64,000 nt of DNA from an uncultured Alphaproteobacteria bacterium. GTDB lineage: Bacteria; Pseudomonadota; Alphaproteobacteria; HIMB59; GCA-002718135. Shown piece after piece: positions 1-64,000 of this stretch. Under the pieces are notes generated by a model that did not search any database, was not told the origin of the DNA, and saw only the letters and a list, made by a program, of their open reading frames with translations. Within the stretch, counting starts at the first letter, position 1. The number at the start of each line of letters is the position of its first letter. The DNA is taken from assembly GCA_902587565.1 (NCBI GenBank), contig CACILT010000001.1, positions 62,001 through 126,000 on the forward strand, written 5' to 3'. The translations under genes were made by a program, and so were the position numbers.

Positions 1-1
1 A

Positions 2-1900
2 GATTTGGATTCACTTAATCAATGGCCAAATAAAGTTAAGTTAATGCAATCAAATTGGATTGGTAAGTCTATAGGAGCCAATATAGAATTTAAAATATTT
101 AAAAATGATAAAAAAATTACAGTTTTTACAACCAGACCAGATACAATTTTTGGAGCAACATTTCTTGCGATTTCATGTGATCATGAACTTGTTGATATGC
201 TCTTAACAAAAAATGAAACTTTAAAAAAATTTATAGAGGAGTGTAAAAACTTAAATTCTGATAAAGTAAAAAGAGGCTATGAAACTGGTTTAGTTGCAGA
301 ACATCCATTTATTGAGGGGAAAAAAATTCCAATTTTTATAGCTAACTTTGTTTTAAAAGAATATGGATTAGGAGCAATTTTTGGCTGCCCAGCACATGAT
401 CAAAGAGATTTGGATTTTGCTAATGAATATAAGCTAGATGTGATACCGGTTGTAAAACCAAAAGATTCTACTGATAATAATTTTACCATACAAAGAAAGG
501 CGTATACTGAAGATGGAGTCATTATAAATTCTGAATTTTTAAATGGATTAAATATAGAAGATGCAAAGAAAGTAATAATAAAAAAATTAGAAGAAAAAGG
601 TTTTGGAACTAAAAAGGTAAATTATAAATTAAGAGATTGGGGAATTTCAAGACAAAGGTTTTGGGGTTGTCCAATACCAATAATTTATAGGGAAGATGGA
701 GAAATACTTGCAGAAGAGGAGGTTAATCTACCTGTAAAACTACCAGAAATTGAAGAGTTTAATGAATCATCTACGGCGCTTGCTAACATCAATGGGTGGA
801 AAGACACAGTTTGTTCAAAAACTGGACTGAAGGCAGTTAGAGAAACTGATACCTTTGATACTTTTTTTGAGTCATCTTGGTATTATTTTAGATATTGTAA
901 TACCAAACTGGACACACCACTTGATGAAGATGATATTAATTATTGGCTTCCTGTAGACCAATATATAGGGGGAATAGAGCATGCAATTTTACATCTTTTA
1001 TATTCAAGATTTTTTACTAAAGCATTAAGAGATTTAGGATACTTTAAGTTAAACGAACCTTTTAAGGGATTGTTTACTCAAGGCATGGTGACTCACCAGA
1101 CATATAAAAATAGCAATGGAGAATGGATTGAGCCAAAATCTGTTTTAAGCACTGATGGAAAATTCAAGGACAAAGATGGCCTAGAGGTGTTTTCAGGAAA
1201 AATTGAAAAAATGAGCAAGTCAAAAAAAAATGTTGTTGATCCAAACGATATAATTAGTTTGTATGGCGCTGATACTGCAAGGTGGTTCATGCTTTCAGAC
1301 AGCCCTCCAGACAGGGATCTCCAGTGGACTGAAACTGGAATAGTCTCTTCATATAAATTTATTAATAAGCTTTGGGATTTGGTCGAAAAATATGAAAATT
1401 ATTCTGTAAAAAAAATAAGTGATACTCAAACAATAGAAATATTGAAAGAGAATATAAATTTTGTGACAGAATATATTGAAACATTTCAGTTTAATAAAGC
1501 TGTTGCTAAAATATATGAGTATGTGAACACCCTATCTTTATCAATACAACAAAAAGGTTTGTCTAAAGATGAACTAATGTGGTGCTTGAAAAAGCTTTGT
1601 ATTATTTTACAGCCATTTGTTCCTCACATTAGTGAAGAAATATGGTTTAATATCAGTGGTGAAGGTTTGTGTATAAATCAAAAATGGACAATTGAAGTAG
1701 TAGAAAAAAAGAAAAAAATTAAAATAGCTGTACAAATAAATGGTAAAACTAAAGATGTTTTAGAGATTGCCCAGGGATTAACAAAAGAACAGGTTATTGA
1801 AATTATAAATAAAAGTGACAAAATAAAAAGAGGATTAGAAAATAAAAAAATAATTAGAGAGATTTATGTCGAAGGTAAAATATTTAATTTTGTTGTATGA
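2..1900 (+). CDS. leuS: Leucine--tRNA ligase, 5' end outside window
   Basis: Class I aminoacyl-tRNA synthetase that charges tRNA-Leu in the cytoplasm. The frame is open to the left edge, so the N-terminal HIGH region lies outside and about 632 residues remain of a usual ~850. Visible are the CP1 editing domain ([11 protein letters not shown]), the catalytic-core segment leading to KMSKSKKN near residue 400, and the anticodon-binding and C-terminal domains. The stop overlaps the lptE start by 4 bp (ATGA), so leuS-lptE-holA is one transcription unit. The family is certain; the start cannot be seen. Confidence 0.97.
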
Positions 1901-2403
1901 TCTTAAGATTATTTAGTATTTTGTGTTTATTGTTTTTGGTTTCATCATGTGGCCAAGTTGATTTTATTTATAATAACAGTATTGATGGTGGGGCTAATCC
2001 GCTTAAAAACAAAACTATTGTTCAACATTCAGGTTTAGACATACCAATTTTAAATAAATATATTACGCAATATTTTGGGGTTTCTAAGCAGCCTAAATTT
2101 AAGATAAATATAACATCAAGTGAAGAGAAAACTAAAAGCTCAGTTGAAACAAATCAGACTATATCAACCCTAAGGTATGATTTAAATTTTTTCTATCAGC
2201 TAGTATCTATTTCGAAAAACTGTTTAATATTTGAAAAAGAAATACAATCAAGCTTTTCAATAACGCCTAAGTCTGCAGGGTTTAATTTCGGCTCAGATAA
2301 ATCATTAGAAAGTGAATATGAGTTGGCAATAGATGAAAATTTTAAAGAGCTAATATCATATATATTAAATGTAGACTTAAATAATTGTAAAAATGAAAAT
2401 TGA
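1897..2403 (+). CDS. lptE: LPS-assembly lipoprotein LptE
   Basis: A 168-residue lipoprotein. A hydrophobic signal peptide ends in the lipobox LVSSC, so the mature protein would be lipidated at Cys18. LptE plugs the LptD barrel that inserts lipopolysaccharide into the outer membrane. The sequence is divergent; the call rests mainly on size, lipoprotein signal and the conserved leuS-lptE-holA order. It overlaps leuS by 4 bp and holA by 11 bp. Its presence implies an LPS-bearing outer membrane. Confidence 0.8.
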
Positions 2404-3331
2404 TCCGATAGATTTTTTTTTAAAACAAGATTTCGATTTGAAGAAAAATTTTTATTTAATTAGTGGAAACGAACCCACTTTGATGCAAAAAACTTTTGAT
2501 AAACTAACTCATTCTTTTAAAGATTACGAGCTAGTAAATGTGAATGATATAAACAATATATACTCTTTGTTGAATGACGTTGGGTTATTTGGGAAAAAGA
2601 AACTGTATGTTTGCAAAAATTCAAAAAATTTAAATGAGGTTGATATAAACAATCTAAAATCGGATGATTATTTTATTATATTTTTATTAGAAAATTCTCC
2701 TAAAATAAAAAAATTTAAATCTTTATTAATTAAGAGAGATGATTCATTTGTTTTTGATTGCTATGAGATGGATAGGCTGACAAAAACAAGGGTTATAAAT
2801 AATTTTGTTAAAGAGAAAAATATTAAAATTGATAAAGATGCATATTGGTTACTCGTTGAAAAAACAGATGATAGATACATTTTTTTGGAAAACGATTTAC
2901 AAAAAATTAATTTTGTTAATGAAAGTACACTTTATATAAATCAGATAAATAAAATTTTTTCAATGAACACCAATGGCAAGGATAAAATTTTTTTTAATTT
3001 GTTTAAAACTAATAATCAATTGGTGCGTATGTATAATGAAAAAATCAATTCATATTCTGATTTGAATGATTTTTACTACCATTGTAAATTTTTTTGTCTT
3101 TTAATTATAAATAACCAAAAAAAAATTAATTACCTTGAGCAAATACCCAGATATCTATTTAAAGAGAAGAAGTTTCTTGAAGAGGTTTATAATAAATTTA
3201 ACCAAGAAAAAAAAATAAGATTGTTGAATTTGATGAATAAAACTGAAAATATTTTAAGAAAAAATAATAATTTATCCATTATGGTCGGGCTGCGATTTTT
3301 ATTAAGTTTTAAGAAAATTATTATTTCTTAA
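2393..3331 (+). CDS. holA: DNA polymerase III subunit delta
   Basis: 312 residues, close to the normal length for HolA, the clamp-loader subunit that opens the beta clamp during replication. The N-terminal part (FYLISGNEPTLMQKTF) matches the start of the delta family, although the classical Walker A is degenerate, as is usual for delta. It is the last gene of leuS-lptE-holA, and its 3' end overlaps the 3' end of convergent parB by 11 bp with no terminator between them. Low-complexity Lys/Asn stretches reflect base composition. Confidence 0.88.
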   Translation: MKIDPIDFFLKQDFDLKKNFYLISGNEPTLMQKTFDKLTHSFKDYELVNVNDINNIYSLLNDVGLFGKKKLYVCKNSKNLNEVDINNLKSDDYFIIFLLENSPKIKKFKSLLIKRDDSFVFDCYEMDRLTKTRVINNFVKEKNIKIDKDAYWLLVEKTDDRYIFLENDLQKINFVNESTLYINQINKIFSMNTNGKDKIFFNLFKTNNQLVRMYNEKINSYSDLNDFYYHCKFFCLLIINNQKKINYLEQIPRYLFKEKKFLEEVYNKFNQEKKIRLLNLMNKTENILRKNNNLSIMVGLRFLLSFKKIIIS

Positions 3332-4160
3332 GTCTTTTCATTAAGTCATCTAGTTGATTTAAATCTGAGTAGTATAAGGTTAGTGACCCTGAAGATCCAC
3401 TATCATTAAATTGTATTGAGGTTCTAAGACCTATTTTATCAGAAAGTTCTCGTTCAAGATCTGTTATGTTTGGGTCTTTTGTAATTTTCTTTTTTTTATT
3501 TTTTTTGAAACCAGATGTTATGCTTTCAACTTGTCTTACACTTAATTTTTTTTCTATTATTTCTTGCGCTTTTTTAATTGCGTCTGGAACACCTATAAGG
3601 GCTCGTGCGTGCCCCATTGTTAAATCTCCATTTATAACCATTTCTTGAATTTTTTTGTCTAATTCTAGAAGACGCAAAATGTTGGAAACATGGCTGGAAC
3701 TTTTACCAATTAATTTAGCAAGTGAGTCATTGTTTATGTTTTTTATATCAATCAGCCCTTTGTAAGCATTGGCTTCTTCAATTACATTTAGGTCTTCTCT
3801 TTGGATATTTTCTATTAATGCTGCTTCCAAAACATTAATTTCATCAAAATCCTTAATAACACAATCAAGTTCATGCATTCCTATTAGCTGACAGGCTCTC
3901 CATCTTCTTTCTCCAGCTATAATTTGAAATTGATCATTTTTGATTGGTTTTACAATTATAGGCTGAATCAATCCTTGATTTTTAATGGAAGAGGCTAATT
4001 CTCCAAGATCATCTTCTTTGAAGTTTTTTCTTGGTTGGGAGGGATTTGGTTGTATTTGTGAAATATTAATTTTTTGTACTCCATTGTTACTTATGTTATC
4101 GTTTGAACTTGAAGAGAGGAGAGCTCCTAGACCCATGCCTAGTTTATTTTCTTTATTCAT
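3321..4160 (-). CDS. parB: Chromosome partitioning protein ParB
   Basis: 279 residues. An N-terminal GLGxGLxALL-like segment is followed by the ParB/Srx CTPase domain (QIQPNPSQPRKNF, then GERRWRA), a helix-turn-helix parS-binding region (DSLAKLIGKSSSHVSNILRLLEL) and a C-terminal dimerisation tail. ParB loads on parS sites and spreads. It overlaps parA by 8 bp, and two parS-like palindromes lie about 3.3 kb upstream at 7402 and 7593. It is convergent with holA. Confidence 0.96.
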   Translation of the reverse strand: MNKENKLGMGLGALLSSSSNDNISNNGVQKINISQIQPNPSQPRKNFKEDDLGELASSIKNQGLIQPIIVKPIKNDQFQIIAGERRWRACQLIGMHELDCVIKDFDEINVLEAALIENIQREDLNVIEEANAYKGLIDIKNINNDSLAKLIGKSSSHVSNILRLLELDKKIQEMVINGDLTMGHARALIGVPDAIKKAQEIIEKKLSVRQVESITSGFKKNKKKKITKDPNITDLERELSDKIGLRTSIQFNDSGSSGSLTLYYSDLNQLDDLMKRLKK

Positions 4161-4926
4161 AATTTTTATTTTGATTTAAAATTACTTCTTTTGCAAGCTC
4201 AATATAGGCTAAAGATCCTGCAGCATGTGTATCATATAGTAAGGCTGGTTTTCCATGGCTTGGAGCTTCAGATATTTTAACATTTCTTGGAATTGTGGTT
4301 TTGTATACTTGATTTCCAAAATGTTGCCTTACGTCTTTCTCCACCAGCGAGCTTAATGAATTTCTTTTGTCTAACATTGTAAGCAATATTCCCTCAATTT
4401 TTAAATCTTTATTATAATTTTGTTGAATTAGTTTAATTGTGTTCATTAAAGCTGAAAGGCCCTCAAGGGCAAAAAACTCTGATTGTAGAGGAATAAGAGT
4501 AGTATCAGATGCAACTAATGAGTTGATTGTTAGCAGTCCAAGCGCAGGAGGACAATCAACAAATATAAAATCAAAATTATTAATTTCAGAAAATATAGAT
4601 TTAAATATAAACTCTCTTTTTTCAAAATTTGTCAACTCAACCTCAGCCGCCGCTAGATCTGTGTTTGCTCCAATTATTTTAAGACCGGGAATTTGTGTTT
4701 CTTTAATTCCTTCAACCAGAAGTTTCTTTTCATGAATCATTTCATAAATTGTTGGTTTTCTTGAATCATAGTTAATGCCTAGTCCAGTACTTGCATTACC
4801 TTGTGGGTCAGCGTCAACAATTAAAACATTTTTCTTTACTGCAGCTAATGAGGTAGCAAGATTTATGGTAGTTGTAGTTTTGCCAACCCCACCTTTTTGG
4901 TTAGATATAGAAATTATTTTTTTCAC
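4153..4926 (-). CDS. parA: Chromosome partitioning ATPase ParA
   Basis: 257-residue Walker-type ATPase. The deviant Walker A KGGVGKTT lies near residue 10, Walker A' is DADPQGNAS near residue 40, and Walker B is FDFIFVDCPPAL. The ATP-dependent gradient of ParA moves ParB-parS complexes at origin segregation. It sits between rsmG (4-bp overlap) and parB, the usual order beside the alphaproteobacterial origin. Confidence 0.97.
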   Translation of the reverse strand: MKKIISISNQKGGVGKTTTTINLATSLAAVKKNVLIVDADPQGNASTGLGINYDSRKPTIYEMIHEKKLLVEGIKETQIPGLKIIGANTDLAAAEVELTNFEKREFIFKSIFSEINNFDFIFVDCPPALGLLTINSLVASDTTLIPLQSEFFALEGLSALMNTIKLIQQNYNKDLKIEGILLTMLDKRNSLSSLVEKDVRQHFGNQVYKTTIPRNVKISEAPSHGKPALLYDTHAAGSLAYIELAKEVILNQNKNYE

Positions 4927-5528
4927 AGTTTTTTAAATTTATTTATTTTAAGCACAAAGCCATCACCTTCACTTTTGCTTTGATAGAGGTTGTATTCAAA
5001 GCTAAAATATTTTTTTGCATCTTCTATTTCTTTCATAACACTTCTTCCTTTAAGAAAAAGCAGTGATGTATTTTTTTTATTAAAAAAACGTGAATAATCT
5101 AATAGTTTAATTAGTGGAGCAAAAGCTCGACAGATAATGAAGTCAAATTTTTGATTTTTAATTTTCTCAACCCTTGTACAAATAGTTTTAATTTCTAATT
5201 TCTGTTCGTGTGCGAATTCTTTAATAAAGTTTATTTTTTTCATTTTAGAGTCGATCAACAATATATTTGTATATCCAAAAATATATAAGATCACCCCTGG
5301 CAAACCTGCGCCAGTTCCAAAATCTATTATTGATGCATTTTTTTTCCTCATAAACTCAGATAATTGCAATGAATCATTAATATGTCTATCCCACGCAATA
5401 TCAATTGTGGAGGTTCCTACTAAATTGTGTATTTGGTTGCTTTTTTTTAACCTCAATATGTAGTCATCTATTAAATCTATTTGCTTTCTGCTGAGATTAT
5501 ATTTTTTTATTACAGAGCTTTTATCCAA
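4923..5528 (-). CDS. rsmG: 16S rRNA (guanine527-N7)-methyltransferase RsmG
   Basis: 201-residue SAM-dependent methyltransferase (GidB family) that modifies G527 of 16S rRNA. The SAM-binding glycine motif is IIDFGTGAGLPGVIL, and an N-terminal helical segment ends in WDRHINDSLQL. It lies 1 bp after mnmG and overlaps parA by 4 bp, the familiar gidA-gidB-parA-parB order. Confidence 0.96.
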   Translation of the reverse strand: MDKSSVIKKYNLSRKQIDLIDDYILRLKKSNQIHNLVGTSTIDIAWDRHINDSLQLSEFMRKKNASIIDFGTGAGLPGVILYIFGYTNILLIDSKMKKINFIKEFAHEQKLEIKTICTRVEKIKNQKFDFIICRAFAPLIKLLDYSRFFNKKNTSLLFLKGRSVMKEIEDAKKYFSFEYNLYQSKSEGDGFVLKINKFKKL

Positions 5529-5529
5529 A

Positions 5530-7395
5530 TTATGCTGCTTTTTTATTTTTATTTTTTTTAATGTATCTGAGTAGAGCTATAGTGGCTGCTGGCGTTACAC
5601 CTGATATTCTTGAAGCTGCACCTAGAGTTGGTGGTTTAATTTTTGATAATTTTTCAACTATCTCATTAGATAAACTTCCAACTAATTTATAGTTGGTTGA
5701 TTTAGGAATTTTTAAATTTTCTTCTTTTTCAAAATCTTGTATATCCATTCTTTGTCTATCAAGGTAGCCGGTATACTTAGCTTCAATTTCTATTTGTTCT
5801 ATTACATCGTCTTCTAAATCATTTAATTCAGGAAGTATTTTTTTTAGCTTTTGGGTTGTAATGTTAGAAAACGATAAAAGATCTATGATATTTCTTTTCT
5901 TTCCATCTTTGTTTATTTTTATACCTTTTTTAAGTAGTGCGTCTGGTGAGAATTTTTGACTTTTAACAAAACCAAACCCCTCTTTTATCCTGTTGGATTT
6001 TTTTTCAAACTCTCTTTGCCTATCTATGTCAACACAACCCACACCAATTCCAAGAGGTGTAAGTCTTAAATCCGCATTATCAGCTCGAAGTAACAATCTA
6101 TATTCAGACCTTGAAGTAAACATTCTATATGGCTCTTTGGTTCCCTTGGTAACCAAATCATCTATCAAAACACCTATGTATCCTGATGACCTAGGTATTA
6201 TAAATTCTTTATTAGATGCTGTTTTAAGTGATGCATTTATCCCGGCCATTATACCTTGAGCAGCTGCTTCTTCGTATCCAGTTGTTCCATTTATCTGTCC
6301 TGCAAAAAATAAATTTTTAATTTTTTTTGTTTCAAGTGTGTGTGTTAGTTCTTGTGGGTCAACAAAATCGTATTCAATTGCATAAGCAGGTTGTGTAATT
6401 GTAACATTCTCCAGACCTTTAATTGTTTTAACAAATTGCTCTTGAATTTCAGTTGGAAGTGAAGAGGATATTCCGTTTGGATATATTAAATCACTATCTA
6501 ATCCTTCTGGCTCAAGAAATATCTGGTGTGATGACTTATTTTTGAATTTATGAATTTTATCTTCAATAGATGGGCAATACCTAGCTCCCATTGATTGTAT
6601 TTCTCCTGAATACATTGGTGATAGGTTCAGGTTCTGAGAGATTATTTCATGGGTTTTTTTATTAGTGTGGGTAATAAAACAAGATATTTGAGTAATGTGG
6701 ATATCTCTGTTGATAAAAGAAAATGGAACAGGCTTTTTATCTGGGTGTTGTTCATTTAAGTCATTGAAATTTATAGTTTTTTTAAGTAATCTAGGAGGTG
6801 TTCCTGTTTTCAATCTGCCTATTGAAAACTTTAGCTCTTTAAGCCTTTTTGCAAGCTTTATTGAGGGCTTATCACCAACTCTTCCAGCTTCTTGCTTCTC
6901 AGAGCCTATTCTTATTAACCCTTGTAAGAAAGTGCCTGTAGTTAAAACCACGGATTTGGATGATATCTTTTTGTTATCACCTAAAACAACTCCACTTACC
7001 TGTTTATTTAAAACAATTAAATCTTCAACTGACCCCTCAATAATTTGAAGATTTTTTTGTTCAGACACAAGCTCATTTATGGCATTTTTATACAAAATAC
7101 GGTCTGTTTGTGCCCTTGGTCCTCTTACAGCAGCACCTCTGCTAGAGTTTAACATTCTAAATTGTATACAGGATCTATCTGTAGCTTTGGCCATAATTCC
7201 ATCTAAAGCATCTATTTCCTTTACAAGATGTCCTTTTCCAAGACCACCAATTGCAGGATTACATGACATTTCTCCTATTTTATCAACCTTGTGAGTAATT
7301 AAAGCTGTTTTTGATCCAGTTCTTGCAGATGAGCATGCAGCTTCTACGCCTGCATGGCCTCCACCAATTACAATTACATCAAATTTATTGTCCAT
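5530..7395 (-). CDS. mnmG: tRNA uridine-5-carboxymethylaminomethyl modification enzyme MnmG
   Basis: 621 residues. FAD-binding GxGxxG-like motif [13 protein letters not shown] at the N-terminus, then [22 protein letters not shown], and a C-terminal helical domain for MnmE contact. With MnmE it installs cmnm5 on U34 of tRNA. I chose the ATG at 7395 (MDNKFDVIV); a GTG four codons upstream at 7407 lies inside the parS-like palindrome and is less likely. It is the partner of the adjacent mnmE. Confidence 0.96.
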
Positions 7396-7401
7396 ATCTA
7401 T

Positions 7402-7413
7402 TTTCACGTGAAA
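7402..7413. promoter_or_regulatory. parS-like palindrome 1 (ParB site candidate)
   Basis: TTTCACGTGAAA, a perfect 12-bp palindrome, sits in the 18-bp gap between the mnmE stop and the chosen mnmG start. It equals the core of the widely conserved ParB site TGTTTCACGTGAAACA; the outer bases differ here. A second copy lies 191 bp away, and parA and parB are 2.5-3.3 kb downstream. Binding by this ParB is inferred. Confidence 0.75.
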
Positions 7414-8700
7414 TTACTTACCTATACAAAAATCACTAAATATTATATCTAAAATTTTCTCAATATCAAATTTTTGATTAATTCCATCAATATACATAAT
7501 TGATCTTCTAACATTTTCAGCAGCAATATCTATTTCTTTTAAATCTAAACTTTTAAGCAGTACAAGGGATTTCTTTAGGCTTTCCATATGTCTTTCACGT
7601 GAAAAGACCGGTCCAGAAATTGGTTTTTTCTTTAATTTTGAAGATATGGTTTTAATAAGAGGCTCAACTCCATAACCAGATACTGATGAAATACTGTGTA
7701 CTCCGCTAATTTTCTTTTTATTTGTATCATATTTTGATTTAACAAATATTTTTGATTTGATTTTACTATAGTTTTTCTTTTCATTGTTTTTGAGAAAAAC
7801 TAAGTTTAAATCAGATTTTTCAGCGCTCTCTAAGGATCTTTCAATACCTATTTTTTCAATTAAATTCTTATATTTTCTTATTCCAGCTGTATCAATAAAT
7901 GTGTATTTATCTCCTTGTATATCTAGCGTGGAGCTTACTAAATCTGTTGTGGTTCCTGGTATATTAGTAACTATAGAAACCTCCTTGTTATTAATATAAT
8001 TAATAAAGGAAGATTTTCCTGTGTTTGGCTTTCCAATAATAGTTATTTTAAAACCGCTATAAATTTTTTTAGTTAAAGTTGATCTTTCAATAATATTTTC
8101 AATTTTTTTATGTATGTTCTTATTTTGTTCTCTTATGTTTTTATATATATCTTTAGGAAGGTCTTCATCAGCAAAATCAATTATGGCCTCTATATTTGCT
8201 AGAAGTTTTTTTTGTTTATTTGATATTTCATTAACTAATTTATCTAAATTTCCACTTAAATTACCAATGGCTATCTTTCTTTGATTTTCAGTTTCTGCAT
8301 TAACTAAATCATTAATTGTTTCAGCCTCTAAAACACTAAGCTTATTATTCATCAGAGCTCTTTTGGTAAACTCTCCAGGCTCAGCAATTCTGATCTGCTT
8401 TTTTAATAGAGTTTTAGTTATTTTGTTAATTACAGAAATACTTCCGTGACAAGATATTTCCACCATATCCTCACCTGTATAGCTTTTTGGTGATTTAAAA
8501 AAAGTTGTTAGCGTCCGATCTATTACGCTCTTTCCATCTAATAAATCGTTTAGTGTAGCAAAGTTTGTTTTAAATTTTTTTTTAGAAGATATTGATTTAA
8601 TTGTTGTATGAGAGCCTTTTCCCGAAACCCTAAAAACAGCTATACCCGATTTACCTCTTTGCGTAGCAAGAGCAAAAATTATCTCTTTGGAAGCATTCAT
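7414..8700 (-). CDS. mnmE: tRNA modification GTPase MnmE
   Basis: 428 residues. N-terminal tetrahydrofolate-binding domain, central G domain with P-loop GKPNTGKSS and DTAGIR switch, and the diagnostic C-terminal FCIGK whose Cys is needed for activity. It forms the MnmEG complex with the next gene to modify U34 of tRNA. The second parS-like palindrome is embedded in its coding sequence at 7593, at codons for FSRE. Confidence 0.96.
   Translation of the reverse strand: MNASKEIIFALATQRGKSGIAVFRVSGKGSHTTIKSISSKKKFKTNFATLNDLLDGKSVIDRTLTTFFKSPKSYTGEDMVEISCHGSISVINKITKTLLKKQIRIAEPGEFTKRALMNNKLSVLEAETINDLVNAETENQRKIAIGNLSGNLDKLVNEISNKQKKLLANIEAIIDFADEDLPKDIYKNIREQNKNIHKKIENIIERSTLTKKIYSGFKITIIGKPNTGKSSFINYINNKEVSIVTNIPGTTTDLVSSTLDIQGDKYTFIDTAGIRKYKNLIEKIGIERSLESAEKSDLNLVFLKNNEKKNYSKIKSKIFVKSKYDTNKKKISGVHSISSVSGYGVEPLIKTISSKLKKKPISGPVFSRERHMESLKKSLVLLKSLDLKEIDIAAENVRRSIMYIDGINQKFDIEKILDIIFSDFCIGK
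7593..7604. promoter_or_regulatory. parS-like palindrome 2 (inside mnmE)
   Basis: A second exact TTTCACGTGAAA lies within the mnmE reading frame, covering the codons of a Phe-Ser-Arg-Glu stretch. I saw no further copy elsewhere in the window. Two exact 12-mers within 200 bp, both beside parAB, make coincidence unlikely. Confidence 0.7.
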
Positions 8701-8763
8701 TTTTCGGGAATTAAACCCAAGATGATATTAAGTAAATAAGAAAGATTATAAAAAAATTTATAT

Positions 8764-10020
8764 TTATTTAGTTCCCATGCTTTGGAAGAATTCGTTGTTA
8801 GTTTTTGTATTTTTCATTTTATCTAACAAGAATTCCATGGCTTCTGTGCTTCCCATTGGAGCTAGTATTTTTCTTAAAATAAAGATTTTTCCAAGCTCGT
8901 CTTTATCAAGCAATAGTTCTTCTTTTCTTGTTCCCGACTTACCAATATCAAAAGCTGGATAAGTTCTTTTTTGACTTAGTTTTCTATCTAGAACCATTTC
9001 ACTATTACCAGTACCTTTAAATTCTTCAAAAATAACTTCATCCATTCTACTTCCAGTATCTATTAAAGCAGTAGCAATAATTGTAAGCGATCCACCTTTT
9101 TCTACGTTCCTTGCAGCTCCGAAAAATCTTTTTGGTCTTTGTAGAGCATTGGCATCAACACCACCTGTTAATACCTTTCCACTAGAAGGTACAACGGTAT
9201 TATATGCTCTTCCAAGTCTGGTGATTGAATCAAGAAGGATTACAACATCATGTTTATATTCAACAAGTCTTTTAGCTTTTTCAATTACCATCTCGGCGAC
9301 CTGTACATGGCGTGAAGCAGGTTCATCAAAAGTTGAACTAATTACCTCTCCCTTAACTGATCTTTGCATGTCTGTAACCTCTTCTGGTCTTTCATCAATT
9401 AGCAGAACGATCAGTTTAGCGTCTGGACTATTAGCAGTTATAGCATTAGCAATTTTTTGCATAATTATTGTTTTACCTGTGAAAGGTTGCGCAACAATTA
9501 GTTGTCTTTGTCCTTTTCCAAGAGGAGCAATTATATCAATTATTCTTTCTGTATTATCCGGCATAGGTTTTTCTTGTTCAAGTTTGAACCTTGCTTCAGG
9601 ATACAATGGTGTTAAATCTTCAAAGTTAACCCTGTTCTTAACTAAATCAGTTTCTTGACCGTTTATTTTGTTAATTTTAGTTATCGCAAAATATCTTTCT
9701 CCTTGCTTTGGAGATCTAATTTCTCCTTCAACACTATCACCCGTTCTTAAGCTAAATTTTTTAATTTGAGATGGAGAAATATAGATATCATCTGGTCCTG
9801 GAAGATAATTTGACTCTGAAGACCTTAAAAAACCAAAACCATCTTGCATAATTTCAATAACTCCTAAACCAGTAATAATCTCACCCTCTTCAGCAATTGT
9901 TTTTAGAATTGCAAACATCAAATCTTGTTTTCTAAGAGACGAAGGGTTTTCTATACCAAGCTTGTCAGCCTGTTTTAAAAGCTCTTGGGGTTCTTTTCCT
10001 TTTAATTCCTGTAAATTCAT
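8764..10020 (-). CDS. rho: Transcription termination factor Rho
   Basis: 418 residues. N-terminal Rho-N helices ([16 protein letters not shown]), cold-shock-like RNA-binding domain ([22 protein letters not shown]), then the RecA-like motor with Walker A PFTGKT and Walker [17 protein letters not shown]. This hexameric helicase terminates transcription. It is the origin-proximal gene of the left arm; about 420 bp without genes separate it from maf. Since intrinsic terminators are scarce in this window, Rho may carry much of termination here (inference). Confidence 0.98.
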
Positions 10021-10440
10021 AATGTTGTTGGGGTAGTTTAGAAATGAAATATTTTAATAATCAAAATTGAAGCTAAAGTCAAAATAATAATAATTATATA
10101 ATTTATATATTTAATTGTAGTGTTAGTTGTAAGGTTAAAAAGCTTAATTACTGCTTTATTATAGTATCATTCTTTATTTACCAACATATGAACAATAACT
10201 CTAACAAATATGTTAATTTGAAGATATTGAAAAAAAATTATTATTTTTAAACAATTTACAATTCAATAAATTTCTAATAACTTGTTATTAATTTTGTATA
10301 ATAAATATATTAACATCCAGTCAATAATATTCTGATAAGTTATTAAGCTGTTAACAATACATTTTTAAAAAAAAGAACTATTTCTTAAATTCAAATTATA
10401 TTTAATAGTGTTTATAACTATAATTTTTATTAACACACTT
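10021..10440. other. AT-rich non-coding gap, candidate replication origin (oriC)
   Basis: The longest gene-free stretch in the window lies where transcription diverges: rho to parB run left, maf to smr run right. It is very AT-rich, with TTAACA/TGTTA words at 10202-10206, 10211-10215, 10310-10315, 10349-10356 (palindromic TGTTAACA) and 10430-10435, and a perfect inverted repeat TAATAAC-TT-GTTATTA at 10275-10290. One-mismatch DnaA-box-like nonamers are TGTTTATAA (10409), TTATTAACA (10427) and TTATGCACC (10439). No perfect TTATCCACA box is visible. The maf-aroE-coaE-dnaQ flank is the usual oriC neighbourhood in Alphaproteobacteria. Confidence 0.6.
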
Positions 10441-11031
10441 ATGCACCAAAAATTTATATTAGCCAGTTCAAGCAAATCTAGATACAAAATATTAAAAAAT
10501 GCAGGATTAAATTTCACACAAAAAAAACCAAATTGCAACGAAGAGGATATTAAACAAACTATTAATAGAAATACAAAGCCTGAAATTTTTGCAAAAAAAC
10601 TTTCTTATGAAAAAGCAAGAAGTGTAAGTATAAAAAAATTGTATACCAACAAGATTGTTTTGGGTTGTGATACTGTCATCTATCACAATGGAAAAATTTT
10701 AGATAAAGTAAACTCTATTGAGAAAGCACAAAAAAAAATCAAGTCTCTATCAGGAAAGACACACTTAATAGTATCTGGCTTAACTATTTGTTTGAATGGC
10801 TCTAAAGTTTGGGAAAATTACGAAAAAACCCATGTTAAAATAAGAAAGCTTAATAACAGTGAAATAAAAACATACTTAAAAAAAACAGGTAAACAAATAC
10901 TAAGCTCTGTTGGATGTTATCAAATAGAGAGCTTGGGGCCCAATATTATTGAGAGCATAAAAGGAGATTATTTTAATGTTATGGGATTGCCTTTATTTAA
11001 TTTGCTAGATTATTTATATTCAAAAAAATGA
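10441..11031 (+). CDS. maf: Maf family nucleotide pyrophosphatase
   Basis: House-cleaning pyrophosphatase acting on non-canonical or pyrimidine NTPs. The start MHQKFILASSSKSRYKIL matches the family hallmark ILASxSxxR, so the ATG at 10441 is preferred to an in-frame GTG at 10408 that would add 11 unrelated residues. GCDTVIYHNGKIL and KTHLIVSG are the other family motifs. It is the first gene right of the putative origin, and overlaps aroE by 4 bp. Confidence 0.92.
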   Translation: MHQKFILASSSKSRYKILKNAGLNFTQKKPNCNEEDIKQTINRNTKPEIFAKKLSYEKARSVSIKKLYTNKIVLGCDTVIYHNGKILDKVNSIEKAQKKIKSLSGKTHLIVSGLTICLNGSKVWENYEKTHVKIRKLNNSEIKTYLKKTGKQILSSVGCYQIESLGPNIIESIKGDYFNVMGLPLFNLLDYLYSKK

Positions 11032-11810
11032 AAAAACTTTATGTAGTTGGGAACAAGGTATCTAAAAGTCTTTCACCAATGATATTTAACTACTGGTTTA
11101 AAAAATATAACATTAAAGCAAGTTATGGATATTTAGAGCTAACAGAAAAAAACTTTCATAAAAAAATAAAAGAAGTTTTGAAAAAAAAAGATACGCTTGG
11201 TCTAAATGTAACCATCCCATTTAAAAAAAAAATTATCAAACACATTGGCAAAATAGACGCTCATGCAAAAAAAATTGGTGCTGTAAACTGTGTAACAAAT
11301 AAAAAAACTATAAATGGAACCAATACTGATTGGACAGGATATTACAAAACCTTACCAAATATAAAAAAAACCAAAAACAGAAAAGTTATTATTCTGGGTT
11401 ATGGAGGCGCATCACACGCCATTCACTATGTTTTAAAGAAGAGGGGTTTTAAGGATATTTTAATTTTCAACAGATCTAAGAAAAAAATTAAGTATTCAAA
11501 AAACACCGAGTATACAAAAAATTTTAGTGATCTTGAAGCACACCTTGAAGGGGTTTTTTTAATAATTAATACTACACCAATAAACCCCATGTTGAAAAAA
11601 CACTTAAAACTTATTACCATATCTACAATTGTAAGCGACATTGTTTACAGCCCAAAAAACACCTCATTTCTCAAACAGTTTCCGAAGAATAAAAAGATTT
11701 ATGGAATATCAATGTTGATAGAACAGGCCAAACCGTGTTTTAAAATGTGGTTTGGTAAAAACCCATCTGTAGATGGAAAAATGCTTAACACTATTTATAA
11801 AAAAATTTAA
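11028..11810 (+). CDS. aroE: Shikimate dehydrogenase
   Basis: 260 residues. NADPH-dependent reduction of 3-dehydroshikimate to shikimate on the chorismate route that also feeds the pab genes at 52-55 kb. Substrate-binding motifs VSKSLSPMIFN and LNVTIPFKKK (catalytic Lys), NGTNTDWTG, and a Rossmann glycine motif ILGYGGASHA are all present. It overlaps maf by 4 bp and coaE by 1 bp. Confidence 0.95.
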   Translation: MKKLYVVGNKVSKSLSPMIFNYWFKKYNIKASYGYLELTEKNFHKKIKEVLKKKDTLGLNVTIPFKKKIIKHIGKIDAHAKKIGAVNCVTNKKTINGTNTDWTGYYKTLPNIKKTKNRKVIILGYGGASHAIHYVLKKRGFKDILIFNRSKKKIKYSKNTEYTKNFSDLEAHLEGVFLIINTTPINPMLKKHLKLITISTIVSDIVYSPKNTSFLKQFPKNKKIYGISMLIEQAKPCFKMWFGKNPSVDGKMLNTIYKKI

Positions 11811-12400
11811 TGACAAAAACTATAGCAATAACAGGCGGTATAGGATCGGGTAAATCCACCTTTTGTAGTAAATTAAAAGAAAAAGGTTTTAAAATTCACA
11901 GCTCAGATGAGCAGGTGGCCAAAATATATAAAAACCCTGAAAAAAAATTTCTTACTTATTTACGTACCATAGGTTTGTCTAAGTCCATTTCAAAAAAAAA
12001 CATAAATAAAAAAATTATATCAAAGATTATTTTTGAAAATAAACAGATAAGAAAAAAGCTCGAGTTATACATATTTAAAATAGTAAGAAAAAAGAGGTCT
12101 GATTTTATAAAAAAAGAAAAACAAAAAAAAACAAAATTAATTTTTATTGATATACCATTATTGTTTGAAAACAATTTAGAGAAACAGTTCAACAAAGTAA
12201 TATCGATAATAGCCTCCAAACGAGTAAGATTAAAAAGATTAAAAAAAACGAGAAAAATGACTGAAAACCAATTTAAGAATATAACTCGATCTCAAACATC
12301 AGATGTTATAAGAAAAAAGAAATCTGATTATGTTATTTATAACAACTCGACATTAAAGGATTATAAAATTAAGATTAATAAGCTAATAAGTAAACTTTAG
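11810..12400 (+). CDS. coaE: Dephospho-CoA kinase
   Basis: 196 residues. Last step of coenzyme A synthesis. The P-loop GGIGSGKST lies near residue 9, followed by an acidic residue in SSDEQVAK and the lid region KRLKKTRKMTENQF. It overlaps the aroE stop by 1 bp and lies 8 bp before dnaQ. The many Lys residues reflect AT bias. Confidence 0.95.
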   Translation: MTKTIAITGGIGSGKSTFCSKLKEKGFKIHSSDEQVAKIYKNPEKKFLTYLRTIGLSKSISKKNINKKIISKIIFENKQIRKKLELYIFKIVRKKRSDFIKKEKQKKTKLIFIDIPLLFENNLEKQFNKVISIIASKRVRLKRLKKTRKMTENQFKNITRSQTSDVIRKKKSDYVIYNNSTLKDYKIKINKLISKL

Positions 12401-12408
12401 TTAAAATA

Positions 12409-13083
12409 ATGAGAGAAATAGTAATTGATACAGAAACCACGGGCCTTGATTATAAGACCGGTGACAGAATAATAGAAGTTGGTTGTGTGGAACTCAAAAA
12501 CTATGTTCCTACAGGAAACACACTCCAATTTTATTGCAAACCAGACAGAAGTATAAGCGAAGGGGCAAAAAATATTGTGGGTCTTTCAGATGATTTTCTT
12601 AATCAACAAAAACCATTTGAAGAAAACCATAAGGAGCTCTTAAATTTTTTGAAAAACGACACATTGGTAATTCACAATGCATCATTTGATTTAGGCTTTA
12701 TAAATAATGAGTTATCAATCTTAGGATTACCTCGTTTAGATAATCCTGTAGTTGACACAGTTTCTCTTGCAAGAGAGGTTCTGAATACAAGAATAGCTAA
12801 CCTCGACTATTTGTGTAGAAGATTTAACATTGATTTATCAGATAGATCATTTCACGGAGCCTTACTTGACTCTCAGCTTTTAGCTGCAGTTTATCTAGAG
12901 TTAAGAGGAGGTAAGCAGTTTTCTATGGAGCTGAATTCAAATACTGATGAAAAAAACACACAAATTAACAACAAAAATGAAACAAAAACCAAAATTATAG
13001 AAGTTAATAAAGAAGATTATCTTGCTCACAAAGAAATGTTAAAAAAACTAAAAAACCCACTTTGGAAAAAATTTAACTATTAA
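12409..13083 (+). CDS. dnaQ: DNA polymerase III subunit epsilon (proofreading exonuclease)
   Basis: 224 residues, DEDDh exonuclease. Exo I is DTETTG near residue 6, Exo II HNASFDLGF, Exo III HGALLDSQLL with the catalytic His and Asp. It proofreads within the replicase core. In many relatives secB sits between dnaQ and the Tim44-like gene; here only 30 bp separate them and no secB is present. Confidence 0.96.
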   Translation: MREIVIDTETTGLDYKTGDRIIEVGCVELKNYVPTGNTLQFYCKPDRSISEGAKNIVGLSDDFLNQQKPFEENHKELLNFLKNDTLVIHNASFDLGFINNELSILGLPRLDNPVVDTVSLAREVLNTRIANLDYLCRRFNIDLSDRSFHGALLDSQLLAAVYLELRGGKQFSMELNSNTDEKNTQINNKNETKTKIIEVNKEDYLAHKEMLKKLKNPLWKKFNY

Positions 13084-13113
13084 TATTTAAAAAAGTTATT
13101 ATATTAAAATCAA

Positions 13114-13695
13114 ATGATTTACGGCGACCTTCAATTTTTTGATATTCTAATTTTCGCAGCTATTGCTGGATTTATTATTTATAGATTGAGGAGCGTTCTA
13201 GGAAAAAGAACAGGGTTTCAAAAAAATATTTCAGAGCCAAAACCGCAACAAACCAAAAAACAAGAAGATGTTCAAAAAATACCATCTCTAATGGATAATG
13301 AGACAAAGCTTGAAGCTGTATATAAAAAAGTAAATAATTTTAATCACAGAGAGTTCCTTGATGGCGCCAAGAAAGCTTTTGAAATTATAATTTCATCTTT
13401 CAACAACGGAGATAAAAAAACATTAAAAAATCTTGTTTCTAAGGATGTTTATTCTGCCTTTGAAAAAGCCATTGATGAAAAAACAAACAATCCAGATTCA
13501 CAATTTTATTCGCTTATTGTAGAGGGTATCGAAGATGCAAAAGTAGAAAATAATACAATATCAATATCGGTCAATTTTATTAGTGAGCAGATGTTAAATA
13601 ATGATGAGGGCTCTATTGTTAAAAATAAAGACACTTGGACTTTTGAAAAACCGGTAAACTCTTCTAGTCCTATATGGATATTAACTCAAACTTAA
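13114..13695 (+). CDS. Tim44-like domain protein (TimA-type)
   Basis: 193 residues with one N-terminal membrane segment (ILIFAAIAGFIIYRL), a charged linker, and a C-terminal Tim44-like/mL45 domain (FLDGAKKAFEIIISSFNNGDKKTLKNLVSKDVYSAF). Alphaproteobacterial relatives of mitochondrial Tim44 are thought to act in inner-membrane protein traffic. Position after dnaQ is conserved in the class. The exact role is not shown by the sequence. Confidence 0.9.
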   Translation: MIYGDLQFFDILIFAAIAGFIIYRLRSVLGKRTGFQKNISEPKPQQTKKQEDVQKIPSLMDNETKLEAVYKKVNNFNHREFLDGAKKAFEIIISSFNNGDKKTLKNLVSKDVYSAFEKAIDEKTNNPDSQFYSLIVEGIEDAKVENNTISISVNFISEQMLNNDEGSIVKNKDTWTFEKPVNSSSPIWILTQT

Positions 13696-13698
13696 TAT

Positions 13699-14127
13699 TT
13701 GTCCCTTAAAGAACTCAAAGATCGAATTAAAAAAAATGAGGGTTATTCTGATAAACCTTATCAAGATCAATTAGGTTTTTATACCATTGGCTATGGCCAT
13801 CTCATTAAAGAAAAAGAAAATAAATATTACATAAAAAATTTTAAAAAAGAACATTTTGAAGAATTGTTTGAGATAGATTTTAAAAAAGCACACGAACAGT
13901 ACAAAAAAATTTTTTTTAAAAAAGATCATACAGCTTCAGAGAAAGAATTATTAATAGAAATGCTGTTTCAGCTTGGGGCAAAAGGCGTTTCTAAATTTAA
14001 AAAAATGCTTTATTTTCTAAATAAAAAACAAAAATTCATGGCATCACTAGAGATGTTGGACAGCTTGTGGTACTTACAAACCCCTGAAAGGGTAAAAAAT
14101 TTAATAAAAAAATATACTAAAAAATAA
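13699..14127 (+). CDS. Phage-type lysozyme (GH24-like muramidase)
   Basis: 142 residues starting at TTG, 3 bp after the Tim44-like gene. The N-terminus KKNEGYSDKPYQDQLGFYTIGYGH shows the T4-lysozyme/endolysin pattern: catalytic Glu in NEGY, Asp in YQDQ, Thr in YTIGYGH. The C-terminal part (LIEMLFQLGAKGVSKFKKML) also fits. There is no signal peptide and no adjacent phage gene. In many Alphaproteobacteria this operon slot between tim44 and smr holds a lytic transglycosylase (mltA), so this may be a functional replacement in wall turnover (inference). Confidence 0.85.
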   Translation: MSLKELKDRIKKNEGYSDKPYQDQLGFYTIGYGHLIKEKENKYYIKNFKKEHFEELFEIDFKKAHEQYKKIFFKKDHTASEKELLIEMLFQLGAKGVSKFKKMLYFLNKKQKFMASLEMLDSLWYLQTPERVKNLIKKYTKK

Positions 14128-14666
14128 TGGAAGAAGATTTTTTTTTAAAAAACATGAAGGGTGTAAAACCTTTTAAAAAAGATACCTCAATAGTTAAAAC
14201 AAAAACAACCAATAAAAGAAATGTAAAACTAGATAAAAAAACTAATTCTAATAATACTAACAAACAAACAGTAACTGAACACAAAGTTAGTAGTTCTGAG
14301 TTTAAACTATCATTTGGTGAGCTTAACAGGGAGCTTAAGCGGGGAAAAATTAATATAGATAGGAGAATTGATCTTCATGGGTATGGTTTAGTCGAAGCAC
14401 ATGAAAAATTTATAAGTGAGGTGAAAAAAAATTATAGCAAGAATAAAAGATGCTTGCTTATAATTACTGGAAAGGGTGTTCATAAAAAAACTGAAAGTGA
14501 GCAAGGCACAAACCCTAAACTTTTCTATGGAAAGATTAAAAACTCAATAATAAACTGGATAAACGAAGAAGATCTTAAGAAATATATCTTAACATATCAA
14601 AACGCAAGTTTTGAACACGGGGGCGACGGAGCTCTTTTTGTCTATTTAAGAAAAAAAAAGTTTTAA
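14127..14666 (+). CDS. Smr domain protein
   Basis: 179 residues. A basic, disordered N-terminal half (Lys/Thr/Asn-rich) leads to a C-terminal Smr domain with RIDLHGYGLVEAHEKF, IITGKGVHKK and HGGDGALFVYLRKK. Stand-alone Smr domains often have nuclease activity; the substrate here is unknown. It overlaps the lysozyme stop by 1 bp and converges on the DUF3108 gene with a 4-bp 3' overlap. Confidence 0.92.
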   Translation: MEEDFFLKNMKGVKPFKKDTSIVKTKTTNKRNVKLDKKTNSNNTNKQTVTEHKVSSSEFKLSFGELNRELKRGKINIDRRIDLHGYGLVEAHEKFISEVKKNYSKNKRCLLIITGKGVHKKTESEQGTNPKLFYGKIKNSIINWINEEDLKKYILTYQNASFEHGGDGALFVYLRKKKF

Positions 14667-15334
14667 ATTCTTTCTAACCTAAACACTCTTTCTTTAAAAT
14701 GAATAAAAATTTCATATGGAAGAAAATCATCTTCAATAAAAAACTCAATCATTTTTAAATCATTCCTTTTATGATCAGCCCAAATATTTATGTAATCTTC
14801 AATTTTTAAAATTATATTTCCATCCTCACCTTCATTTTTTTTAAGCCTATAAATTCTTCTCCCATCAATAGTTTTTGCCTCATTTTTCCCATTTAAAATA
14901 TTTATAAAAGATGTGATTGGGTCAAAATATAAATATAAGTCTTCTAGGTTTACTCTAGCTATTTCTTCTTCTATAGGCTCTTGTTTTAATTCAATTAAAT
15001 AATCATCAAAAGACATTTTAACTATTTTTGTTTTCTTCTTCGTCTTCCAAAACTGTTTATAATTCTGGGTCTTAAATATATTGTTTTCAATAACCCCAGT
15101 TGAAAGATAGTTTCCTTCAAATTTATATAAGGGCGAAAAGATGCCAGAATTTTTCAAATTAATTCTTGTTTGATAAATGTTATCATTAATATTTAATGAC
15201 CAACTAAAATTACCAATTTTAATTCCTGTTGTGCTGACCTTATATTCAGCACTGAAATTATTTGCATAAGATGTATTAACTACAAATATAATAAAAAATA
15301 CTAGAAATTTATTCAAAAACAACCTCGTAAACAT
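14663..15334 (-). CDS. DUF3108 periplasmic protein
   Basis: About 223 residues. An N-terminal signal peptide ends near NTSYA, followed by a beta-rich DUF3108 domain (AEYKVSTTGIKIGNFSWSLNI, then YKFEGNYLSTGVIEN). Members are exported envelope proteins of unknown function. I chose the ATG at 15334 over a TTG one codon upstream. It overlaps the glycosyltransferase gene by 26 bp, so the two are probably co-transcribed with the PAP2 gene. Confidence 0.8.
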   Translation of the reverse strand: MFTRLFLNKFLVFFIIFVVNTSYANNFSAEYKVSTTGIKIGNFSWSLNINDNIYQTRINLKNSGIFSPLYKFEGNYLSTGVIENNIFKTQNYKQFWKTKKKTKIVKMSFDDYLIELKQEPIEEEIARVNLEDLYLYFDPITSFINILNGKNEAKTIDGRRIYRLKKNEGEDGNIILKIEDYINIWADHKRNDLKMIEFFIEDDFLPYEIFIHFKERVFRLERI

Positions 15335-16694
15335 CAAGTTTTCTTTTAGTAAATTTCTGATCAGGCATATTTATTTTTAGCATTTTATATTCATTCTCTA
15401 AATAATTTATATCTGAGGGGCTTCCAATTAAAGTAAAGTTTTCATTTATATTTTTATTAAGAGGTGACACTATTTTAAAGTGGTTTGTTATTTTATCTCC
15501 TTTTTTATGTGGCATATAGAAATTAATATCCTTATCTCTTAATTCAAAATTAAGGCTTGAAAATAAAAGCCGATCTGAAACCACTATATTTTTTACGACA
15601 CCATTTGAAGAATTGCTGTAAATTTTTAGAGCATAATCATTTATACCATTTACTCGGTCAAAAATTTTAGAGGGATAACTCATTCCAATCATAACAAAAA
15701 AAACAAAACAGAGAGTAAAGTTAAATATAAAATTAGCTATTTTAAAAAAAGAAATATTAGTTCTAATATATAAAAAAACAAATAAGGAAATTAAAGCTGG
15801 GGCAGCCCAATTTGCATTAGCTCTAACAATAATTGCTTCTACTAAGACAATTAAAATTATAGGCATAGAAAATATTAGTAAAATTTTTTGAATATAATTC
15901 CATTTGTTAAATCCAAATAACCCACCCAAAACTATAAATGGACCCAACATTAAAACTTGAATTAACAAAAATTCTAAACCCCTTATGAAATCTATTTTAA
16001 TATTAGCAAAATTCGCATTATCAGAAGTATGCTGAAGTGTTATCCAATCATTATTAAAGTTCCAAATAATATTTGGTATGATAATTATAAATACACATAA
16101 AAAAGTAAGACTAAAACCTAATAAATTATCCAAAAAAATTTTTCTAAATCTTTTATCAAATAAAATTAAAACAAATAAACAAATTACAAAATATATAGCT
16201 GCGTATTTTGATAAAAAACCTAACCCCAAAAAAATACCTAATAATATAAAGTTTTTTAAACCTTGTTCGTTATTGATCTTAATTAATTCATTGAGTGAAA
16301 GTGTCCAAAATAATAATAAAAAAAGATCAGTACTAATTATAAAAGATGAAAAAGAAACAGCTGGTATAAATAAAAAAATTAAAGAACCTGCAAATGACTC
16401 TTTTTTATTTAGTCCAGAGTTAAATAAAAGATTATAAATACTACAAGCAATCAATAAATAGACAAATGATGGGAGAAGTTTTAATGAAACAAAACTACTA
16501 CCTAATATTTCCGTATAAACTCTTATTATCCAAGACAAAAAAGGAGGTTTCGAAAAATAACCAAAGTTAATATCTTTTGACCATAACCAATACTGTGCTT
16601 CATCACCAAACAAATTAAAAGTAGTAAAATTTAAGGCAATTATCTTTGATAAAAGTAAAACAATAAATGATGGCAATAGAATTTTATTTAACAT
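15309..16694 (-). CDS. Glycosyltransferase family 39 / ArnT-like membrane protein
   Basis: About 461 residues with many membrane helices. The first periplasmic loop FGDEAQYWLWSKDINFGYFSKPPF carries the DE pair and the GYxxKPP-type motif typical of PMT/ArnT GT-C enzymes, which move sugars from polyprenyl phosphate donors to lipid A or proteins. I took the ATG at 16694; a TTG at 16715 is possible. It follows the double PAP2 phosphatase with 11-bp overlap, suggesting joint action on envelope lipids. The substrate is not known. Confidence 0.85.
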   Translation of the reverse strand: MLNKILLPSFIVLLLSKIIALNFTTFNLFGDEAQYWLWSKDINFGYFSKPPFLSWIIRVYTEILGSSFVSLKLLPSFVYLLIACSIYNLLFNSGLNKKESFAGSLIFLFIPAVSFSSFIISTDLFLLLFWTLSLNELIKINNEQGLKNFILLGIFLGLGFLSKYAAIYFVICLFVLILFDKRFRKIFLDNLLGFSLTFLCVFIIIIPNIIWNFNNDWITLQHTSDNANFANIKIDFIRGLEFLLIQVLMLGPFIVLGGLFGFNKWNYIQKILLIFSMPIILIVLVEAIIVRANANWAAPALISLFVFLYIRTNISFFKIANFIFNFTLCFVFFVMIGMSYPSKIFDRVNGINDYALKIYSNSSNGVVKNIVVSDRLLFSSLNFELRDKDINFYMPHKKGDKITNHFKIVSPLNKNINENFTLIGSPSDINYLENEYKMLKINMPDQKFTKRKLDVYEVVFE

Positions 16695-18018
16695 AATATT
16701 TTTTATACAATTCAAATAAAATTATATTTAAAATTACAATAAAAAAGCCAGCAAATAAAATATCACTTAAAAAATGACCGCCAGCCATTATTCTAATTAA
16801 GCCAAACACACAACCAGCAACGAAGCTTGCATAAAGAAAAACTATTTTTTTTGTAACTAAATATAGAATTATAATTGAAAACCCAACAGAGGCATCACCA
16901 GAAACAAAGGAGCAATTTGTTTCGCAAGCATTTCTTATTTCAAACCAAGGGGAAAAAGATTCTTCTCCACCCAACTCTAATACATCGTTTGGTCTTGCCC
17001 TACCCCAAAAATTTTTAAGTATAATATTAACAAAAATTAAAACACTGATAATTTGAGAAATCCATAATAAAACTATTTCTTTGATAGAAAACCTATAATT
17101 AAAAAAAATTTTATCTATTTTAAAGAAACGCCCAACTATTGGAAAAATTAAAATATAAATAAGTATTAGTGGTAATAAAATATCCCTAAAAAATATTGAA
17201 GTTAAATCATAACTTTGTAATTCAAATTGTGATTCCCCCTTATAAAACAAAGATGATACATATATATCTAAGGTTGGGCCTGCAGTCACAAACACGCAAC
17301 AAAAAAACAAAATTAGAATGTAATAAAAAATCTCAGAATTTTTTTCAGGAATTAAATTTGAGAATTTGTATTTATTATATTTATCTTCTATTAATTTATT
17401 TAAAACCTTAAATAATATTAAAGCTAAAATTGCCCCTGCAACAATATCTGTAAAAAAATGTGCACCTACAATAACACGACTAAAAGCAACCACAGAAGCT
17501 AAAAAATAAAAAAAATATTTTAACCTTGGAACAACAGAAACCAAAATAAAACAAACTATAAATATTGTAGAAGAGTGTCCGGAGGGGAAAGAATGAAAAC
17601 TTGACTCCATCGTAAAATATTTAAAATTAAAAACGTCCTCGAAATCAGTATGATTTGGTCTGGGCCTTCCCACCACATGTTTTATAATTTGAGTAATTAT
17701 CCCAACTGTCAAAATATAAACAAAAGAAGAAATAAAAAAATTAGAAAGGTTTTTTGCTGATTTAGTTTTTATGATTTGAAGCTTGTTGTTTATATAAAAA
17801 ATAATAAAGCCTATTGTTGCAATAGAAAAATACCAAGACGAACTACCAAGTTTTGTTATTTCTGAAAAAAATTCTTTTAGAAAAACTCCATTTACCCGCT
17901 CACTTAAGTTTGTATAATAACTATAAAAAAAAAGATCTAAACTAAAAGAAGCAAAAATACTTAATGTTATTAATGCTAAAATAAGTAATTCAAATTTGAT
18001 GCTTTTAAAAATACTCAT
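16684..18018 (-). CDS. Tandem double-PAP2 membrane phosphatase
   Basis: 444 residues holding two PAP2-family domains in one chain. Domain 1 has all three motifs: KHVVGRPRP (113-121), SFPSGHSS (143-150) and SRVIVGAHFFTD (180-191). Domain 2 has KNFWGRARP (335-343) and RIMAGGHFLSD (409-419), but its middle motif is SFVSGDAS (370-377), with Asp where the catalytic His normally sits. PAP2 membrane enzymes act on lipid phosphates such as lipid A, undecaprenyl or phosphatidylglycerol phosphates. It lies upstream of the ArnT-like gene. One active and one altered site is inferred. Confidence 0.88.
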   Translation of the reverse strand: MSIFKSIKFELLILALITLSIFASFSLDLFFYSYYTNLSERVNGVFLKEFFSEITKLGSSSWYFSIATIGFIIFYINNKLQIIKTKSAKNLSNFFISSFVYILTVGIITQIIKHVVGRPRPNHTDFEDVFNFKYFTMESSFHSFPSGHSSTIFIVCFILVSVVPRLKYFFYFLASVVAFSRVIVGAHFFTDIVAGAILALILFKVLNKLIEDKYNKYKFSNLIPEKNSEIFYYILILFFCCVFVTAGPTLDIYVSSLFYKGESQFELQSYDLTSIFFRDILLPLILIYILIFPIVGRFFKIDKIFFNYRFSIKEIVLLWISQIISVLIFVNIILKNFWGRARPNDVLELGGEESFSPWFEIRNACETNCSFVSGDASVGFSIIILYLVTKKIVFLYASFVAGCVFGLIRIMAGGHFLSDILFAGFFIVILNIILFELYKKYYVK

Positions 18019-18047
18019 TTTACAACTATTAAAAAATTAAATGAGCT

Positions 18048-19361
18048 TTACAATATAAACTTTGATAAGTCCTGACTTTTAATAAGTTCTCCTAGGCTAT
18101 TTTCAACGTATTCTTTATTAATTATAATTTCTGTAGGGCCTATATCTGATGCGGTATAACTAACCTCTTCAAGTAGTTTTTCCATTACAGTATGGAGTCT
18201 TCTGGCACCTATGTTTTCTACGTTCTGATTTATCTCTGTAGATAGAGAGGCTATGGTATCAATTCCATCTTCTTCAAACTTCAAATCAACCTTTTCTGTT
18301 CCAAGAAGTCCTTGATATTGTTTAATCAAGCTGTTTTGTGTTTCAGTAAGAATAAGTTTAAAATCTTTTTTACTTAGACTATCAAGCTCGACTCTAATTG
18401 GCAACCTACCCTGAAGTTCGGGCAGCATGTCTGATGGTTTAGATAGGTGAAATGCCCCGGAGGCAATGAACAAAATATAATCTGTTTTTACCACGCCATA
18501 TTTTGTGGTAACCGCAGTTCCCTCAATAAGTGGTAATAAATCTCTTTGAACACCTTCTCTCGAAACATCCGCACCACTTCTATCGGCTCTAGAAGTAATT
18601 TTATCTATTTCATCTATAAAAACGATACCATTTTGCTCTACGTCATCTAATGCTCTTGTGTTTATTTTATCTTTATCTAAAAGTTTATCAGTTTCCTCAC
18701 TTAACAAATAAGCATGAGAATCTTTGACGCTCATTTTTTTCATTTTTTTTTGATTGCCAAAACCTTTTCCAAATACATCGCCTAAATTAATCATGCCCAT
18801 TTGAGAACCAGGCATGCCAGGTATATCCATTGTTGGTAAACTTAAATTTGCATTAGCTGAAACTGGAATCTCAACCTCATTATCATTTAATTCACCTGAT
18901 CTTAGTTTTTTCCTAAAATTATCTCGAGTTGCCGGCGTCGAACTTTTTGAAACCAAAACATCTAAAATTCTTTCTTCTGCATTCTTCTCTGCCTTAGCTT
19001 TAACCTCTTGACCCATTTGTATTTTTGTTTTTGTAATGCTTATTTCAACAAGATCTCTTATTATTTGCTCAACATCCCTTCCGACGTAACCAACTTCTGT
19101 AAATTTAGTTGCTTCAACTTTTACAAAGGGAGCATTTGCTAATTTAGCGAGCCTTCTTGATATTTCAGTCTTTCCACAACCAGTAGGACCAACCATTAAA
19201 ATATTTTTTGGTACAATTTCTTCTTTTAAAGAATCATCTAGTTGTTTTCTTCTCCACCTATTTCTTAAAGCAACAGCAACAGCTTTTTTTGCTTTGTTCT
19301 GACCAATTATGAATTTATCTAATTCAGAAACAATTTCTCTTGGACTAAAACTGGATTCCAT
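18048..19361 (-). CDS. hslU: ATP-dependent protease ATPase subunit HslU
   Basis: About 437 residues. AAA+ unfoldase with Walker [16 protein letters not shown] pore motif, Walker B IVFIDEID and sensor-2 region [17 protein letters not shown]. It feeds substrates to HslV. The ATG at 19361 ([21 protein letters not shown]) is chosen over a TTG at 19373. It lies 1 bp after the hslV stop. Confidence 0.97.
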
Positions 19362-19362
19362 T

Positions 19363-19911
19363 TTACAGCTCAATAGTTTCTGAAATGATATTATGGTTTG
19401 TATAAATACAAATATCCGCAGCTATGTTAAGTGATTCTAAAGCAATTTCTTTTGCGTCCATTTTTGTGTTTTTCATCAATGCTTTAGCAGCACTATTTGC
19501 GTATGGACCACCAGAACCTATTGCAAGTATACCATCGTCAGATTCAATTACATCACCTGTGCCTGATAATAGCAAGCTAACATCTTTATCAGCTACAATC
19601 ATCATCGCTTCTAATCTTCTTAGATATCTATCAGTTCTCCAATCTTTAGCCAGTTCTACACATGCTCTCTTAAGTTGATTTTTATATTGATCTAACTTTC
19701 CTTCTAATCTTTCAAATAAAGCAAAAGCATCTGCCGTAGATCCAGCAAATCCTGATATAACAGTTTCTTCGGCTCCAAGCCTTCTAATTTTTTTAACGTT
19801 TGATTTCATTACGGTATTACCAAGACTAGCCTGACCATCACCTGCAATAACGACAAGATTGTCTTTTCTAATTCCCACAATAGTTGTTGATTTAATAATA
19901 TTTTTTTTCAT
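19363..19911 (-). CDS. hslV: ATP-dependent protease proteolytic subunit HslV
   Basis: 182 residues. Threonine peptidase; a short propeptide (8 residues) precedes the catalytic TTIVGIRK, so Thr9 would be the mature N-terminal nucleophile. [13 protein letters not shown] and [15 protein letters not shown] are family segments. First gene of hslVU, divergent from hisB across 81 bp. Confidence 0.97.
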
Positions 19912-19992
19912 TCTTTCATAAGATGGCTATTTAATTATTTTAATCAAGTAATTTACCTAGAATAAATCAGATTTCACTGATATTAGGCAAAA

Positions 19993-20580
19993 ATGCGAAA
20001 AGGTAAGGTTAAAAGAAATACTAAAGAAACCAAGATAAGCTGCGAGGTTAACTTAGATGGTAGTGGTCAATCTAAAATTTCAACTCAAATTGGTTTTTTC
20101 GACCACATGCTTGAATTATTATCCCACCATAGTTTGATTGATTTAAATTTAAACTGTGAAGGAGACATCAACGTTGACTTACACCATTCTGTTGAAGACA
20201 CAGCTTACGCTCTTGCTTTAGCAATGAACAAAGCTCTAGATGATAAAAAAGGCATTAATAGATATGGTTTTTCTTACGTACCCATGGATGAATGCTTATC
20301 GAGATGTGTCATTGATTTAAGTGGAAGACCGGAGCTTGTTTGGAATGTTGATCTTGGTTTAAAAAAAATTGGTGAAATGGACACAGAGTTGTTCCATGAA
20401 TTTTTTAAAGCTTTCTCAAATGAATCAAAATGCAATTTACATATCGAAAATTTATATGGAAAAAATAATCATCATATCATTGAATCATGTTTTAAAGCTT
20501 TTGCTAAAAGTTTGAGATACGCTATTGAGATTGATGATAGAAGAAAAAACGAAATACCTTCGTCAAAAGGCACTCTTTAA
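19993..20580 (+). CDS. hisB: Imidazoleglycerol-phosphate dehydratase
   Basis: 195 residues, the monofunctional HisB. Metal-binding repeats appear as [25 protein letters not shown], and [18 protein letters not shown]. It dehydrates imidazole glycerol phosphate in histidine synthesis. It leads the his cluster; hisH follows after 6 bp. Confidence 0.97.
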
Positions 20581-20586
20581 TCTTTA

Positions 20587-21216
20587 ATGAAGAAGATCAC
20601 CATAGTAGATTATGGATCAGGCAATGTTTTGTCTGCACAAAAATCTTTTCTAAAGATAGCAAAAGACAACAATATTGAGGTTGACGTTTTAATTTCAAAA
20701 AAACTGAATGATGTAAAAAATTCAACTCATGTTGTATTGCCTGGTCAAGGAGCATTTTCTACATGTATGAATGGTTTAAAAAAAACCGATGGATTGATTG
20801 ATGAGCTTTCTGAGTTTGCATTAATAAAAAAGAAACCATTTTTAGGAATATGTGTTGGTATGCAAATGCTAGCTGAGATGAGTGAAGAAAATGGAGCTCA
20901 TGAAGGGTTAGGCTGGATAGACGGTCAAATTAAATTATTACCAGGAGATAATTTAAAACTTCCTCATATGGGGTGGAACTTGGCAATACCAACAAATTCA
21001 AAATACAATAACTTAATCTCAAATAAAAATGACTATTACTTTGTTCACTCATATTATTTCGATTGTGCCAATAAAGACAATATTTTGGCAGAAACTAAGT
21101 ACGGAACAAATTTTGCTTCAATAGTTGGAAAAGAAAATATATATGGCGTGCAGTTTCATCCTGAAAAAAGTTCCTCCCAAGGATTAAACTTAATAAAAGA
21201 ATTTATTGGAGTATGA
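20587..21216 (+). CDS. hisH: Imidazole glycerol phosphate synthase glutaminase subunit HisH
   Basis: 209 residues. Class I glutamine amidotransferase with nucleophile Cys in GICVGMQML and the His-Glu pair in VQFHPEKSS. It supplies ammonia to HisF, encoded 1.3 kb downstream. Its stop overlaps the start of the GNAT gene (ATGA). Confidence 0.97.
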   Translation: MKKITIVDYGSGNVLSAQKSFLKIAKDNNIEVDVLISKKLNDVKNSTHVVLPGQGAFSTCMNGLKKTDGLIDELSEFALIKKKPFLGICVGMQMLAEMSEENGAHEGLGWIDGQIKLLPGDNLKLPHMGWNLAIPTNSKYNNLISNKNDYYFVHSYYFDCANKDNILAETKYGTNFASIVGKENIYGVQFHPEKSSSQGLNLIKEFIGV

Positions 21217-21755
21217 ACATGTCTACACAACTAAAAGAAAAAATTAATATTTCAGTTGATAATATTGAAAAACTTACAGATGTGGATTTGGCAGATCTTT
21301 GTAATATCACAGAGCAAGCAATTAAAGCTGGAGGAGGTTTTGGTTGGTTAAGAGTTCCAACAAGAGATATTCTAATTGATTATTGGACAAAAAGAACCAA
21401 TGATAAATATATCAAACTTATTGTTGGCAGACTTAACGGCGTTATAGCCGGCACACTTCAAGTAGCGTATGAGGCTCCTAATATTGAGTCTAGAAAAAAT
21501 ATTGCGCGCATAAGAAGACAATTTGTTGCTCCTTGGGCAAGAGGTTATGGATTAGCTAAAACAATGATTGACCACACTGAACAAATTGCAAAAGAGGATA
21601 ATATTAAATCTTTGCAGTTAGCCGTTAGAGAAACACAAGATGCAGCAATACAACTTTTTACAGGTAAAAATTATACCAAGTGGGGTGAAAACCCTTATTA
21701 TGCTTATATTAACGGAAGCTTTATCAAAGGTTATTATTATTATAAAAATCTGTAG
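21213..21755 (+). CDS. GNAT-family N-acetyltransferase inside the his operon
   Basis: 180 residues. The acetyl-CoA pyrophosphate loop is seen in RRQFVAPWARGYGLAKTMIDH, followed by SLQLAVRETQDAAIQLFTGKNYTKWG, typical of GNAT motifs A and B. The substrate is unknown. It is tightly coupled: 4-bp overlap with hisH and 1-bp overlap (TAGTG) with hisA, so it is translated with the histidine enzymes. Whether it acts on a histidine intermediate or on HisH/F protein is open. Confidence 0.85.
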   Translation: MNMSTQLKEKINISVDNIEKLTDVDLADLCNITEQAIKAGGGFGWLRVPTRDILIDYWTKRTNDKYIKLIVGRLNGVIAGTLQVAYEAPNIESRKNIARIRRQFVAPWARGYGLAKTMIDHTEQIAKEDNIKSLQLAVRETQDAAIQLFTGKNYTKWGENPYYAYINGSFIKGYYYYKNL

Positions 21756-22495
21756 TGCAAATAATACCAGCCATAGATTTAAAAGACAATAAATGCGTTA
21801 GACTTTCTAAAGGCAAAGATAACTCAAGTGTTGTTTATAATGAAGACCCACAAAAACAAGCTACCTACTTTGAACAAATTGGTTGTAAAAAACTACACAT
21901 AGTTGACCTTGATGCTGCTTTTGGTAGATCTAATGTCAATTTTGAAACAATAAAGAAAATTAGAAAATCAATTTCAATACCAATACAATTAGGGGGCGGG
22001 GTTAGAAATTTAGATCTAGCAAAAAAATATTTTGAGGTTGGAATAAATAATTTGATTATTGGCTCAATGTCTGTTGAAAAACCAAACGAAGCTATAATTT
22101 TATCAAATAAGTATGCGGACAAAGTATATGTATCATTAGATATTTTTGAAAATAACATAATGATAAAGGGATGGGATGAAAATTCAGGAAAGAAAATACA
22201 AGATATTCTTGATATTTATACTGGTTCAAAAATTAAAGGATATATAATTACAGATATTCAAAACGATGGAATGTTAAAGGGCTTAAATTTAGATTTTGTA
22301 AATAATTTTTTAAAAAAAATAAACTTAATTAAAAAATTTAATAAAAAAATCATTATCGCTGGTGGTTTAACAGATTACTCTGATCTAATAAATTTGAAAA
22401 AACTTAACACAAAAAATATTGAAGGAATAATTTCCGGCAAATCTTTTTACGAAGGAAAGATTGATTTAGTAGAAGCACAAAAAATTTTAAACTAA
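21755..22495 (+). CDS. hisA: ProFAR isomerase HisA
   Basis: 246 residues, TIM-barrel isomerase. Starts at GTG overlapping the GNAT stop. [18 protein letters not shown] has the catalytic Asp, with phosphate-binding GGGVRN and [12 protein letters not shown] further on. Converts ProFAR to PRFAR, the substrate of HisHF. Confidence 0.95.
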
Positions 22496-22496
22496 G

Positions 22497-23252
22497 ATGG
22501 TAAAAATAAGAATCATTCCTTGCTTAGACGTTAAAGATGGAAGAGTTGTAAAGGGTATCAATTTTTTAAATCTAATTGATGCGGGAGACCCTGTAGAACA
22601 AGCAAAACACTATTCTGACAATGGAGCTGACGAAATATGTTTTTTAGATATTAGCGCATCATTAGAAAATAGAGATACTATGATTAATGTAGTAAAAAGG
22701 ACTGCAAATGAGGTTTTTATTCCCCTTACAGTTGGAGGCGGCATTTCATCAATAGAAAATATAAAAGCCTTACTTAAGGCTGGCGCTGATAAAATCTCAA
22801 TAAATTCTGCCGCAATTAAAAATCCAAATATTATTAAAGAAGCTTCTGAATATTTTGGAAACCAATGTATTGTCGTGGCTGTTGATGCAAAAAAACATAA
22901 TAATGATTGGTTTGTTTACTCTCATGGCGGCACAAAGAAAACTGATTTATTTGCATTAAGCTGGATAGAAAAAGCTCAAAAACTTGGAGCTGGTGAAATA
23001 CTTTTAACATCAATGGACAAGGATGGTACAAAATCTGGTTTTGACAATGAACTACTAGGCAAGGTTTCAGAATTTTTAAGGATACCCCTTATTGCTAGTG
23101 GAGGAGTTGGGGCTCTAGATCATTTTTATGACGGTATAGTTAAAGGCAAAGCTGACGCATTATTAGCAGCCTCAGTCTTTCATTTTAATGAAATAAGCAT
23201 TAAAGAGGTAAAAAAATACTTAATAGATAAAAATATAAGCATCAGAGACTAA
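22497..23252 (+). CDS. hisF: Imidazole glycerol phosphate synthase cyclase subunit HisF
   Basis: 251 residues, TIM barrel paralogous to His[17 protein letters not shown] carries the catalytic Asp, LTVGGGISS and [13 protein letters not shown] bind phosphate, and [12 protein letters not shown] has the second Asp. Works with HisH. It begins 1 bp after hisA. Confidence 0.97.
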
Positions 23253-23257
23253 ATTTT

Positions 23258-23530
23258 ATGAAAATTGAAGAATTAAATGAAATTATAAATAACAGAATAC
23301 AAAAAAGAAAAAAAAATTCGTATACTAATAAATTATTAAAGCTAGGACCAAAAAAGATAGCTCAAAAGTTTGGTGAAGAATCTTCTGAGTTAATTATAGA
23401 TTTTTTAAAAGGATCAAAACAAAGAACAATAGAAGAGGCTGTTGATGTAATTTATCATCTTCTTATTTTATTAAAGTCAAAAAAAATTACTATAAATGAA
23501 ATTCACAAAGAATTAGATAAAAGAAAATAA
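23258..23530 (+). CDS. hisE: Phosphoribosyl-ATP pyrophosphatase HisE
   Basis: 90 residues, monofunctional PRA-PH of the all-alpha NTP pyrophosphatase fold; KFGEESSELIIDFLKG and EEAVDVIYHLLILL give the metal-binding Glu/Asp set. The partner cyclohydrolase HisI is separate, at 47.3 kb. Confidence 0.93.
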   Translation: MKIEELNEIINNRIQKRKKNSYTNKLLKLGPKKIAQKFGEESSELIIDFLKGSKQRTIEEAVDVIYHLLILLKSKKITINEIHKELDKRK

Positions 23531-23536
23531 AATATT

Positions 23537-23887
23537 ATGTATGATGAAAATAATATATTTGCCAAAATATTAAGAAAAGAAATTCCTTGTGATAAAATTT
23601 ATGAAGATGAGTTCAGTCTTTTTTTTAATGACATTAATCCACAAGCAAAAGTACACGTTTTAGGAATACCTAAATTTCCATGTACCACATTTTCTGATTT
23701 TATAAAAAATACAGACAATAAAATAGTATCATCTTTTTTTAAAAGTGTACAACTTGTAATAAACAGGCTTAATATTGAGAAAGAGGGTTATAGACTGATT
23801 ACTAACTCAGGAATAAATGGAGGACAAGAAGTTCCACATTTTCATATTCATATACTGGCTGGTGAAAAGATTGGTAGATTAAGATGA
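23537..23887 (+). CDS. HIT family hydrolase (HinT-like)
   Basis: 116 residues. NIFAKILRKEIPCDKIYEDE at the N-terminus and the HIT triad VPHFHIHILAG near the C-terminus mark a nucleoside phosphoramidase-type HIT protein. It closes the his operon 6 bp after hisE, a common place for hinT-like genes in this class. Its 3' end overlaps convergent dolP by 9 bp. Confidence 0.93.
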   Translation: MYDENNIFAKILRKEIPCDKIYEDEFSLFFNDINPQAKVHVLGIPKFPCTTFSDFIKNTDNKIVSSFFKSVQLVINRLNIEKEGYRLITNSGINGGQEVPHFHIHILAGEKIGRLR

Positions 23888-24490
23888 TTCTTCTGCTACA
23901 ATTACATAGTTAACTATTTCTTTAACACCCTTAATTGTTTTTAATGCTTCTATTAAAGACCCTAGCAGTTCTGGATTAGAAGTTATACCCGCAATGTATA
24001 ATTTACCTTGAATAGTCTCAAAATTATAACCAACAGCTTTCAAACCTACCGTTTTAGCTGCAATTCCCCTTGCCTGAGTGTTTATCCAAAGATCGCTTGC
24101 ATAATCTTTTAACCCTGAACGATTACCAATTTCTATTTCATTTATAACCTCTTTAACGCCCTCAACCTCCCACACAAGTCTAACGGCTTCAATTCGAATT
24201 TCTTGATTGTCTACCAGGCCTGTTAGTAAAACTCTTCCTTCTAATATACTTGTATTTATATTAACGAATAGATTATTTCCTGCATTTATAAATTTTGCTG
24301 CAATATTTACTTTTATTGTAGTGTCATCAACCACTGTTCCAAGAGATCTTTCACCCTCAGCTACAACCAAAGCTGTCCCCCCTCCACTTGCTAATATATT
24401 TGTTGGTGAGCAACCATAGATAATTGCTGATAGTATTAAAACATTGCATAAAAAAATAATTTTTATGTATTTTTTAAATTTAATAACCAT
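23879..24490 (-). CDS. dolP: BON-domain lipoprotein (DolP/YraP-like)
   Basis: 203 residues. Signal peptide with lipobox IIYGC, then two BON domains (DDTTIKVNIAAKFINAG...LLTGLVDNQEIRIEAVRLVWEVEGVKEVINEI, and a second ending in IKGVKEIVNYVIV). In Enterobacteria DolP supports outer-membrane integrity and BAM function. Its neighbours rsmI and lpoA reproduce the E. coli rsmI-lpoA-yraN-dolP cluster, though no yraN is seen here. It overlaps rsmI by 28 bp. Confidence 0.85.
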   Translation of the reverse strand: MVIKFKKYIKIIFLCNVLILSAIIYGCSPTNILASGGGTALVVAEGERSLGTVVDDTTIKVNIAAKFINAGNNLFVNINTSILEGRVLLTGLVDNQEIRIEAVRLVWEVEGVKEVINEIEIGNRSGLKDYASDLWINTQARGIAAKTVGLKAVGYNFETIQGKLYIAGITSNPELLGSLIEALKTIKGVKEIVNYVIVAEESS

Positions 24491-25302
24491 TTGTATATTA
24501 TATTTCTTTTTATATTTGATAATTTATGCACTATTTCAACGACTTCGGTCAAAGAAAATTTACCTAAAAGTTTTTTTATTACATTATTTAAATTTCCTAA
24601 ATCTATATTTTTGTCTGTTTTCAAATCACTTCCCTCAACAACAAACACAAATTCTCCTTTCATATTTTTATCATTTTTATATAATTCTTCCTTAATTTGT
24701 TTAGCCGTACCCCTAAAGACAAATTCATTTACTTTTGTTAATTCTTTACAAACACTTAAAGGTCTTTGACTCATAAAATTTTCAATGCATTCGAGACACA
24801 TTTCTAGTTTATGAGTTGATACAAAAAAAACAGAGGTTGTTCTTGAGTTTTCTATATTTTTAATAAAATCAATTATCTTTTTTTTTGTTTTTGGCAAGAA
24901 ACCTAAATATGTGAAATTATTTAATGATAAACCAGACAATTGTAACGCAACAATAACTGATGTAGGTCCAGGAATACAAGTTAAGCTTATTTTTTTATTT
25001 ATACAATGTCTTATTAGTTTGTGTCCTGGATCTGATATAAGTGGTGAGCCAGCATCTGAAATCAATACAAATTTTTTATTATTTAGATCATTCTCGATTT
25101 TTTTAATGACTTTTATTTCATTGTGATCGTGAATAGAAATTAATTTCTTTTTAATGCCTAATTTGTTAAGTAATTTAAGTGAATGTTTTGGATTTTCACA
25201 TATAACAAAATCGCTTATTATCAGGGTATCAACAGCTCTTTTCGATATGTCGTCTAGATTTCCAATCGGGGTTGCAACAATTGTTAATCCACCACTACTC
25301 AT
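24463..25302 (-). CDS. rsmI: 16S rRNA (cytidine1402-2'-O)-methyltransferase RsmI
   Basis: About 279 residues. MSSGGLTIVATPIGNLDDIS is the characteristic start, so the ATG at 25302 is chosen; an open frame continues upstream but is unrelated to the family. VISDAGSPLISDPGHKLI and CIPGPTSVIVALQLSG are tetrapyrrole-methylase-fold motifs. Its 5' end overlaps the 5' end of divergent lpoA by 56 bp if the lpoA start is right. Confidence 0.93.
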   Translation of the reverse strand: MSSGGLTIVATPIGNLDDISKRAVDTLIISDFVICENPKHSLKLLNKLGIKKKLISIHDHNEIKVIKKIENDLNNKKFVLISDAGSPLISDPGHKLIRHCINKKISLTCIPGPTSVIVALQLSGLSLNNFTYLGFLPKTKKKIIDFIKNIENSRTTSVFFVSTHKLEMCLECIENFMSQRPLSVCKELTKVNEFVFRGTAKQIKEELYKNDKNMKGEFVFVVEGSDLKTDKNIDLGNLNNVIKKLLGKFSLTEVVEIVHKLSNIKRNIIYKWLLNLKNT

Positions 25303-26563
25303 AATTATATTTATACTACTTATATTTTTAATCTCTTGTTCACCAGTAGATTTATCAACTAAACCAACTAAAAATGATAATGAAATTTCCACAAGAGAAA
25401 CTGACAACGCAAAGAAACAGGTAGCTATTGAATCCAAAGAAATTGAGATACCAGCTAAAAAAATTTATAAAGGCGATATAAACAAAACAATCACTGTAAT
25501 TTTACCAAAACAAGAAGAACAGAACCTCACAAAACAGTTTACCAATATAATTGAATTAGGATTATTTAATTTGCAACTAAAAAGCGCAAGGTTTGATTTT
25601 AATTATTTTCAAAATCAAGATGATTTAAAAAAAATTATTGAAACTAATTCTTCAAAGGGTAAAATTTTTTTTGGTCCTTTAAAAAATAAAAATACAGAAA
25701 TCATAAGTGAACTTTGTGATGGTAATATAATATTTTTCTCGTTTGCTTCAGATACTTCTTTAGCAAAAGATTGTATTTATTTAATTAATTTTTTTCCTAA
25801 AAACGAATTAATTGAACTGTTTAATTTTTTAGATGAGGATTCAAAAGTTGCACTTTTATATCCCGAGAACAACTATGGCTATTTTGTTAACTCAATTATT
25901 GATGAAATTGTAAATAGCAGTGAAGCAATTATTGTAAACAGATCATCTTACAAAAATGATTTATCAAATGTTAGAGACTCAATTAGAGAGCTAGGTAAAT
26001 ATGAGCTTAGGAAATATGAACTTAACAGACAAAAACTTATTTTATCAAAAAAAACAGATGACACATCAAAGCAAAGATTAAAAAAACTTCAGAAATTTAA
26101 AACTACTAGTGATTATGAATTTACACATGTATTAATAGCAGACTATGGTTTAAACTTGTTAAAAGTTGCTCCGTTATTGCCATATTACGACATTGATCCA
26201 AACATCGTTCAGTTTATGGGAACGGGAGTAATTGATGACAAAAGTTTTTTTTACGAACCATCACTACAAGGCACTATTTTCCCTGGTGCTCCCAAAGAAA
26301 GACGAATAGATTTAAAAAATAAATATCAAAAAATATATAATACAGATTTTTTAAGAATCTTAACATTGCCTTATGATTTAATTGGTTTAATTAATTTTAT
26401 TTTTGTTAAACAATATAAATTTGATCAATTTATCGAATTATTGAACAATCAAAACATTAAATTTGATGGTGTAGATGGGAATTTTAATTTCCGAAACAAT
26501 GTGATCGAAAGAGATTTAAAAATTCTAAAAATTCAAAACGGAGATTCATTATTAATTAATTAA
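25247..26563 (+). CDS. lpoA: Penicillin-binding protein activator LpoA-like lipoprotein
   Basis: About 438 residues. Lipobox LISC follows a strong hydrophobic stretch, then a low-complexity linker, then a periplasmic-binding-protein-like domain (KITVILPKQEEQNL-type start, SKVALLYPENNYG, LQGTIFPGAPKERR). LpoA activates PBP1A from the outer membrane. The only ATG/GTG/TTG giving a credible signal peptide in this frame is the ATG at 25247 (MSSRFPIG), which forces a 56-bp divergent overlap with rsmI. Sequence is divergent; context supports the call. Confidence 0.75.
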   Translation: MSSRFPIGVATIVNPPLLIIIFILLIFLISCSPVDLSTKPTKNDNEISTRETDNAKKQVAIESKEIEIPAKKIYKGDINKTITVILPKQEEQNLTKQFTNIIELGLFNLQLKSARFDFNYFQNQDDLKKIIETNSSKGKIFFGPLKNKNTEIISELCDGNIIFFSFASDTSLAKDCIYLINFFPKNELIELFNFLDEDSKVALLYPENNYGYFVNSIIDEIVNSSEAIIVNRSSYKNDLSNVRDSIRELGKYELRKYELNRQKLILSKKTDDTSKQRLKKLQKFKTTSDYEFTHVLIADYGLNLLKVAPLLPYYDIDPNIVQFMGTGVIDDKSFFYEPSLQGTIFPGAPKERRIDLKNKYQKIYNTDFLRILTLPYDLIGLINFIFVKQYKFDQFIELLNNQNIKFDGVDGNFNFRNNVIERDLKILKIQNGDSLLIN

Positions 26564-27138
26564 AAAGAAAATTTATTAACTTTGTTACCGCAATAGACCT
26601 GTGACTTACTGAATTTTTTTGTTTTAACTTCATTTCAGCTAATGTTATTTTGAAATTTAAAGGAATGAATATAGGGTCATAACCAAAACCATTTAAGCCC
26701 CTTTTTTTTAAAGTTATCGTGCCATCAATTCTTCCATTAAATAAAATATTTTGTCTGCGGTCTGTAGTTAAGCTTATAGATGTTTTAAAAAAAGCCCTAT
26801 CTTTTTTAACTTTATTTATTTTTTTAAAAATATAATTAAAACAATCTTCCTTCGTTTTAAATTTTTCCAGAAACCTTTTTGATAAAACTCCAGGAGCCCA
26901 TTTCAAGCTTTCAATACATATCCCTGAGTCATCTGCAAAACAAGGAATACCAAATTTATCAAAACCGTAATTTGATTTTATAATAGCATTCTCTTCAAAT
27001 GTTTTCCCCACTTCTTTTGGTTCTCCAGCAATACTTACGTCTTCTAACGTTAAAACTTTAACACTTTTAAATTTAAATAATTTTTTTTATTTCTTTAATT
27101 TTATCTTTATTACTAGAAAAAAATAATATTTCCTTCAA
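26556..27138 (-). pseudogene. rdgB: dITP/XTP pyrophosphatase RdgB, frame broken at an A8 run
   Basis: The downstream 151 codons encode most of RdgB (KTFEENAIIKS, CFADDSGICIESLKWAPGVLS, NGFGYDPIF, SHRSIA). The missing N-terminus is present in another frame: from a TTG at 27138 the strand reads MKEILFFSSNKDKIKEIKK, a family-like start, then meets a stop just after eight A's (27081-27088 on the + strand as T8). With seven A's the frames join as ...KEIKKLFKFKSVKVLTLEDV... through GEPKEVGKTFEEN. The enzyme hydrolyses dITP/XTP. A sequencing error, real inactivation or slippage rescue are all possible. Confidence 0.88.
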
Positions 27139-27139
27139 G

Positions 27140-27850
27140 TTACTTCAATGCCTCTTTTTGTTTAGATATTATTTCTTTAATTCCATTTTTAGCTAGTGAA
27201 AAAATTTCTGAAAATTGTTCATCATTAAAAAAAAATTCTTCTCCTGTAACCTGTATTTCAGATATTTCGCCTGAGTCACATATAACAAAGTTTGCATCAA
27301 CTTGTGCTTTTGAATCCTCTTCATAATCCAGATCAAGCATAGGACTATTATCTACAATGCCGGTTGATACGGCACCAATAAAATTTTTAATAATTGGTTT
27401 TTGTAAATTATAATTATTTTTTAGTTTCTCTATGGCTATGTATAAAGAGATGAAACCGCCACTTATAGAAGCTGTTCTTGTTCCTCCATCCGCCTGTATA
27501 ACATCACAATCTATTTTTATCTGTCTTTCGCCCAAATTGGCAAGATCGACTATTGATCTTAAGCTCCGTCCTATCAAGCGTTGTATCTCTTGTGTTCTCC
27601 CCGACTGTTTACCTTTGGCCGCCTCTCTATCCATCCTAGTATTTGTTGATCTTGGTAACATACCATATTCTGCAGTTACCCACCCTTTACCTGTATTCTT
27701 TAACCAATGAGGCACCTTTTCATCAATTGTAGCTAAACATAGCACATGTGTATTACCAAATTTTACCAAACATGATCCATCAGCATGTATACTGACATTT
27801 TTCTCAAACGAAATTTTCCTCATTTCATTGAAGGATCTATCTTTTCTCAT
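27140..27850 (-). CDS. rph: Ribonuclease PH
   Basis: 236 residues. Phosphorolytic 3'-5' exoribonuclease that trims tRNA 3' ends. [41 protein letters not shown] is the catalytic and RNA-binding region, and [17 protein letters not shown] is also typical. It is followed by rdgB after 1 bp, the common rph-rdgB pair, and is divergent from hrcA across 47 bp. Confidence 0.97.
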
Positions 27851-27897
27851 ATAAATTTAATAATAGTAGATAAATATTATTTTTAAATAAAATTCTT

Positions 27898-28944
27898 ATG
27901 TCTGATAATGTATATGCACAAATTAACGATAGATCGAAATTAATTTTTAAAAAATTAGTTGAGTCTTATCTTAAAACCGGATCTCCAGCAGGATCAGAAA
28001 CAATTATGAAGATGGGAGGCTTAAATCTTTCCTCAGCATCGATTAGATCTATTTTATCAAATTTGCAAAAAGAGGGACTACTTTATGCTCCACACAGATC
28101 AGCTGGGAGAATGCCTACTGAAAAAGGGATGCGGTTTTTTGTTGATGGATTATTAGAATTTGGAAGGATATCTAAAGTAGATAAAGAAAACATTAAGCAA
28201 CAGTGCTTAACTAAAGGCAAGTCTTATGAAGAGGTGCTCGATGTTGCTTCTAAAGCTATTTCAGGATTATCAAGTTATGCAGGAATAGTTATTGCACCAA
28301 AATTTCAAAAAAACTTAAAGCATGTTGAATTTATTAGACTAAACAATAGTCAATTAATGCTTATTCTTGCCTATGAGAACGGAGAAGTAGAAAATCGCAT
28401 TGTTGAAGATGATGGAAAATATAATAGCTCACTATTAATACAAGCTTCAAACTACCTTACATCAAAGTTTACTAATAAAAATATTTCTCAAATTAAAAGA
28501 TTAATACAAACAGATATAAAAAATTCACAAAATGAGCTAGAGTCAATTTCTTCCAAATTAATTCAACAAGGTATCATTCAAACTCAGCCCAACAGCAAAA
28601 ATCCTTATATTTTTCTTCATGGTCAATCAAATTTATTAAAAGATGAAATAGTTTCAAAAGATTTAGATCAAATTCGAAATCTTTTTGATGAAATTGAGAA
28701 AAAATCTAGCTTTGTAGATATATTAGAAACCGCAGGAAAAGCAAAAGGGGTACAGATTTTTATTGGATCTAAAAATTTTTTGTTTAAACACTCTGGTCTT
28801 TCTATGGTAATGGCCCCATATAAAAATAATGATCAAGAAATTATAGGAGCTATAGGCGTAGTTGGCCCGACAAGGTTAAACTACTCCAAAATAGTTCCGC
28901 TGGTTGATTATACATCTAAAATTATTGGAAAGGTGATTGATTAA
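27898..28944 (+). CDS. hrcA: Heat-inducible transcription repressor HrcA
   Basis: 348 residues. N-terminal winged helix (KLVESYLKTGSPAGSETI, then SSASIRSILSNLQKEGLLYAPHRSAGRMPTEKG), a GAF-like dimerisation region, and the ending GAIGVVGPTRLNYSKIVPLVDYTSKII. It represses chaperonin genes through CIRCE elements; none is visible in this window. Stop and grpE start overlap by 1 bp. Confidence 0.95.
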   Translation: MSDNVYAQINDRSKLIFKKLVESYLKTGSPAGSETIMKMGGLNLSSASIRSILSNLQKEGLLYAPHRSAGRMPTEKGMRFFVDGLLEFGRISKVDKENIKQQCLTKGKSYEEVLDVASKAISGLSSYAGIVIAPKFQKNLKHVEFIRLNNSQLMLILAYENGEVENRIVEDDGKYNSSLLIQASNYLTSKFTNKNISQIKRLIQTDIKNSQNELESISSKLIQQGIIQTQPNSKNPYIFLHGQSNLLKDEIVSKDLDQIRNLFDEIEKKSSFVDILETAGKAKGVQIFIGSKNFLFKHSGLSMVMAPYKNNDQEIIGAIGVVGPTRLNYSKIVPLVDYTSKIIGKVID

Positions 28945-29615
28945 TGGTTGAGAAAAAAGAAGAAGATAACCAACAAGAGGAAATTAAAGAACCTGATTCT
29001 GAGAATATTGAAAACGAAGAAGATAATAATGATAGTCAAGAAAACACAGATACAGAAGAGACAAACGAAGATGAAAATACAGAGGAAGATACTTTAGAAA
29101 AGGAAATTGAAACACTTAAAGAAGAAAAAATTCGATTACTTGCTGAAATGGAAAACCTTAGAAAAAGATTTGAACGAGAAAAAGTTGAAACGATAAAATT
29201 TGGTAGTATTAATTTAGCAAGAGATATTTTATCGCCGGGAGATAATTTAGAGAGAGCCCTAGATGCTTTACCAGAAGATGAAAACCATCCAGAAAGTATA
29301 AAAAATCTTATCGACGGTTTAAAAATGGTGCTTAAAGAATACAAAAGTACTCTTGAAAAACATGGGGTTAAAAAAATTGAAACTTTAAATCAAAAATTTG
29401 ATCATAATTTTCATCAGGCAATGATGGAAGTTGAAAATAATGATGTTGAAGAAGGAACAGTAGTACAAGAAGTCCAATCTGGCTACACAATGCACGATCG
29501 TTTACTCAGAGCAGCGATGGTTGGAGTTTCCAAAAAACCAGTCGCTAAAACAGAAGAATCTACAGAGGAAAAAGAAGAAGACAGTCCTGAAAATGAGAGT
29601 AAAGAAGAGTCATAA
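28944..29615 (+). CDS. grpE: Nucleotide exchange factor GrpE
   Basis: 223 residues, long for GrpE owing to very acidic N- and C-terminal tails (Glu/Asp/Asn-rich over residues 1-45 and the last 25). The core has the coiled coil (LLAEMENLRKRFEREK), and the beta domain ends FDHNFHQAMMEVENNDVEEGTVVQEVQSGYTMHDRLLRAAMV. It releases ADP from DnaK, encoded next. Confidence 0.95.
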   Translation: MVEKKEEDNQQEEIKEPDSENIENEEDNNDSQENTDTEETNEDENTEEDTLEKEIETLKEEKIRLLAEMENLRKRFEREKVETIKFGSINLARDILSPGDNLERALDALPEDENHPESIKNLIDGLKMVLKEYKSTLEKHGVKKIETLNQKFDHNFHQAMMEVENNDVEEGTVVQEVQSGYTMHDRLLRAAMVGVSKKPVAKTEESTEEKEEDSPENESKEES

Positions 29616-29660
29616 AAAACCCTAAATTACTTGTTTTTTTTAATATAAATATGGAACATC

Positions 29661-29688
29661 CTTGTATTTTAAAACTTTTTTCCCATAT
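29661..29688 (+). promoter_or_regulatory. Sigma32-like promoter before dnaK
   Basis: CTTGTA (29661-29666), a 14-nt spacer, then TCCCATAT (29681-29688), close to the heat-shock sigma consensus CTTGAA and CCCCATNT. It lies 51 bp before the dnaK ATG. The same 14-nt spacing occurs before hsp20. Confidence 0.6.
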
Positions 29689-29739
29689 CTAATGTAGCCA
29701 ATGTTGATTGGTAAATAATTAAGTAAAGAGGATAAAAAT

Positions 29740-31662
29740 ATGGCAAAAGTAATTGGTATTGATTTAGGTACTACAAACTCCTGCGTTGCAGTAATGGACG
29801 GAAAGGAAGCAAAAGTAATTGAAAACTCAGAAGGTGGAAGAACAACACCATCAATGGTGGCATTCAGTGACACAAAAGAAAAACTTGTTGGACAATCAGC
29901 TAAAAGACAAGCAGTAACCAATTCTGAAAATACTTTATTTGCCATAAAAAGATTAATTGGAAGAACATTTGAGGATGAAGCTGTTAAGTCTGATAGCGGA
30001 CTAGTACCTTATAAAATCGTAAAAGGTGATAACGGTGATGCTTGGGTAGAAGCACGTGGAGATAAATATAGCCCAAGTCAAATTAGTGCATTTATTTTAC
30101 AAAAAATGAAAGAGACTGCAGAGTCTTATTTAGGAGACACTGTCACACAAGCAGTTATAACAGTTCCTGCATATTTTAATGATGCTCAAAGACAAGCAAC
30201 AAAAGATGCTGGAAAAATAGCTGGACTAGAAGTCTTAAGAATTATTAACGAGCCTACTGCTGCAGCGTTAGCATATGGTTTGGATAAAAAGAAAACTGGT
30301 ACTGTTGCTGTTTACGATCTAGGCGGAGGTACATTCGATATTTCTATCTTAGAAATTGGTGACGGTGTTTTTGAGGTTAAATCAACCAATGGCGATACTC
30401 ATCTTGGCGGTGAAGATTTTGATCTTAAAATTATTGATTATCTTGCTGACGAATTCAAAAAAGATAATGGTATTGATCTACGCTCAGATAAACTCGCGCT
30501 TCAACGTTTGAAAGAAGCTGCTGAGAAAGCAAAAATTGAATTATCAAGCTCAACTGAAACAGAAGTTAACTTGCCATTCATAACAGCTGATCAATCTGGT
30601 CCTAAACATTTAACGATTAAATTATCTAGAGCAAAACTCGAAGCCATCGTAGGCGAACTTTTAAACCAAAGTTTAAAACCTTGCGAAATGGCACTTAAAG
30701 ATGCTGGTTTACAAGCTGCTGAAATCGATGATGTTATTTTAGTTGGTGGTATGACAAGAATGCCAAAAGTAACGGAGATAGTAAAAAATTTCTTTGGTAA
30801 AGAACCTAACAAAGGTGTTAATCCTGATGAAGTTGTTGCATCGGGTGCCGCTATTCAAGCTGGAGTATTACAAGGTGATGTTAAGGATGTTTTATTACTT
30901 GATGTTACACCATTATCACTTGGTATAGAAACACTTGGTGGTGTATTTACAAAACTTATTGATAAAAACACAACTATCCCAACAAAAAAGAGTCAGGTAT
31001 TTTCTACCGCTGAAGATAATCAGAGTGCAGTAACTATTAGAGTTTTTCAAGGTGAAAGAGAAATGGCGGCTGATAACAAATTACTAGGTCAATTTGATTT
31101 AGTAGGTATCCCACCTGCTGCAAGAGGAATGCCTCAAATTGAAGTAACTTTTGATATCGATGCAAATGGTATTGTAAACGTTTCTGCTAAAGACAAATCG
31201 ACTGGTAAAGAACAACAAATCAAGATCCAGGCTTCTGGTGGATTATCAGATGAAGAGATTGAAAAAATGGTCAAAGAGGCAGAAGAAAATGCTGAAGCTG
31301 ACAAAAAGAAAAGAGAAGCTGTTGATTCAAGAAACCATGCTGATAGTTTAATTAATGAAACTGAAAAGAACTTAAAAGAGCACGGAGATAAAATTCCAGA
31401 AGCTGATAGAAATAAAATCACGGAAGATATTGAAGAGCTTAAGAAAGTAAAAGACGGTGAGGATTTAGAAGCTATAAAATCTAAAACTGAAGCACTGGTT
31501 CAATCATCTTTAAAAATGGGTGAAGCAATTTACAAACAAAACCCACAAGGTGCTGGACCTCAACCTGATCCATCTGGTGCTGAACCATCAGCTGATAATA
31601 CAAAAGATGAAAAGGTTGTAGACGCTGAATTTGAAGAAGTAGACGAAGATAAAAAAGATTAA
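29740..31662 (+). CDS. dnaK: Chaperone protein DnaK (Hsp70)
   Basis: 640 residues. Complete Hsp70: [17 protein letters not shown] start, phosphate loop [23 protein letters not shown], the linker [19 protein letters not shown], substrate-binding domain and a C-terminal tail ending in acidic residues ([15 protein letters not shown]). Preceded by an AGAGGA ribosome site. Forms the chaperone set with GrpE and DnaJ on either side. Confidence 0.99.
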
Positions 31663-31690
31663 CGCTCCATAATTTTTATAAGGAGGAGAT

Positions 31691-32824
31691 GTGGCTGATA
31701 AAGATTTCTATGAGATATTAGGCGTTCAACGAAATGCCAGCGATGATGAAATAAAAAAAGCTTATAGAAAACAAGCCATGAAATATCACCCCGATCGTAA
31801 CAAGGATGATAAAACTGCCGAAAGAAAATTCAAAGAAGCAGCAGCCGCTTACGAAGTTCTTAAAGACTCAGAAAAAAGATCAGCTTATGATCAATATGGA
31901 CACGATGCTTTCAAACAAGGAGGTATGGGTGGCGCGCAAGGCTTTGGAGATTTTGCAGGTGGCTTTTCTGATATTTTTGAAGAGTTCTTTGGCGGAGGGT
32001 TTGGAGGACAATCATCAAGAAGACGAGGGCCTCAAAGAGGAAGTGATCTTCGTTACAATATGTCCGTTTCACTATTCGAAGCTTTTACTGGAAAGAAACC
32101 ACAAATAAGAATTCCAACTTATGTTGGTTGTGATGCTTGTGCAGCAACAGGAAGCGCAGATAAATCTGGACCAAGTACCTGTTCTACTTGTGGTGGCGCA
32201 GGTAAAGTTCGATCACAACAAGGCTTTTTTTCTATTGAAAGACCATGCCCTACATGTGGTGGAGAAGGTTCAAGTATAAAAAATCCATGTCTTAAATGTT
32301 CTGGAACTGGAAATATTAAAAAACAGAAAACAATTTCAGTTACCATACCTGCTGGAGTTGATACAGGTACAAGAATTCGTATAGCTGGTGAAGGAGAGCC
32401 AGGTGAAAGAGGTGCGGGTAATGGAGATCTGTATATTTTTGTTGAAGTTCAAAAGGACAAACTTTTTGAAAGAGAAGAAGAAAATCTTTTTTGCGAAATA
32501 CCAATCTCCATAACAACAGCTATTCTAGGCGGTGAAATAGAGGTTCCAACCATTGAAGGAAAAAAAGCTAGGCTTAATATTCCAGCGGGAACTCAATCTG
32601 AGACACAATTTAGACTTCGCGGCAAAGGAATGAGTATACTTCGACAAAGTAGAAGGGGTGATATGTATGTGCAAGCAAACGTTGAAATACCAGTCAATCT
32701 AAATAGCAAACAAAAAGATATTTTGAGAGAGTTTGAAAATGAAGGCGGGACATCAAAAAAACATAGTCCAAAATCGCAAGGTTTTTTCTCAAAATTAAAA
32801 GAAGTCTGGGAAGATTTAACTTAA
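31691..32824 (+). CDS. dnaJ: Chaperone protein DnaJ (Hsp40)
   Basis: 377 residues, class A J-protein. J domain with HPD in [11 protein letters not shown], Gly/Phe-rich region, and zinc modules at [24 protein letters not shown] and CLKCSGTG, then the C-terminal substrate domains. It starts at GTG just after AGGAGG (31681-31686), which fixes the start although the overlapping ATG at 31689 is out of frame. Confidence 0.98.
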
Positions 32825-32865
32825 TTTCTTTTCAACTTACAATCACCAAAGTATAAGAAGTTTTT

Positions 32866-33669
32866 ATGGCAAAAATTAAAATAGTAGTTGCAGGCTGTCT
32901 TGGCAGAATGGGTCAGGAAATATCGAAACAAATTTTACAAAATAAAAATTTAGAATTTGTCGGTGGTTTTGAACACAAAAAACATAAAGATATAAATAAA
33001 CCTCTAAAAGAAGTTTCAAGTATACACTCTGCAAAATTAGTTACAGCTAATGCAGCTCAGTTAATCAAAGATTCAAATGTCATGATTGATTTTACAACAC
33101 CTGAGTCTACTTTAGATAATCTTAAGATCGCCTCTGCGAATAAAACAGCAGCTGTTATTGGCACAACCGGAATGACGGATGCACAAAAAAAGAAAGTAAA
33201 AAGTTATTCTAAAAAAATACCTATACTCATGTCTTCTAACATGAGTTTGGGCGTTAACTTACTATTTAACTTAGTAAAACAAACAGCATCAGCTTTAAAA
33301 GATACTGATTATGATATTGAAATTGCAGAGACTCATCATAAACATAAAAAAGATGCTCCTTCTGGAACTGCATTATCTCTGGGTGAATATGCAGCTGAAG
33401 GAAGAAAAACTAAATTAAATAAATCAAAAGTTTTAGATCGTACAAAAAAACTATCATCTAGAAAAAAAGGTGACATTGGCTTTTCTGTTACAAGAGGCGG
33501 TGAAATTGCAGGTGAACATGCAGTAAGTTTTATTGGTACCAATGATAGAGTTGATTTAGTTCATAAAGCTAATAACCGATCAATTTTTGTAGATGGGGCC
33601 ATCGAAGCAGCTATATTTATTTCTAAAAAGAAAACAGGTCTTTTCAATATGAATGATATGTTATTTTAA
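32866..33669 (+). CDS. dapB: 4-hydroxy-tetrahydrodipicolinate reductase
   Basis: 267 residues. Lysine/diaminopimelate route. Rossmann motif VVAGCLGRMGQEI, catalytic ETHHKHKKDAPSGTALSLGE, and the C-terminal RGGEIAGEHAVSFIGTNDRVDLVHKA. It follows dnaJ after 41 bp and converges with the DUF2244 gene (4-bp overlap). Confidence 0.97.
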   Translation: MAKIKIVVAGCLGRMGQEISKQILQNKNLEFVGGFEHKKHKDINKPLKEVSSIHSAKLVTANAAQLIKDSNVMIDFTTPESTLDNLKIASANKTAAVIGTTGMTDAQKKKVKSYSKKIPILMSSNMSLGVNLLFNLVKQTASALKDTDYDIEIAETHHKHKKDAPSGTALSLGEYAAEGRKTKLNKSKVLDRTKKLSSRKKGDIGFSVTRGGEIAGEHAVSFIGTNDRVDLVHKANNRSIFVDGAIEAAIFISKKKTGLFNMNDMLF

Positions 33670-34112
33670 TAATAGCTTAAGTGTCTTTTAATTCTTAAGT
33701 ACAAACTTTTCTTTAAATCAGCATGCAAGAAAGTCGCAACTTCAGTTTCTTTATCTGATTCTCTTATTGATAACTTGGAAGTGTTTTTATATTTTGAAAA
33801 AAAAACTTTTGACCAATAAGTGCTGAATTTAGATGAATGTAAAAGTTTATCACCTTTATATTTTCTTATAGATATTTCTTTTTGATTAATGTTAATTTCA
33901 TCCTTAATATTTTTTTCTTTGAAATATAAACGGATTAAATAAAAAATTATCAGATATTCAAGTCCAAGAAATATAGATACAGGCCATGCACCTTGTACAA
34001 CAAGAAAAATAGAGAATATTGAAATCCAACTTATAAAAATAATTCCTAAAACTAAAAAGACTGATTTAGAACAGCTTTGATAAGGTCTTATATTTTCATT
34101 TAATGAATTCAT
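33666..34112 (-). CDS. DUF2244 membrane protein
   Basis: 148 residues with two adjacent membrane helices (residues about 18-60) and a soluble C-terminal beta-rich part. N-terminal IRPYQSCSKSVF and the helix pair with an internal GAWPVSIFLGLEYL match DUF2244, found in many Alphaproteobacteria without a known role. Stands alone on this strand, divergent from pyc. Confidence 0.75.
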   Translation of the reverse strand: MNSLNENIRPYQSCSKSVFLVLGIIFISWISIFSIFLVVQGAWPVSIFLGLEYLIIFYLIRLYFKEKNIKDEININQKEISIRKYKGDKLLHSSKFSTYWSKVFFSKYKNTSKLSIRESDKETEVATFLHADLKKSLYLRIKRHLSYY

Positions 34113-34324
34113 AATTTGACATTAATATAAAATAACCTTTCTGATAAAGGGACATATGTGCACAGATATTAAAGCGATAATTTGCATTTTATTATCAATT
34201 TATAATTGCTTCCAAATCCTAAAAAATGGCAAATTTCCTTTGATCTCTTGCTAATTTAGTAAGGAACATATAGATGCATCACCGAAAAAATATTAAGTAA
34301 TAATCCTTATTTAATGGTGGCTTG

Positions 34325-37300
34325 ATGAAAAAGATTGGTAAAATTTTAGCAGCAAACAGAAGTGAAATTGCTATCCGAATTTTTAGAGCTGCTGAAGAGT
34401 CTGGTATTAAAACAGCTGCTATTTATTCTAAAGAAGATCGTTTTGCTATTCACCGATTTAAAACGGATGAAAGTTATTTAGTTGGTGAAGGCAAAGGTCC
34501 AATACAAGCATATTTGGACATAGACTCCATAATTAAAATTGCTAAAGATGCAAAGGTTGATGCAATTCATCCTGGTTATGGATTTTTATCCGAGAGTCCT
34601 GAACTAGCTGAGCAGTGTGAAAAAAATGACATAACATTTATTGGCCCCAGTAAAGAAATACTAAAAAGATTTGGAAATAAAACTGAAGCTAAAAAAGTTG
34701 CAGAAGAAGCAAAGGTAGGCACCGTTCCATCTGCTCTTGTAACAAAAGAAAATTTAAAAAGTGTTGAAAAAGAAGTTGAGAAAATTGGTTACCCAGTAAT
34801 TGTCAAAGCTAGTTGGGGCGGTGGCGGTCGAGGAATGCGTGTTGTTAGATCAAGCAACGAATTAATAGATCAAATTACAACTGCTCAAAGTGAGTCACTT
34901 AAAGCTTTTGGAAAAGATGAAGTATTTATAGAAAAATTTTTAGAAGATGCTGCGCACATTGAAGTTCAAATTTTAGGTGACAAACACGGAAATATCATAC
35001 ATCTTTTTGAAAGAGATTGTTCTCTTCAAAGAAGACATCAAAAGATTATTGAAAGAGCACCTGCACATTTTCTTGAAAATAAAACTCGAGAAGAAATTTG
35101 TAACGCTGCTATTAAAATTGCCAAACAAGTTAAATACTTTGGCGCAGGAACTGTTGAATTTTTATTTGATAAAAAATCTGGCGAATTTTATTTCATTGAA
35201 GTTAACCCAAGAATTCAAGTTGAACATACAGTAACAGAAGAAGTAACTGGTATTGATATTGTAAAAGCTCAAATTAAAATTGCAGAAGGTGAAAAAATTG
35301 GCAATCATCCAGCTCTTCCTAAACAAGAAAATATTCATCTCAATGGATTTGCTATTCAATGTAGGGTTACAACCGAAGATCCGCTTAATAATTTTATGCC
35401 AGATTATGGGAAGATAATGACTTACCGATCAGCTGCTGGTTTTGGAGTGAGGCTAGATGCAGCAAATGCTTCTTCAGGTTCGATCATAACACCGTATTAT
35501 GATTCTCTACTTGTAAAAGTAACAACTTGGGCAAAGCATCAAGACGACTGTATTAAAAGAATGGATAGGGCTTTACGAGAATTTAGAATTAGAGGTGTTA
35601 AAACAAATTTAGTATTTCTTGAGTCTCTTATAAACAATAAAGATTTCCTTGAAGGAAATTACAATACCAATTTTGTGGATACTAAAAAAGAGCTCTATGC
35701 TTATAATCCTCAAAAAGATCGAGCATCAAAAATTGTATCTTATCTTGGTAATATAATTGTAAATGGACATAATGATGTATTTGGAAGAGTCAGTAATAAT
35801 TCGACTGTAGAAGTTCAAATTCCTATTTCAAACACTAAAAGTGAAAAAAATAATTACGTAAAGGATTTACAAACTTTAGGTCCAGAAAAATTTGCAAAAA
35901 AAATAAAAGAAACACCCTACACTCTAATTACTGATACAACGATGCGTGATGCACACCAATCACTTCTTGCTACAAGAATGAGAACAGATGATCTTATTAA
36001 CATTGCTGAATATTATAATGAAAATTTAAGCAACTTGTTCTCATTAGAATGTTGGGGCGGCGCAACCTTCGATACATCGATGCGTTTTTTAAAAGAGGAT
36101 CCTTGGGATAGATTGGCGAGATTAAATAAAAGGGCTCCTAACCTTCTTAAACAAATGCTCTTTAGGGGATCTAATGCTGTTGGATACAAAAATTATCCTG
36201 ATAACGTTGTTAAACATTTCATTCAACAATCAGCAGAAGCTGGAATTGATATATTCAGAGTTTTTGATTCATTAAACCTAATTGATAATATGCGTGTTGC
36301 AATTGATGAAGTACGCAATCAAAATAAAATTTGTGAAGGAACTATCTGTTATACAAATGATGTAACTGATCCAAATGAGAAAAAATATACATTAAAATAT
36401 TATATTGATCTTGTTAAAGATTTAGAAAAAGCAGGAGCACATATTATCGCTATTAAAGATATGGCGGGATTAGCAAAACCTAATGCTATAAAAAAATTAG
36501 TTAATGAAATTAAACAAACAACCGATCTTCCAATTCATTTCCATACTCACGATACATCTGGTACTTCATCAGCTTCAGTTCTAGCTGCTATAGAAGAAAA
36601 AGTAGATATCGTTGATCTTGCAATTGACTCGATGAGTGGATTAACATCACAACCTGCGCTTGGCTCAATTGTATCTATTATGAAACAAAATCATCAAGAC
36701 CCAAAACTTGATGAAGAGGTTATAAGAACACTATCTTTATACTGGGAACAAGTGCGTCAAAATTATCATGCATTTGAAACTGATTTTAAAGGTGGAAGTT
36801 CTGATGTTTATCTTCACCAAATGCCTGGCGGTCAGTTTACAAATTTAAAAGAACAAGCAAGATCATTAGGAATTACAACTGATAAGTGGGGAATGGTTGC
36901 TAATAAATATGCAGAGGTAAACCAACTTTTTGGTGATATTGTTAAGGTTACACCTTCTTCTAAAATTGTAGGTGATATGGCGCTCTATATGATCGCTAAT
37001 GATTTATCCAAAGAAGATGTGTTAGATCCAAAAAAAGAAATTTCTTTTCCTGCTTCAGTAATCGAATTTTTTAAAGGGGAGATTGGTATACCTCAAGGAG
37101 GCTTTCCAAAAGAACTACAAAAGAAAGTTCTTGGTGATACTAAACCTTTAACAAAAAGACCTGGGGAAATTTTAGAATCAGTTGATTTAGATAAAGAAGC
37201 CATAAATTTAGAAGATGAAATAGGGATAAAAATTAATCAAACACATCTAGCGTCTTACTTAATGTATCCAAAAGTTTTTAAAGATTATGTTGATCACTTT

Positions 37301-37765
37301 AAGGAGTTTAGTGATACATCAATTCTTTCAACAGAATTATTTTTTTATGGTCCTCAACAAGATAAAGAATACACGATAGAAATTGATAAAGGAAAAAACC
37401 TTATCTTAAGATATTTAGCGAAAAGTGAAGTTAATAGTAATGGAAAGTGCTCCGTGTTTTTTGAAATTAACGGACAACCAAGAACAATAGATATAGAAAA
37501 TAAAGAATTTTCAAAAAATATTACACAAAGAGCTAAAGCAGATGATAATAATTTGGATCATGTCGGATCTCCTTTGCCAGGTCAAGTTGCTAAAATATTT
37601 GTTCAATCAGGTAGTAAGGTGATTAAAGGTGATAAGTTACTAGTGATCGAAGCTATGAAAATGGAAACTACAATAAACGCTGATAAAAGTGGAACAATCA
37701 AATCAATTAATGTTGCATCTGGTGATAATGTGGAAACCAAAGATTTGCTTGTTGAAATTAGCTAG
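34325..37765 (+). CDS. pyc: Pyruvate carboxylase
   Basis: 1146 residues, the full single-chain enzyme. Biotin carboxylase domain (KILAANRSEIAIRIFRAA; ATP-grasp loop GGGGRGMRV; EVNPRIQVEHTVTEE), carboxyltransferase domain (TLITDTTMRDAHQSLLATRMRT; HFHTHDTSGTSSAS), tetramerisation region, and biotinyl domain with VIEAMKMET, Lys1112 being the biotin site. It makes oxaloacetate from pyruvate and bicarbonate to refill the TCA cycle. The ATG at 34325 is chosen over an adjacent TTG. It is convergent with the lipoprotein gene, overlapping 8 bp. Confidence 0.98.
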   Translation: MKKIGKILAANRSEIAIRIFRAAEESGIKTAAIYSKEDRFAIHRFKTDESYLVGEGKGPIQAYLDIDSIIKIAKDAKVDAIHPGYGFLSESPELAEQCEKNDITFIGPSKEILKRFGNKTEAKKVAEEAKVGTVPSALVTKENLKSVEKEVEKIGYPVIVKASWGGGGRGMRVVRSSNELIDQITTAQSESLKAFGKDEVFIEKFLEDAAHIEVQILGDKHGNIIHLFERDCSLQRRHQKIIERAPAHFLENKTREEICNAAIKIAKQVKYFGAGTVEFLFDKKSGEFYFIEVNPRIQVEHTVTEEVTGIDIVKAQIKIAEGEKIGNHPALPKQENIHLNGFAIQCRVTTEDPLNNFMPDYGKIMTYRSAAGFGVRLDAANASSGSIITPYYDSLLVKVTTWAKHQDDCIKRMDRALREFRIRGVKTNLVFLESLINNKDFLEGNYNTNFVDTKKELYAYNPQKDRASKIVSYLGNIIVNGHNDVFGRVSNNSTVEVQIPISNTKSEKNNYVKDLQTLGPEKFAKKIKETPYTLITDTTMRDAHQSLLATRMRTDDLINIAEYYNENLSNLFSLECWGGATFDTSMRFLKEDPWDRLARLNKRAPNLLKQMLFRGSNAVGYKNYPDNVVKHFIQQSAEAGIDIFRVFDSLNLIDNMRVAIDEVRNQNKICEGTICYTNDVTDPNEKKYTLKYYIDLVKDLEKAGAHIIAIKDMAGLAKPNAIKKLVNEIKQTTDLPIHFHTHDTSGTSSASVLAAIEEKVDIVDLAIDSMSGLTSQPALGSIVSIMKQNHQDPKLDEEVIRTLSLYWEQVRQNYHAFETDFKGGSSDVYLHQMPGGQFTNLKEQARSLGITTDKWGMVANKYAEVNQLFGDIVKVTPSSKIVGDMALYMIANDLSKEDVLDPKKEISFPASVIEFFKGEIGIPQGGFPKELQKKVLGDTKPLTKRPGEILESVDLDKEAINLEDEIGIKINQTHLASYLMYPKVFKDYVDHFKEFSDTSILSTELFFYGPQQDKEYTIEIDKGKNLILRYLAKSEVNSNGKCSVFFEINGQPRTIDIENKEFSKNITQRAKADDNNLDHVGSPLPGQVAKIFVQSGSKVIKGDKLLVIEAMKMETTINADKSGTIKSINVASGDNVETKDLLVEIS

Positions 37766-38243
37766 TAAAGTCGTATTCTTTATAACATTCTTCTATCGAG
37801 TTCTTTGTATTTATAAGCTCTCCTAAAGAGTCTCGAAATTCAAAATATTCTACTCTCTTAATATTTGAGTTTATATTAAAGAAGATAAACAACCTACATG
37901 AATTACTATCATATCGCATCATATGCACCGAGCCATCAGATCGTGCTAAATTAGGCTGTCCCAGTTTTTGTTTAATCTCAGCAAGTTGTTTTCCCATGAA
38001 ATTTATTTCTGCGATTTTTTGCTGCTCCTTAACTATAGTTTTTTCCTCTTCTTTTTCTTCAGTTATAATTTGTTGTTCTTCAACAATAGTTTTATCTTCA
38101 ATAATTTCTGGTTCTTTTTTTATAATAGTTTCTTCAACTTTATCTTTTACTACCGCCCCAACTTTAACGACTTCTCTTCCAACCTCAATAGTTGTACAGC
38201 TAGATAAAAACACTAATGTTAAAAAATAAATTGATAACCGCAT
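37758..38243 (-). CDS. Lipoprotein with Glu/Lys-rich linker and BamE/SmpA-like domain
   Basis: 161 residues. Signal peptide with lipobox LSSC, then about 65 residues of Glu/Ile/Val/Lys repeats (KEEPIIxxK- and EEQQIITEEKEEEK-like) suggesting an extended coil, then a small folded domain KQLAEIKQKLGQPNLARSDGSVHMMRYDSNSCRLFIFFN, which resembles alphaproteobacterial SmpA/OmlA-like lipoproteins. Role unknown; an outer-membrane or peptidoglycan-spanning anchor is a guess from the coil. Divergent from upp by 35 bp. Confidence 0.7.
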   Translation of the reverse strand: MRLSIYFLTLVFLSSCTTIEVGREVVKVGAVVKDKVEETIIKKEPEIIEDKTIVEEQQIITEEKEEEKTIVKEQQKIAEINFMGKQLAEIKQKLGQPNLARSDGSVHMMRYDSNSCRLFIFFNINSNIKRVEYFEFRDSLGELINTKNSIEECYKEYDFTS

Positions 38244-38278
38244 TGCTCTTAGTGGGATTTCTATATATGTAATCGCAT

Positions 38279-38899
38279 ATGATTACAGTAATTAAATCAC
38301 CATTCGTTCAATACAAATTAACAATTTTACGAAATAAAAAAACATCAAATACTGTTTTTAGACAAACTATGAATGAAATAAGCTACCTCATTGCTTCTGA
38401 TGTTCTTCAATATGTTCCATTTAAAAAACAAACAATTGAAACACCTTTAAAAAAAATGAGTGGTACAGCCTTGGGTCAACCCATAATTTTGGTCCCAATT
38501 TTACGTGCCGGTTTAGGGTTACTTGAGGGGTTTGCAAAATTTTTACCGGAAGCTGAAAAAGGTCACATAGGTTTGTACCGCGACGAACAAACTTATGAAC
38601 CTGTAGAATACCTCTTTAAACTTCCAAGAGTTAAAAATAAAAAAGTGTTAATTCTAGATCCAATGTTGGCGACAGGTAATTCTTCAATTGCTGCAATCAA
38701 TTTAATAAAAAACAAAGGCGTTAATATTAAAGATATATTTTTAGTGTCTTTGCTAGCTGCTCCTGAGGGTATCAAAAATATTCAAAAGAAGCAAAAAGGC
38801 ATTCATATATTCACTTGCAACATTGATGCTAAATTGAATAAAAATAAGTTCATTGTACCGGGCTTAGGTGACGCAGGTGATAGGTATATGGGTACTTGA
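38279..38899 (+). CDS. upp: Uracil phosphoribosyltransferase
   Basis: 206 residues. Converts uracil and PRPP to UMP. PILRAGLGLLEGF, the PRPP loop VLILDPMLATGNSS and the C-terminal uracil-binding IVPGLGDAGDRYMGT are intact. Located just upstream of the BMP transporter, fitting a nucleobase salvage role for the region. Confidence 0.96.
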   Translation: MITVIKSPFVQYKLTILRNKKTSNTVFRQTMNEISYLIASDVLQYVPFKKQTIETPLKKMSGTALGQPIILVPILRAGLGLLEGFAKFLPEAEKGHIGLYRDEQTYEPVEYLFKLPRVKNKKVLILDPMLATGNSSIAAINLIKNKGVNIKDIFLVSLLAAPEGIKNIQKKQKGIHIFTCNIDAKLNKNKFIVPGLGDAGDRYMGT

Positions 38900-39016
38900 A
38901 GTTATCCATAAAAAATCCTATTATTTACCCATAATCTCATTTTTTAATGCATTTTTTTATCAAGAAAATGTTATCAATGGGATATCTATAATTCATATTT
39001 AAGGGGGATTTTTGGT

Positions 39017-39994
39017 ATGAAGAAAATTTTAAGTATTTTTTCAGTTTCTTTCGCTCTTGTCTTCTCTTCAAGTGCGTTCGCAAACACGATAGGAGTTGTT
39101 TATGACTCTGGTGGAAAATTTGACAAATCATTTAACGAGTTAGCATTCAATACAGCTGAGAGAGTTGTTAATGAACTTGGCTGGGGTATGATTGAGTTTG
39201 AATCTGCAAACGACAATCAGATCGAGCAGGGTATGCGTAAGATTGCTGATAGAGGAGCAACAATGATCGTAGGAATGGGATTTGCTCAAGCTGATGCAGT
39301 TGCAGCAGTTTCAGCTGATTACCCAGATATAAAATTTGTTGCAGTTGATGTTTGTTGGTTAGACGATCCAAATAATAATATTTATCAAGCTTGTTATAAA
39401 GAACATGAAGGTTCTTTCTTAGTTGGAATGATGGCTGCTATGGCTTCTAAAAGTGGAACAATAGGTTTCGTTGGTGGAATGGATATTCCTCTGATTAGAA
39501 AATTCCAAGGCGGTTATGAGCAAGGTGCACAATATGTAAATCCAGATATAACTGTTTTAGCTAATATGACTGGAACTACAAACGAAGCATGGAATAACCC
39601 AACAAAAGGTGCAGAATTAACAAAAGCTCAAATTGATGGTGGCGCTGACGTTGTATACCAAGCTGCTGGTGGAACAGGTATTGGTGTTCTTCAAGCTGCG
39701 GCTGATGCTGGCATTATGGGTATCGGAGTTGACTCTAATCAAAACTGGATGCACCCAGGTAACATGTTAACATCAATGTTAAAGAGATTAGATCTAACGA
39801 TTTTTGAGCAAGCTAAAAATGTTGAGTCAGGCAGATTTGAATCTGGCATAAACATTCTTGGTCTTTCAGAAGGAATGGTTGGTTATGCAACTGAAGATGG
39901 AATGGTAACATCTGAAATGGCCGCTGCCGCAGATGCTGCTGCTGCTGATATTGCGAGCGGTGCTCTAGTTGTTGCTGACTGGTCGCAAGAGTAG
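39017..39994 (+). CDS. BMP-family (PnrA-like) ABC transporter substrate-binding protein
   Basis: 325 residues. Sec signal peptide cut after SSSAFA, with no lipobox Cys, so a soluble periplasmic protein. GVVYDSGGKFDKSFNELAF, MIVGMGFAQADAVAAVSADYPDIKF and YQAAGGTGIGVLQAA are features of the basic membrane protein/PnrA nucleoside-binding family. It is followed by the ATPase and two permeases. Ribosome site AAGGGGG (39001-39007). Purine nucleoside is the likeliest ligand, from family and neighbours. Confidence 0.92.
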   Translation: MKKILSIFSVSFALVFSSSAFANTIGVVYDSGGKFDKSFNELAFNTAERVVNELGWGMIEFESANDNQIEQGMRKIADRGATMIVGMGFAQADAVAAVSADYPDIKFVAVDVCWLDDPNNNIYQACYKEHEGSFLVGMMAAMASKSGTIGFVGGMDIPLIRKFQGGYEQGAQYVNPDITVLANMTGTTNEAWNNPTKGAELTKAQIDGGADVVYQAAGGTGIGVLQAAADAGIMGIGVDSNQNWMHPGNMLTSMLKRLDLTIFEQAKNVESGRFESGINILGLSEGMVGYATEDGMVTSEMAAAADAAAADIASGALVVADWSQE

Positions 39995-40012
39995 ATACTA
40001 AAATAAATATTT

Positions 40013-40051
40013 GGTGAGACCAAAGATTAATAAATAATTTATGGTCTCACC
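40013..40051 (+). promoter_or_regulatory. 10-bp stem-loop over the ABC ATPase start codon
   Basis: GGTGAGACCA (40013-40022) and TGGTCTCACC (40042-40051) are perfect reverse complements with a 19-nt loop. The right arm covers the start codon (40041-40043, all but its first base) and codons 2-4 of the ATPase gene. This could lower translation of the ATPase relative to the binding protein, or protect the 3' end of the binding-protein mRNA. Confidence 0.75.
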
Positions 40052-41561
40052 TATCTTAGAATTAACGGATATAAATAAATCATTTGGTCATGTTCAGGCC
40101 AACAAAAATATTAATCTCAAAATAAATAAAGGAACAATTCACGGCATAATTGGAGAAAACGGAGCAGGTAAATCTACTTTGATGAGTATAGTCTTTGGTC
40201 TTTATCAAGCTAACTCAGGCTCAATTAAAATTAATGGAAAAGAAATTAACTTAAGTTCACCAAGAGATTCAATAATAAACGGCATTGGAATGGTTCACCA
40301 ACATTTTATGTTGGTAGAAAATTTTACTGTACTCGAAAATATAATTCTTGGTTTTGAAGGTGAAACAGTATTTGGAGAAAAATTACAAAAGGCAAAAGAA
40401 GATTTAGAAAAATTATGTAAAACATATAATTTTAATATTGATCTTGATGCCACTATTTCAGATTTATCTGTAGGTTTTCGTCAAAGAGTAGAAATATTAA
40501 AATCTTTATACAGAGGAGCAGAAATTTTAATTCTTGATGAGCCAACAGGAGTTCTTACGCCTCAAGAAGTTGATGAATTATTTAAAATTCTTCGTTCATT
40601 AAAAGATGAAGGGAAAACCATAGTATTAATTACGCATAAATTAATTGAAATAATGGATTTAACATGTGAAGTATCAGTGATGCGCCAAGGGGAAATGGTT
40701 GGGCATACAAAAACTGAAGATACAAGCAAAGAACAACTAGCCGAAATGATGGTAGGAAGAAGTGTCTTACTTAGAGTTGATAAAAAAGAAATAAAAAAAG
40801 GGGAGACCATATTCAAAGTTAATAATCTCTCAGTCAAGGATGATCTAGATGTAACACGTGTAAAAGATGTAAACCTAGAAATATGTTCAGGAGAAATTCT
40901 GGGTATTGCTGGTGTAACTGGGAATGGACAAACTGAATTATTAGAAGCACTTTCTGGAATTAGAAAAGTAGAGTCTGGAAGTATTGAATTATTTGGTGAA
41001 AAAATTTCTGATCAGAATAATTTCTTAAACCCAAGAATGCTTAAAGAAAAAGGTTTAGCGCATGTACCTGAAGACAGGCAAAGAATGGGTTTAATTAGTG
41101 ATTTCAAGGCACATGAAAATTTAATTTTTGGTTATCATGATCAAGAGCCATATTCAAAATCTGCAATTTTGAACAATAAAGAAATTACTGAATATTCAAA
41201 TAAGGTTATGCAAGAATATGATGTTAGACCTAATTCTCCAAACTTAATAACATCTAATTTTTCAGGAGGTAATCAACAAAAAATTATTTTGAGTAGAGAG
41301 CTTAATGAAAATCCAAAAGTTCTTTTAGTGGGGCAACCAACAAGAGGTGTAGATATTGGAGCAATCGAGTTTATTCATCAACGTCTTATTGATATGAGAG
41401 ATAAAGGTGCAGCAATACTATTAGCATCAGTTGAGTTAGATGAAATCCTATCCTTATCTGACAGAATAATCGTTATGTTTGATGGAAAAATTGTTGGAGA
41501 AAAGGAAAATAAAAATGTCACTGATCGTGAGTTAGGATTGCTAATGGCAGGTGTTGCATAA
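40041..41561 (+). CDS. ABC transporter ATP-binding protein, double cassette (nucleoside type)
   Basis: 506 residues with two ABC domains, as in BmpB/NupA-type and sugar ATPases. Cassette 1: Walker A GENGAGKST, Q-loop HQHF, signature LSVGFRQRVEILK, Walker B ILILDEPTGVLTP. Cassette 2: GVTGNGQTE, HVPEDRQRMGL, FSGGNQQKIILSREL, VLLVGQPTRGVDIG, where Gln replaces the usual Glu region of Walker B. It energises the adjacent permeases. Its stop overlaps the next start. Confidence 0.93.
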   Translation: MVSPILELTDINKSFGHVQANKNINLKINKGTIHGIIGENGAGKSTLMSIVFGLYQANSGSIKINGKEINLSSPRDSIINGIGMVHQHFMLVENFTVLENIILGFEGETVFGEKLQKAKEDLEKLCKTYNFNIDLDATISDLSVGFRQRVEILKSLYRGAEILILDEPTGVLTPQEVDELFKILRSLKDEGKTIVLITHKLIEIMDLTCEVSVMRQGEMVGHTKTEDTSKEQLAEMMVGRSVLLRVDKKEIKKGETIFKVNNLSVKDDLDVTRVKDVNLEICSGEILGIAGVTGNGQTELLEALSGIRKVESGSIELFGEKISDQNNFLNPRMLKEKGLAHVPEDRQRMGLISDFKAHENLIFGYHDQEPYSKSAILNNKEITEYSNKVMQEYDVRPNSPNLITSNFSGGNQQKIILSRELNENPKVLLVGQPTRGVDIGAIEFIHQRLIDMRDKGAAILLASVELDEILSLSDRIIVMFDGKIVGEKENKNVTDRELGLLMAGVA

Positions 41562-42682
41562 TGAGTAATATTGTAGTCGATAAATCAAAAGTTCCGTGGT
41601 GGGTCTCTAATGTTATTGTTCCACTAGTAAATTTAACATTAGCGTTATTAGTTTCAGGACTTTTTGTTTTTATTGCAGGTGAAAATCCAATAGAGGCTGT
41701 TAAGTTAATTATTTATGGATCATTTGGTTACATCCAAGGATTTGCTTATACACTTTATTACACAACAAATTTTATTTTTACTGGACTAGCTTTTGCTGTA
41801 GCTTTCCATTGTAGACTATTTAATATTGGTGGAGAAGGTCAAGCATACATAGGCGGCCTAGGTGTTTTTTTAGTTGCAATAAATTTAAGTTTTCTCCCTG
41901 TTCCAATCGTTTGGCTTTTAGCAATCTTTGGTGCATTTTTATTTGGTGCAGCATGGGCTTATATACCTGCTTATCTTCAATCAAAAAGAGGAAGTCATGT
42001 TGTTATTACAACAATAATGTTTAATTTTATTGCTTCATCTTTAATGATTTTCTTACTTGTAGATGTGATTAGAGATACAAATCAAATGGCACCACATACG
42101 GTGAAGCTACCAGAAGAAATCTGGTTACCAAGTTTTGAAGCATTCTCTGGAATTCTTGGAATAAAAATAAGATATTCACCTCTTAACCTGACTTTTTTAT
42201 TAGCAATTGCATCATTGTTCTTTGTTTGGTTTTTAGTTTGGAAAACTAAATGGGGTTATGAAATGCGAGCAGTAGGACACAATACTCAAGCAGCAATATA
42301 TGCAGGTATATCACCTCATAAAAATATTATTATCGCGATGTGTATTTCTGGAGGTTTAGCAGGATTACTTGGCGTCAATGAAATTCTTGGTGTAAGCCAT
42401 AAAATTCAAGCAGGCTTTCCAGCAGGATATGGATTTACAGGAATTGCAGTTGCACTAATGGGCAGAAATCATCCGATTGGTATTTTACCAGCAGCATTTT
42501 TATTTGGAATTTTATACCAAGGAGGTTCAGAAGTTACATTCGAAATGCCAAACATAACTAGATACATGTTCGTTGCCGTTCAAGGATTAATAATATTATT
42601 TAGTGGTGCATTAGAAAATCTTTTCAGACCACAAATAGAAAGTTTTTTTGTTAGAAGACTCAATAGAGAGGTAAATGCGTAA
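41561..42682 (+). CDS. ABC transporter permease 1 (nucleoside type)
   Basis: 373 residues, about 8-10 membrane helices. FNIGGEGQAYIGGLGVFL, then VITTIMFNFIASSL and LAGLLGVNEILGVSHKIQAGFPAGYGFTGIAVALMGRNHPIGILPAAFLFG are BPD_transp_2 features of NupB/YufP-like permeases. One-base overlap with both neighbours shows translational coupling. Confidence 0.92.
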   Translation: MSNIVVDKSKVPWWVSNVIVPLVNLTLALLVSGLFVFIAGENPIEAVKLIIYGSFGYIQGFAYTLYYTTNFIFTGLAFAVAFHCRLFNIGGEGQAYIGGLGVFLVAINLSFLPVPIVWLLAIFGAFLFGAAWAYIPAYLQSKRGSHVVITTIMFNFIASSLMIFLLVDVIRDTNQMAPHTVKLPEEIWLPSFEAFSGILGIKIRYSPLNLTFLLAIASLFFVWFLVWKTKWGYEMRAVGHNTQAAIYAGISPHKNIIIAMCISGGLAGLLGVNEILGVSHKIQAGFPAGYGFTGIAVALMGRNHPIGILPAAFLFGILYQGGSEVTFEMPNITRYMFVAVQGLIILFSGALENLFRPQIESFFVRRLNREVNA

Positions 42683-43653
42683 TGGAATTTTTATCTGATA
42701 TTGCTTCTTTAATTAATTCTACTTTAAGAATATCTACACCTTTAGTTTTTGCAGCAATGGCTGGTATATTTGCTGAAAGATCTGGGGTAATAGATTTTAG
42801 TTTAGAAGGTAAAATGCTTATGGCCGCCTTTGTAGCAGCTGTTGGTTCTTACTATTTAGGTAATCCCTGGTTAGGTTTATTGTTAGCTATAATTGTATGT
42901 GTATGTTTATCAATGTTACATGGATTTGCTTCGGTAACACATAAAGGCGATCAAGTAGTATCATGTGTTGCTATAAATATTTTAATTATTGGATTAACAA
43001 CTGCTTTAGCAGCTGCCTGGTTTGGGCAAGCAGGTCTAACACCAACATTAAATGAAGATCAGCGTTTTTTAGAAATTCATCTTCCTTTTGCTGACGCACT
43101 AAGAGACATTCCTGTAATTGGAACACTTTATAGTGATATATTAAGTGGTCATTATGTTTTTGTATATTTAGCATATCTTTCTGTTCCACTAGTTTTTTGG
43201 ATAGTATTTAAAACTAGCTTTGGTTTGCGTTTAAGAGCAGTTGGAGAAAATCCAAGTGCTGTTGATACTGCTGGAATCAATGTCTTTACCATGAGATATA
43301 AAGCACTAGCAATCAATGGAGTGTTAATTGCTTTTGCGGGAGCTCATTTATCAACTGCCGTTAATGCAAATTTCTTTAGAGAAATGTCAGCGGGAAGAGG
43401 ATACTTAGCTTTAGCAGCAATGATCTTTGGAAAATGGCACCCTAAAACAGCTTTAATTGCTTGCTTACTCTTTGGATTCACTGATGCTCTTCAAATCAGA
43501 TTGCAAGGTGTTGAGCTACCAGCAATTGGTGAGATACCTGTTCAATTAATACAAGCACTTCCATATATATTAACAGTAGTATTGCTTGCTGGTTTTGTTG
43601 GAAAAGCAATTGCGCCTAATGCTATTGGACAACCTTACATTAAAGAAAGATAA
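42682..43653 (+). CDS. ABC transporter permease 2 (nucleoside type)
   Basis: 323 residues, multi-helix. FAERSGVIDFSLEGKMLMAAFVAAVGSYY and LRAVGENPSAVDTAGINVFTMRYKALAINGVLIAFAGAHLS match the second permease (NupC/YufQ-like) of BMP transporters. It completes a four-gene unit SBP-ATPase-permease-permease. Confidence 0.92.
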   Translation: MEFLSDIASLINSTLRISTPLVFAAMAGIFAERSGVIDFSLEGKMLMAAFVAAVGSYYLGNPWLGLLLAIIVCVCLSMLHGFASVTHKGDQVVSCVAINILIIGLTTALAAAWFGQAGLTPTLNEDQRFLEIHLPFADALRDIPVIGTLYSDILSGHYVFVYLAYLSVPLVFWIVFKTSFGLRLRAVGENPSAVDTAGINVFTMRYKALAINGVLIAFAGAHLSTAVNANFFREMSAGRGYLALAAMIFGKWHPKTALIACLLFGFTDALQIRLQGVELPAIGEIPVQLIQALPYILTVVLLAGFVGKAIAPNAIGQPYIKER

Positions 43654-43708
43654 TTAAATACTTATTTAAAAAAAATTCCTATATAAATTACTGATACTAG
43701 GAGAAAAT

Positions 43709-44029
43709 ATGTCAATACTAGAAAAATACATGAAGGTATTTAATGAAAAAGATGAAGCAGGAATGAACGAAATTATCCACGATGATTTCAAATTTACAAT
43801 GCATTCTAGTGGTAATGTTTTATCAAAGTCCGACGTCATAGGATGGGCTATGAGTGACGACATTAACGATGATAAGTCTAGAATTGTATATGAAAATGAC
43901 GAGATTGGGATACATCACTCTTTCGTTACTTTTAAAGATGGCAACACACAAGCTGTGATGGCAGTATACAAATATAAAGATGGCAAAATAATTTCATTAG
44001 AAACTGGGGCAACCAATATGCCAAAATAA
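43709..44029 (+). CDS. NTF2-like / SnoaL-type small protein
   Basis: 106 residues. ILEKYMKVFNEKDEAGMNEIIHDDFKFTMHSSGNVLSKSDVIGW has the helix-then-cone start of the NTF2-like superfamily, with a C-terminal sheet AVMAVYKYKDGKIISLETG. Family members include isomerases and ligand-binding proteins, so no reaction can be named. AGGAG lies just upstream (43700-43704). It ends right before a strong hairpin terminator. Confidence 0.7.
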   Translation: MSILEKYMKVFNEKDEAGMNEIIHDDFKFTMHSSGNVLSKSDVIGWAMSDDINDDKSRIVYENDEIGIHHSFVTFKDGNTQAVMAVYKYKDGKIISLETGATNMPK

Positions 44030-44030
44030 A

Positions 44031-44057
44031 AAAAGTGGAACTCTAAGTTCCACTTTT
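44031..44057. terminator. Bidirectional hairpin terminator
   Basis: AAAAGTGGAACT (44031-44042), loop CTA, and AGTTCCACTTTT (44046-44057) form a perfect 12-bp stem flanked by A's on one side and T's on the other. It serves the NTF2-like gene on the + strand and katG on the - strand. It is one of only two clear intrinsic terminators in the window. Confidence 0.88.
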
Positions 44058-44076
44058 AAATTAATTTAAATTATTT

Positions 44077-46224
<2,148 letters not shown>

Positions 46225-46272
46225 TTATTTAATACTAATATATAAAGAATTTAAATTAAAGAAAAGTGAAAA

Positions 46273-46677
46273 CTATAACTCAATTTTGAAATTTTCAGGT
46301 CGCCACGTCGCAGGTGCAAGTTCAAAATCATCAAAATCAAAAGCAGGTGCGACAGTGCATCCAATTAAACTGAAAGCACCAGAAGATCTCATTGCAAACC
46401 ATGTGTTTGCTGTTACGGTGTAAATATAATTATAATCTGACCCTAAAGAAAAAACCTCATAATTAACCCCGTCATTTGATGTGAAAACTTCTAGAGGATC
46501 TCCTGAATAAAAATGTAATATTTCATTTTTAGTTAATCGATGCCAATGTGATTTTTCATTCCTTTTTAATAGGTAATAAATTTGACTAATATTGTTGTTC
46601 TTAAAATTTTCAACATAATGCCCTCCTTCAGGATGACTGATCATATTGAGTTTTTTAATTAAATTATCTGCTTCCAC
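46273..46677 (-). CDS. DUF985 cupin-fold protein
   Basis: 134 residues. HPEGGHYVENF, IYYLLKRNEKSHWHRLTKNEILHFYSGDPLEV and SFSLIGCTVAPAFDFDDFELA are typical of the Cupin_5/DUF985 family, including the metal-binding His/Glu pattern. Biochemistry unknown. It directly abuts ribA (no gap), so it is probably in the same transcript as ribA and hisI. Confidence 0.9.
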   Translation of the reverse strand: MEADNLIKKLNMISHPEGGHYVENFKNNNISQIYYLLKRNEKSHWHRLTKNEILHFYSGDPLEVFTSNDGVNYEVFSLGSDYNYIYTVTANTWFAMRSSGAFSLIGCTVAPAFDFDDFELAPATWRPENFKIEL

Positions 46678-47268
46678 TTAGATTAAATGACCAAGTTTAC
46701 TTTTCTTAGTTGAGATATATTTTTCATTATACTTATTGCTGTCTGAGAAAATAGGAATTCTTTGATTTACTTTGATACCCATATCTTCAAGCGCTTTTAT
46801 TTTTTTTGGATTATTAGTCATCAAATCTAATTTTTTGATTGCTAAATATTTTACCATTCCAGCAATATTTTCATATGTTCTCTCATCATCTTTGAAACCT
46901 AGTTGATGATTAGCCTCAACTGTATCTAGTCCCTTATCTTGTAAACTATATGCTTTAATTTTATTTGAAAGACCAATGCCTCTTCCTTCTTGTTGAAGAT
47001 AAAAAATAACCCCTCTTCCATTTTGAGCAATTTGTTTTAATGATTCAGTTAGTTGGAATCTACAATCACATCTCATACTAAAAAAAGATTCCCCTGTAAT
47101 ACACTGCGAATGAATTCTTGATAAAACTGGCTCATCGGTAAGCAAGTCACCCATACATATTGCTAAATGATCTTTAGATTCATTTTCATCTGTAAAGGCA
47201 TGTACAGTGAACTCCCCAATATCTGTTGGAAGTTTACTAGTCTCAATAAACTTTAATTTGTCTGACAT
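46678..47268 (-). CDS. ribA: GTP cyclohydrolase II
   Basis: 196 residues, stand-alone GCHII of riboflavin synthesis. Zinc ligands in SQCITGESFFSMRCDCRF, catalytic YLQQEGRGIGLSNKIKAYSLQDKG, and NNPKKIKALEDMGIKV at the C-terminus. There is no DHBP synthase (RibB) fusion. It overlaps hisI by 1 bp. Confidence 0.96.
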   Translation of the reverse strand: MSDKLKFIETSKLPTDIGEFTVHAFTDENESKDHLAICMGDLLTDEPVLSRIHSQCITGESFFSMRCDCRFQLTESLKQIAQNGRGVIFYLQQEGRGIGLSNKIKAYSLQDKGLDTVEANHQLGFKDDERTYENIAGMVKYLAIKKLDLMTNNPKKIKALEDMGIKVNQRIPIFSDSNKYNEKYISTKKSKLGHLI

Positions 47269-47741
47269 TATAGTTTAGTAGGATTTGGGGCACCTTTATA
47301 TACTTCTTCAGGATCAAAAACTTTTTCTTTCTCTTCAAATTTAAGAACAACTTTAGAGCTAGAATTATCCAATGGAATACTTCTATAAAAACATGATCTA
47401 TATCCTACATGACAGCTAGCACCACCTTTGACATCAACCCTTAACCAAACACAATCTTGATCATCATCAATTCTTATTTCTTTTATCTTCTGCGTTAATC
47501 CACTTGTTTTACCTTTGTGCCAAAGGGTATTTCTACTTCTAGAAAAATAAATAGCTTCACCCAAACTTATAGTTTTTTTAAAAGCTTCTTCATTCATATA
47601 ACCTTGCATAAGTAGTTCACCAGATGAAAAATCTGTTGTTACAACGGGTATTAGACCATTTGAATCAAATTTCGGAGCAAGCTCATTTGACTCTTCAACT
47701 TGTTCTATAGATTTTCTTTTTTCAAATTGAATGTTATTCAT
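47268..47741 (-). CDS. hisI: Phosphoribosyl-AMP cyclohydrolase HisI
   Basis: 157 residues. [53 protein letters not shown], and zinc Cys in [12 protein letters not shown]. Third step of histidine synthesis; it is detached from the his operon at 20-24 kb and lies between hemB (8-bp overlap) and ribA (1-bp overlap). Family length is normally ~110-140; the extra residues are at both ends. Confidence 0.95.
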
Positions 47742-48735
47742 TTTTTAATTTTTCAGCAGCTTCTAATGCAAAGTAAGTCAGTATACCATTTGCCCCAGCT
47801 CTTTTAAAAGATAAAAGAGATTCCATTACAACTTTTTCATTAAGCCAACCTTTATTAATTGACTCTTTTATCATCGAATATTCACCAGATACTTGGTAGG
47901 CAAAAGTTGGAACTTTAAATTCTGATTTTATTCTAGAAATAATATCAAGATAAGGCATACCAGGTTTAACCATTACCATATCTGCACCTTCACTTATATC
48001 TAATCCAACTTCTCTAATAGCTTCATCACTGTTTGATGGATCCATTTGATATGTTAATTTACCATCTTTACCCAAATTAGAACCAGAACCTATAGCATCT
48101 CTAAAAGGTCCATAAAAACCCGACGCATATTTTGCGGCATAAGAGAGAATAAGGGTATCTGCTAAATTGTTTGAATCTAATGCAGTTCTTATTCTTCCCA
48201 CTCTTCCATCCATCATATCCGACGGGGCGATTACATCACAACCAGCATTCGCTTGGACTAGAGCCTGCTGTTCCAAAACCTCCAAAGTTTTATCATTATC
48301 TATTTTATCATTTATAACTAAACCATCATGCCCATGGTCCGTAAAAGGATCTAACGCAACATCACATACAATACCAATATTTGGAAAATCTTTTTTGATA
48401 CTTTTAATTGATCTGCACACCAAATTGTTTTCATCTACGGCTAAACTTCCCTCAGAATTTTTAAGGTCACTTTCAATTTGCGGAAATATTGCAATAGCAG
48501 GAATATTAAATTTAACAGCTTTCTCTACTTCACTTAAAAGTTTATCAATAGAGTATCTGCTTACACCAGGCATCGAATTAATAGGATCATCAACCTTGTT
48601 TCCCTCGCATACAAATAGAGGCAAGATTAAATCATTAACACTAAGTGTATTTTCAGCAATTAAACGACGAGAAAATTCTTTCATTCTATTACGTCTAAGT
48701 CTTGTACTTGGAAATTTGCCTTGCATGTTATTCAT
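47734..48735 (-). CDS. hemB: Delta-aminolevulinic acid dehydratase (porphobilinogen synthase)
   Basis: 333 residues. Haem pathway. Schiff-base lysines in [15 protein letters not shown] and [12 protein letters not shown]. The metal loop reads [14 protein letters not shown], with Ala/Asp where zinc enzymes have Cys, so this is the magnesium-type HemB. A nearby second ATG (48726) is possible. Three bp separate it from thrS. Confidence 0.97.
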
Positions 48736-48738
48736 TTT

Positions 48739-50664
48739 TTATTCTATTGGTGATTTTGCTTCTTTAGATAAGCTAGTAACAATATCTTCTAATTTAAAGG
48801 CCTTTGTTTCAGATGAGCCAATTCTTCTAACCGACACTGTTTTATCTTGGGCTTCTTTTTTTCCAACAGCAATAATTGCTGGCACTTTACTATTACTGTG
48901 TTCACGTATTTTATAACCAATTTTTTCATTACGTGTATCTATTTCAGCCCTAATTCCTTTTGATACCAATGCTTTTTGTACTTCATATGCATACTCATCA
49001 GTATCAGATGTAATTGTAGCAACTACTGCTTGCAATGGTGAAAGCCAAAAGGGAAGATGGCCTGCATAATGTTCAATTAGAATGCCAGTGAATCTCTCTA
49101 AGGAACCAAATAGAGCCCTATGCAACATGACTGGTATTTTTTTATTTCCATCTTCTCCAATATAAGTAGCTCCCAATCTTCCAGGTAAATTTAAATCTAC
49201 TTGCAGTGTTCCACATTGCCAGTCTCTCCCAATTGCATCACGTAAAACAAACTCTAATTTTGGACCGTAAAATGCACCTTCTCCTGGGTTAAGTGTATAC
49301 TCAAGACCTGTTGCCTCCATGGCCTGCATTAATGCAGCCTCAGCTTTATCCCAAATAGCATCATCCCCTACGCGTTTTGTAGGACGGTCAGAAAATTTAA
49401 TTCTAACATTATCGAAACCAAAGTCCTTATAGATACTAAGTATCAAATCACATACCGTTTTACTCTCTTGTGTAATTTGATCTTCTGTACAAAATATATG
49501 CGCATCATCTTGTGTGAATGCTCTCACCCTCATTAATCCATGAAGAGCACCTGATGGTTCATAACGATGTACTTTTCCGAATTCAGATAATAGAAATGGT
49601 AAGTCTCTATAACTTTTTAATCCTTGTTTAAAAATTTCTACAGCACCAGGGCAATTCATTGGTTTGATAGCATAAATTTTATCGTCTTTTGCTTCAGTTC
49701 TAAACATCATGTCACTAAATTTGTCCCAGTGACCAGACGTTTCCCATAGAGACTTATCCATCATGTCTGGCGTATTAGTTTCTACGTAACCTGCTCTGTC
49801 TTGTCTGTTTCGCATATAATTTATTAGCGATTGGAATAATGTCCAACCCTTAGGATGCCAAAACACCGCTCCAGGAGCCTCTTCTTGAAAGTGAAATAAA
49901 TCCATTTCTCTTCCAAGTTTTCGGTGATCTCTTTTTTCTGCTTCTTCAATTTGTAAAAGGTGTTGTTCAAGATCTTTTTCTGTTGCCCAGGCAGTTCCAT
50001 AAATTCTTGTTAACATTGCATTAGATGAATCACCTCGCCAGTAAGCACCAGCAACTTTCATTAGTTTAAATGCTTTACCAATTTGTTTTGTTGAAACCAT
50101 ATGAGGGCCTCGGCACAAGTCTAACCAATCACCTTGTTTGTAGATACTAATTTCCTCATTATCAGGCAGATCATTAATTAGTTCAACTTTATAGTCTTCA
50201 CCTTTGTCTTTAAAATATTTTATCGATTCCTCTTTAGACCACACTTCTCTTATGAAATTTTTATTTCTTTGAATGATATCGTGCATCTTCTTTTCAATTT
50301 TTGGAAGATCTGCAACAGTAAAAGGTTCATCTCTTGCAAAATCATAATAAAAACCATTTTCAATTGCTGGACCAATTGTAACTTGTGTTCCGGGGAATAA
50401 TTCCTGGACAGCTTCTGCCATTACATGAGCACAATCATGTCGTATTAATTCAAGTGCTTCCTCGCTATCTCTTTTTAAAATCGATACAGATGAATCACCA
50501 TTAATAGGTAAACTAATATCTTTTATCTCATTATTAATTTTTATAGCAACTGATTCTTTGGCAAGAGATTTAGAAATTTGCGATGCCAATTCAAGACCAT
50601 TGATGCCTTTATCAACTTCCTTTTTATTTCCATCTGGAAATGTAATTATTATCTTTTCACTCAT
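48739..50664 (-). CDS. thrS: Threonine--tRNA ligase
   Basis: 641 residues. N-terminal TGS and editing domains ([19 protein letters not shown]), class II catalytic core with [21 protein letters not shown], motif 2 [26 protein letters not shown], motif 3 [12 protein letters not shown], and C-terminal anticodon domain. Overlaps cysS by 4 bp. Confidence 0.98.
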
Positions 50665-52043
50665 CTAGATTTCCGCCAAATCGTTCCTTTATCAGTATCT
50701 TCTATTTCTATGCCTTTATCTTTTAATGTGTCCCTAATAGTATCTGCCAAATTAAAATTTTTACTGCGTCTAGCTTCATTACGTTCATTTATCAACCTTT
50801 CAATTTCTTCAGTATTTTCAGTATCTTTTTGATTATAACCTAACCAATTTCCTGGATCATCTTCAAGAATACCTAATATTTTACCGGCAGAAAGAAGATT
50901 TTTTTTGATTTCTTTTTTTCTTTCATCAGTTGCAGATGAAGCATCATTTGCTTCTTCATTAAGTTTTGCAATGACTTTAGGTGTATTCAAATCATCTAAA
51001 AATGATTCCATTATAGAATCAGAAGGTAAGTTAGAAACTATTTCAACTTCTGAGAGCTCTAATAGAACTCTATAAAGTCGATCTATCATTTTGCTATTTT
51101 GTTCAATGATTTCTTCTGTCCAGTTCAATGGCTGTTTGTAATGAGCTGACAACAATGTTAATCGCAAAACCTCTCCCTTGTATTTTTTATTGAGATCATG
51201 AACGAGTCTAATATTGCCAATTGACTTTGACATTTTTTCTCCCTCAACATTAACAAATCCATTATGAAACCAATAAGTTGCAAAATCTTTAGGATCTTTA
51301 TTTTCAGAGATGGAACAAGTTTGTGCTATTTCATTTTCATGATGCGGAAACACCAAGTCAATACCACCGCTATGGATATCAAAAGGTAGGCCTAATGATT
51401 TTTCTGACATAACGGAGCACTCTAAATGCCATCCTGGTCTTCCAAATCCCCAAGGTGAATCCCAACCAGGTAAGGGTGAGGGAGATGGTTTCCATAAAAT
51501 AAAATCTGCTGGATCTTTTTTGAACGGCGCTACTTCAACACGGCTTCCAGCTATTTGTTCATCTCTATTTCTTTTTGAAAGAATTCCATAATTATCAAAA
51601 CTTGGCACATGAAATAAAACATGCCCCTCTTTTTCATAAGCTTTGTTTTCATCAATTAATTTTTTTATTAACTCGATCATTTCTTTAATATGATCAGTTG
51701 CCCTTGGTTGAATATCAGGAAGATTAACGCCAAGTGCACTCATGTCATTATTGTAAATCTCTGTATATTTATTTGTGATAACACTTATGTCCTCACCTGT
51801 TTCTTTAGAAGCTTCTATAATCTTGTCATCAATATCAGTGATATTAGACACATAGGTCACTTGTTTAAATTGTGTTTTTAATACACGGACTAATAAATCA
51901 TTTACAACTGCCATACGCGCATTACCTATGTGCGCAAAATTGTAAACAGTTGGACCGCAAGCATATATTCTTACATGATCTGGATTAACTGGTTTAAAAA
52001 ATTCTTTTTTACCACTTAATGTGTTTTGTAACTTTAATGACAT
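50661..52043 (-). CDS. cysS: Cysteine--tRNA ligase
   Basis: 460 residues. Class I synthetase: zinc Cys in [17 protein letters not shown] (HIGN motif), [19 protein letters not shown], and KMSKSIGN. The ATG at 52043 is used; a TTG one codon upstream is less likely. Forms a run with thrS and hemB. Confidence 0.98.
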
Positions 52044-52054
52044 CAATATAATTT

Positions 52055-52477
52055 TTAATAATTAAGTTCTATTACCACGGGTTCGCCATGAACTAAAATG
52101 ATTGCGGCTTTTTCAAATGATGGAGGACCTTTTGGTTGATAATTATTACTAAAGGCAAAACCTTCTTTTGGTCTCCAGAATAATCCAGTCTTTAATTTTC
52201 CATCTGAATCTTCATCGTGATAGGCAACAATTGCTATTTTTCCTTCATGTATCTTACTCAAAGGAACTACAACCTCACCCTTTTGCACTCTTTTTCTAAC
52301 GCTCTCAATTGCTAATTCTTCATCCAAAAAGCTCTCTTTTGAGTCATATATCTTAACATCAATGTAACCATCACCATGTTCTACATTTGGAAAAATGATA
52401 GTTCCATGTGCAAAAAGACCTAAAGACCATGTGACTGTTAAGCAAAAAAAGAATATTTTAGTAAAAAAACTTTTCAT
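52055..52477 (-). CDS. DUF2141 secreted protein
   Basis: 140 residues. Sec signal peptide ending near LGLFA, then a small beta-sandwich: DVKIYDSKESFLDEE, KIAIVAYHDEDSDGKLKTGLFWRPKEGFAFSNN, which matches DUF2141. Periplasmic or outer-membrane location likely; function unknown. It lies 11 bp upstream of cysS and is divergent from pabB. Confidence 0.85.
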   Translation of the reverse strand: MKSFFTKIFFFCLTVTWSLGLFAHGTIIFPNVEHGDGYIDVKIYDSKESFLDEELAIESVRKRVQKGEVVVPLSKIHEGKIAIVAYHDEDSDGKLKTGLFWRPKEGFAFSNNYQPKGPPSFEKAAIILVHGEPVVIELNY

Positions 52478-52505
52478 ATAAATATCCTAATTATAATAGA
52501 ATCAA

Positions 52506-53711
52506 GTGCTGAACAATAAAGAATATCTAAATAGACTATATCAATCAGATAAACCTCTTATAATTTATAAAACTGATAAGGGTTATGACATCTATACTGA
52601 TTTTTCTAGAAGAATTATTATTAATAAAAAAAATCTAAAATATTTTCTTAATATCCAATCAAAATCAAAAAAATCTAAGATTGAAGAATTGAACTGTTAT
52701 GTTGGTTTCTTTGGTTATAAACTTCTTTGTGAAAATATAGGAATAAAGTTTCCAAAACAGCGATCTAAAAATTTTCATAGCGGTGTATTTTACAAGCCAC
52801 AAACCAAAATTAGTATTGGTAAAAAAATAATAATCAAAAGCATTAAACCCAATTTTAGAAATATAAGTACAAATACAAAAAAATATTTACAGTTAAATAA
52901 AAAGTTTAATCTCAATTTATCTTTAAAGCAGTACTCTAAGATATTTAATGATTTCTCTAAAAATATTAAACAGGGAAAAACTTATCAAATTAAAATAGCT
53001 CAAACATATTCGAAAAAAGGCAATATCAATTCTATTGATCTTTTTTGGAAGTTAATGAAAATGAATGAATCACCTGAAAGTTTTCTTATAAGGGAAAAAG
53101 ACTATAATATTGTAAGTTGTTCACCAGAGACACTCATATTGAAAAAAGATAACACAATTAGAACTAAACCTATTGCTGGAACATTAAGAAAAACAAAACA
53201 TTTAAATAAAAATAAAGCTCTCACATTCTTTAGAAGAAATGAAAAAGAAACCAAAGAACATAATATGATTGTTGATATGGAAAGAAATGATCTGTCTAAA
53301 ATTTGTAAAACAGGATCTGTAAAAATAGATAAACTAAAAAAGGTTGAGGAATATCGAGATCTTTTTCATTACGTTACGACAATTAAGGGAGTTATAAAAA
53401 ATAAAATGAGTAACCATGATATAATTTCTTCTTTAATGCCAGGTGGTTCAGTCATTGGTTGTCCAAAAATTAGTACTATTCAACTTCTAAATAGAAAAGA
53501 AAAATTTAACAGAAATATTTATACAGGCAGTTTTGGAATTATACATTCAAATGGTGATATGCGATTTAACATAATGATTAGAACACTACTTAATTTTAAA
53601 AATGATATTGAATTATCAGTTGCTAGTGGTGTGATCTTAGGAAGTACCGCAAAAAAAGAATATAATGAAAATTATATTAAAGCTAAATCACTTTTAGATC
53701 TTTTTAACTAA
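52506..53711 (+). CDS. pabB: Aminodeoxychorismate synthase component I (PabB-type)
   Basis: 401 residues, GTG start. Chorismate-binding fold: FSKNIKQGKTYQIKIAQTYS, FLIREKDYNIVSCSPETLI, TKPIAGTLRKT, IVDMERNDLSKIC, GGSVIGCPKISTIQLL, YTGSFGII. It has PIAGT, where E. coli PabB has a reactive Lys (PIKGT), so motif alone cannot exclude anthranilate synthase; GGS and the pabA-pabC-folP-folB-folK neighbours favour PabB. It is short for the family. The stop overlaps pabA by 1 bp. Confidence 0.85.
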   Translation: MLNNKEYLNRLYQSDKPLIIYKTDKGYDIYTDFSRRIIINKKNLKYFLNIQSKSKKSKIEELNCYVGFFGYKLLCENIGIKFPKQRSKNFHSGVFYKPQTKISIGKKIIIKSIKPNFRNISTNTKKYLQLNKKFNLNLSLKQYSKIFNDFSKNIKQGKTYQIKIAQTYSKKGNINSIDLFWKLMKMNESPESFLIREKDYNIVSCSPETLILKKDNTIRTKPIAGTLRKTKHLNKNKALTFFRRNEKETKEHNMIVDMERNDLSKICKTGSVKIDKLKKVEEYRDLFHYVTTIKGVIKNKMSNHDIISSLMPGGSVIGCPKISTIQLLNRKEKFNRNIYTGSFGIIHSNGDMRFNIMIRTLLNFKNDIELSVASGVILGSTAKKEYNENYIKAKSLLDLFN

Positions 53712-54268
53712 TGATTTATCTTATTGATCACGAAGACTCATTCACATACAATTTAGCTCATCTACTAGATAGTATTGAGCCAACATTTGTTTCAAATTAT
53801 TATGAAATAGACCAAACAAAACTAGAAAAATCTTCGACCATCGTTCTTTCACCAGGCCCTGGTGAACCAAAAGATTATCCATCAACAACTAAGATTTACA
53901 ATAAATATAAAGGAAAGAAAAAAATATTAGGAATATGTTTAGGTTTTCAACAAATAGTTTTTTGTGAAGGAGCTAAAATAGTTCAACAAAAAAATATCCT
54001 TCATGGTTATCAGAGTCATATTAAAGTTACTAACGATAAATCAATTTTTAAAAAAAATTTTAATTTTTTAGGAGGTCGATATCATTCTTTAAAAATGGCT
54101 GAACCATTTGTTTCTCAATCAATGATAATTACAATGCGTTGTGTAAAAACAAATGTAGCAATGGCGGTTGAAGATGATATTAATAAAGTCTATGGATTAC
54201 AGTTTCACCCAGATTCATTTTTAACTCCACATGGAAAATATCTTATTAAAAAAATCCTTTCACGCTAA
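53711..54268 (+). CDS. pabA: Aminodeoxychorismate synthase glutaminase PabA
   Basis: 185 residues. Class I glutamine amidotransferase: LIDHEDSFTYNLAHLL, oxyanion loop LSPGPGEPKDYP, nucleophile Cys in LGICLGFQQI, and YHSLK. The final motif is QFHPDSF, with Asp in place of the usual triad Glu (QFHPES). Feeds ammonia to PabB. It overlaps pabC by 38 bp. Confidence 0.9.
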   Translation: MIYLIDHEDSFTYNLAHLLDSIEPTFVSNYYEIDQTKLEKSSTIVLSPGPGEPKDYPSTTKIYNKYKGKKKILGICLGFQQIVFCEGAKIVQQKNILHGYQSHIKVTNDKSIFKKNFNFLGGRYHSLKMAEPFVSQSMIITMRCVKTNVAMAVEDDINKVYGLQFHPDSFLTPHGKYLIKKILSR

Positions 54269-54986
54269 GAATTTTAAATTACTCAAGTTCAATTCTCTTT
54301 GGGGTTACAAGGGTATCTTTACAACCATCAGACTCTTTGGCAAAGAACCAAATTTTATCTTAGTTGATCAGCATTTAAAAAAACTTAATAAAGATTTAAG
54401 ATATTTTGGCATTGATGTTAAGATTTCAAAAAATTTTTTAACTAATTTCTTAAATAAATATTCTAAAATTAAAAATTACGACCACCTATTAAGAATTGCA
54501 GTCACAAAAAAAATAATTTCATTATCTGTACGTAAAAGAAACAAAGATCATAAGTATTTTACTGCAAAGTTTTTTAGATTCCAGCGTGCTTTACCTAACT
54601 TCAAAAACTTACAGTACAAAAAAATAATTTCTTTACAAAAAAAAATTAACTTACAAAAAGAAGAAATTCTTTTTTACTTTAACAATAAAATTTTAGAAGG
54701 TTCTACGACGAATTTAATTTTTGTAAATAGTAATAAATTATTTATTCCAAAAAATTACTATTATTATGGAATTACTCTAGAATATTTAATTAAAAATCTA
54801 CCTTATAAAATTTATAGAACAGATATTAATATTTCCAGTTTACATCAATTTAGTGAAATACTTTTAGTAGGTTCTGGCAAAGGTGTGGTTAGTATTTCTT
54901 TTATTAAACAATTTAATTGGTATAGGTCTTCAATGAAAATATATAATTTTTTATCAAAAAAATATTCAAAAATATTATTAAAATGA
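54231..54986 (+). CDS. pabC: PLP-dependent aminotransferase class IV, likely aminodeoxychorismate lyase
   Basis: 251 residues. Class IV fold: GIFTTIRLFGKEPNFILVDQHLKKL, candidate PLP Lys in NLQYKKIIS, EGSTTNLIFVNSNKLF, and LLVGSGKGVVSI. Position between pabA and folP argues for 4-amino-4-deoxychorismate lyase making p-aminobenzoate. The sequence is divergent and very Lys/Asn/Phe-rich. The ATG at 54231 lies inside pabA; no later start is seen before the conserved region. Confidence 0.8.
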   Translation: MENILLKKSFHAKNFKLLKFNSLWGYKGIFTTIRLFGKEPNFILVDQHLKKLNKDLRYFGIDVKISKNFLTNFLNKYSKIKNYDHLLRIAVTKKIISLSVRKRNKDHKYFTAKFFRFQRALPNFKNLQYKKIISLQKKINLQKEEILFYFNNKILEGSTTNLIFVNSNKLFIPKNYYYYGITLEYLIKNLPYKIYRTDINISSLHQFSEILLVGSGKGVVSISFIKQFNWYRSSMKIYNFLSKKYSKILLK

Positions 54987-55801
54987 AATTAGGGAAATAT
55001 AATTTTAAACTAATTAGTCCAACGGTAATGGGAATATGCAATGTTACTCCCGACTCATTTAGTGATGGTGGAAAGAGTTTTAAAAGCTCAGATGCACTAA
55101 AAAATATTAAAGAAATGGTTAAAAATGGAGCAAGTATTATTGACATTGGGGCAGAAAGTACAAGACCTGGCTCAGATCCATTAACACATAAAGAAGAAGT
55201 TAAAAGATTAGACCCCATATTAAAAAAATTACCAAAAAATAAATTTATTATATCGGTTGATACTAATAAAATTGAAACTCAAGAATATGCATTGAATATG
55301 GGAGCACATATTATAAATGATGTTTTCGGCGGCTCAGAAGATTTATTCTTTTTAACTAAAAAATTTAAAACTGGTTTAATTTTAATGCACACACCTGCGC
55401 CACCCAAAACTATGCAAAAGAAAATACCCTCATATAATAACGTTGTACAAGATATTAAAAAAATATTTCTTCAGAAAATTAAACAATTAGAAAAAATAAA
55501 AATTCCTTCATCCAAAGTTTGGTTTGACCCAGGTATTGGTTTTGGTAAAAATTTAAAACAAAATATAGAAATCATGCAAAAAATTAATCAATTTAAGTTT
55601 AAGGGATATGGATTATTATTAGGATCATCTAGAAAAAGCTGGATCAACTTCATAGATAAGAGTGAAACAAATCAAAGATTGGGAGGTTCAATCGCTTCTG
55701 CATTATATTGTTATCAAAAGGGAGTTGATATATTTAGAGTTCACGACATAAAAGAAACGTCTCAATCATTAAAAATTTTTGAAAAACTATGTTCAAAGTA
55801 G
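54983..55801 (+). CDS. folP: Dihydropteroate synthase
   Basis: 272 residues, TIM barrel. MGICNVTPDSFSDGG, IIDIGAESTRPGSDPL, ISVDTNKIETQEYALNMGAHIINDVFGG, DPGIGFGKN and LLLGSSRKSWI are the pterin and pABA site motifs. Joins pABA to the pterin. Coupled to pabC (4-bp overlap) and folB (13-bp overlap). Confidence 0.96.
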   Translation: MKLGKYNFKLISPTVMGICNVTPDSFSDGGKSFKSSDALKNIKEMVKNGASIIDIGAESTRPGSDPLTHKEEVKRLDPILKKLPKNKFIISVDTNKIETQEYALNMGAHIINDVFGGSEDLFFLTKKFKTGLILMHTPAPPKTMQKKIPSYNNVVQDIKKIFLQKIKQLEKIKIPSSKVWFDPGIGFGKNLKQNIEIMQKINQFKFKGYGLLLGSSRKSWINFIDKSETNQRLGGSIASALYCYQKGVDIFRVHDIKETSQSLKIFEKLCSK

Positions 55802-56133
55802 AAATTAAAAATTTATCCATCAGTGCAAATATAGGTATCACTGCTCAAGAGCGAAAGAAAAAACAGTTGTTAAAGGTAACATTAGAATTTAGTTATCCTG
55901 TTAAAAACTCACTAGATTTAAATAATATAAATAATGTGAAGGATTATTCATCTATTACAAAATATTTAAAAACTTTCATAAAGGAGTCTCAATCACATAC
56001 TCTTGAGCATTTAATAATAAAAACATCCAATGTTCTTGAAAAAAAATTTAAAATTAAAAAAGTTAAAATTACAATTAATAAAACAGCTGTAGCAAAAAAA
56101 TATGGAGCTGACTCACTAAGTGTATCAAACTGA
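55789..56133 (+). CDS. folB: Dihydroneopterin aldolase
   Basis: 114 residues. ISANIGITAQERKKKQLLKVTLEFSYP, VKDYSSITKYLKTFIKES, HTLEHLIIKTSNVLEKKF with the conserved Glu, and KKVKITINKTAV. Produces 6-hydroxymethyl-dihydropterin for FolK. Confidence 0.92.
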   Translation: MFKVEIKNLSISANIGITAQERKKKQLLKVTLEFSYPVKNSLDLNNINNVKDYSSITKYLKTFIKESQSHTLEHLIIKTSNVLEKKFKIKKVKITINKTAVAKKYGADSLSVSN

Positions 56134-56620
56134 AACAATAATCGCACTTGGCTCAAATCTAGGTAATGCTATATTTAATTTACGGTGTGCTGTTAGAGAG
56201 TTAAAAAATATTGGTAATATAAAAAAATTTGCAAATATTTATGTTTCTTCTCCTTATGGATACAAATCGCAAAGTAATTTTTTTAATACCGCAATAAAAC
56301 TATTAACCAACCAGCAGCCATTAGAATTAATAAATAATATTTATGAAATTGAAAAAAAATTAAAAAAAAATAAAAAAATTATCAATGGTCCAAGAAACAT
56401 TGATTTGGATATTATTTTTTTTGGCAAACAAATATTTAATAAAAAAAATTTAATAATTCCTCACCCAAGAGCAGCTGAAAGGGATTTTGTATTATATCCA
56501 ATACTTGATATTGATCCATTTTTTAGACATCCGCTTGAAAAAAAATCAGTAAAAGTCTTATCGCAAGAGTTGCAAAATAAATATATTATTAAACGTTTAT
56601 CCTACCGAAATTTGATTTAA
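56120..56620 (+). CDS. folK: HPPK (2-amino-4-hydroxy-6-hydroxymethyldihydropteridine diphosphokinase)
   Basis: 166 residues, GTG start within folB. ETIIALGSNLGNAIFNL, SSPYGYKSQSNFFN, GPRNIDLDIIFFGKQ and PHPRAAERDFVLYPILDID are the HPPK signature. Last step before FolP, so the six genes pabB to folK make dihydropteroate from chorismate and dihydroneopterin. 3' end overlaps trpF by 24 bp. Confidence 0.96.
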   Translation: MYQTETIIALGSNLGNAIFNLRCAVRELKNIGNIKKFANIYVSSPYGYKSQSNFFNTAIKLLTNQQPLELINNIYEIEKKLKKNKKIINGPRNIDLDIIFFGKQIFNKKNLIIPHPRAAERDFVLYPILDIDPFFRHPLEKKSVKVLSQELQNKYIIKRLSYRNLI

Positions 56621-57247
56621 AAAATCTTTGAGTTTTGATTTAGAAATTAAATTTCTCTGATTTTTTAAGCTTCTAGAAATATCTAATCCAAAAGGCGATA
56701 TTTGTTTTAGAATCTTGGAAACATTTTTTTTATCTATACCGCCACCAATATATACTGGAATATTTTTACTTTTTATAAACTGTATTTGTTTAATACTTTT
56801 TCTCAATGAATATTTTTTAATACTCTTTTTTCTATAAACATTCATATCAAAATAAATAACATCAACAATTTTTCTAATTGATTCAATGTACTTTTTATCA
56901 AAATTTTCTGGATTAATAGCAATACCTATTTTTAATCTTCTAAATATTTTTTTTATTTTTAATAAATCTTTTTTGGGAAAATGATATGAACATGAAATTG
57001 TCTTTGGTTTTGTAAAATCTATTTGTTCTATTAGCTTGTCTAAAGAGACATACCGAGTCAGAAGTACTGATTCTATCTTATAATTTTTACATTCTTTAAT
57101 TAATGATTGTATTTTTTTATCACTAACTGTGTTTGGTCCATTCAAATTTTTACTTGCAAAACCCAATGATTTTATTTTATTTTTATGTGCCACTTCAACA
57201 GACTTTACATTTGTTATGCCACAAATTTTTAGAGGTATATTTTTCAT
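56597..57247 (-). CDS. trpF: Phosphoribosylanthranilate isomerase (divergent)
   Basis: 216 residues. LKICGITNVKSVEVAHKNKIKSLGFA is the TrpF start with the catalytic Cys; YIGGGIDKKNVSKIL and GLDISRSLKNQ correspond to the phosphate loop and catalytic Asp region. The usual FYPPSPR after strand 1 is replaced by ASKNLNGPNT, and DxSSGxE by DISRS, so it is a divergent member. Isolated from other trp genes in this window. Confidence 0.8.
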   Translation of the reverse strand: MKNIPLKICGITNVKSVEVAHKNKIKSLGFASKNLNGPNTVSDKKIQSLIKECKNYKIESVLLTRYVSLDKLIEQIDFTKPKTISCSYHFPKKDLLKIKKIFRRLKIGIAINPENFDKKYIESIRKIVDVIYFDMNVYRKKSIKKYSLRKSIKQIQFIKSKNIPVYIGGGIDKKNVSKILKQISPFGLDISRSLKNQRNLISKSKLKDFLNQISVG

Positions 57248-57299
57248 TAAATTTTATTTTTAAAAATTATAAATATATGTAAACTATTTTTTTTTATAT

Positions 57300-58736
57300 A
57301 TGTCATTAAATTTTTATAGACGAGTAGCGTTTGGCCTGTCGCCACATGAAAAACCAGATAAAGATCCTCTTAATTGGGCAATAAATCAATTAGATACCAT
57401 ACCCGATCTCTTGTGGCCTGGAACAATCCCAACAGAAAAAGATTTAAGAAAAAAATATGGCGAATGGGTGTACGGAGATAGAGAAGTTTTAAGAAAAAAA
57501 TTTAAAAATGATAAACATGCGTATAGAAAAGCAAAAGATGAATTAAGAATAAAAACTGGTGAAAGATATTTTGAATTAAATGAACATGCTATTCGTCATT
57601 TTCAGACAAAGTATTCCAAGCAACCTGTTTTCGAGCGTTTCTGGCTTTTTTGGGGAAATCATTTTGCAATAAGTGAAAAAGATTTTCTAGCAGAGTTTAG
57701 TACCGGACCCTATCAACGTGAAATTATTAGACCTAACATGGTTAAAACTTTTGAAGACATGGTTCAGTCAGTAACGACTTCATGGTGTATGATTCATCAC
57801 CTTGATAATTCAGAATCTTTTGGTCCCAATTCTAAAAAAGGAATGGAGTGGGGAGAAACCATAAACGAAAATCATGCAAGAGAATTATTAGAGTTACATA
57901 CAGTATCTCCAAATGCTGGATACACACAGGAAGATGTAATTCAGTTAGCCTATATCATGACAGGTTGGGCTCACAAATGGGATAGAAAAAACTTAGAAAC
58001 TGGTGATATATGGTTTGATCAAGAAATGCATCAAAAAGGAGATAAAATTGTTTTAGGAGTTAAATATAAAAATGACGCAAAAAGAGAACTTGCTAAAGTA
58101 ATTCATGATTTGGCAACACACCCAATCTGCATCAAATTTGTTTCAACAAAATTATGTAGGCATTTTATTACAGATGAACCAACAGACGAAATGATAAACC
58201 CAGTAATAGAAGCATGGAACAAATCCGATGGAAACTTAATTGAAATTCACAAAGCAGTTATAACGCAAGCTTACAAATATAATGAGAATACACATAAATT
58301 TCATCTACCTGAAATATGGTTAATGCAATTATCTAGAATGTTTGATTTAAATATTCCGCTTTCTTTTGAAAAAATGAATTATACTTTTAAGTCAAAGCCA
58401 AATAATAGGCAAAGACAATTATCATGGATACTTAGAGAAATAGGTCATTCGCCTTATCGTGCCAAACAACCTAATGGTTGGAGTGATTTGGAGGTAGATT
58501 GGGTATCACCAGAATTATTATTACGCCGCTTTTGGTTTGCTTCAGTTGAACTTCCAATGCTTGTTAAATCTGGAAACAGATCCCATGGTTTTATTTTATC
58601 TTGTCTTAAAAATAATTTTGAAGATCATGAAAATATGGCATCACTTATTGATAATTTTAAATTTGGCACATCAGATTATGATTTAGGTCAAAAGTATGGA
58701 GTCATTTGTAATTTGCCAGGAGTATTAAAAATATGA
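57300..58736 (+). CDS. DUF1800 protein
   Basis: 478 residues. FYRRVAFGLSPHEKPDKDPLNWAINQLD at the N-terminus, FERFWLFWGNHFAISE, then NENHARELLELHTVSPNAGYTQEDVIQLAYIMTGW and FVSTKLCRHFITDEPTDEMINP are the recurring DUF1800 segments. No clear signal peptide. It overlaps the DUF1501 gene by 4 bp, a pair found together in many bacteria. No function is known; export and an extracytoplasmic role are inferred from the partner. Confidence 0.9.
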   Translation: MSLNFYRRVAFGLSPHEKPDKDPLNWAINQLDTIPDLLWPGTIPTEKDLRKKYGEWVYGDREVLRKKFKNDKHAYRKAKDELRIKTGERYFELNEHAIRHFQTKYSKQPVFERFWLFWGNHFAISEKDFLAEFSTGPYQREIIRPNMVKTFEDMVQSVTTSWCMIHHLDNSESFGPNSKKGMEWGETINENHARELLELHTVSPNAGYTQEDVIQLAYIMTGWAHKWDRKNLETGDIWFDQEMHQKGDKIVLGVKYKNDAKRELAKVIHDLATHPICIKFVSTKLCRHFITDEPTDEMINPVIEAWNKSDGNLIEIHKAVITQAYKYNENTHKFHLPEIWLMQLSRMFDLNIPLSFEKMNYTFKSKPNNRQRQLSWILREIGHSPYRAKQPNGWSDLEVDWVSPELLLRRFWFASVELPMLVKSGNRSHGFILSCLKNNFEDHENMASLIDNFKFGTSDYDLGQKYGVICNLPGVLKI

Positions 58737-59884
58737 ACTGCACAAGAAGAAATTTTTTAATTGGAGGATCAACAACATTGTTTCTTTCTGGATATTTTCC
58801 AAAAATAAGTTTTGCTTCAATGCAGAAAAAAAATCTAATTATTATATCACTTCGCGGAGGAATGGATGGTTTAACAGCTATTCCTGTTATTGGAGATAAA
58901 CGTCTAAAAAAATTGAGAAAAAAACTTATTCTGGAAGACGTTCTTAATTTGAACAGCGACTTTGGTCTTCACCCTAAATTAGAAATTTTCCATAAACTCT
59001 GGCAAAAAAATCAAGCGGCATTTGTTCATGCAACAAATATTCCTTACACAGGCAGATCACATTTTGATGGGCAAAATTTAATGGAAACTGGAGCACACAT
59101 TCCATATAAAGAAAAAACAGGATGGCTTGGTAGGGGTTTACTAGCTTCAAATATTATAGGAAAAGGTTTGGCAATATCTTTACCAATGCCACTTTTATTA
59201 AGAGGTGTGCCACAGAATAATAATTTCTTCCCATCACCAGATTTCGTTGAAACAAAGTTAATAGATCAAATTTATAATGAATTTAAGGGTGAGCATAACG
59301 AGCTAATTAAATCTACACTTGATACAATTAGACAAAGACCATTGTCTATGCAAATAGCTACTGACTCTGATGATAGAAAAAAACTTGCTCTTGAAGCTGC
59401 TAAACAATTAAAAGATCAAAGTGGTCCTCGAGTTGCTGTATTTGATTTAGATGGTTTTGATACCCATGCTGCTCAAGGAGGTGTTGATGGAGCGCATGCT
59501 GATGAACTAGAAGAAGTAAATAAAATTGTTACTATTTTACATGAAAATCTTGGCCAAGCATTTGATAATACACTAATTCTTACTCTTACTGAATTTGGCC
59601 GTACTATAAAACAAAATGGAGGTTATGGAACTGAGCACGGATATGGAAGTGCAATACTAATGGCTGGAGGCTTGTTAAAAAAATCTCAAGTTTATACGGA
59701 TTGGCCTGGACTAAAAAAGAAAGAATTGTTTGAGGGAAGAGATTTAAATTCGACTATTGATTCCAGGGCTGTTTATAATTCTGCAATGTCAATTTGTTTT
59801 AACCAAGATCCAGAATTTTTACGTAAAGAAGTTTTTTGGGGAGACGAACTTCCTGATTTGTCTCAAGAATTGTTTAAGATTTAG
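58733..59884 (+). CDS. DUF1501 protein with Tat signal
   Basis: 383 residues. The N-terminus has a twin-arginine motif TRRNFLIGG followed by a hydrophobic stretch and a cleavage-like SFA, so export in folded form via Tat. The mature part is alkaline-phosphatase-like (IIISLRGGMDGLTAIP, RSHFDGQNLMETG, VFDLDGFDTHAAQGG, ILTLTEFGRTIKQNGGYGTEHGYGSAILMAGG), with Asp/His residues that may bind metal. Translationally coupled to the DUF1800 gene. Confidence 0.92.
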   Translation: MNCTRRNFLIGGSTTLFLSGYFPKISFASMQKKNLIIISLRGGMDGLTAIPVIGDKRLKKLRKKLILEDVLNLNSDFGLHPKLEIFHKLWQKNQAAFVHATNIPYTGRSHFDGQNLMETGAHIPYKEKTGWLGRGLLASNIIGKGLAISLPMPLLLRGVPQNNNFFPSPDFVETKLIDQIYNEFKGEHNELIKSTLDTIRQRPLSMQIATDSDDRKKLALEAAKQLKDQSGPRVAVFDLDGFDTHAAQGGVDGAHADELEEVNKIVTILHENLGQAFDNTLILTLTEFGRTIKQNGGYGTEHGYGSAILMAGGLLKKSQVYTDWPGLKKKELFEGRDLNSTIDSRAVYNSAMSICFNQDPEFLRKEVFWGDELPDLSQELFKI

Positions 59885-59910
59885 AAATAAATAATTTTTT
59901 TAGTAATTTC

Positions 59911-60327
59911 ATGTTAAACAAGAATATGGTTTCAGAAAATTTTGATAGTTTATTCAAGGCTGCAAAAAAAGTTAGAGAACAAGCTCATGTGCCTTATTCA
60001 AATTTTAAAGTAGGAGCAGCTTTTCTAACAGAAGATAGTAAAATTATTACTGGTTGTAATGTTGAAAATGCTGCCTATCCTCAATCCCAGTGTGCCGAAG
60101 CAACTGCAATTGGAAATATGATATCTAATGGAAACAAAAAAATTTTAGAGGTTGTGGTTATAGGTTCAGGTGAATTATTATGCTCACCTTGTGGTGGTTG
60201 TAGACAGAGGTTAAGAGAATTTGCTACTTTAGATACTAAGATTCATATGTGTAACGAAAATGGTCATATGAAAACATCTACGCTCGAAGAATTACTTCCA
60301 GACTCTTTTGGCCCAGAGAATCTTTAA
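59911..60327 (+). CDS. cdd: Cytidine deaminase
   Basis: 138 residues, homotetrameric-type. VPYSNFKVGAAFL, CNVENAAYPQSQCAEATAIGNM with zinc Cys and catalytic Glu, and CSPCGGCRQRLREF with the other two zinc Cys. Makes uridine from cytidine. First gene of a salvage run; stop overlaps the punA start by 1 bp. Confidence 0.96.
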   Translation: MLNKNMVSENFDSLFKAAKKVREQAHVPYSNFKVGAAFLTEDSKIITGCNVENAAYPQSQCAEATAIGNMISNGNKKILEVVVIGSGELLCSPCGGCRQRLREFATLDTKIHMCNENGHMKTSTLEELLPDSFGPENL

Positions 60328-61157
60328 TGCTACCTTCGGCCAAAAAATTTCTAGACATAACAAATAATACTTCACCTGATATTGCCGTAATTTTAGGAAG
60401 TGGACTAACCAATTTTTTTGAAGAAAAAGATATTCAAGAATCAATTTCATATGAACAGTTAGCTGATTTTCCACAGCCAACTGTAAAAGGTCACGCAGGT
60501 AAATTAGTTTTAGGAAAAATAAATACTTTAAATGTTGTTTGTATGTATGGAAGATCCCATATTTATGAAGGACACAATCCTCAAAGCTTAGCTTCACCCA
60601 TAAGAGTATTAAAGGACATTGGGTGCAAGTTATTAGTTGTTACAAATGCAGCAGGTAGTTTAGATGAAGCTATGCCAGCTGGTAGTCTAATGGCAATTAA
60701 AGATCATATTAACTGGAGTGGTTTCAATCCACTTATTGGACCCAATGCTGAAGAGTATGGCCCTCGTTTTCATGATATGAGTGATGGGTATCATAAGTTT
60801 TATAGAGATCAGTTAATGCAAGTCGCTAAAAAAATAGATCAAAAAATTTATGAAGGTATTTATTGTATGTACTCAGGACCAAACTTTGAAACACCTGCTG
60901 AAATTAATGCCTTAAAAGTAATAGGTGGAAATGCTGTTGGAATGTCTACAGTACCAGAAGTTTTAGTTGCTAATCATTGCGGACTTCCTGTTATTGGTAT
61001 CAGTGTAATCACCAACTTAGCTGCTGGTATGAATAAAACAAAATTAAGTCATCAAGAAACTTTAGAGAATGCAAGTTTAGCAGAGAACAATGTTTTAAAT
61101 TTAATTAAACAATTTATACAAGAAGTTCAATTCGATGATACCTCAAGAGATAATTAG
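60327..61157 (+). CDS. punA: Purine nucleoside phosphorylase (trimeric type)
   Basis: 276 residues. AVILGSGLTNFFEE (phosphate loop), GHAGKLVLGKIN, MYGRSHIYEGHNPQ, VTNAAGSLDEAMPAGSLMAIKDHINWSGFNPL, SGPNFETPAEINALKVIGGNAVGMSTVPE and VITNLAAGMN mark the PNP II family (punA/xapA). Cleaves purine nucleosides with phosphate. Overlaps deoA by 23 bp. Whether it takes inosine, guanosine or xanthosine cannot be told. Confidence 0.93.
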   Translation: MLPSAKKFLDITNNTSPDIAVILGSGLTNFFEEKDIQESISYEQLADFPQPTVKGHAGKLVLGKINTLNVVCMYGRSHIYEGHNPQSLASPIRVLKDIGCKLLVVTNAAGSLDEAMPAGSLMAIKDHINWSGFNPLIGPNAEEYGPRFHDMSDGYHKFYRDQLMQVAKKIDQKIYEGIYCMYSGPNFETPAEINALKVIGGNAVGMSTVPEVLVANHCGLPVIGISVITNLAAGMNKTKLSHQETLENASLAENNVLNLIKQFIQEVQFDDTSRDN

Positions 61158-62445
61158 AAAAAAAAGAGATAACCAAGATCTTTCAAAAGAAGATATTAAC
61201 TTTTTTGTAGACGGTTTAACAAATGGATCTTTTTCAGATGCACAAATTGCAGCAATGAGCATGGCAATATTTGCAAATGGAATGACGCCTGAAGAAACTG
61301 TTTGTTTGACTGAGGCGATGACAAACTCTGGTGATACACTTAATTGGTCTGAGATTGTGGATCCTGAGCTGGTTTGTGATAAGCACTCAACTGGTGGTGT
61401 TGGAGACAAGACGAGCGTTATATTAGCACCAATACTTGCAGCTTGTGGACTGTATGTACCTATGATTTCAGGTAGGGGTTTGGGTCATACAGGCGGTACC
61501 CTAGATAAATTTGATTCAATACCTGGGTACAATACAAAGCCTGATTTAGAGACTTTTAAAAAAGTTGTAAAAGACGTTGGTTGTGCAATTATCGGTCAAA
61601 CCTCTAACTTAGCACCAGCTGATAAAAAATTATATTCAATAAGGGATATTGTAGGTACAGTAGAATCTTTACCCTTAATAACATCATCTATTCTTTCAAA
61701 AAAAATTGCAAGCGGTCTTTCATCTTTGGTACTTGATGTAAAAGTTGGTAATGGATCTTTTAATAGCACTATTGATATAGCAAGAGATTTATCCAACTCC
61801 TTAGTAAGAGTCGCTAAAGGAGCAGGTTTATATTGCGAAGCTATATTAACAGATATGAATCAGGTCTTAGGTAAAAGTGCTGGTCATACACTAGAGATAT
61901 TAGAATGCATAAAATATATTAAAAATGATTTTAAAGATCACCGATTAGAAAAGATCACTAATGAATTAATATCTTCGCTATTAGTAAACATTTATAAAAT
62001 TTCGAAAGAAGAGGCTTATAATAAAATTAATACGGTTATTAATAATGGATTAGCTGCAGAAAAATTTGAAATGATGGTTGCGGCCTTGGGTGGACCAAAA
62101 AATATTTTATCATCTTATGAAAAAGATTTAATAAATACTTCAGTTCGAAAAGATGTATTTTCTAGTGAACAAGGCTGGATAGAAAAAATTCATACCAGAG
62201 AATTAGGCCTTATACTTATTGAACTAGGAGGCGGAAGAAAACAAGTTACCGATAAAATAGATTACGGAGTTGGATATGATAATGTACTCAATATTGGTGA
62301 TGAAGTGAATTCCTCAACTCCTTTATTAAGTTTATACTCATATAAAAATATAGATGATAATTTAATAAATAAAATACAAAGTTGTTTCATCATTTCAGAT
62401 AAAAAAACTCACAAACTATCTGAAATATTTGAAACCATAAACTAA
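61135..62445 (+). CDS. deoA: Thymidine phosphorylase
   Basis: 436 residues, pyrimidine nucleoside phosphorylase. IRKKRDNQDLSKEDINFFVDGL, DKHSTGGVGDKTSVILAPILAACG (phosphate site), MISGRGLGHTGGTLDKFDSIPGY, VGTVESLPLITSSILSKKIASG and KVGNGSF. Gives thymine or uracil and (deoxy)ribose-1-P; uracil can go to Upp. Stop overlaps the next start by 1 bp. Confidence 0.94.
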   Translation: MIPQEIIRKKRDNQDLSKEDINFFVDGLTNGSFSDAQIAAMSMAIFANGMTPEETVCLTEAMTNSGDTLNWSEIVDPELVCDKHSTGGVGDKTSVILAPILAACGLYVPMISGRGLGHTGGTLDKFDSIPGYNTKPDLETFKKVVKDVGCAIIGQTSNLAPADKKLYSIRDIVGTVESLPLITSSILSKKIASGLSSLVLDVKVGNGSFNSTIDIARDLSNSLVRVAKGAGLYCEAILTDMNQVLGKSAGHTLEILECIKYIKNDFKDHRLEKITNELISSLLVNIYKISKEEAYNKINTVINNGLAAEKFEMMVAALGGPKNILSSYEKDLINTSVRKDVFSSEQGWIEKIHTRELGLILIELGGGRKQVTDKIDYGVGYDNVLNIGDEVNSSTPLLSLYSYKNIDDNLINKIQSCFIISDKKTHKLSEIFETIN

Positions 62446-63101
62446 TGAGTACCCAAACTGAAATTAATGAAGCACTTGTTCAATATTTAAAAACCGTTGG
62501 TTACAGAGAAGATAAAATAATTAGTGAACTAGAAAATGAAACTTTAAAACTTGGCAGTGTTTCACAAATGCAGATTGCAAAAGAACAAGGTCAGTTTTTA
62601 GAAATGATAACTAAAATTTCTAATGCTAAAAATTGTTTAGAAATTGGAAGATTTACAGGGATGAGCACCTTATTTTTAGCTAGAGGTCTACCTGAATCAG
62701 GAAAAATTGTAACTGTTGATAATTCAGATGAATTTTTACCATTAGCAAAAAAATATTGGGAATTAGATAATATAAGTTCAAAAATTGAATCGATTATTGG
62801 AGATGGTGTTGAGGTAATGCAAAGCATGATAGATCGTCAACAAAGTTATGATTTAATTTTTATAGATGCTGATAAGAATAATTATCCAAATTATTACGAA
62901 CTGTCGCTAAATCTATTAGTTTCTAATGGAATAATAATTATTGATAATATGCTTTGGCACGGTGATGTTGCTGACGAAACTAAACAAGACTCTCAAACAA
63001 AAACTATCCGCGATTTAAATTTAAAAATACAAAATGACACAAGAGTGGAATTCTCTCTTCTCCCATTATCTGATGGATTATCGTTTATAAGAAAAAAATA
63101 A
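62445..63101 (+). CDS. Class I O-methyltransferase (caffeoyl-CoA/YrrM-like)
   Basis: 218 residues. SAM fold: AKNCLEIGRFTGMSTLFLARGLPESGKIVTVDNSDEFLPLAKKYW, LIFIDADKNNYPNYYELSLNLL, IIIDNMLWHGDVAD. This is the Methyltransf_3 family, which in bacteria acts on catechol-like compounds or tRNA (TrmR-type). Substrate not predictable. Coupled to deoA by a 1-bp overlap. Confidence 0.88.
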   Translation: MSTQTEINEALVQYLKTVGYREDKIISELENETLKLGSVSQMQIAKEQGQFLEMITKISNAKNCLEIGRFTGMSTLFLARGLPESGKIVTVDNSDEFLPLAKKYWELDNISSKIESIIGDGVEVMQSMIDRQQSYDLIFIDADKNNYPNYYELSLNLLVSNGIIIIDNMLWHGDVADETKQDSQTKTIRDLNLKIQNDTRVEFSLLPLSDGLSFIRKK

Positions 63102-63107
63102 TAAAGA

Positions 63108-63135
63108 CTTGAATTAAATACAATCATCCCCACAT
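63108..63135 (+). promoter_or_regulatory. Sigma32-like promoter before hsp20
   Basis: CTTGAA (63108-63113), 14-nt spacer, CCCCACAT (63128-63135). The -35 is a perfect match and the -10 differs by one base from CCCCATNT. A start near 63142 would give a leader of about 57 nt that holds the thermometer-like hairpin. Confidence 0.75.
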
Positions 63136-63170
63136 CATTATTGTCTGTATGCCATTGTGGGTGCGGACAA

Positions 63171-63198
63171 AATAAACTTGCTTAATAAAGGAGTTATT
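63171..63198 (+). ncRNA. ROSE-like RNA thermometer candidate in hsp20 leader
   Basis: UUGCU (63178-63182) faces the Shine-Dalgarno AGGA (63189-63192) across a 6-nt loop UAAUAA: U-A, U-G, bulged G63180, C-G, U-A. This UYGCU/AGGA pairing with an unpaired G is the hallmark of ROSE elements. The stem extends with C77-G93, A76-U94, A75-U95 and, past a bulged A74, U73-A96, A72-U97, A71-U98, ending right at the AUG (63199). Melting on warming would free the ribosome site. Confidence 0.65.
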
Positions 63199-63636
63199 AT
63201 GACTAGAAACCTATCCGTTTGGAATTCTCTAAGACCATTCTCTGTTGGATTTGACTCAATTTTTGATGAATTTGATAGAATGTTGGAGTCTACGGAAAGA
63301 TACAATACAAATTATCCACCTTACAATATTCATAGAGTTGATGAGCATAACTATAAAATTGAAGTTGCTCTCGCTGGATATAGTAAAGAAGATATTGAGA
63401 TTGAATTAAAAGAAAACAACCTAACTGTTAGAAATAAACCTAAAGAAAAAGTGGTTAATGAAAATGGTAATGGTGTAATCCATAAGGGAATCTCAACAAG
63501 ACAGTTTGAAAGATCGTTCACAATTTCAGAAGATATCAAAGTTAAAGATGCTGAATTGAAAAATGGACTTTTAGCGATTGATTTAGAGAGAATTATTCCA
63601 GAAGAAAAAAAAGCTAGACTAATATCAATAAAGTAG
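63199..63636 (+). CDS. Small heat-shock protein Hsp20 (IbpA-like)
   Basis: 145 residues. N-terminal RPFSVGFDSIFDEFDRMLE and YPPYNIHRVDEHNYKIEVALAGYSKEDIEIELKENNLTV of the alpha-crystallin domain, with RQFERSFTISEDIKVKDAELKNGLLAIDLER closing it. ATP-independent holdase. The ATG at 63199 follows AAAGGAG; an in-frame upstream ATG at 63157 lies in the promoter leader and would destroy the regulatory layout. Preceded by sigma32-like promoter and thermometer; followed by a terminator. Confidence 0.96.
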   Translation: MTRNLSVWNSLRPFSVGFDSIFDEFDRMLESTERYNTNYPPYNIHRVDEHNYKIEVALAGYSKEDIEIELKENNLTVRNKPKEKVVNENGNGVIHKGISTRQFERSFTISEDIKVKDAELKNGLLAIDLERIIPEEKKARLISIK

Positions 63637-63644
63637 TTTGGATA

Positions 63645-63670
63645 GGGGCCCAAAGTGGCCCCAACATTTT
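63645..63670 (+). terminator. Rho-independent terminator after hsp20
   Basis: GGGGCC (63645-63650), loop CAAAGT, GGCCCC (63657-63662), then AACATTTTT. A GC-rich 6-bp stem followed by T's, 9 bp after the hsp20 stop. Confidence 0.8.
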
Positions 63671-63699
63671 TAACTTTAAATTTAGAATAAATCTAATTT

Positions 63700-63739
63700 T
63701 ATGAATTTTAACAACACTGATATTAAAAAAAAATTCATA
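63700..63739. repeat. 10-bp AT-rich inverted repeat upstream of the iron-binding protein gene
   Basis: TATGAATTTT (63700-63709) and AAAATTCATA (63730-63739) are exact reverse complements with a 20-nt spacer, about 95-130 bp before the start codon. It could be a regulator site, but it does not match a known Fur or Irr box that I recognise. Confidence 0.4.
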
Positions 63740-63792
63740 TAGATCTACATTCGTATTCTGTTAATTTTTAATAAGATTCTTAATCATAGAAC

Positions 63793-63815
63793 GTGGAGAT
63801 ATTTATTATCTCCAC
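63793..63815 (+). promoter_or_regulatory. 9-bp stem-loop in leader of iron-binding protein gene
   Basis: GTGGAGATA (63793-63801), loop TTTAT, TATCTCCAC (63807-63815), a perfect stem 17 nt before the ATG and 6 nt before the AAGAAGG ribosome site. There is no T-run, so it is not a terminator. Could be mRNA stabilising or an operator. Confidence 0.6.
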
Positions 63816-63832
63816 AACAAAAAGAAGGTTAT

Positions 63833-64000
63833 ATGAAAATTATTTATAGATTACTATTAATACTAATTGCATCTACGATTTCACTAAACTTGTTTGCCAA
63901 AGAGGTTAATGTTTATTCTTACAGGCAGCCAATTTTAATAGATCCTTTCTTTGAGGAATTTACAAAATTGACTGGCATAAAGGTAAATGTTTTACATGCA
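63833..64000 (+). CDS. Fe3+ ABC transporter substrate-binding protein, 3' end outside window
   Basis: The 56 visible residues show a Sec signal peptide (MKIIYRLLLILIASTISLNLFA) cut before KEVNVYSYRQPILIDPFFEEFTKLTGIKVNV, which matches the start of FutA/IdiA/AfuA ferric-iron binding proteins, where the Tyr in YSYR is a usual iron ligand region. The gene runs off the right edge. Permease and ATPase genes would be expected next. Confidence 0.85.
   Translation, partial: MKIIYRLLLILIASTISLNLFAKEVNVYSYRQPILIDPFFEEFTKLTGIKVNVLHA

Follow-up and report, generated by a model that had tools for sequence, protein, structure and literature searches.

A probable two-hairpin ROSE-like RNA thermometer under an RpoH-type promoter upstream of hsp20 in an uncultured marine alphaproteobacterium

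In fourU thermometers, four consecutive U residues are paired with the Shine-Dalgarno sequence. The closest described relatives of the leader reported here are the ROSE-like ibpA leaders of Pseudomonas putida and Pseudomonas aeruginosa, which consist of two hairpins and measure 62 and 61 nt respectively (PMC3669281). According to the same paper, P. putida ibpA has a sigma-32 promoter and its transcription was found by experiment to be sigma-32-dependent, hairpin II alone melts in its leader, and removal of the bulged G together with a stabilising change led to the loss of reporter activity; in P. aeruginosa, single-base deletions, the bulged G among them, lowered expression. Hairpin I was considered there as a possible transcript stabiliser, and the sigma-32 consensus is given as NNCTTGAA-N(13-18)-CNCCATAT (PMC3669281). 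In the crystal structure of another ROSE-like element, a U-G wobble, a bulged G and a C-G pair distort the helix, and the recognised ROSE signature is a bulged-G UUGCU/Shine-Dalgarno core (PMC11342760).

The window, i.e. the whole 64,000-nt stretch of DNA analysed here, comes from an uncultured marine alphaproteobacterium whose assembly measures 1.2 Mb and is about 70% complete. Near its 3' end the window carries a small heat-shock gene, hsp20, which is very probably controlled by an RpoH-type promoter and by a short leader acting as a ROSE-like RNA thermometer with two hairpins. The features of the locus are the following:

63108-63113, forward strand: -35 element CTTGAA of RpoH (sigma-32) type, identical in 63/63 aligned leaders
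63128-63135, forward strand: -10 element CCCCACAT, with a 14-nt spacer from the -35 element
63141-63143, forward strand: inferred transcription start, about 6-8 nt past the -10 element, placed from the promoter position
63142-63169, forward strand: hairpin I, with covariation and a fold z of -3.3 for 63142-63170
63151, forward strand: bulged G of hairpin I, under a CC/GG cap formed by C63152-C63153 and G63159-G63160
63175-63195, forward strand: hairpin II, ROSE-like core predicted to sequester the Shine-Dalgarno sequence, 6/7 pairs invariant in 43 leaders
63178-63182, forward strand: ROSE motif UUGCU (anti-Shine-Dalgarno) with bulged G63180, invariant in 63/63 leaders
63189-63193, forward strand: Shine-Dalgarno sequence AGGAG, invariant in 63/63 leaders
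63199-63636, forward strand: hsp20, ibpA-like small heat-shock protein of 145 aa, AUG at 63199-63201
63645-63662, forward strand: terminator-like hairpin 3' of hsp20, from a consensus scan of 62900-63800

The hsp20 product matches the IbpA model NF008013 (E 1.9e-33) with 115.5 bits, which is under the curated cut-off of 212, and it is the sole Pfam HSP20 match in the about 70% complete assembly. A homologue is present in 84 of the 101 genus genomes searched and in all six that are at least 90% complete. The ORF before hsp20 stops at 63101 and, therefore, the promoter and leader occupy the entire 97-nt gap. The scan for terminators in 62900-63800 returned 1 hairpin compared to a mean of 0.2 in shuffles, and its position 3' of the gene suggests an hsp20 transcript of one gene.

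Promoter conservation was followed in an alignment of 63 rows (A1), made of the window and 62 distinct leaders out of 80 loci, one of the 62 being identical to the window. CTTGAA-N14-CCCCACAT differs by one mismatch, to CNCCATAT, from the sigma-32 consensus as stated in PMC3669281, and the 14-nt spacing, like CTTGAA itself, is kept in every row of A1, the window included, bearing out the consensus-like heat-shock promoter proposed in a preliminary description of this DNA. The -10 element reads CCCCACAT in 40/63 leaders, the remaining ones having related C-rich boxes, and the six columns past it take 33 forms among the 63 leaders. The transcription start expected from the promoter position coincides with the base of hairpin I. 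Assembly-wide, the exact sigma-32 pattern was found at 4 distinct sites (5 rows), compared to 1 for the reversed control; no ORF of at least 60 aa starts 25-300 nt downstream, on the same strand, of the three sites other than that of hsp20, and consequently no regulon was inferred. An RpoH-type match was obtained in 30 of the 31 genus genomes, 25/31 exceeding the model cut-off, and the assembly of the window itself holds two RpoH-like genes (358 and 265 bits), which lie at C2:61203-62015 and C1:4867-5661. Given these two sigma factor genes, the earlier portrayal of the lineage as one with few regulators is not supported, at least for heat shock. Transcription of hsp20 by an RpoH-type sigma factor appears probable from the promoter motif. 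Both RpoH types, with scores near 355 and near 265 bits, occur together in 17/31 genus genomes, many of which are incomplete.

The RNA structure was followed in a second alignment (A2) of 43 distinct leaders from six genera of the family, which comprises the window, 38 of the 62 distinct leaders (80 loci) and 4 other loci. Near-duplicates of the element were dropped by eye, and L060, out of register in hairpin I, was counted as unpaired there; another alignment, A3, was left out of the counts because L198 aligned badly. In A2, 97.7% of the cells of the named two-hairpin structure are paired and 36 cells are changed on both sides, compared to a shuffle mean of 10.3, with 0/500 shuffles reaching 36 and at most 7 such cells when the 3' partners were slid. 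RNAalifold, unaided, gave the same structure with one inner pair more in each hairpin. All double changes are confined to hairpin I, where 97.2% of cells are paired, 4 pairs are changed on both sides and the outer stem is repeatedly rewritten; the hairpin I structure is shown by covariation. Its apex AU[G]CC/GGGU, including the bulged G63151 that is preceded by the wobble U63150-G63161, is invariant in 43/43 leaders. The preliminary description, which saw a single minimal hairpin in the leader, had overlooked hairpin I, and the leader is made of two hairpins.

In hairpin II, UUGCU at 63178-63182 stands opposite AGGA at 63189-63192, with G63180 bulged. ACUUGCU and AGGAGUU are unchanged in all 63 leaders of A1 while neighbouring bases vary, and in A2 the core with its bulged G is fixed in 43/43 leaders, whereas the flanks and the loop differ between them. 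As a check on this hairpin, it had been proposed to look for relatives in which the pairing is broken and not compensated; in this check six of its seven pairs were unbroken in 43/43 leaders, the outermost pair being broken in 5. This invariance is strong conservation, yet neutral as pairing evidence, and we infer the pairing of hairpin II. The suggestion that the stem reaches down to the AUG, on the other hand, was not sustained: 68.8% of the cells of this extension are paired among the 43 leaders, the pairs at columns 38 and 39 being broken in 18 and 17 of them respectively, and the extension is not conserved.

No Rfam family was found in the window at gathering thresholds. In a permissive search, RF02523 (ROSE_3) aligned over its whole length to 63143-63204 with 29.9 bits, with an E-value of 1e-4 in a 181-nt stretch and of 1.6e-4 in the 1.2 Mb assembly, where the next best rival had E 2.19. 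Since 29.9 bits is under the gathering score of 43, the leader is no member of RF02523 as curated; across 100 family genomes the score reached at most 32.2 bits. RF01832 (ROSE_2) gave a partial match of 13.1 bits to the window, compared to its gathering score of 65 and to 100.4 bits for E. coli ibpA, used as positive control. The leader resembles ROSE_3 in its two-hairpin layout, its AUGCC/GGGU apex with bulged G and its ACUyGCU/AGGAG core, and differs in loop and stems. Like this leader, that of E. coli ibpA has a bulged G in its upstream hairpin and a corresponding core, CUCGCU with the Shine-Dalgarno sequence, and strain K-12 (L207:2917-2989) carries exactly the apical nonamer CCAUUGUGG of the window; the outer stems differ. 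In the Rfam consensus of both ROSE_3 and ROSE_2 a bulged G is also implied in the upstream hairpin, and no mention of this G was found in the ROSE literature searched, in which few subscription journals are covered. Three features by which the ROSE class is recognised are present: U(U/C)GCU imperfectly paired to the Shine-Dalgarno sequence with a bulged G; an additional hairpin on the 5' side, here hairpin I, whose stem shows compensatory changes; and a leader position ahead of a heat-shock gene, in this class most often one for a small heat-shock protein, as is hsp20 (AUG at 63199). The similarity to ROSE_3, the 63/63 invariance and the six unbroken pairs of seven together support the UUGCU/AGGA hairpin with bulged G that had been proposed. 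The leader is like a fourU element in having a hairpin that would hide the Shine-Dalgarno sequence, and unlike it in that UUGCU with a bulged G, rather than a run of four U residues, faces AGGA.

Compared with Pseudomonas ibpA as described in PMC3669281, the locus has in common the sigma-32 promoter (P. putida), the two-hairpin leader and the IbpA-type gene; the leader would be about 57 nt long from its expected start, compared to 61-62 nt, and hairpin II has a predicted energy of -2.9 kcal/mol at 37 C (63168-63205), compared to -4.1 to -7.6 in Pseudomonas. It differs in belonging to another bacterial class, in its AU-rich outer stems and in being known from sequence alone. With leaders of 62 and 61 nt in Pseudomonas and a sigma-32 promoter in P. 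putida (PMC3669281), the view first taken, that the short leader and the dual control are unusual, is not supported.

The case rests on conservation, not on folding energy. Linker shuffles hid the Shine-Dalgarno sequence at least as well as the wild type in 247/1000 cases and shuffles of all upstream bases reached the wild-type value in 301/1000; folding energy was therefore rejected as evidence for hairpin II, and the calculated sequestration is, by folding energy alone, not above chance. The 38-nt hairpin II stretch has a fold z of -0.77, the predicted opening cost of hsp20 is second among the 3 window genes with AGGAG before ATG, and the motif CTTGCT-N(3-10)-AGGAG, found once in the window, has at least one copy in 17/100 shuffled windows. 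At 20 C the calculated cost of opening is 4.1 kcal/mol for the wild type and 8.2 kcal/mol once G63180 is removed, which agrees with the earlier expectation that deletion of this base should lock the stem. Temperature-dependent exposure of the Shine-Dalgarno sequence is a further trait of the ROSE class. In nearest-neighbour melting curves, which are a rough guide only, the predicted mean unpaired fraction of the Shine-Dalgarno sequence rises gradually from 0.02 to 0.28 over 5-50 C, compared to 0.01 to 0.35 for E. coli ibpA in the identical calculation; with 30 nt of coding sequence added the prediction is flatter (0.11 to 0.25), and the relatives L104 and L153 are predicted to be about half open at every temperature.

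A covariance model built from A2 (R1) was searched against 385 genomes of the class and matched 10 of them at E <= 0.05, two being in the own genus. The eight other matches fall in four other families with genomes of 1.1-1.4 Mb, and each of the eight is immediately followed by an hsp20 homologue (39-57% identity), with CTTGAA upstream in 7/8; E. coli ibpA was matched weakly (E 0.055). RF02523 searched class-wide matched 6/385 genomes, a lower bound because under the stricter filters the match in the window itself was lost. A further alignment, A6, retained 24 of 26 sources, L218 and L219, above E 0.001, being left out. In its 24 rows, 36 cells are changed on both sides, compared to 7.5 when shuffled and at most 6 when slid, and 5/7 hairpin II pairs never vary, counts that lean towards the R1 structure to which A6 was fitted; CUUGCU is kept in 24/24 rows, as are GCC and its GG partners in hairpin I. 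The second model, R2, built from A6, gave 32 matches in 30/385 genomes at E <= 0.05; this count and that of R1 are lower bounds because of strict filters, although the window was recovered by both. Seven R2 matches (the window and L212-L217) are training rows. Of the 30 R2 matches read, hsp20 follows immediately in 22, rpoH in 3 and neither gene in 5; for the 11 that are new with respect to R1 at E <= 0.002 the corresponding numbers are 7, 3 and 1. Weak matches (E 0.002-0.05) were excluded from the firm members; 9 of their 11 loci were read, five being directly upstream of hsp20 (L234, L235, L236, L237, L239) and four away from it (L232, L233, L238, L240). The window's own genome has a second, weak R2 match at C5:51282-51342 (24.3 bits, E 0.023).

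The 43/43 leaders of A2, 24/24 rows of A6 and 25/25 leaders of a sister family of the order have, in their upstream hairpin, a bulged G just beneath the apical cap. That it is universal was considered and rejected, since the cap is CU/AG in L218, L219 and L223 and, among the weaker matches, inspection by eye showed no such hairpin in L234, L235 and L236. The sister family (L146-L175, L186, L187), whose hsp20 is 40-47% identical, has a different, three-hairpin leader, in which no Rfam ROSE match was obtained up to E 10 for L186 and up to E 1 for L146. All 25 distinct leaders (31 loci) contain a G-CC-loop-GG hairpin in which six or more pairs lie beneath the bulged G, and the last hairpin reads UUAAC[G]CUU...GGAGGUUAA in 24/25, L148 having G for C. 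From its sequence this leader looks like a diverged ROSE element. In family f10 (L215, L220, L221, L222), no CTTGAA was seen upstream and TTGACA/TGACAT repeats, in part with TGACAT/ATGTCA symmetry, are found instead, as would be expected if the RNA element had been retained under a new transcriptional control.

Three genomes from two other alphaproteobacterial families also have two-hairpin ROSE-like elements immediately before rpoH, at L227:1501-1575, L231 (minus strand, 1501-1577) and L229:1501-1564, with R2 E-values of 6.7e-5 to 1.4e-3. All three genes are above the cut-off of the sigma-32 model NF005143; for TIGR02392 (NCBIfam), with a cut-off of 323.1 bits, L227 (328.8) and L231 (327.1) are above it and L229 (282.7) below. 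The minimum-energy fold of L229 is an alternative pairing and not two hairpins. No obvious ROSE core was seen by eye in the own rpoH leader at C2. In other alphaproteobacteria, ROSE_3 matches were observed upstream of clpB, at L196:1501-1570 (43.9 bits), L199 (32.8 bits) and L201 (29.4 bits), clpB being identified by NCBIfam in L196 and from similar sequence only in L199 and L201.

In the proposed thermometer, an RpoH-type sigma factor would transcribe hsp20 from CTTGAA-N14-CCCCACAT and the mRNA would begin around 63142, about where the stem of hairpin I starts. By reference to the ROSE class, the UUGCU/AGGA pairing around bulged G63180 would keep ribosomes off in the cold, and the weak helix of hairpin II would open upon warming and allow translation. 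The leader could instead be mainly an autoregulatory docking site, with Hsp20 repressing its own translation until titrated by aggregates and melting being secondary, which we regard as rather unlikely. According to PMC10474464, E. coli IbpA binds its own 5' UTR and represses translation, Arg93 being needed and Tyr34 important, and both residues are conserved in alphaproteobacterial IbpAs. The matching Y39 and R101 of Hsp20 (P0001) are invariant in 7/7 aligned proteins and the hairpin I apex with its bulged G is invariant in the family, which speaks for docking; however, such Tyr and Arg residues are common in IbpA proteins generally and, therefore, do not single out this Hsp20, and the weaker hsp20-adjacent matches L234, L235 and L236 lack, by eye, a bulged-G hairpin I. 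A docking site is moreover compatible with a thermometer and not exclusive of it, and by analogy with E. coli hairpin I may be part of a putative Hsp20 docking site.

That hairpin I only protects the mRNA 5' end, hairpin II being an incidental AU-rich pairing with no thermoregulation, would agree with a sequestration energy within chance and with the role of possible transcript stabiliser considered for hairpin I in PMC3669281. It is very improbable in view of ACUUGCU being fixed in 63/63 leaders while its neighbours vary, of CUUGCU in 24/24 rows of A6 and of the recurrence of the hairpin pair upstream of hsp20 in four other families. The least probable reading is that another factor (an RNA-binding protein, a small RNA or a ligand) reads the leader and that there is no temperature sensor: the hairpin I apex is indeed conserved beyond the needs of a structural stem, and no row of three sets, whether aligned or patterned, lacks its bulged G, but a UUGCU/Shine-Dalgarno core with a bulged G is what marks ROSE elements (PMC11342760) and 25 of the 30 R2 matches read are directly upstream of hsp20 (22) or rpoH (3). 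Beyond the thermometer itself, a joint reading may be considered, quite improbable as a whole, in which the leader belongs to a short ROSE family of small-genome Alphaproteobacteria outside the Rfam thresholds, the bulged-G capped hairpin I being as defining as the Shine-Dalgarno hairpin, both hairpins forming a two-part Hsp20 docking site and the element being placed on rpoH in some families. On this reading, the two hairpins in the window would repeat one and the same UGC/GG kink. If there were a two-part docking site, the leader would sense aggregated protein as well as temperature, and if the element acts on rpoH, the heat-shock sigma factor itself would be under a ROSE-type switch.

The literature searched, which lay mostly outside subscription journals and included PMC2704228 (Pelagibacter candidate RNAs), PMC2864753 and PMC11109978, gave no earlier account of ROSE elements from these marine lineages. 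The leader is a known design in a new bacterial lineage and not a new principle. A well-studied type of thermometer thereby reaches ocean bacteria that are hard to culture; the covariance model picks up hsp20 leaders from several small-genome families unrelated to one another, and the leader provides a concrete and cheaply testable prediction on how such ocean cells would respond to warming. Two under-explained features are also highlighted, namely the bulged G conserved in hairpin I and the ROSE-like leaders before rpoH.

Other observations were made around hsp20 in the window and in relatives. Upstream, at 59911-62445, three genes resemble by eye a nucleoside-salvage cluster, the candidates being cytidine deaminase, purine nucleoside phosphorylase and thymidine phosphorylase. 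One genus genome has a second, distant hsp20 (L183, G066:C80; about 38-40% identity), in whose leader a ROSE-like element was looked for by eye and none seen. In another relative, an AdoCbl-II riboswitch match of 37.9 bits, above the gathering score of 36.5, sits at L112:4765-4860, about 1.8 kb downstream of hsp20.
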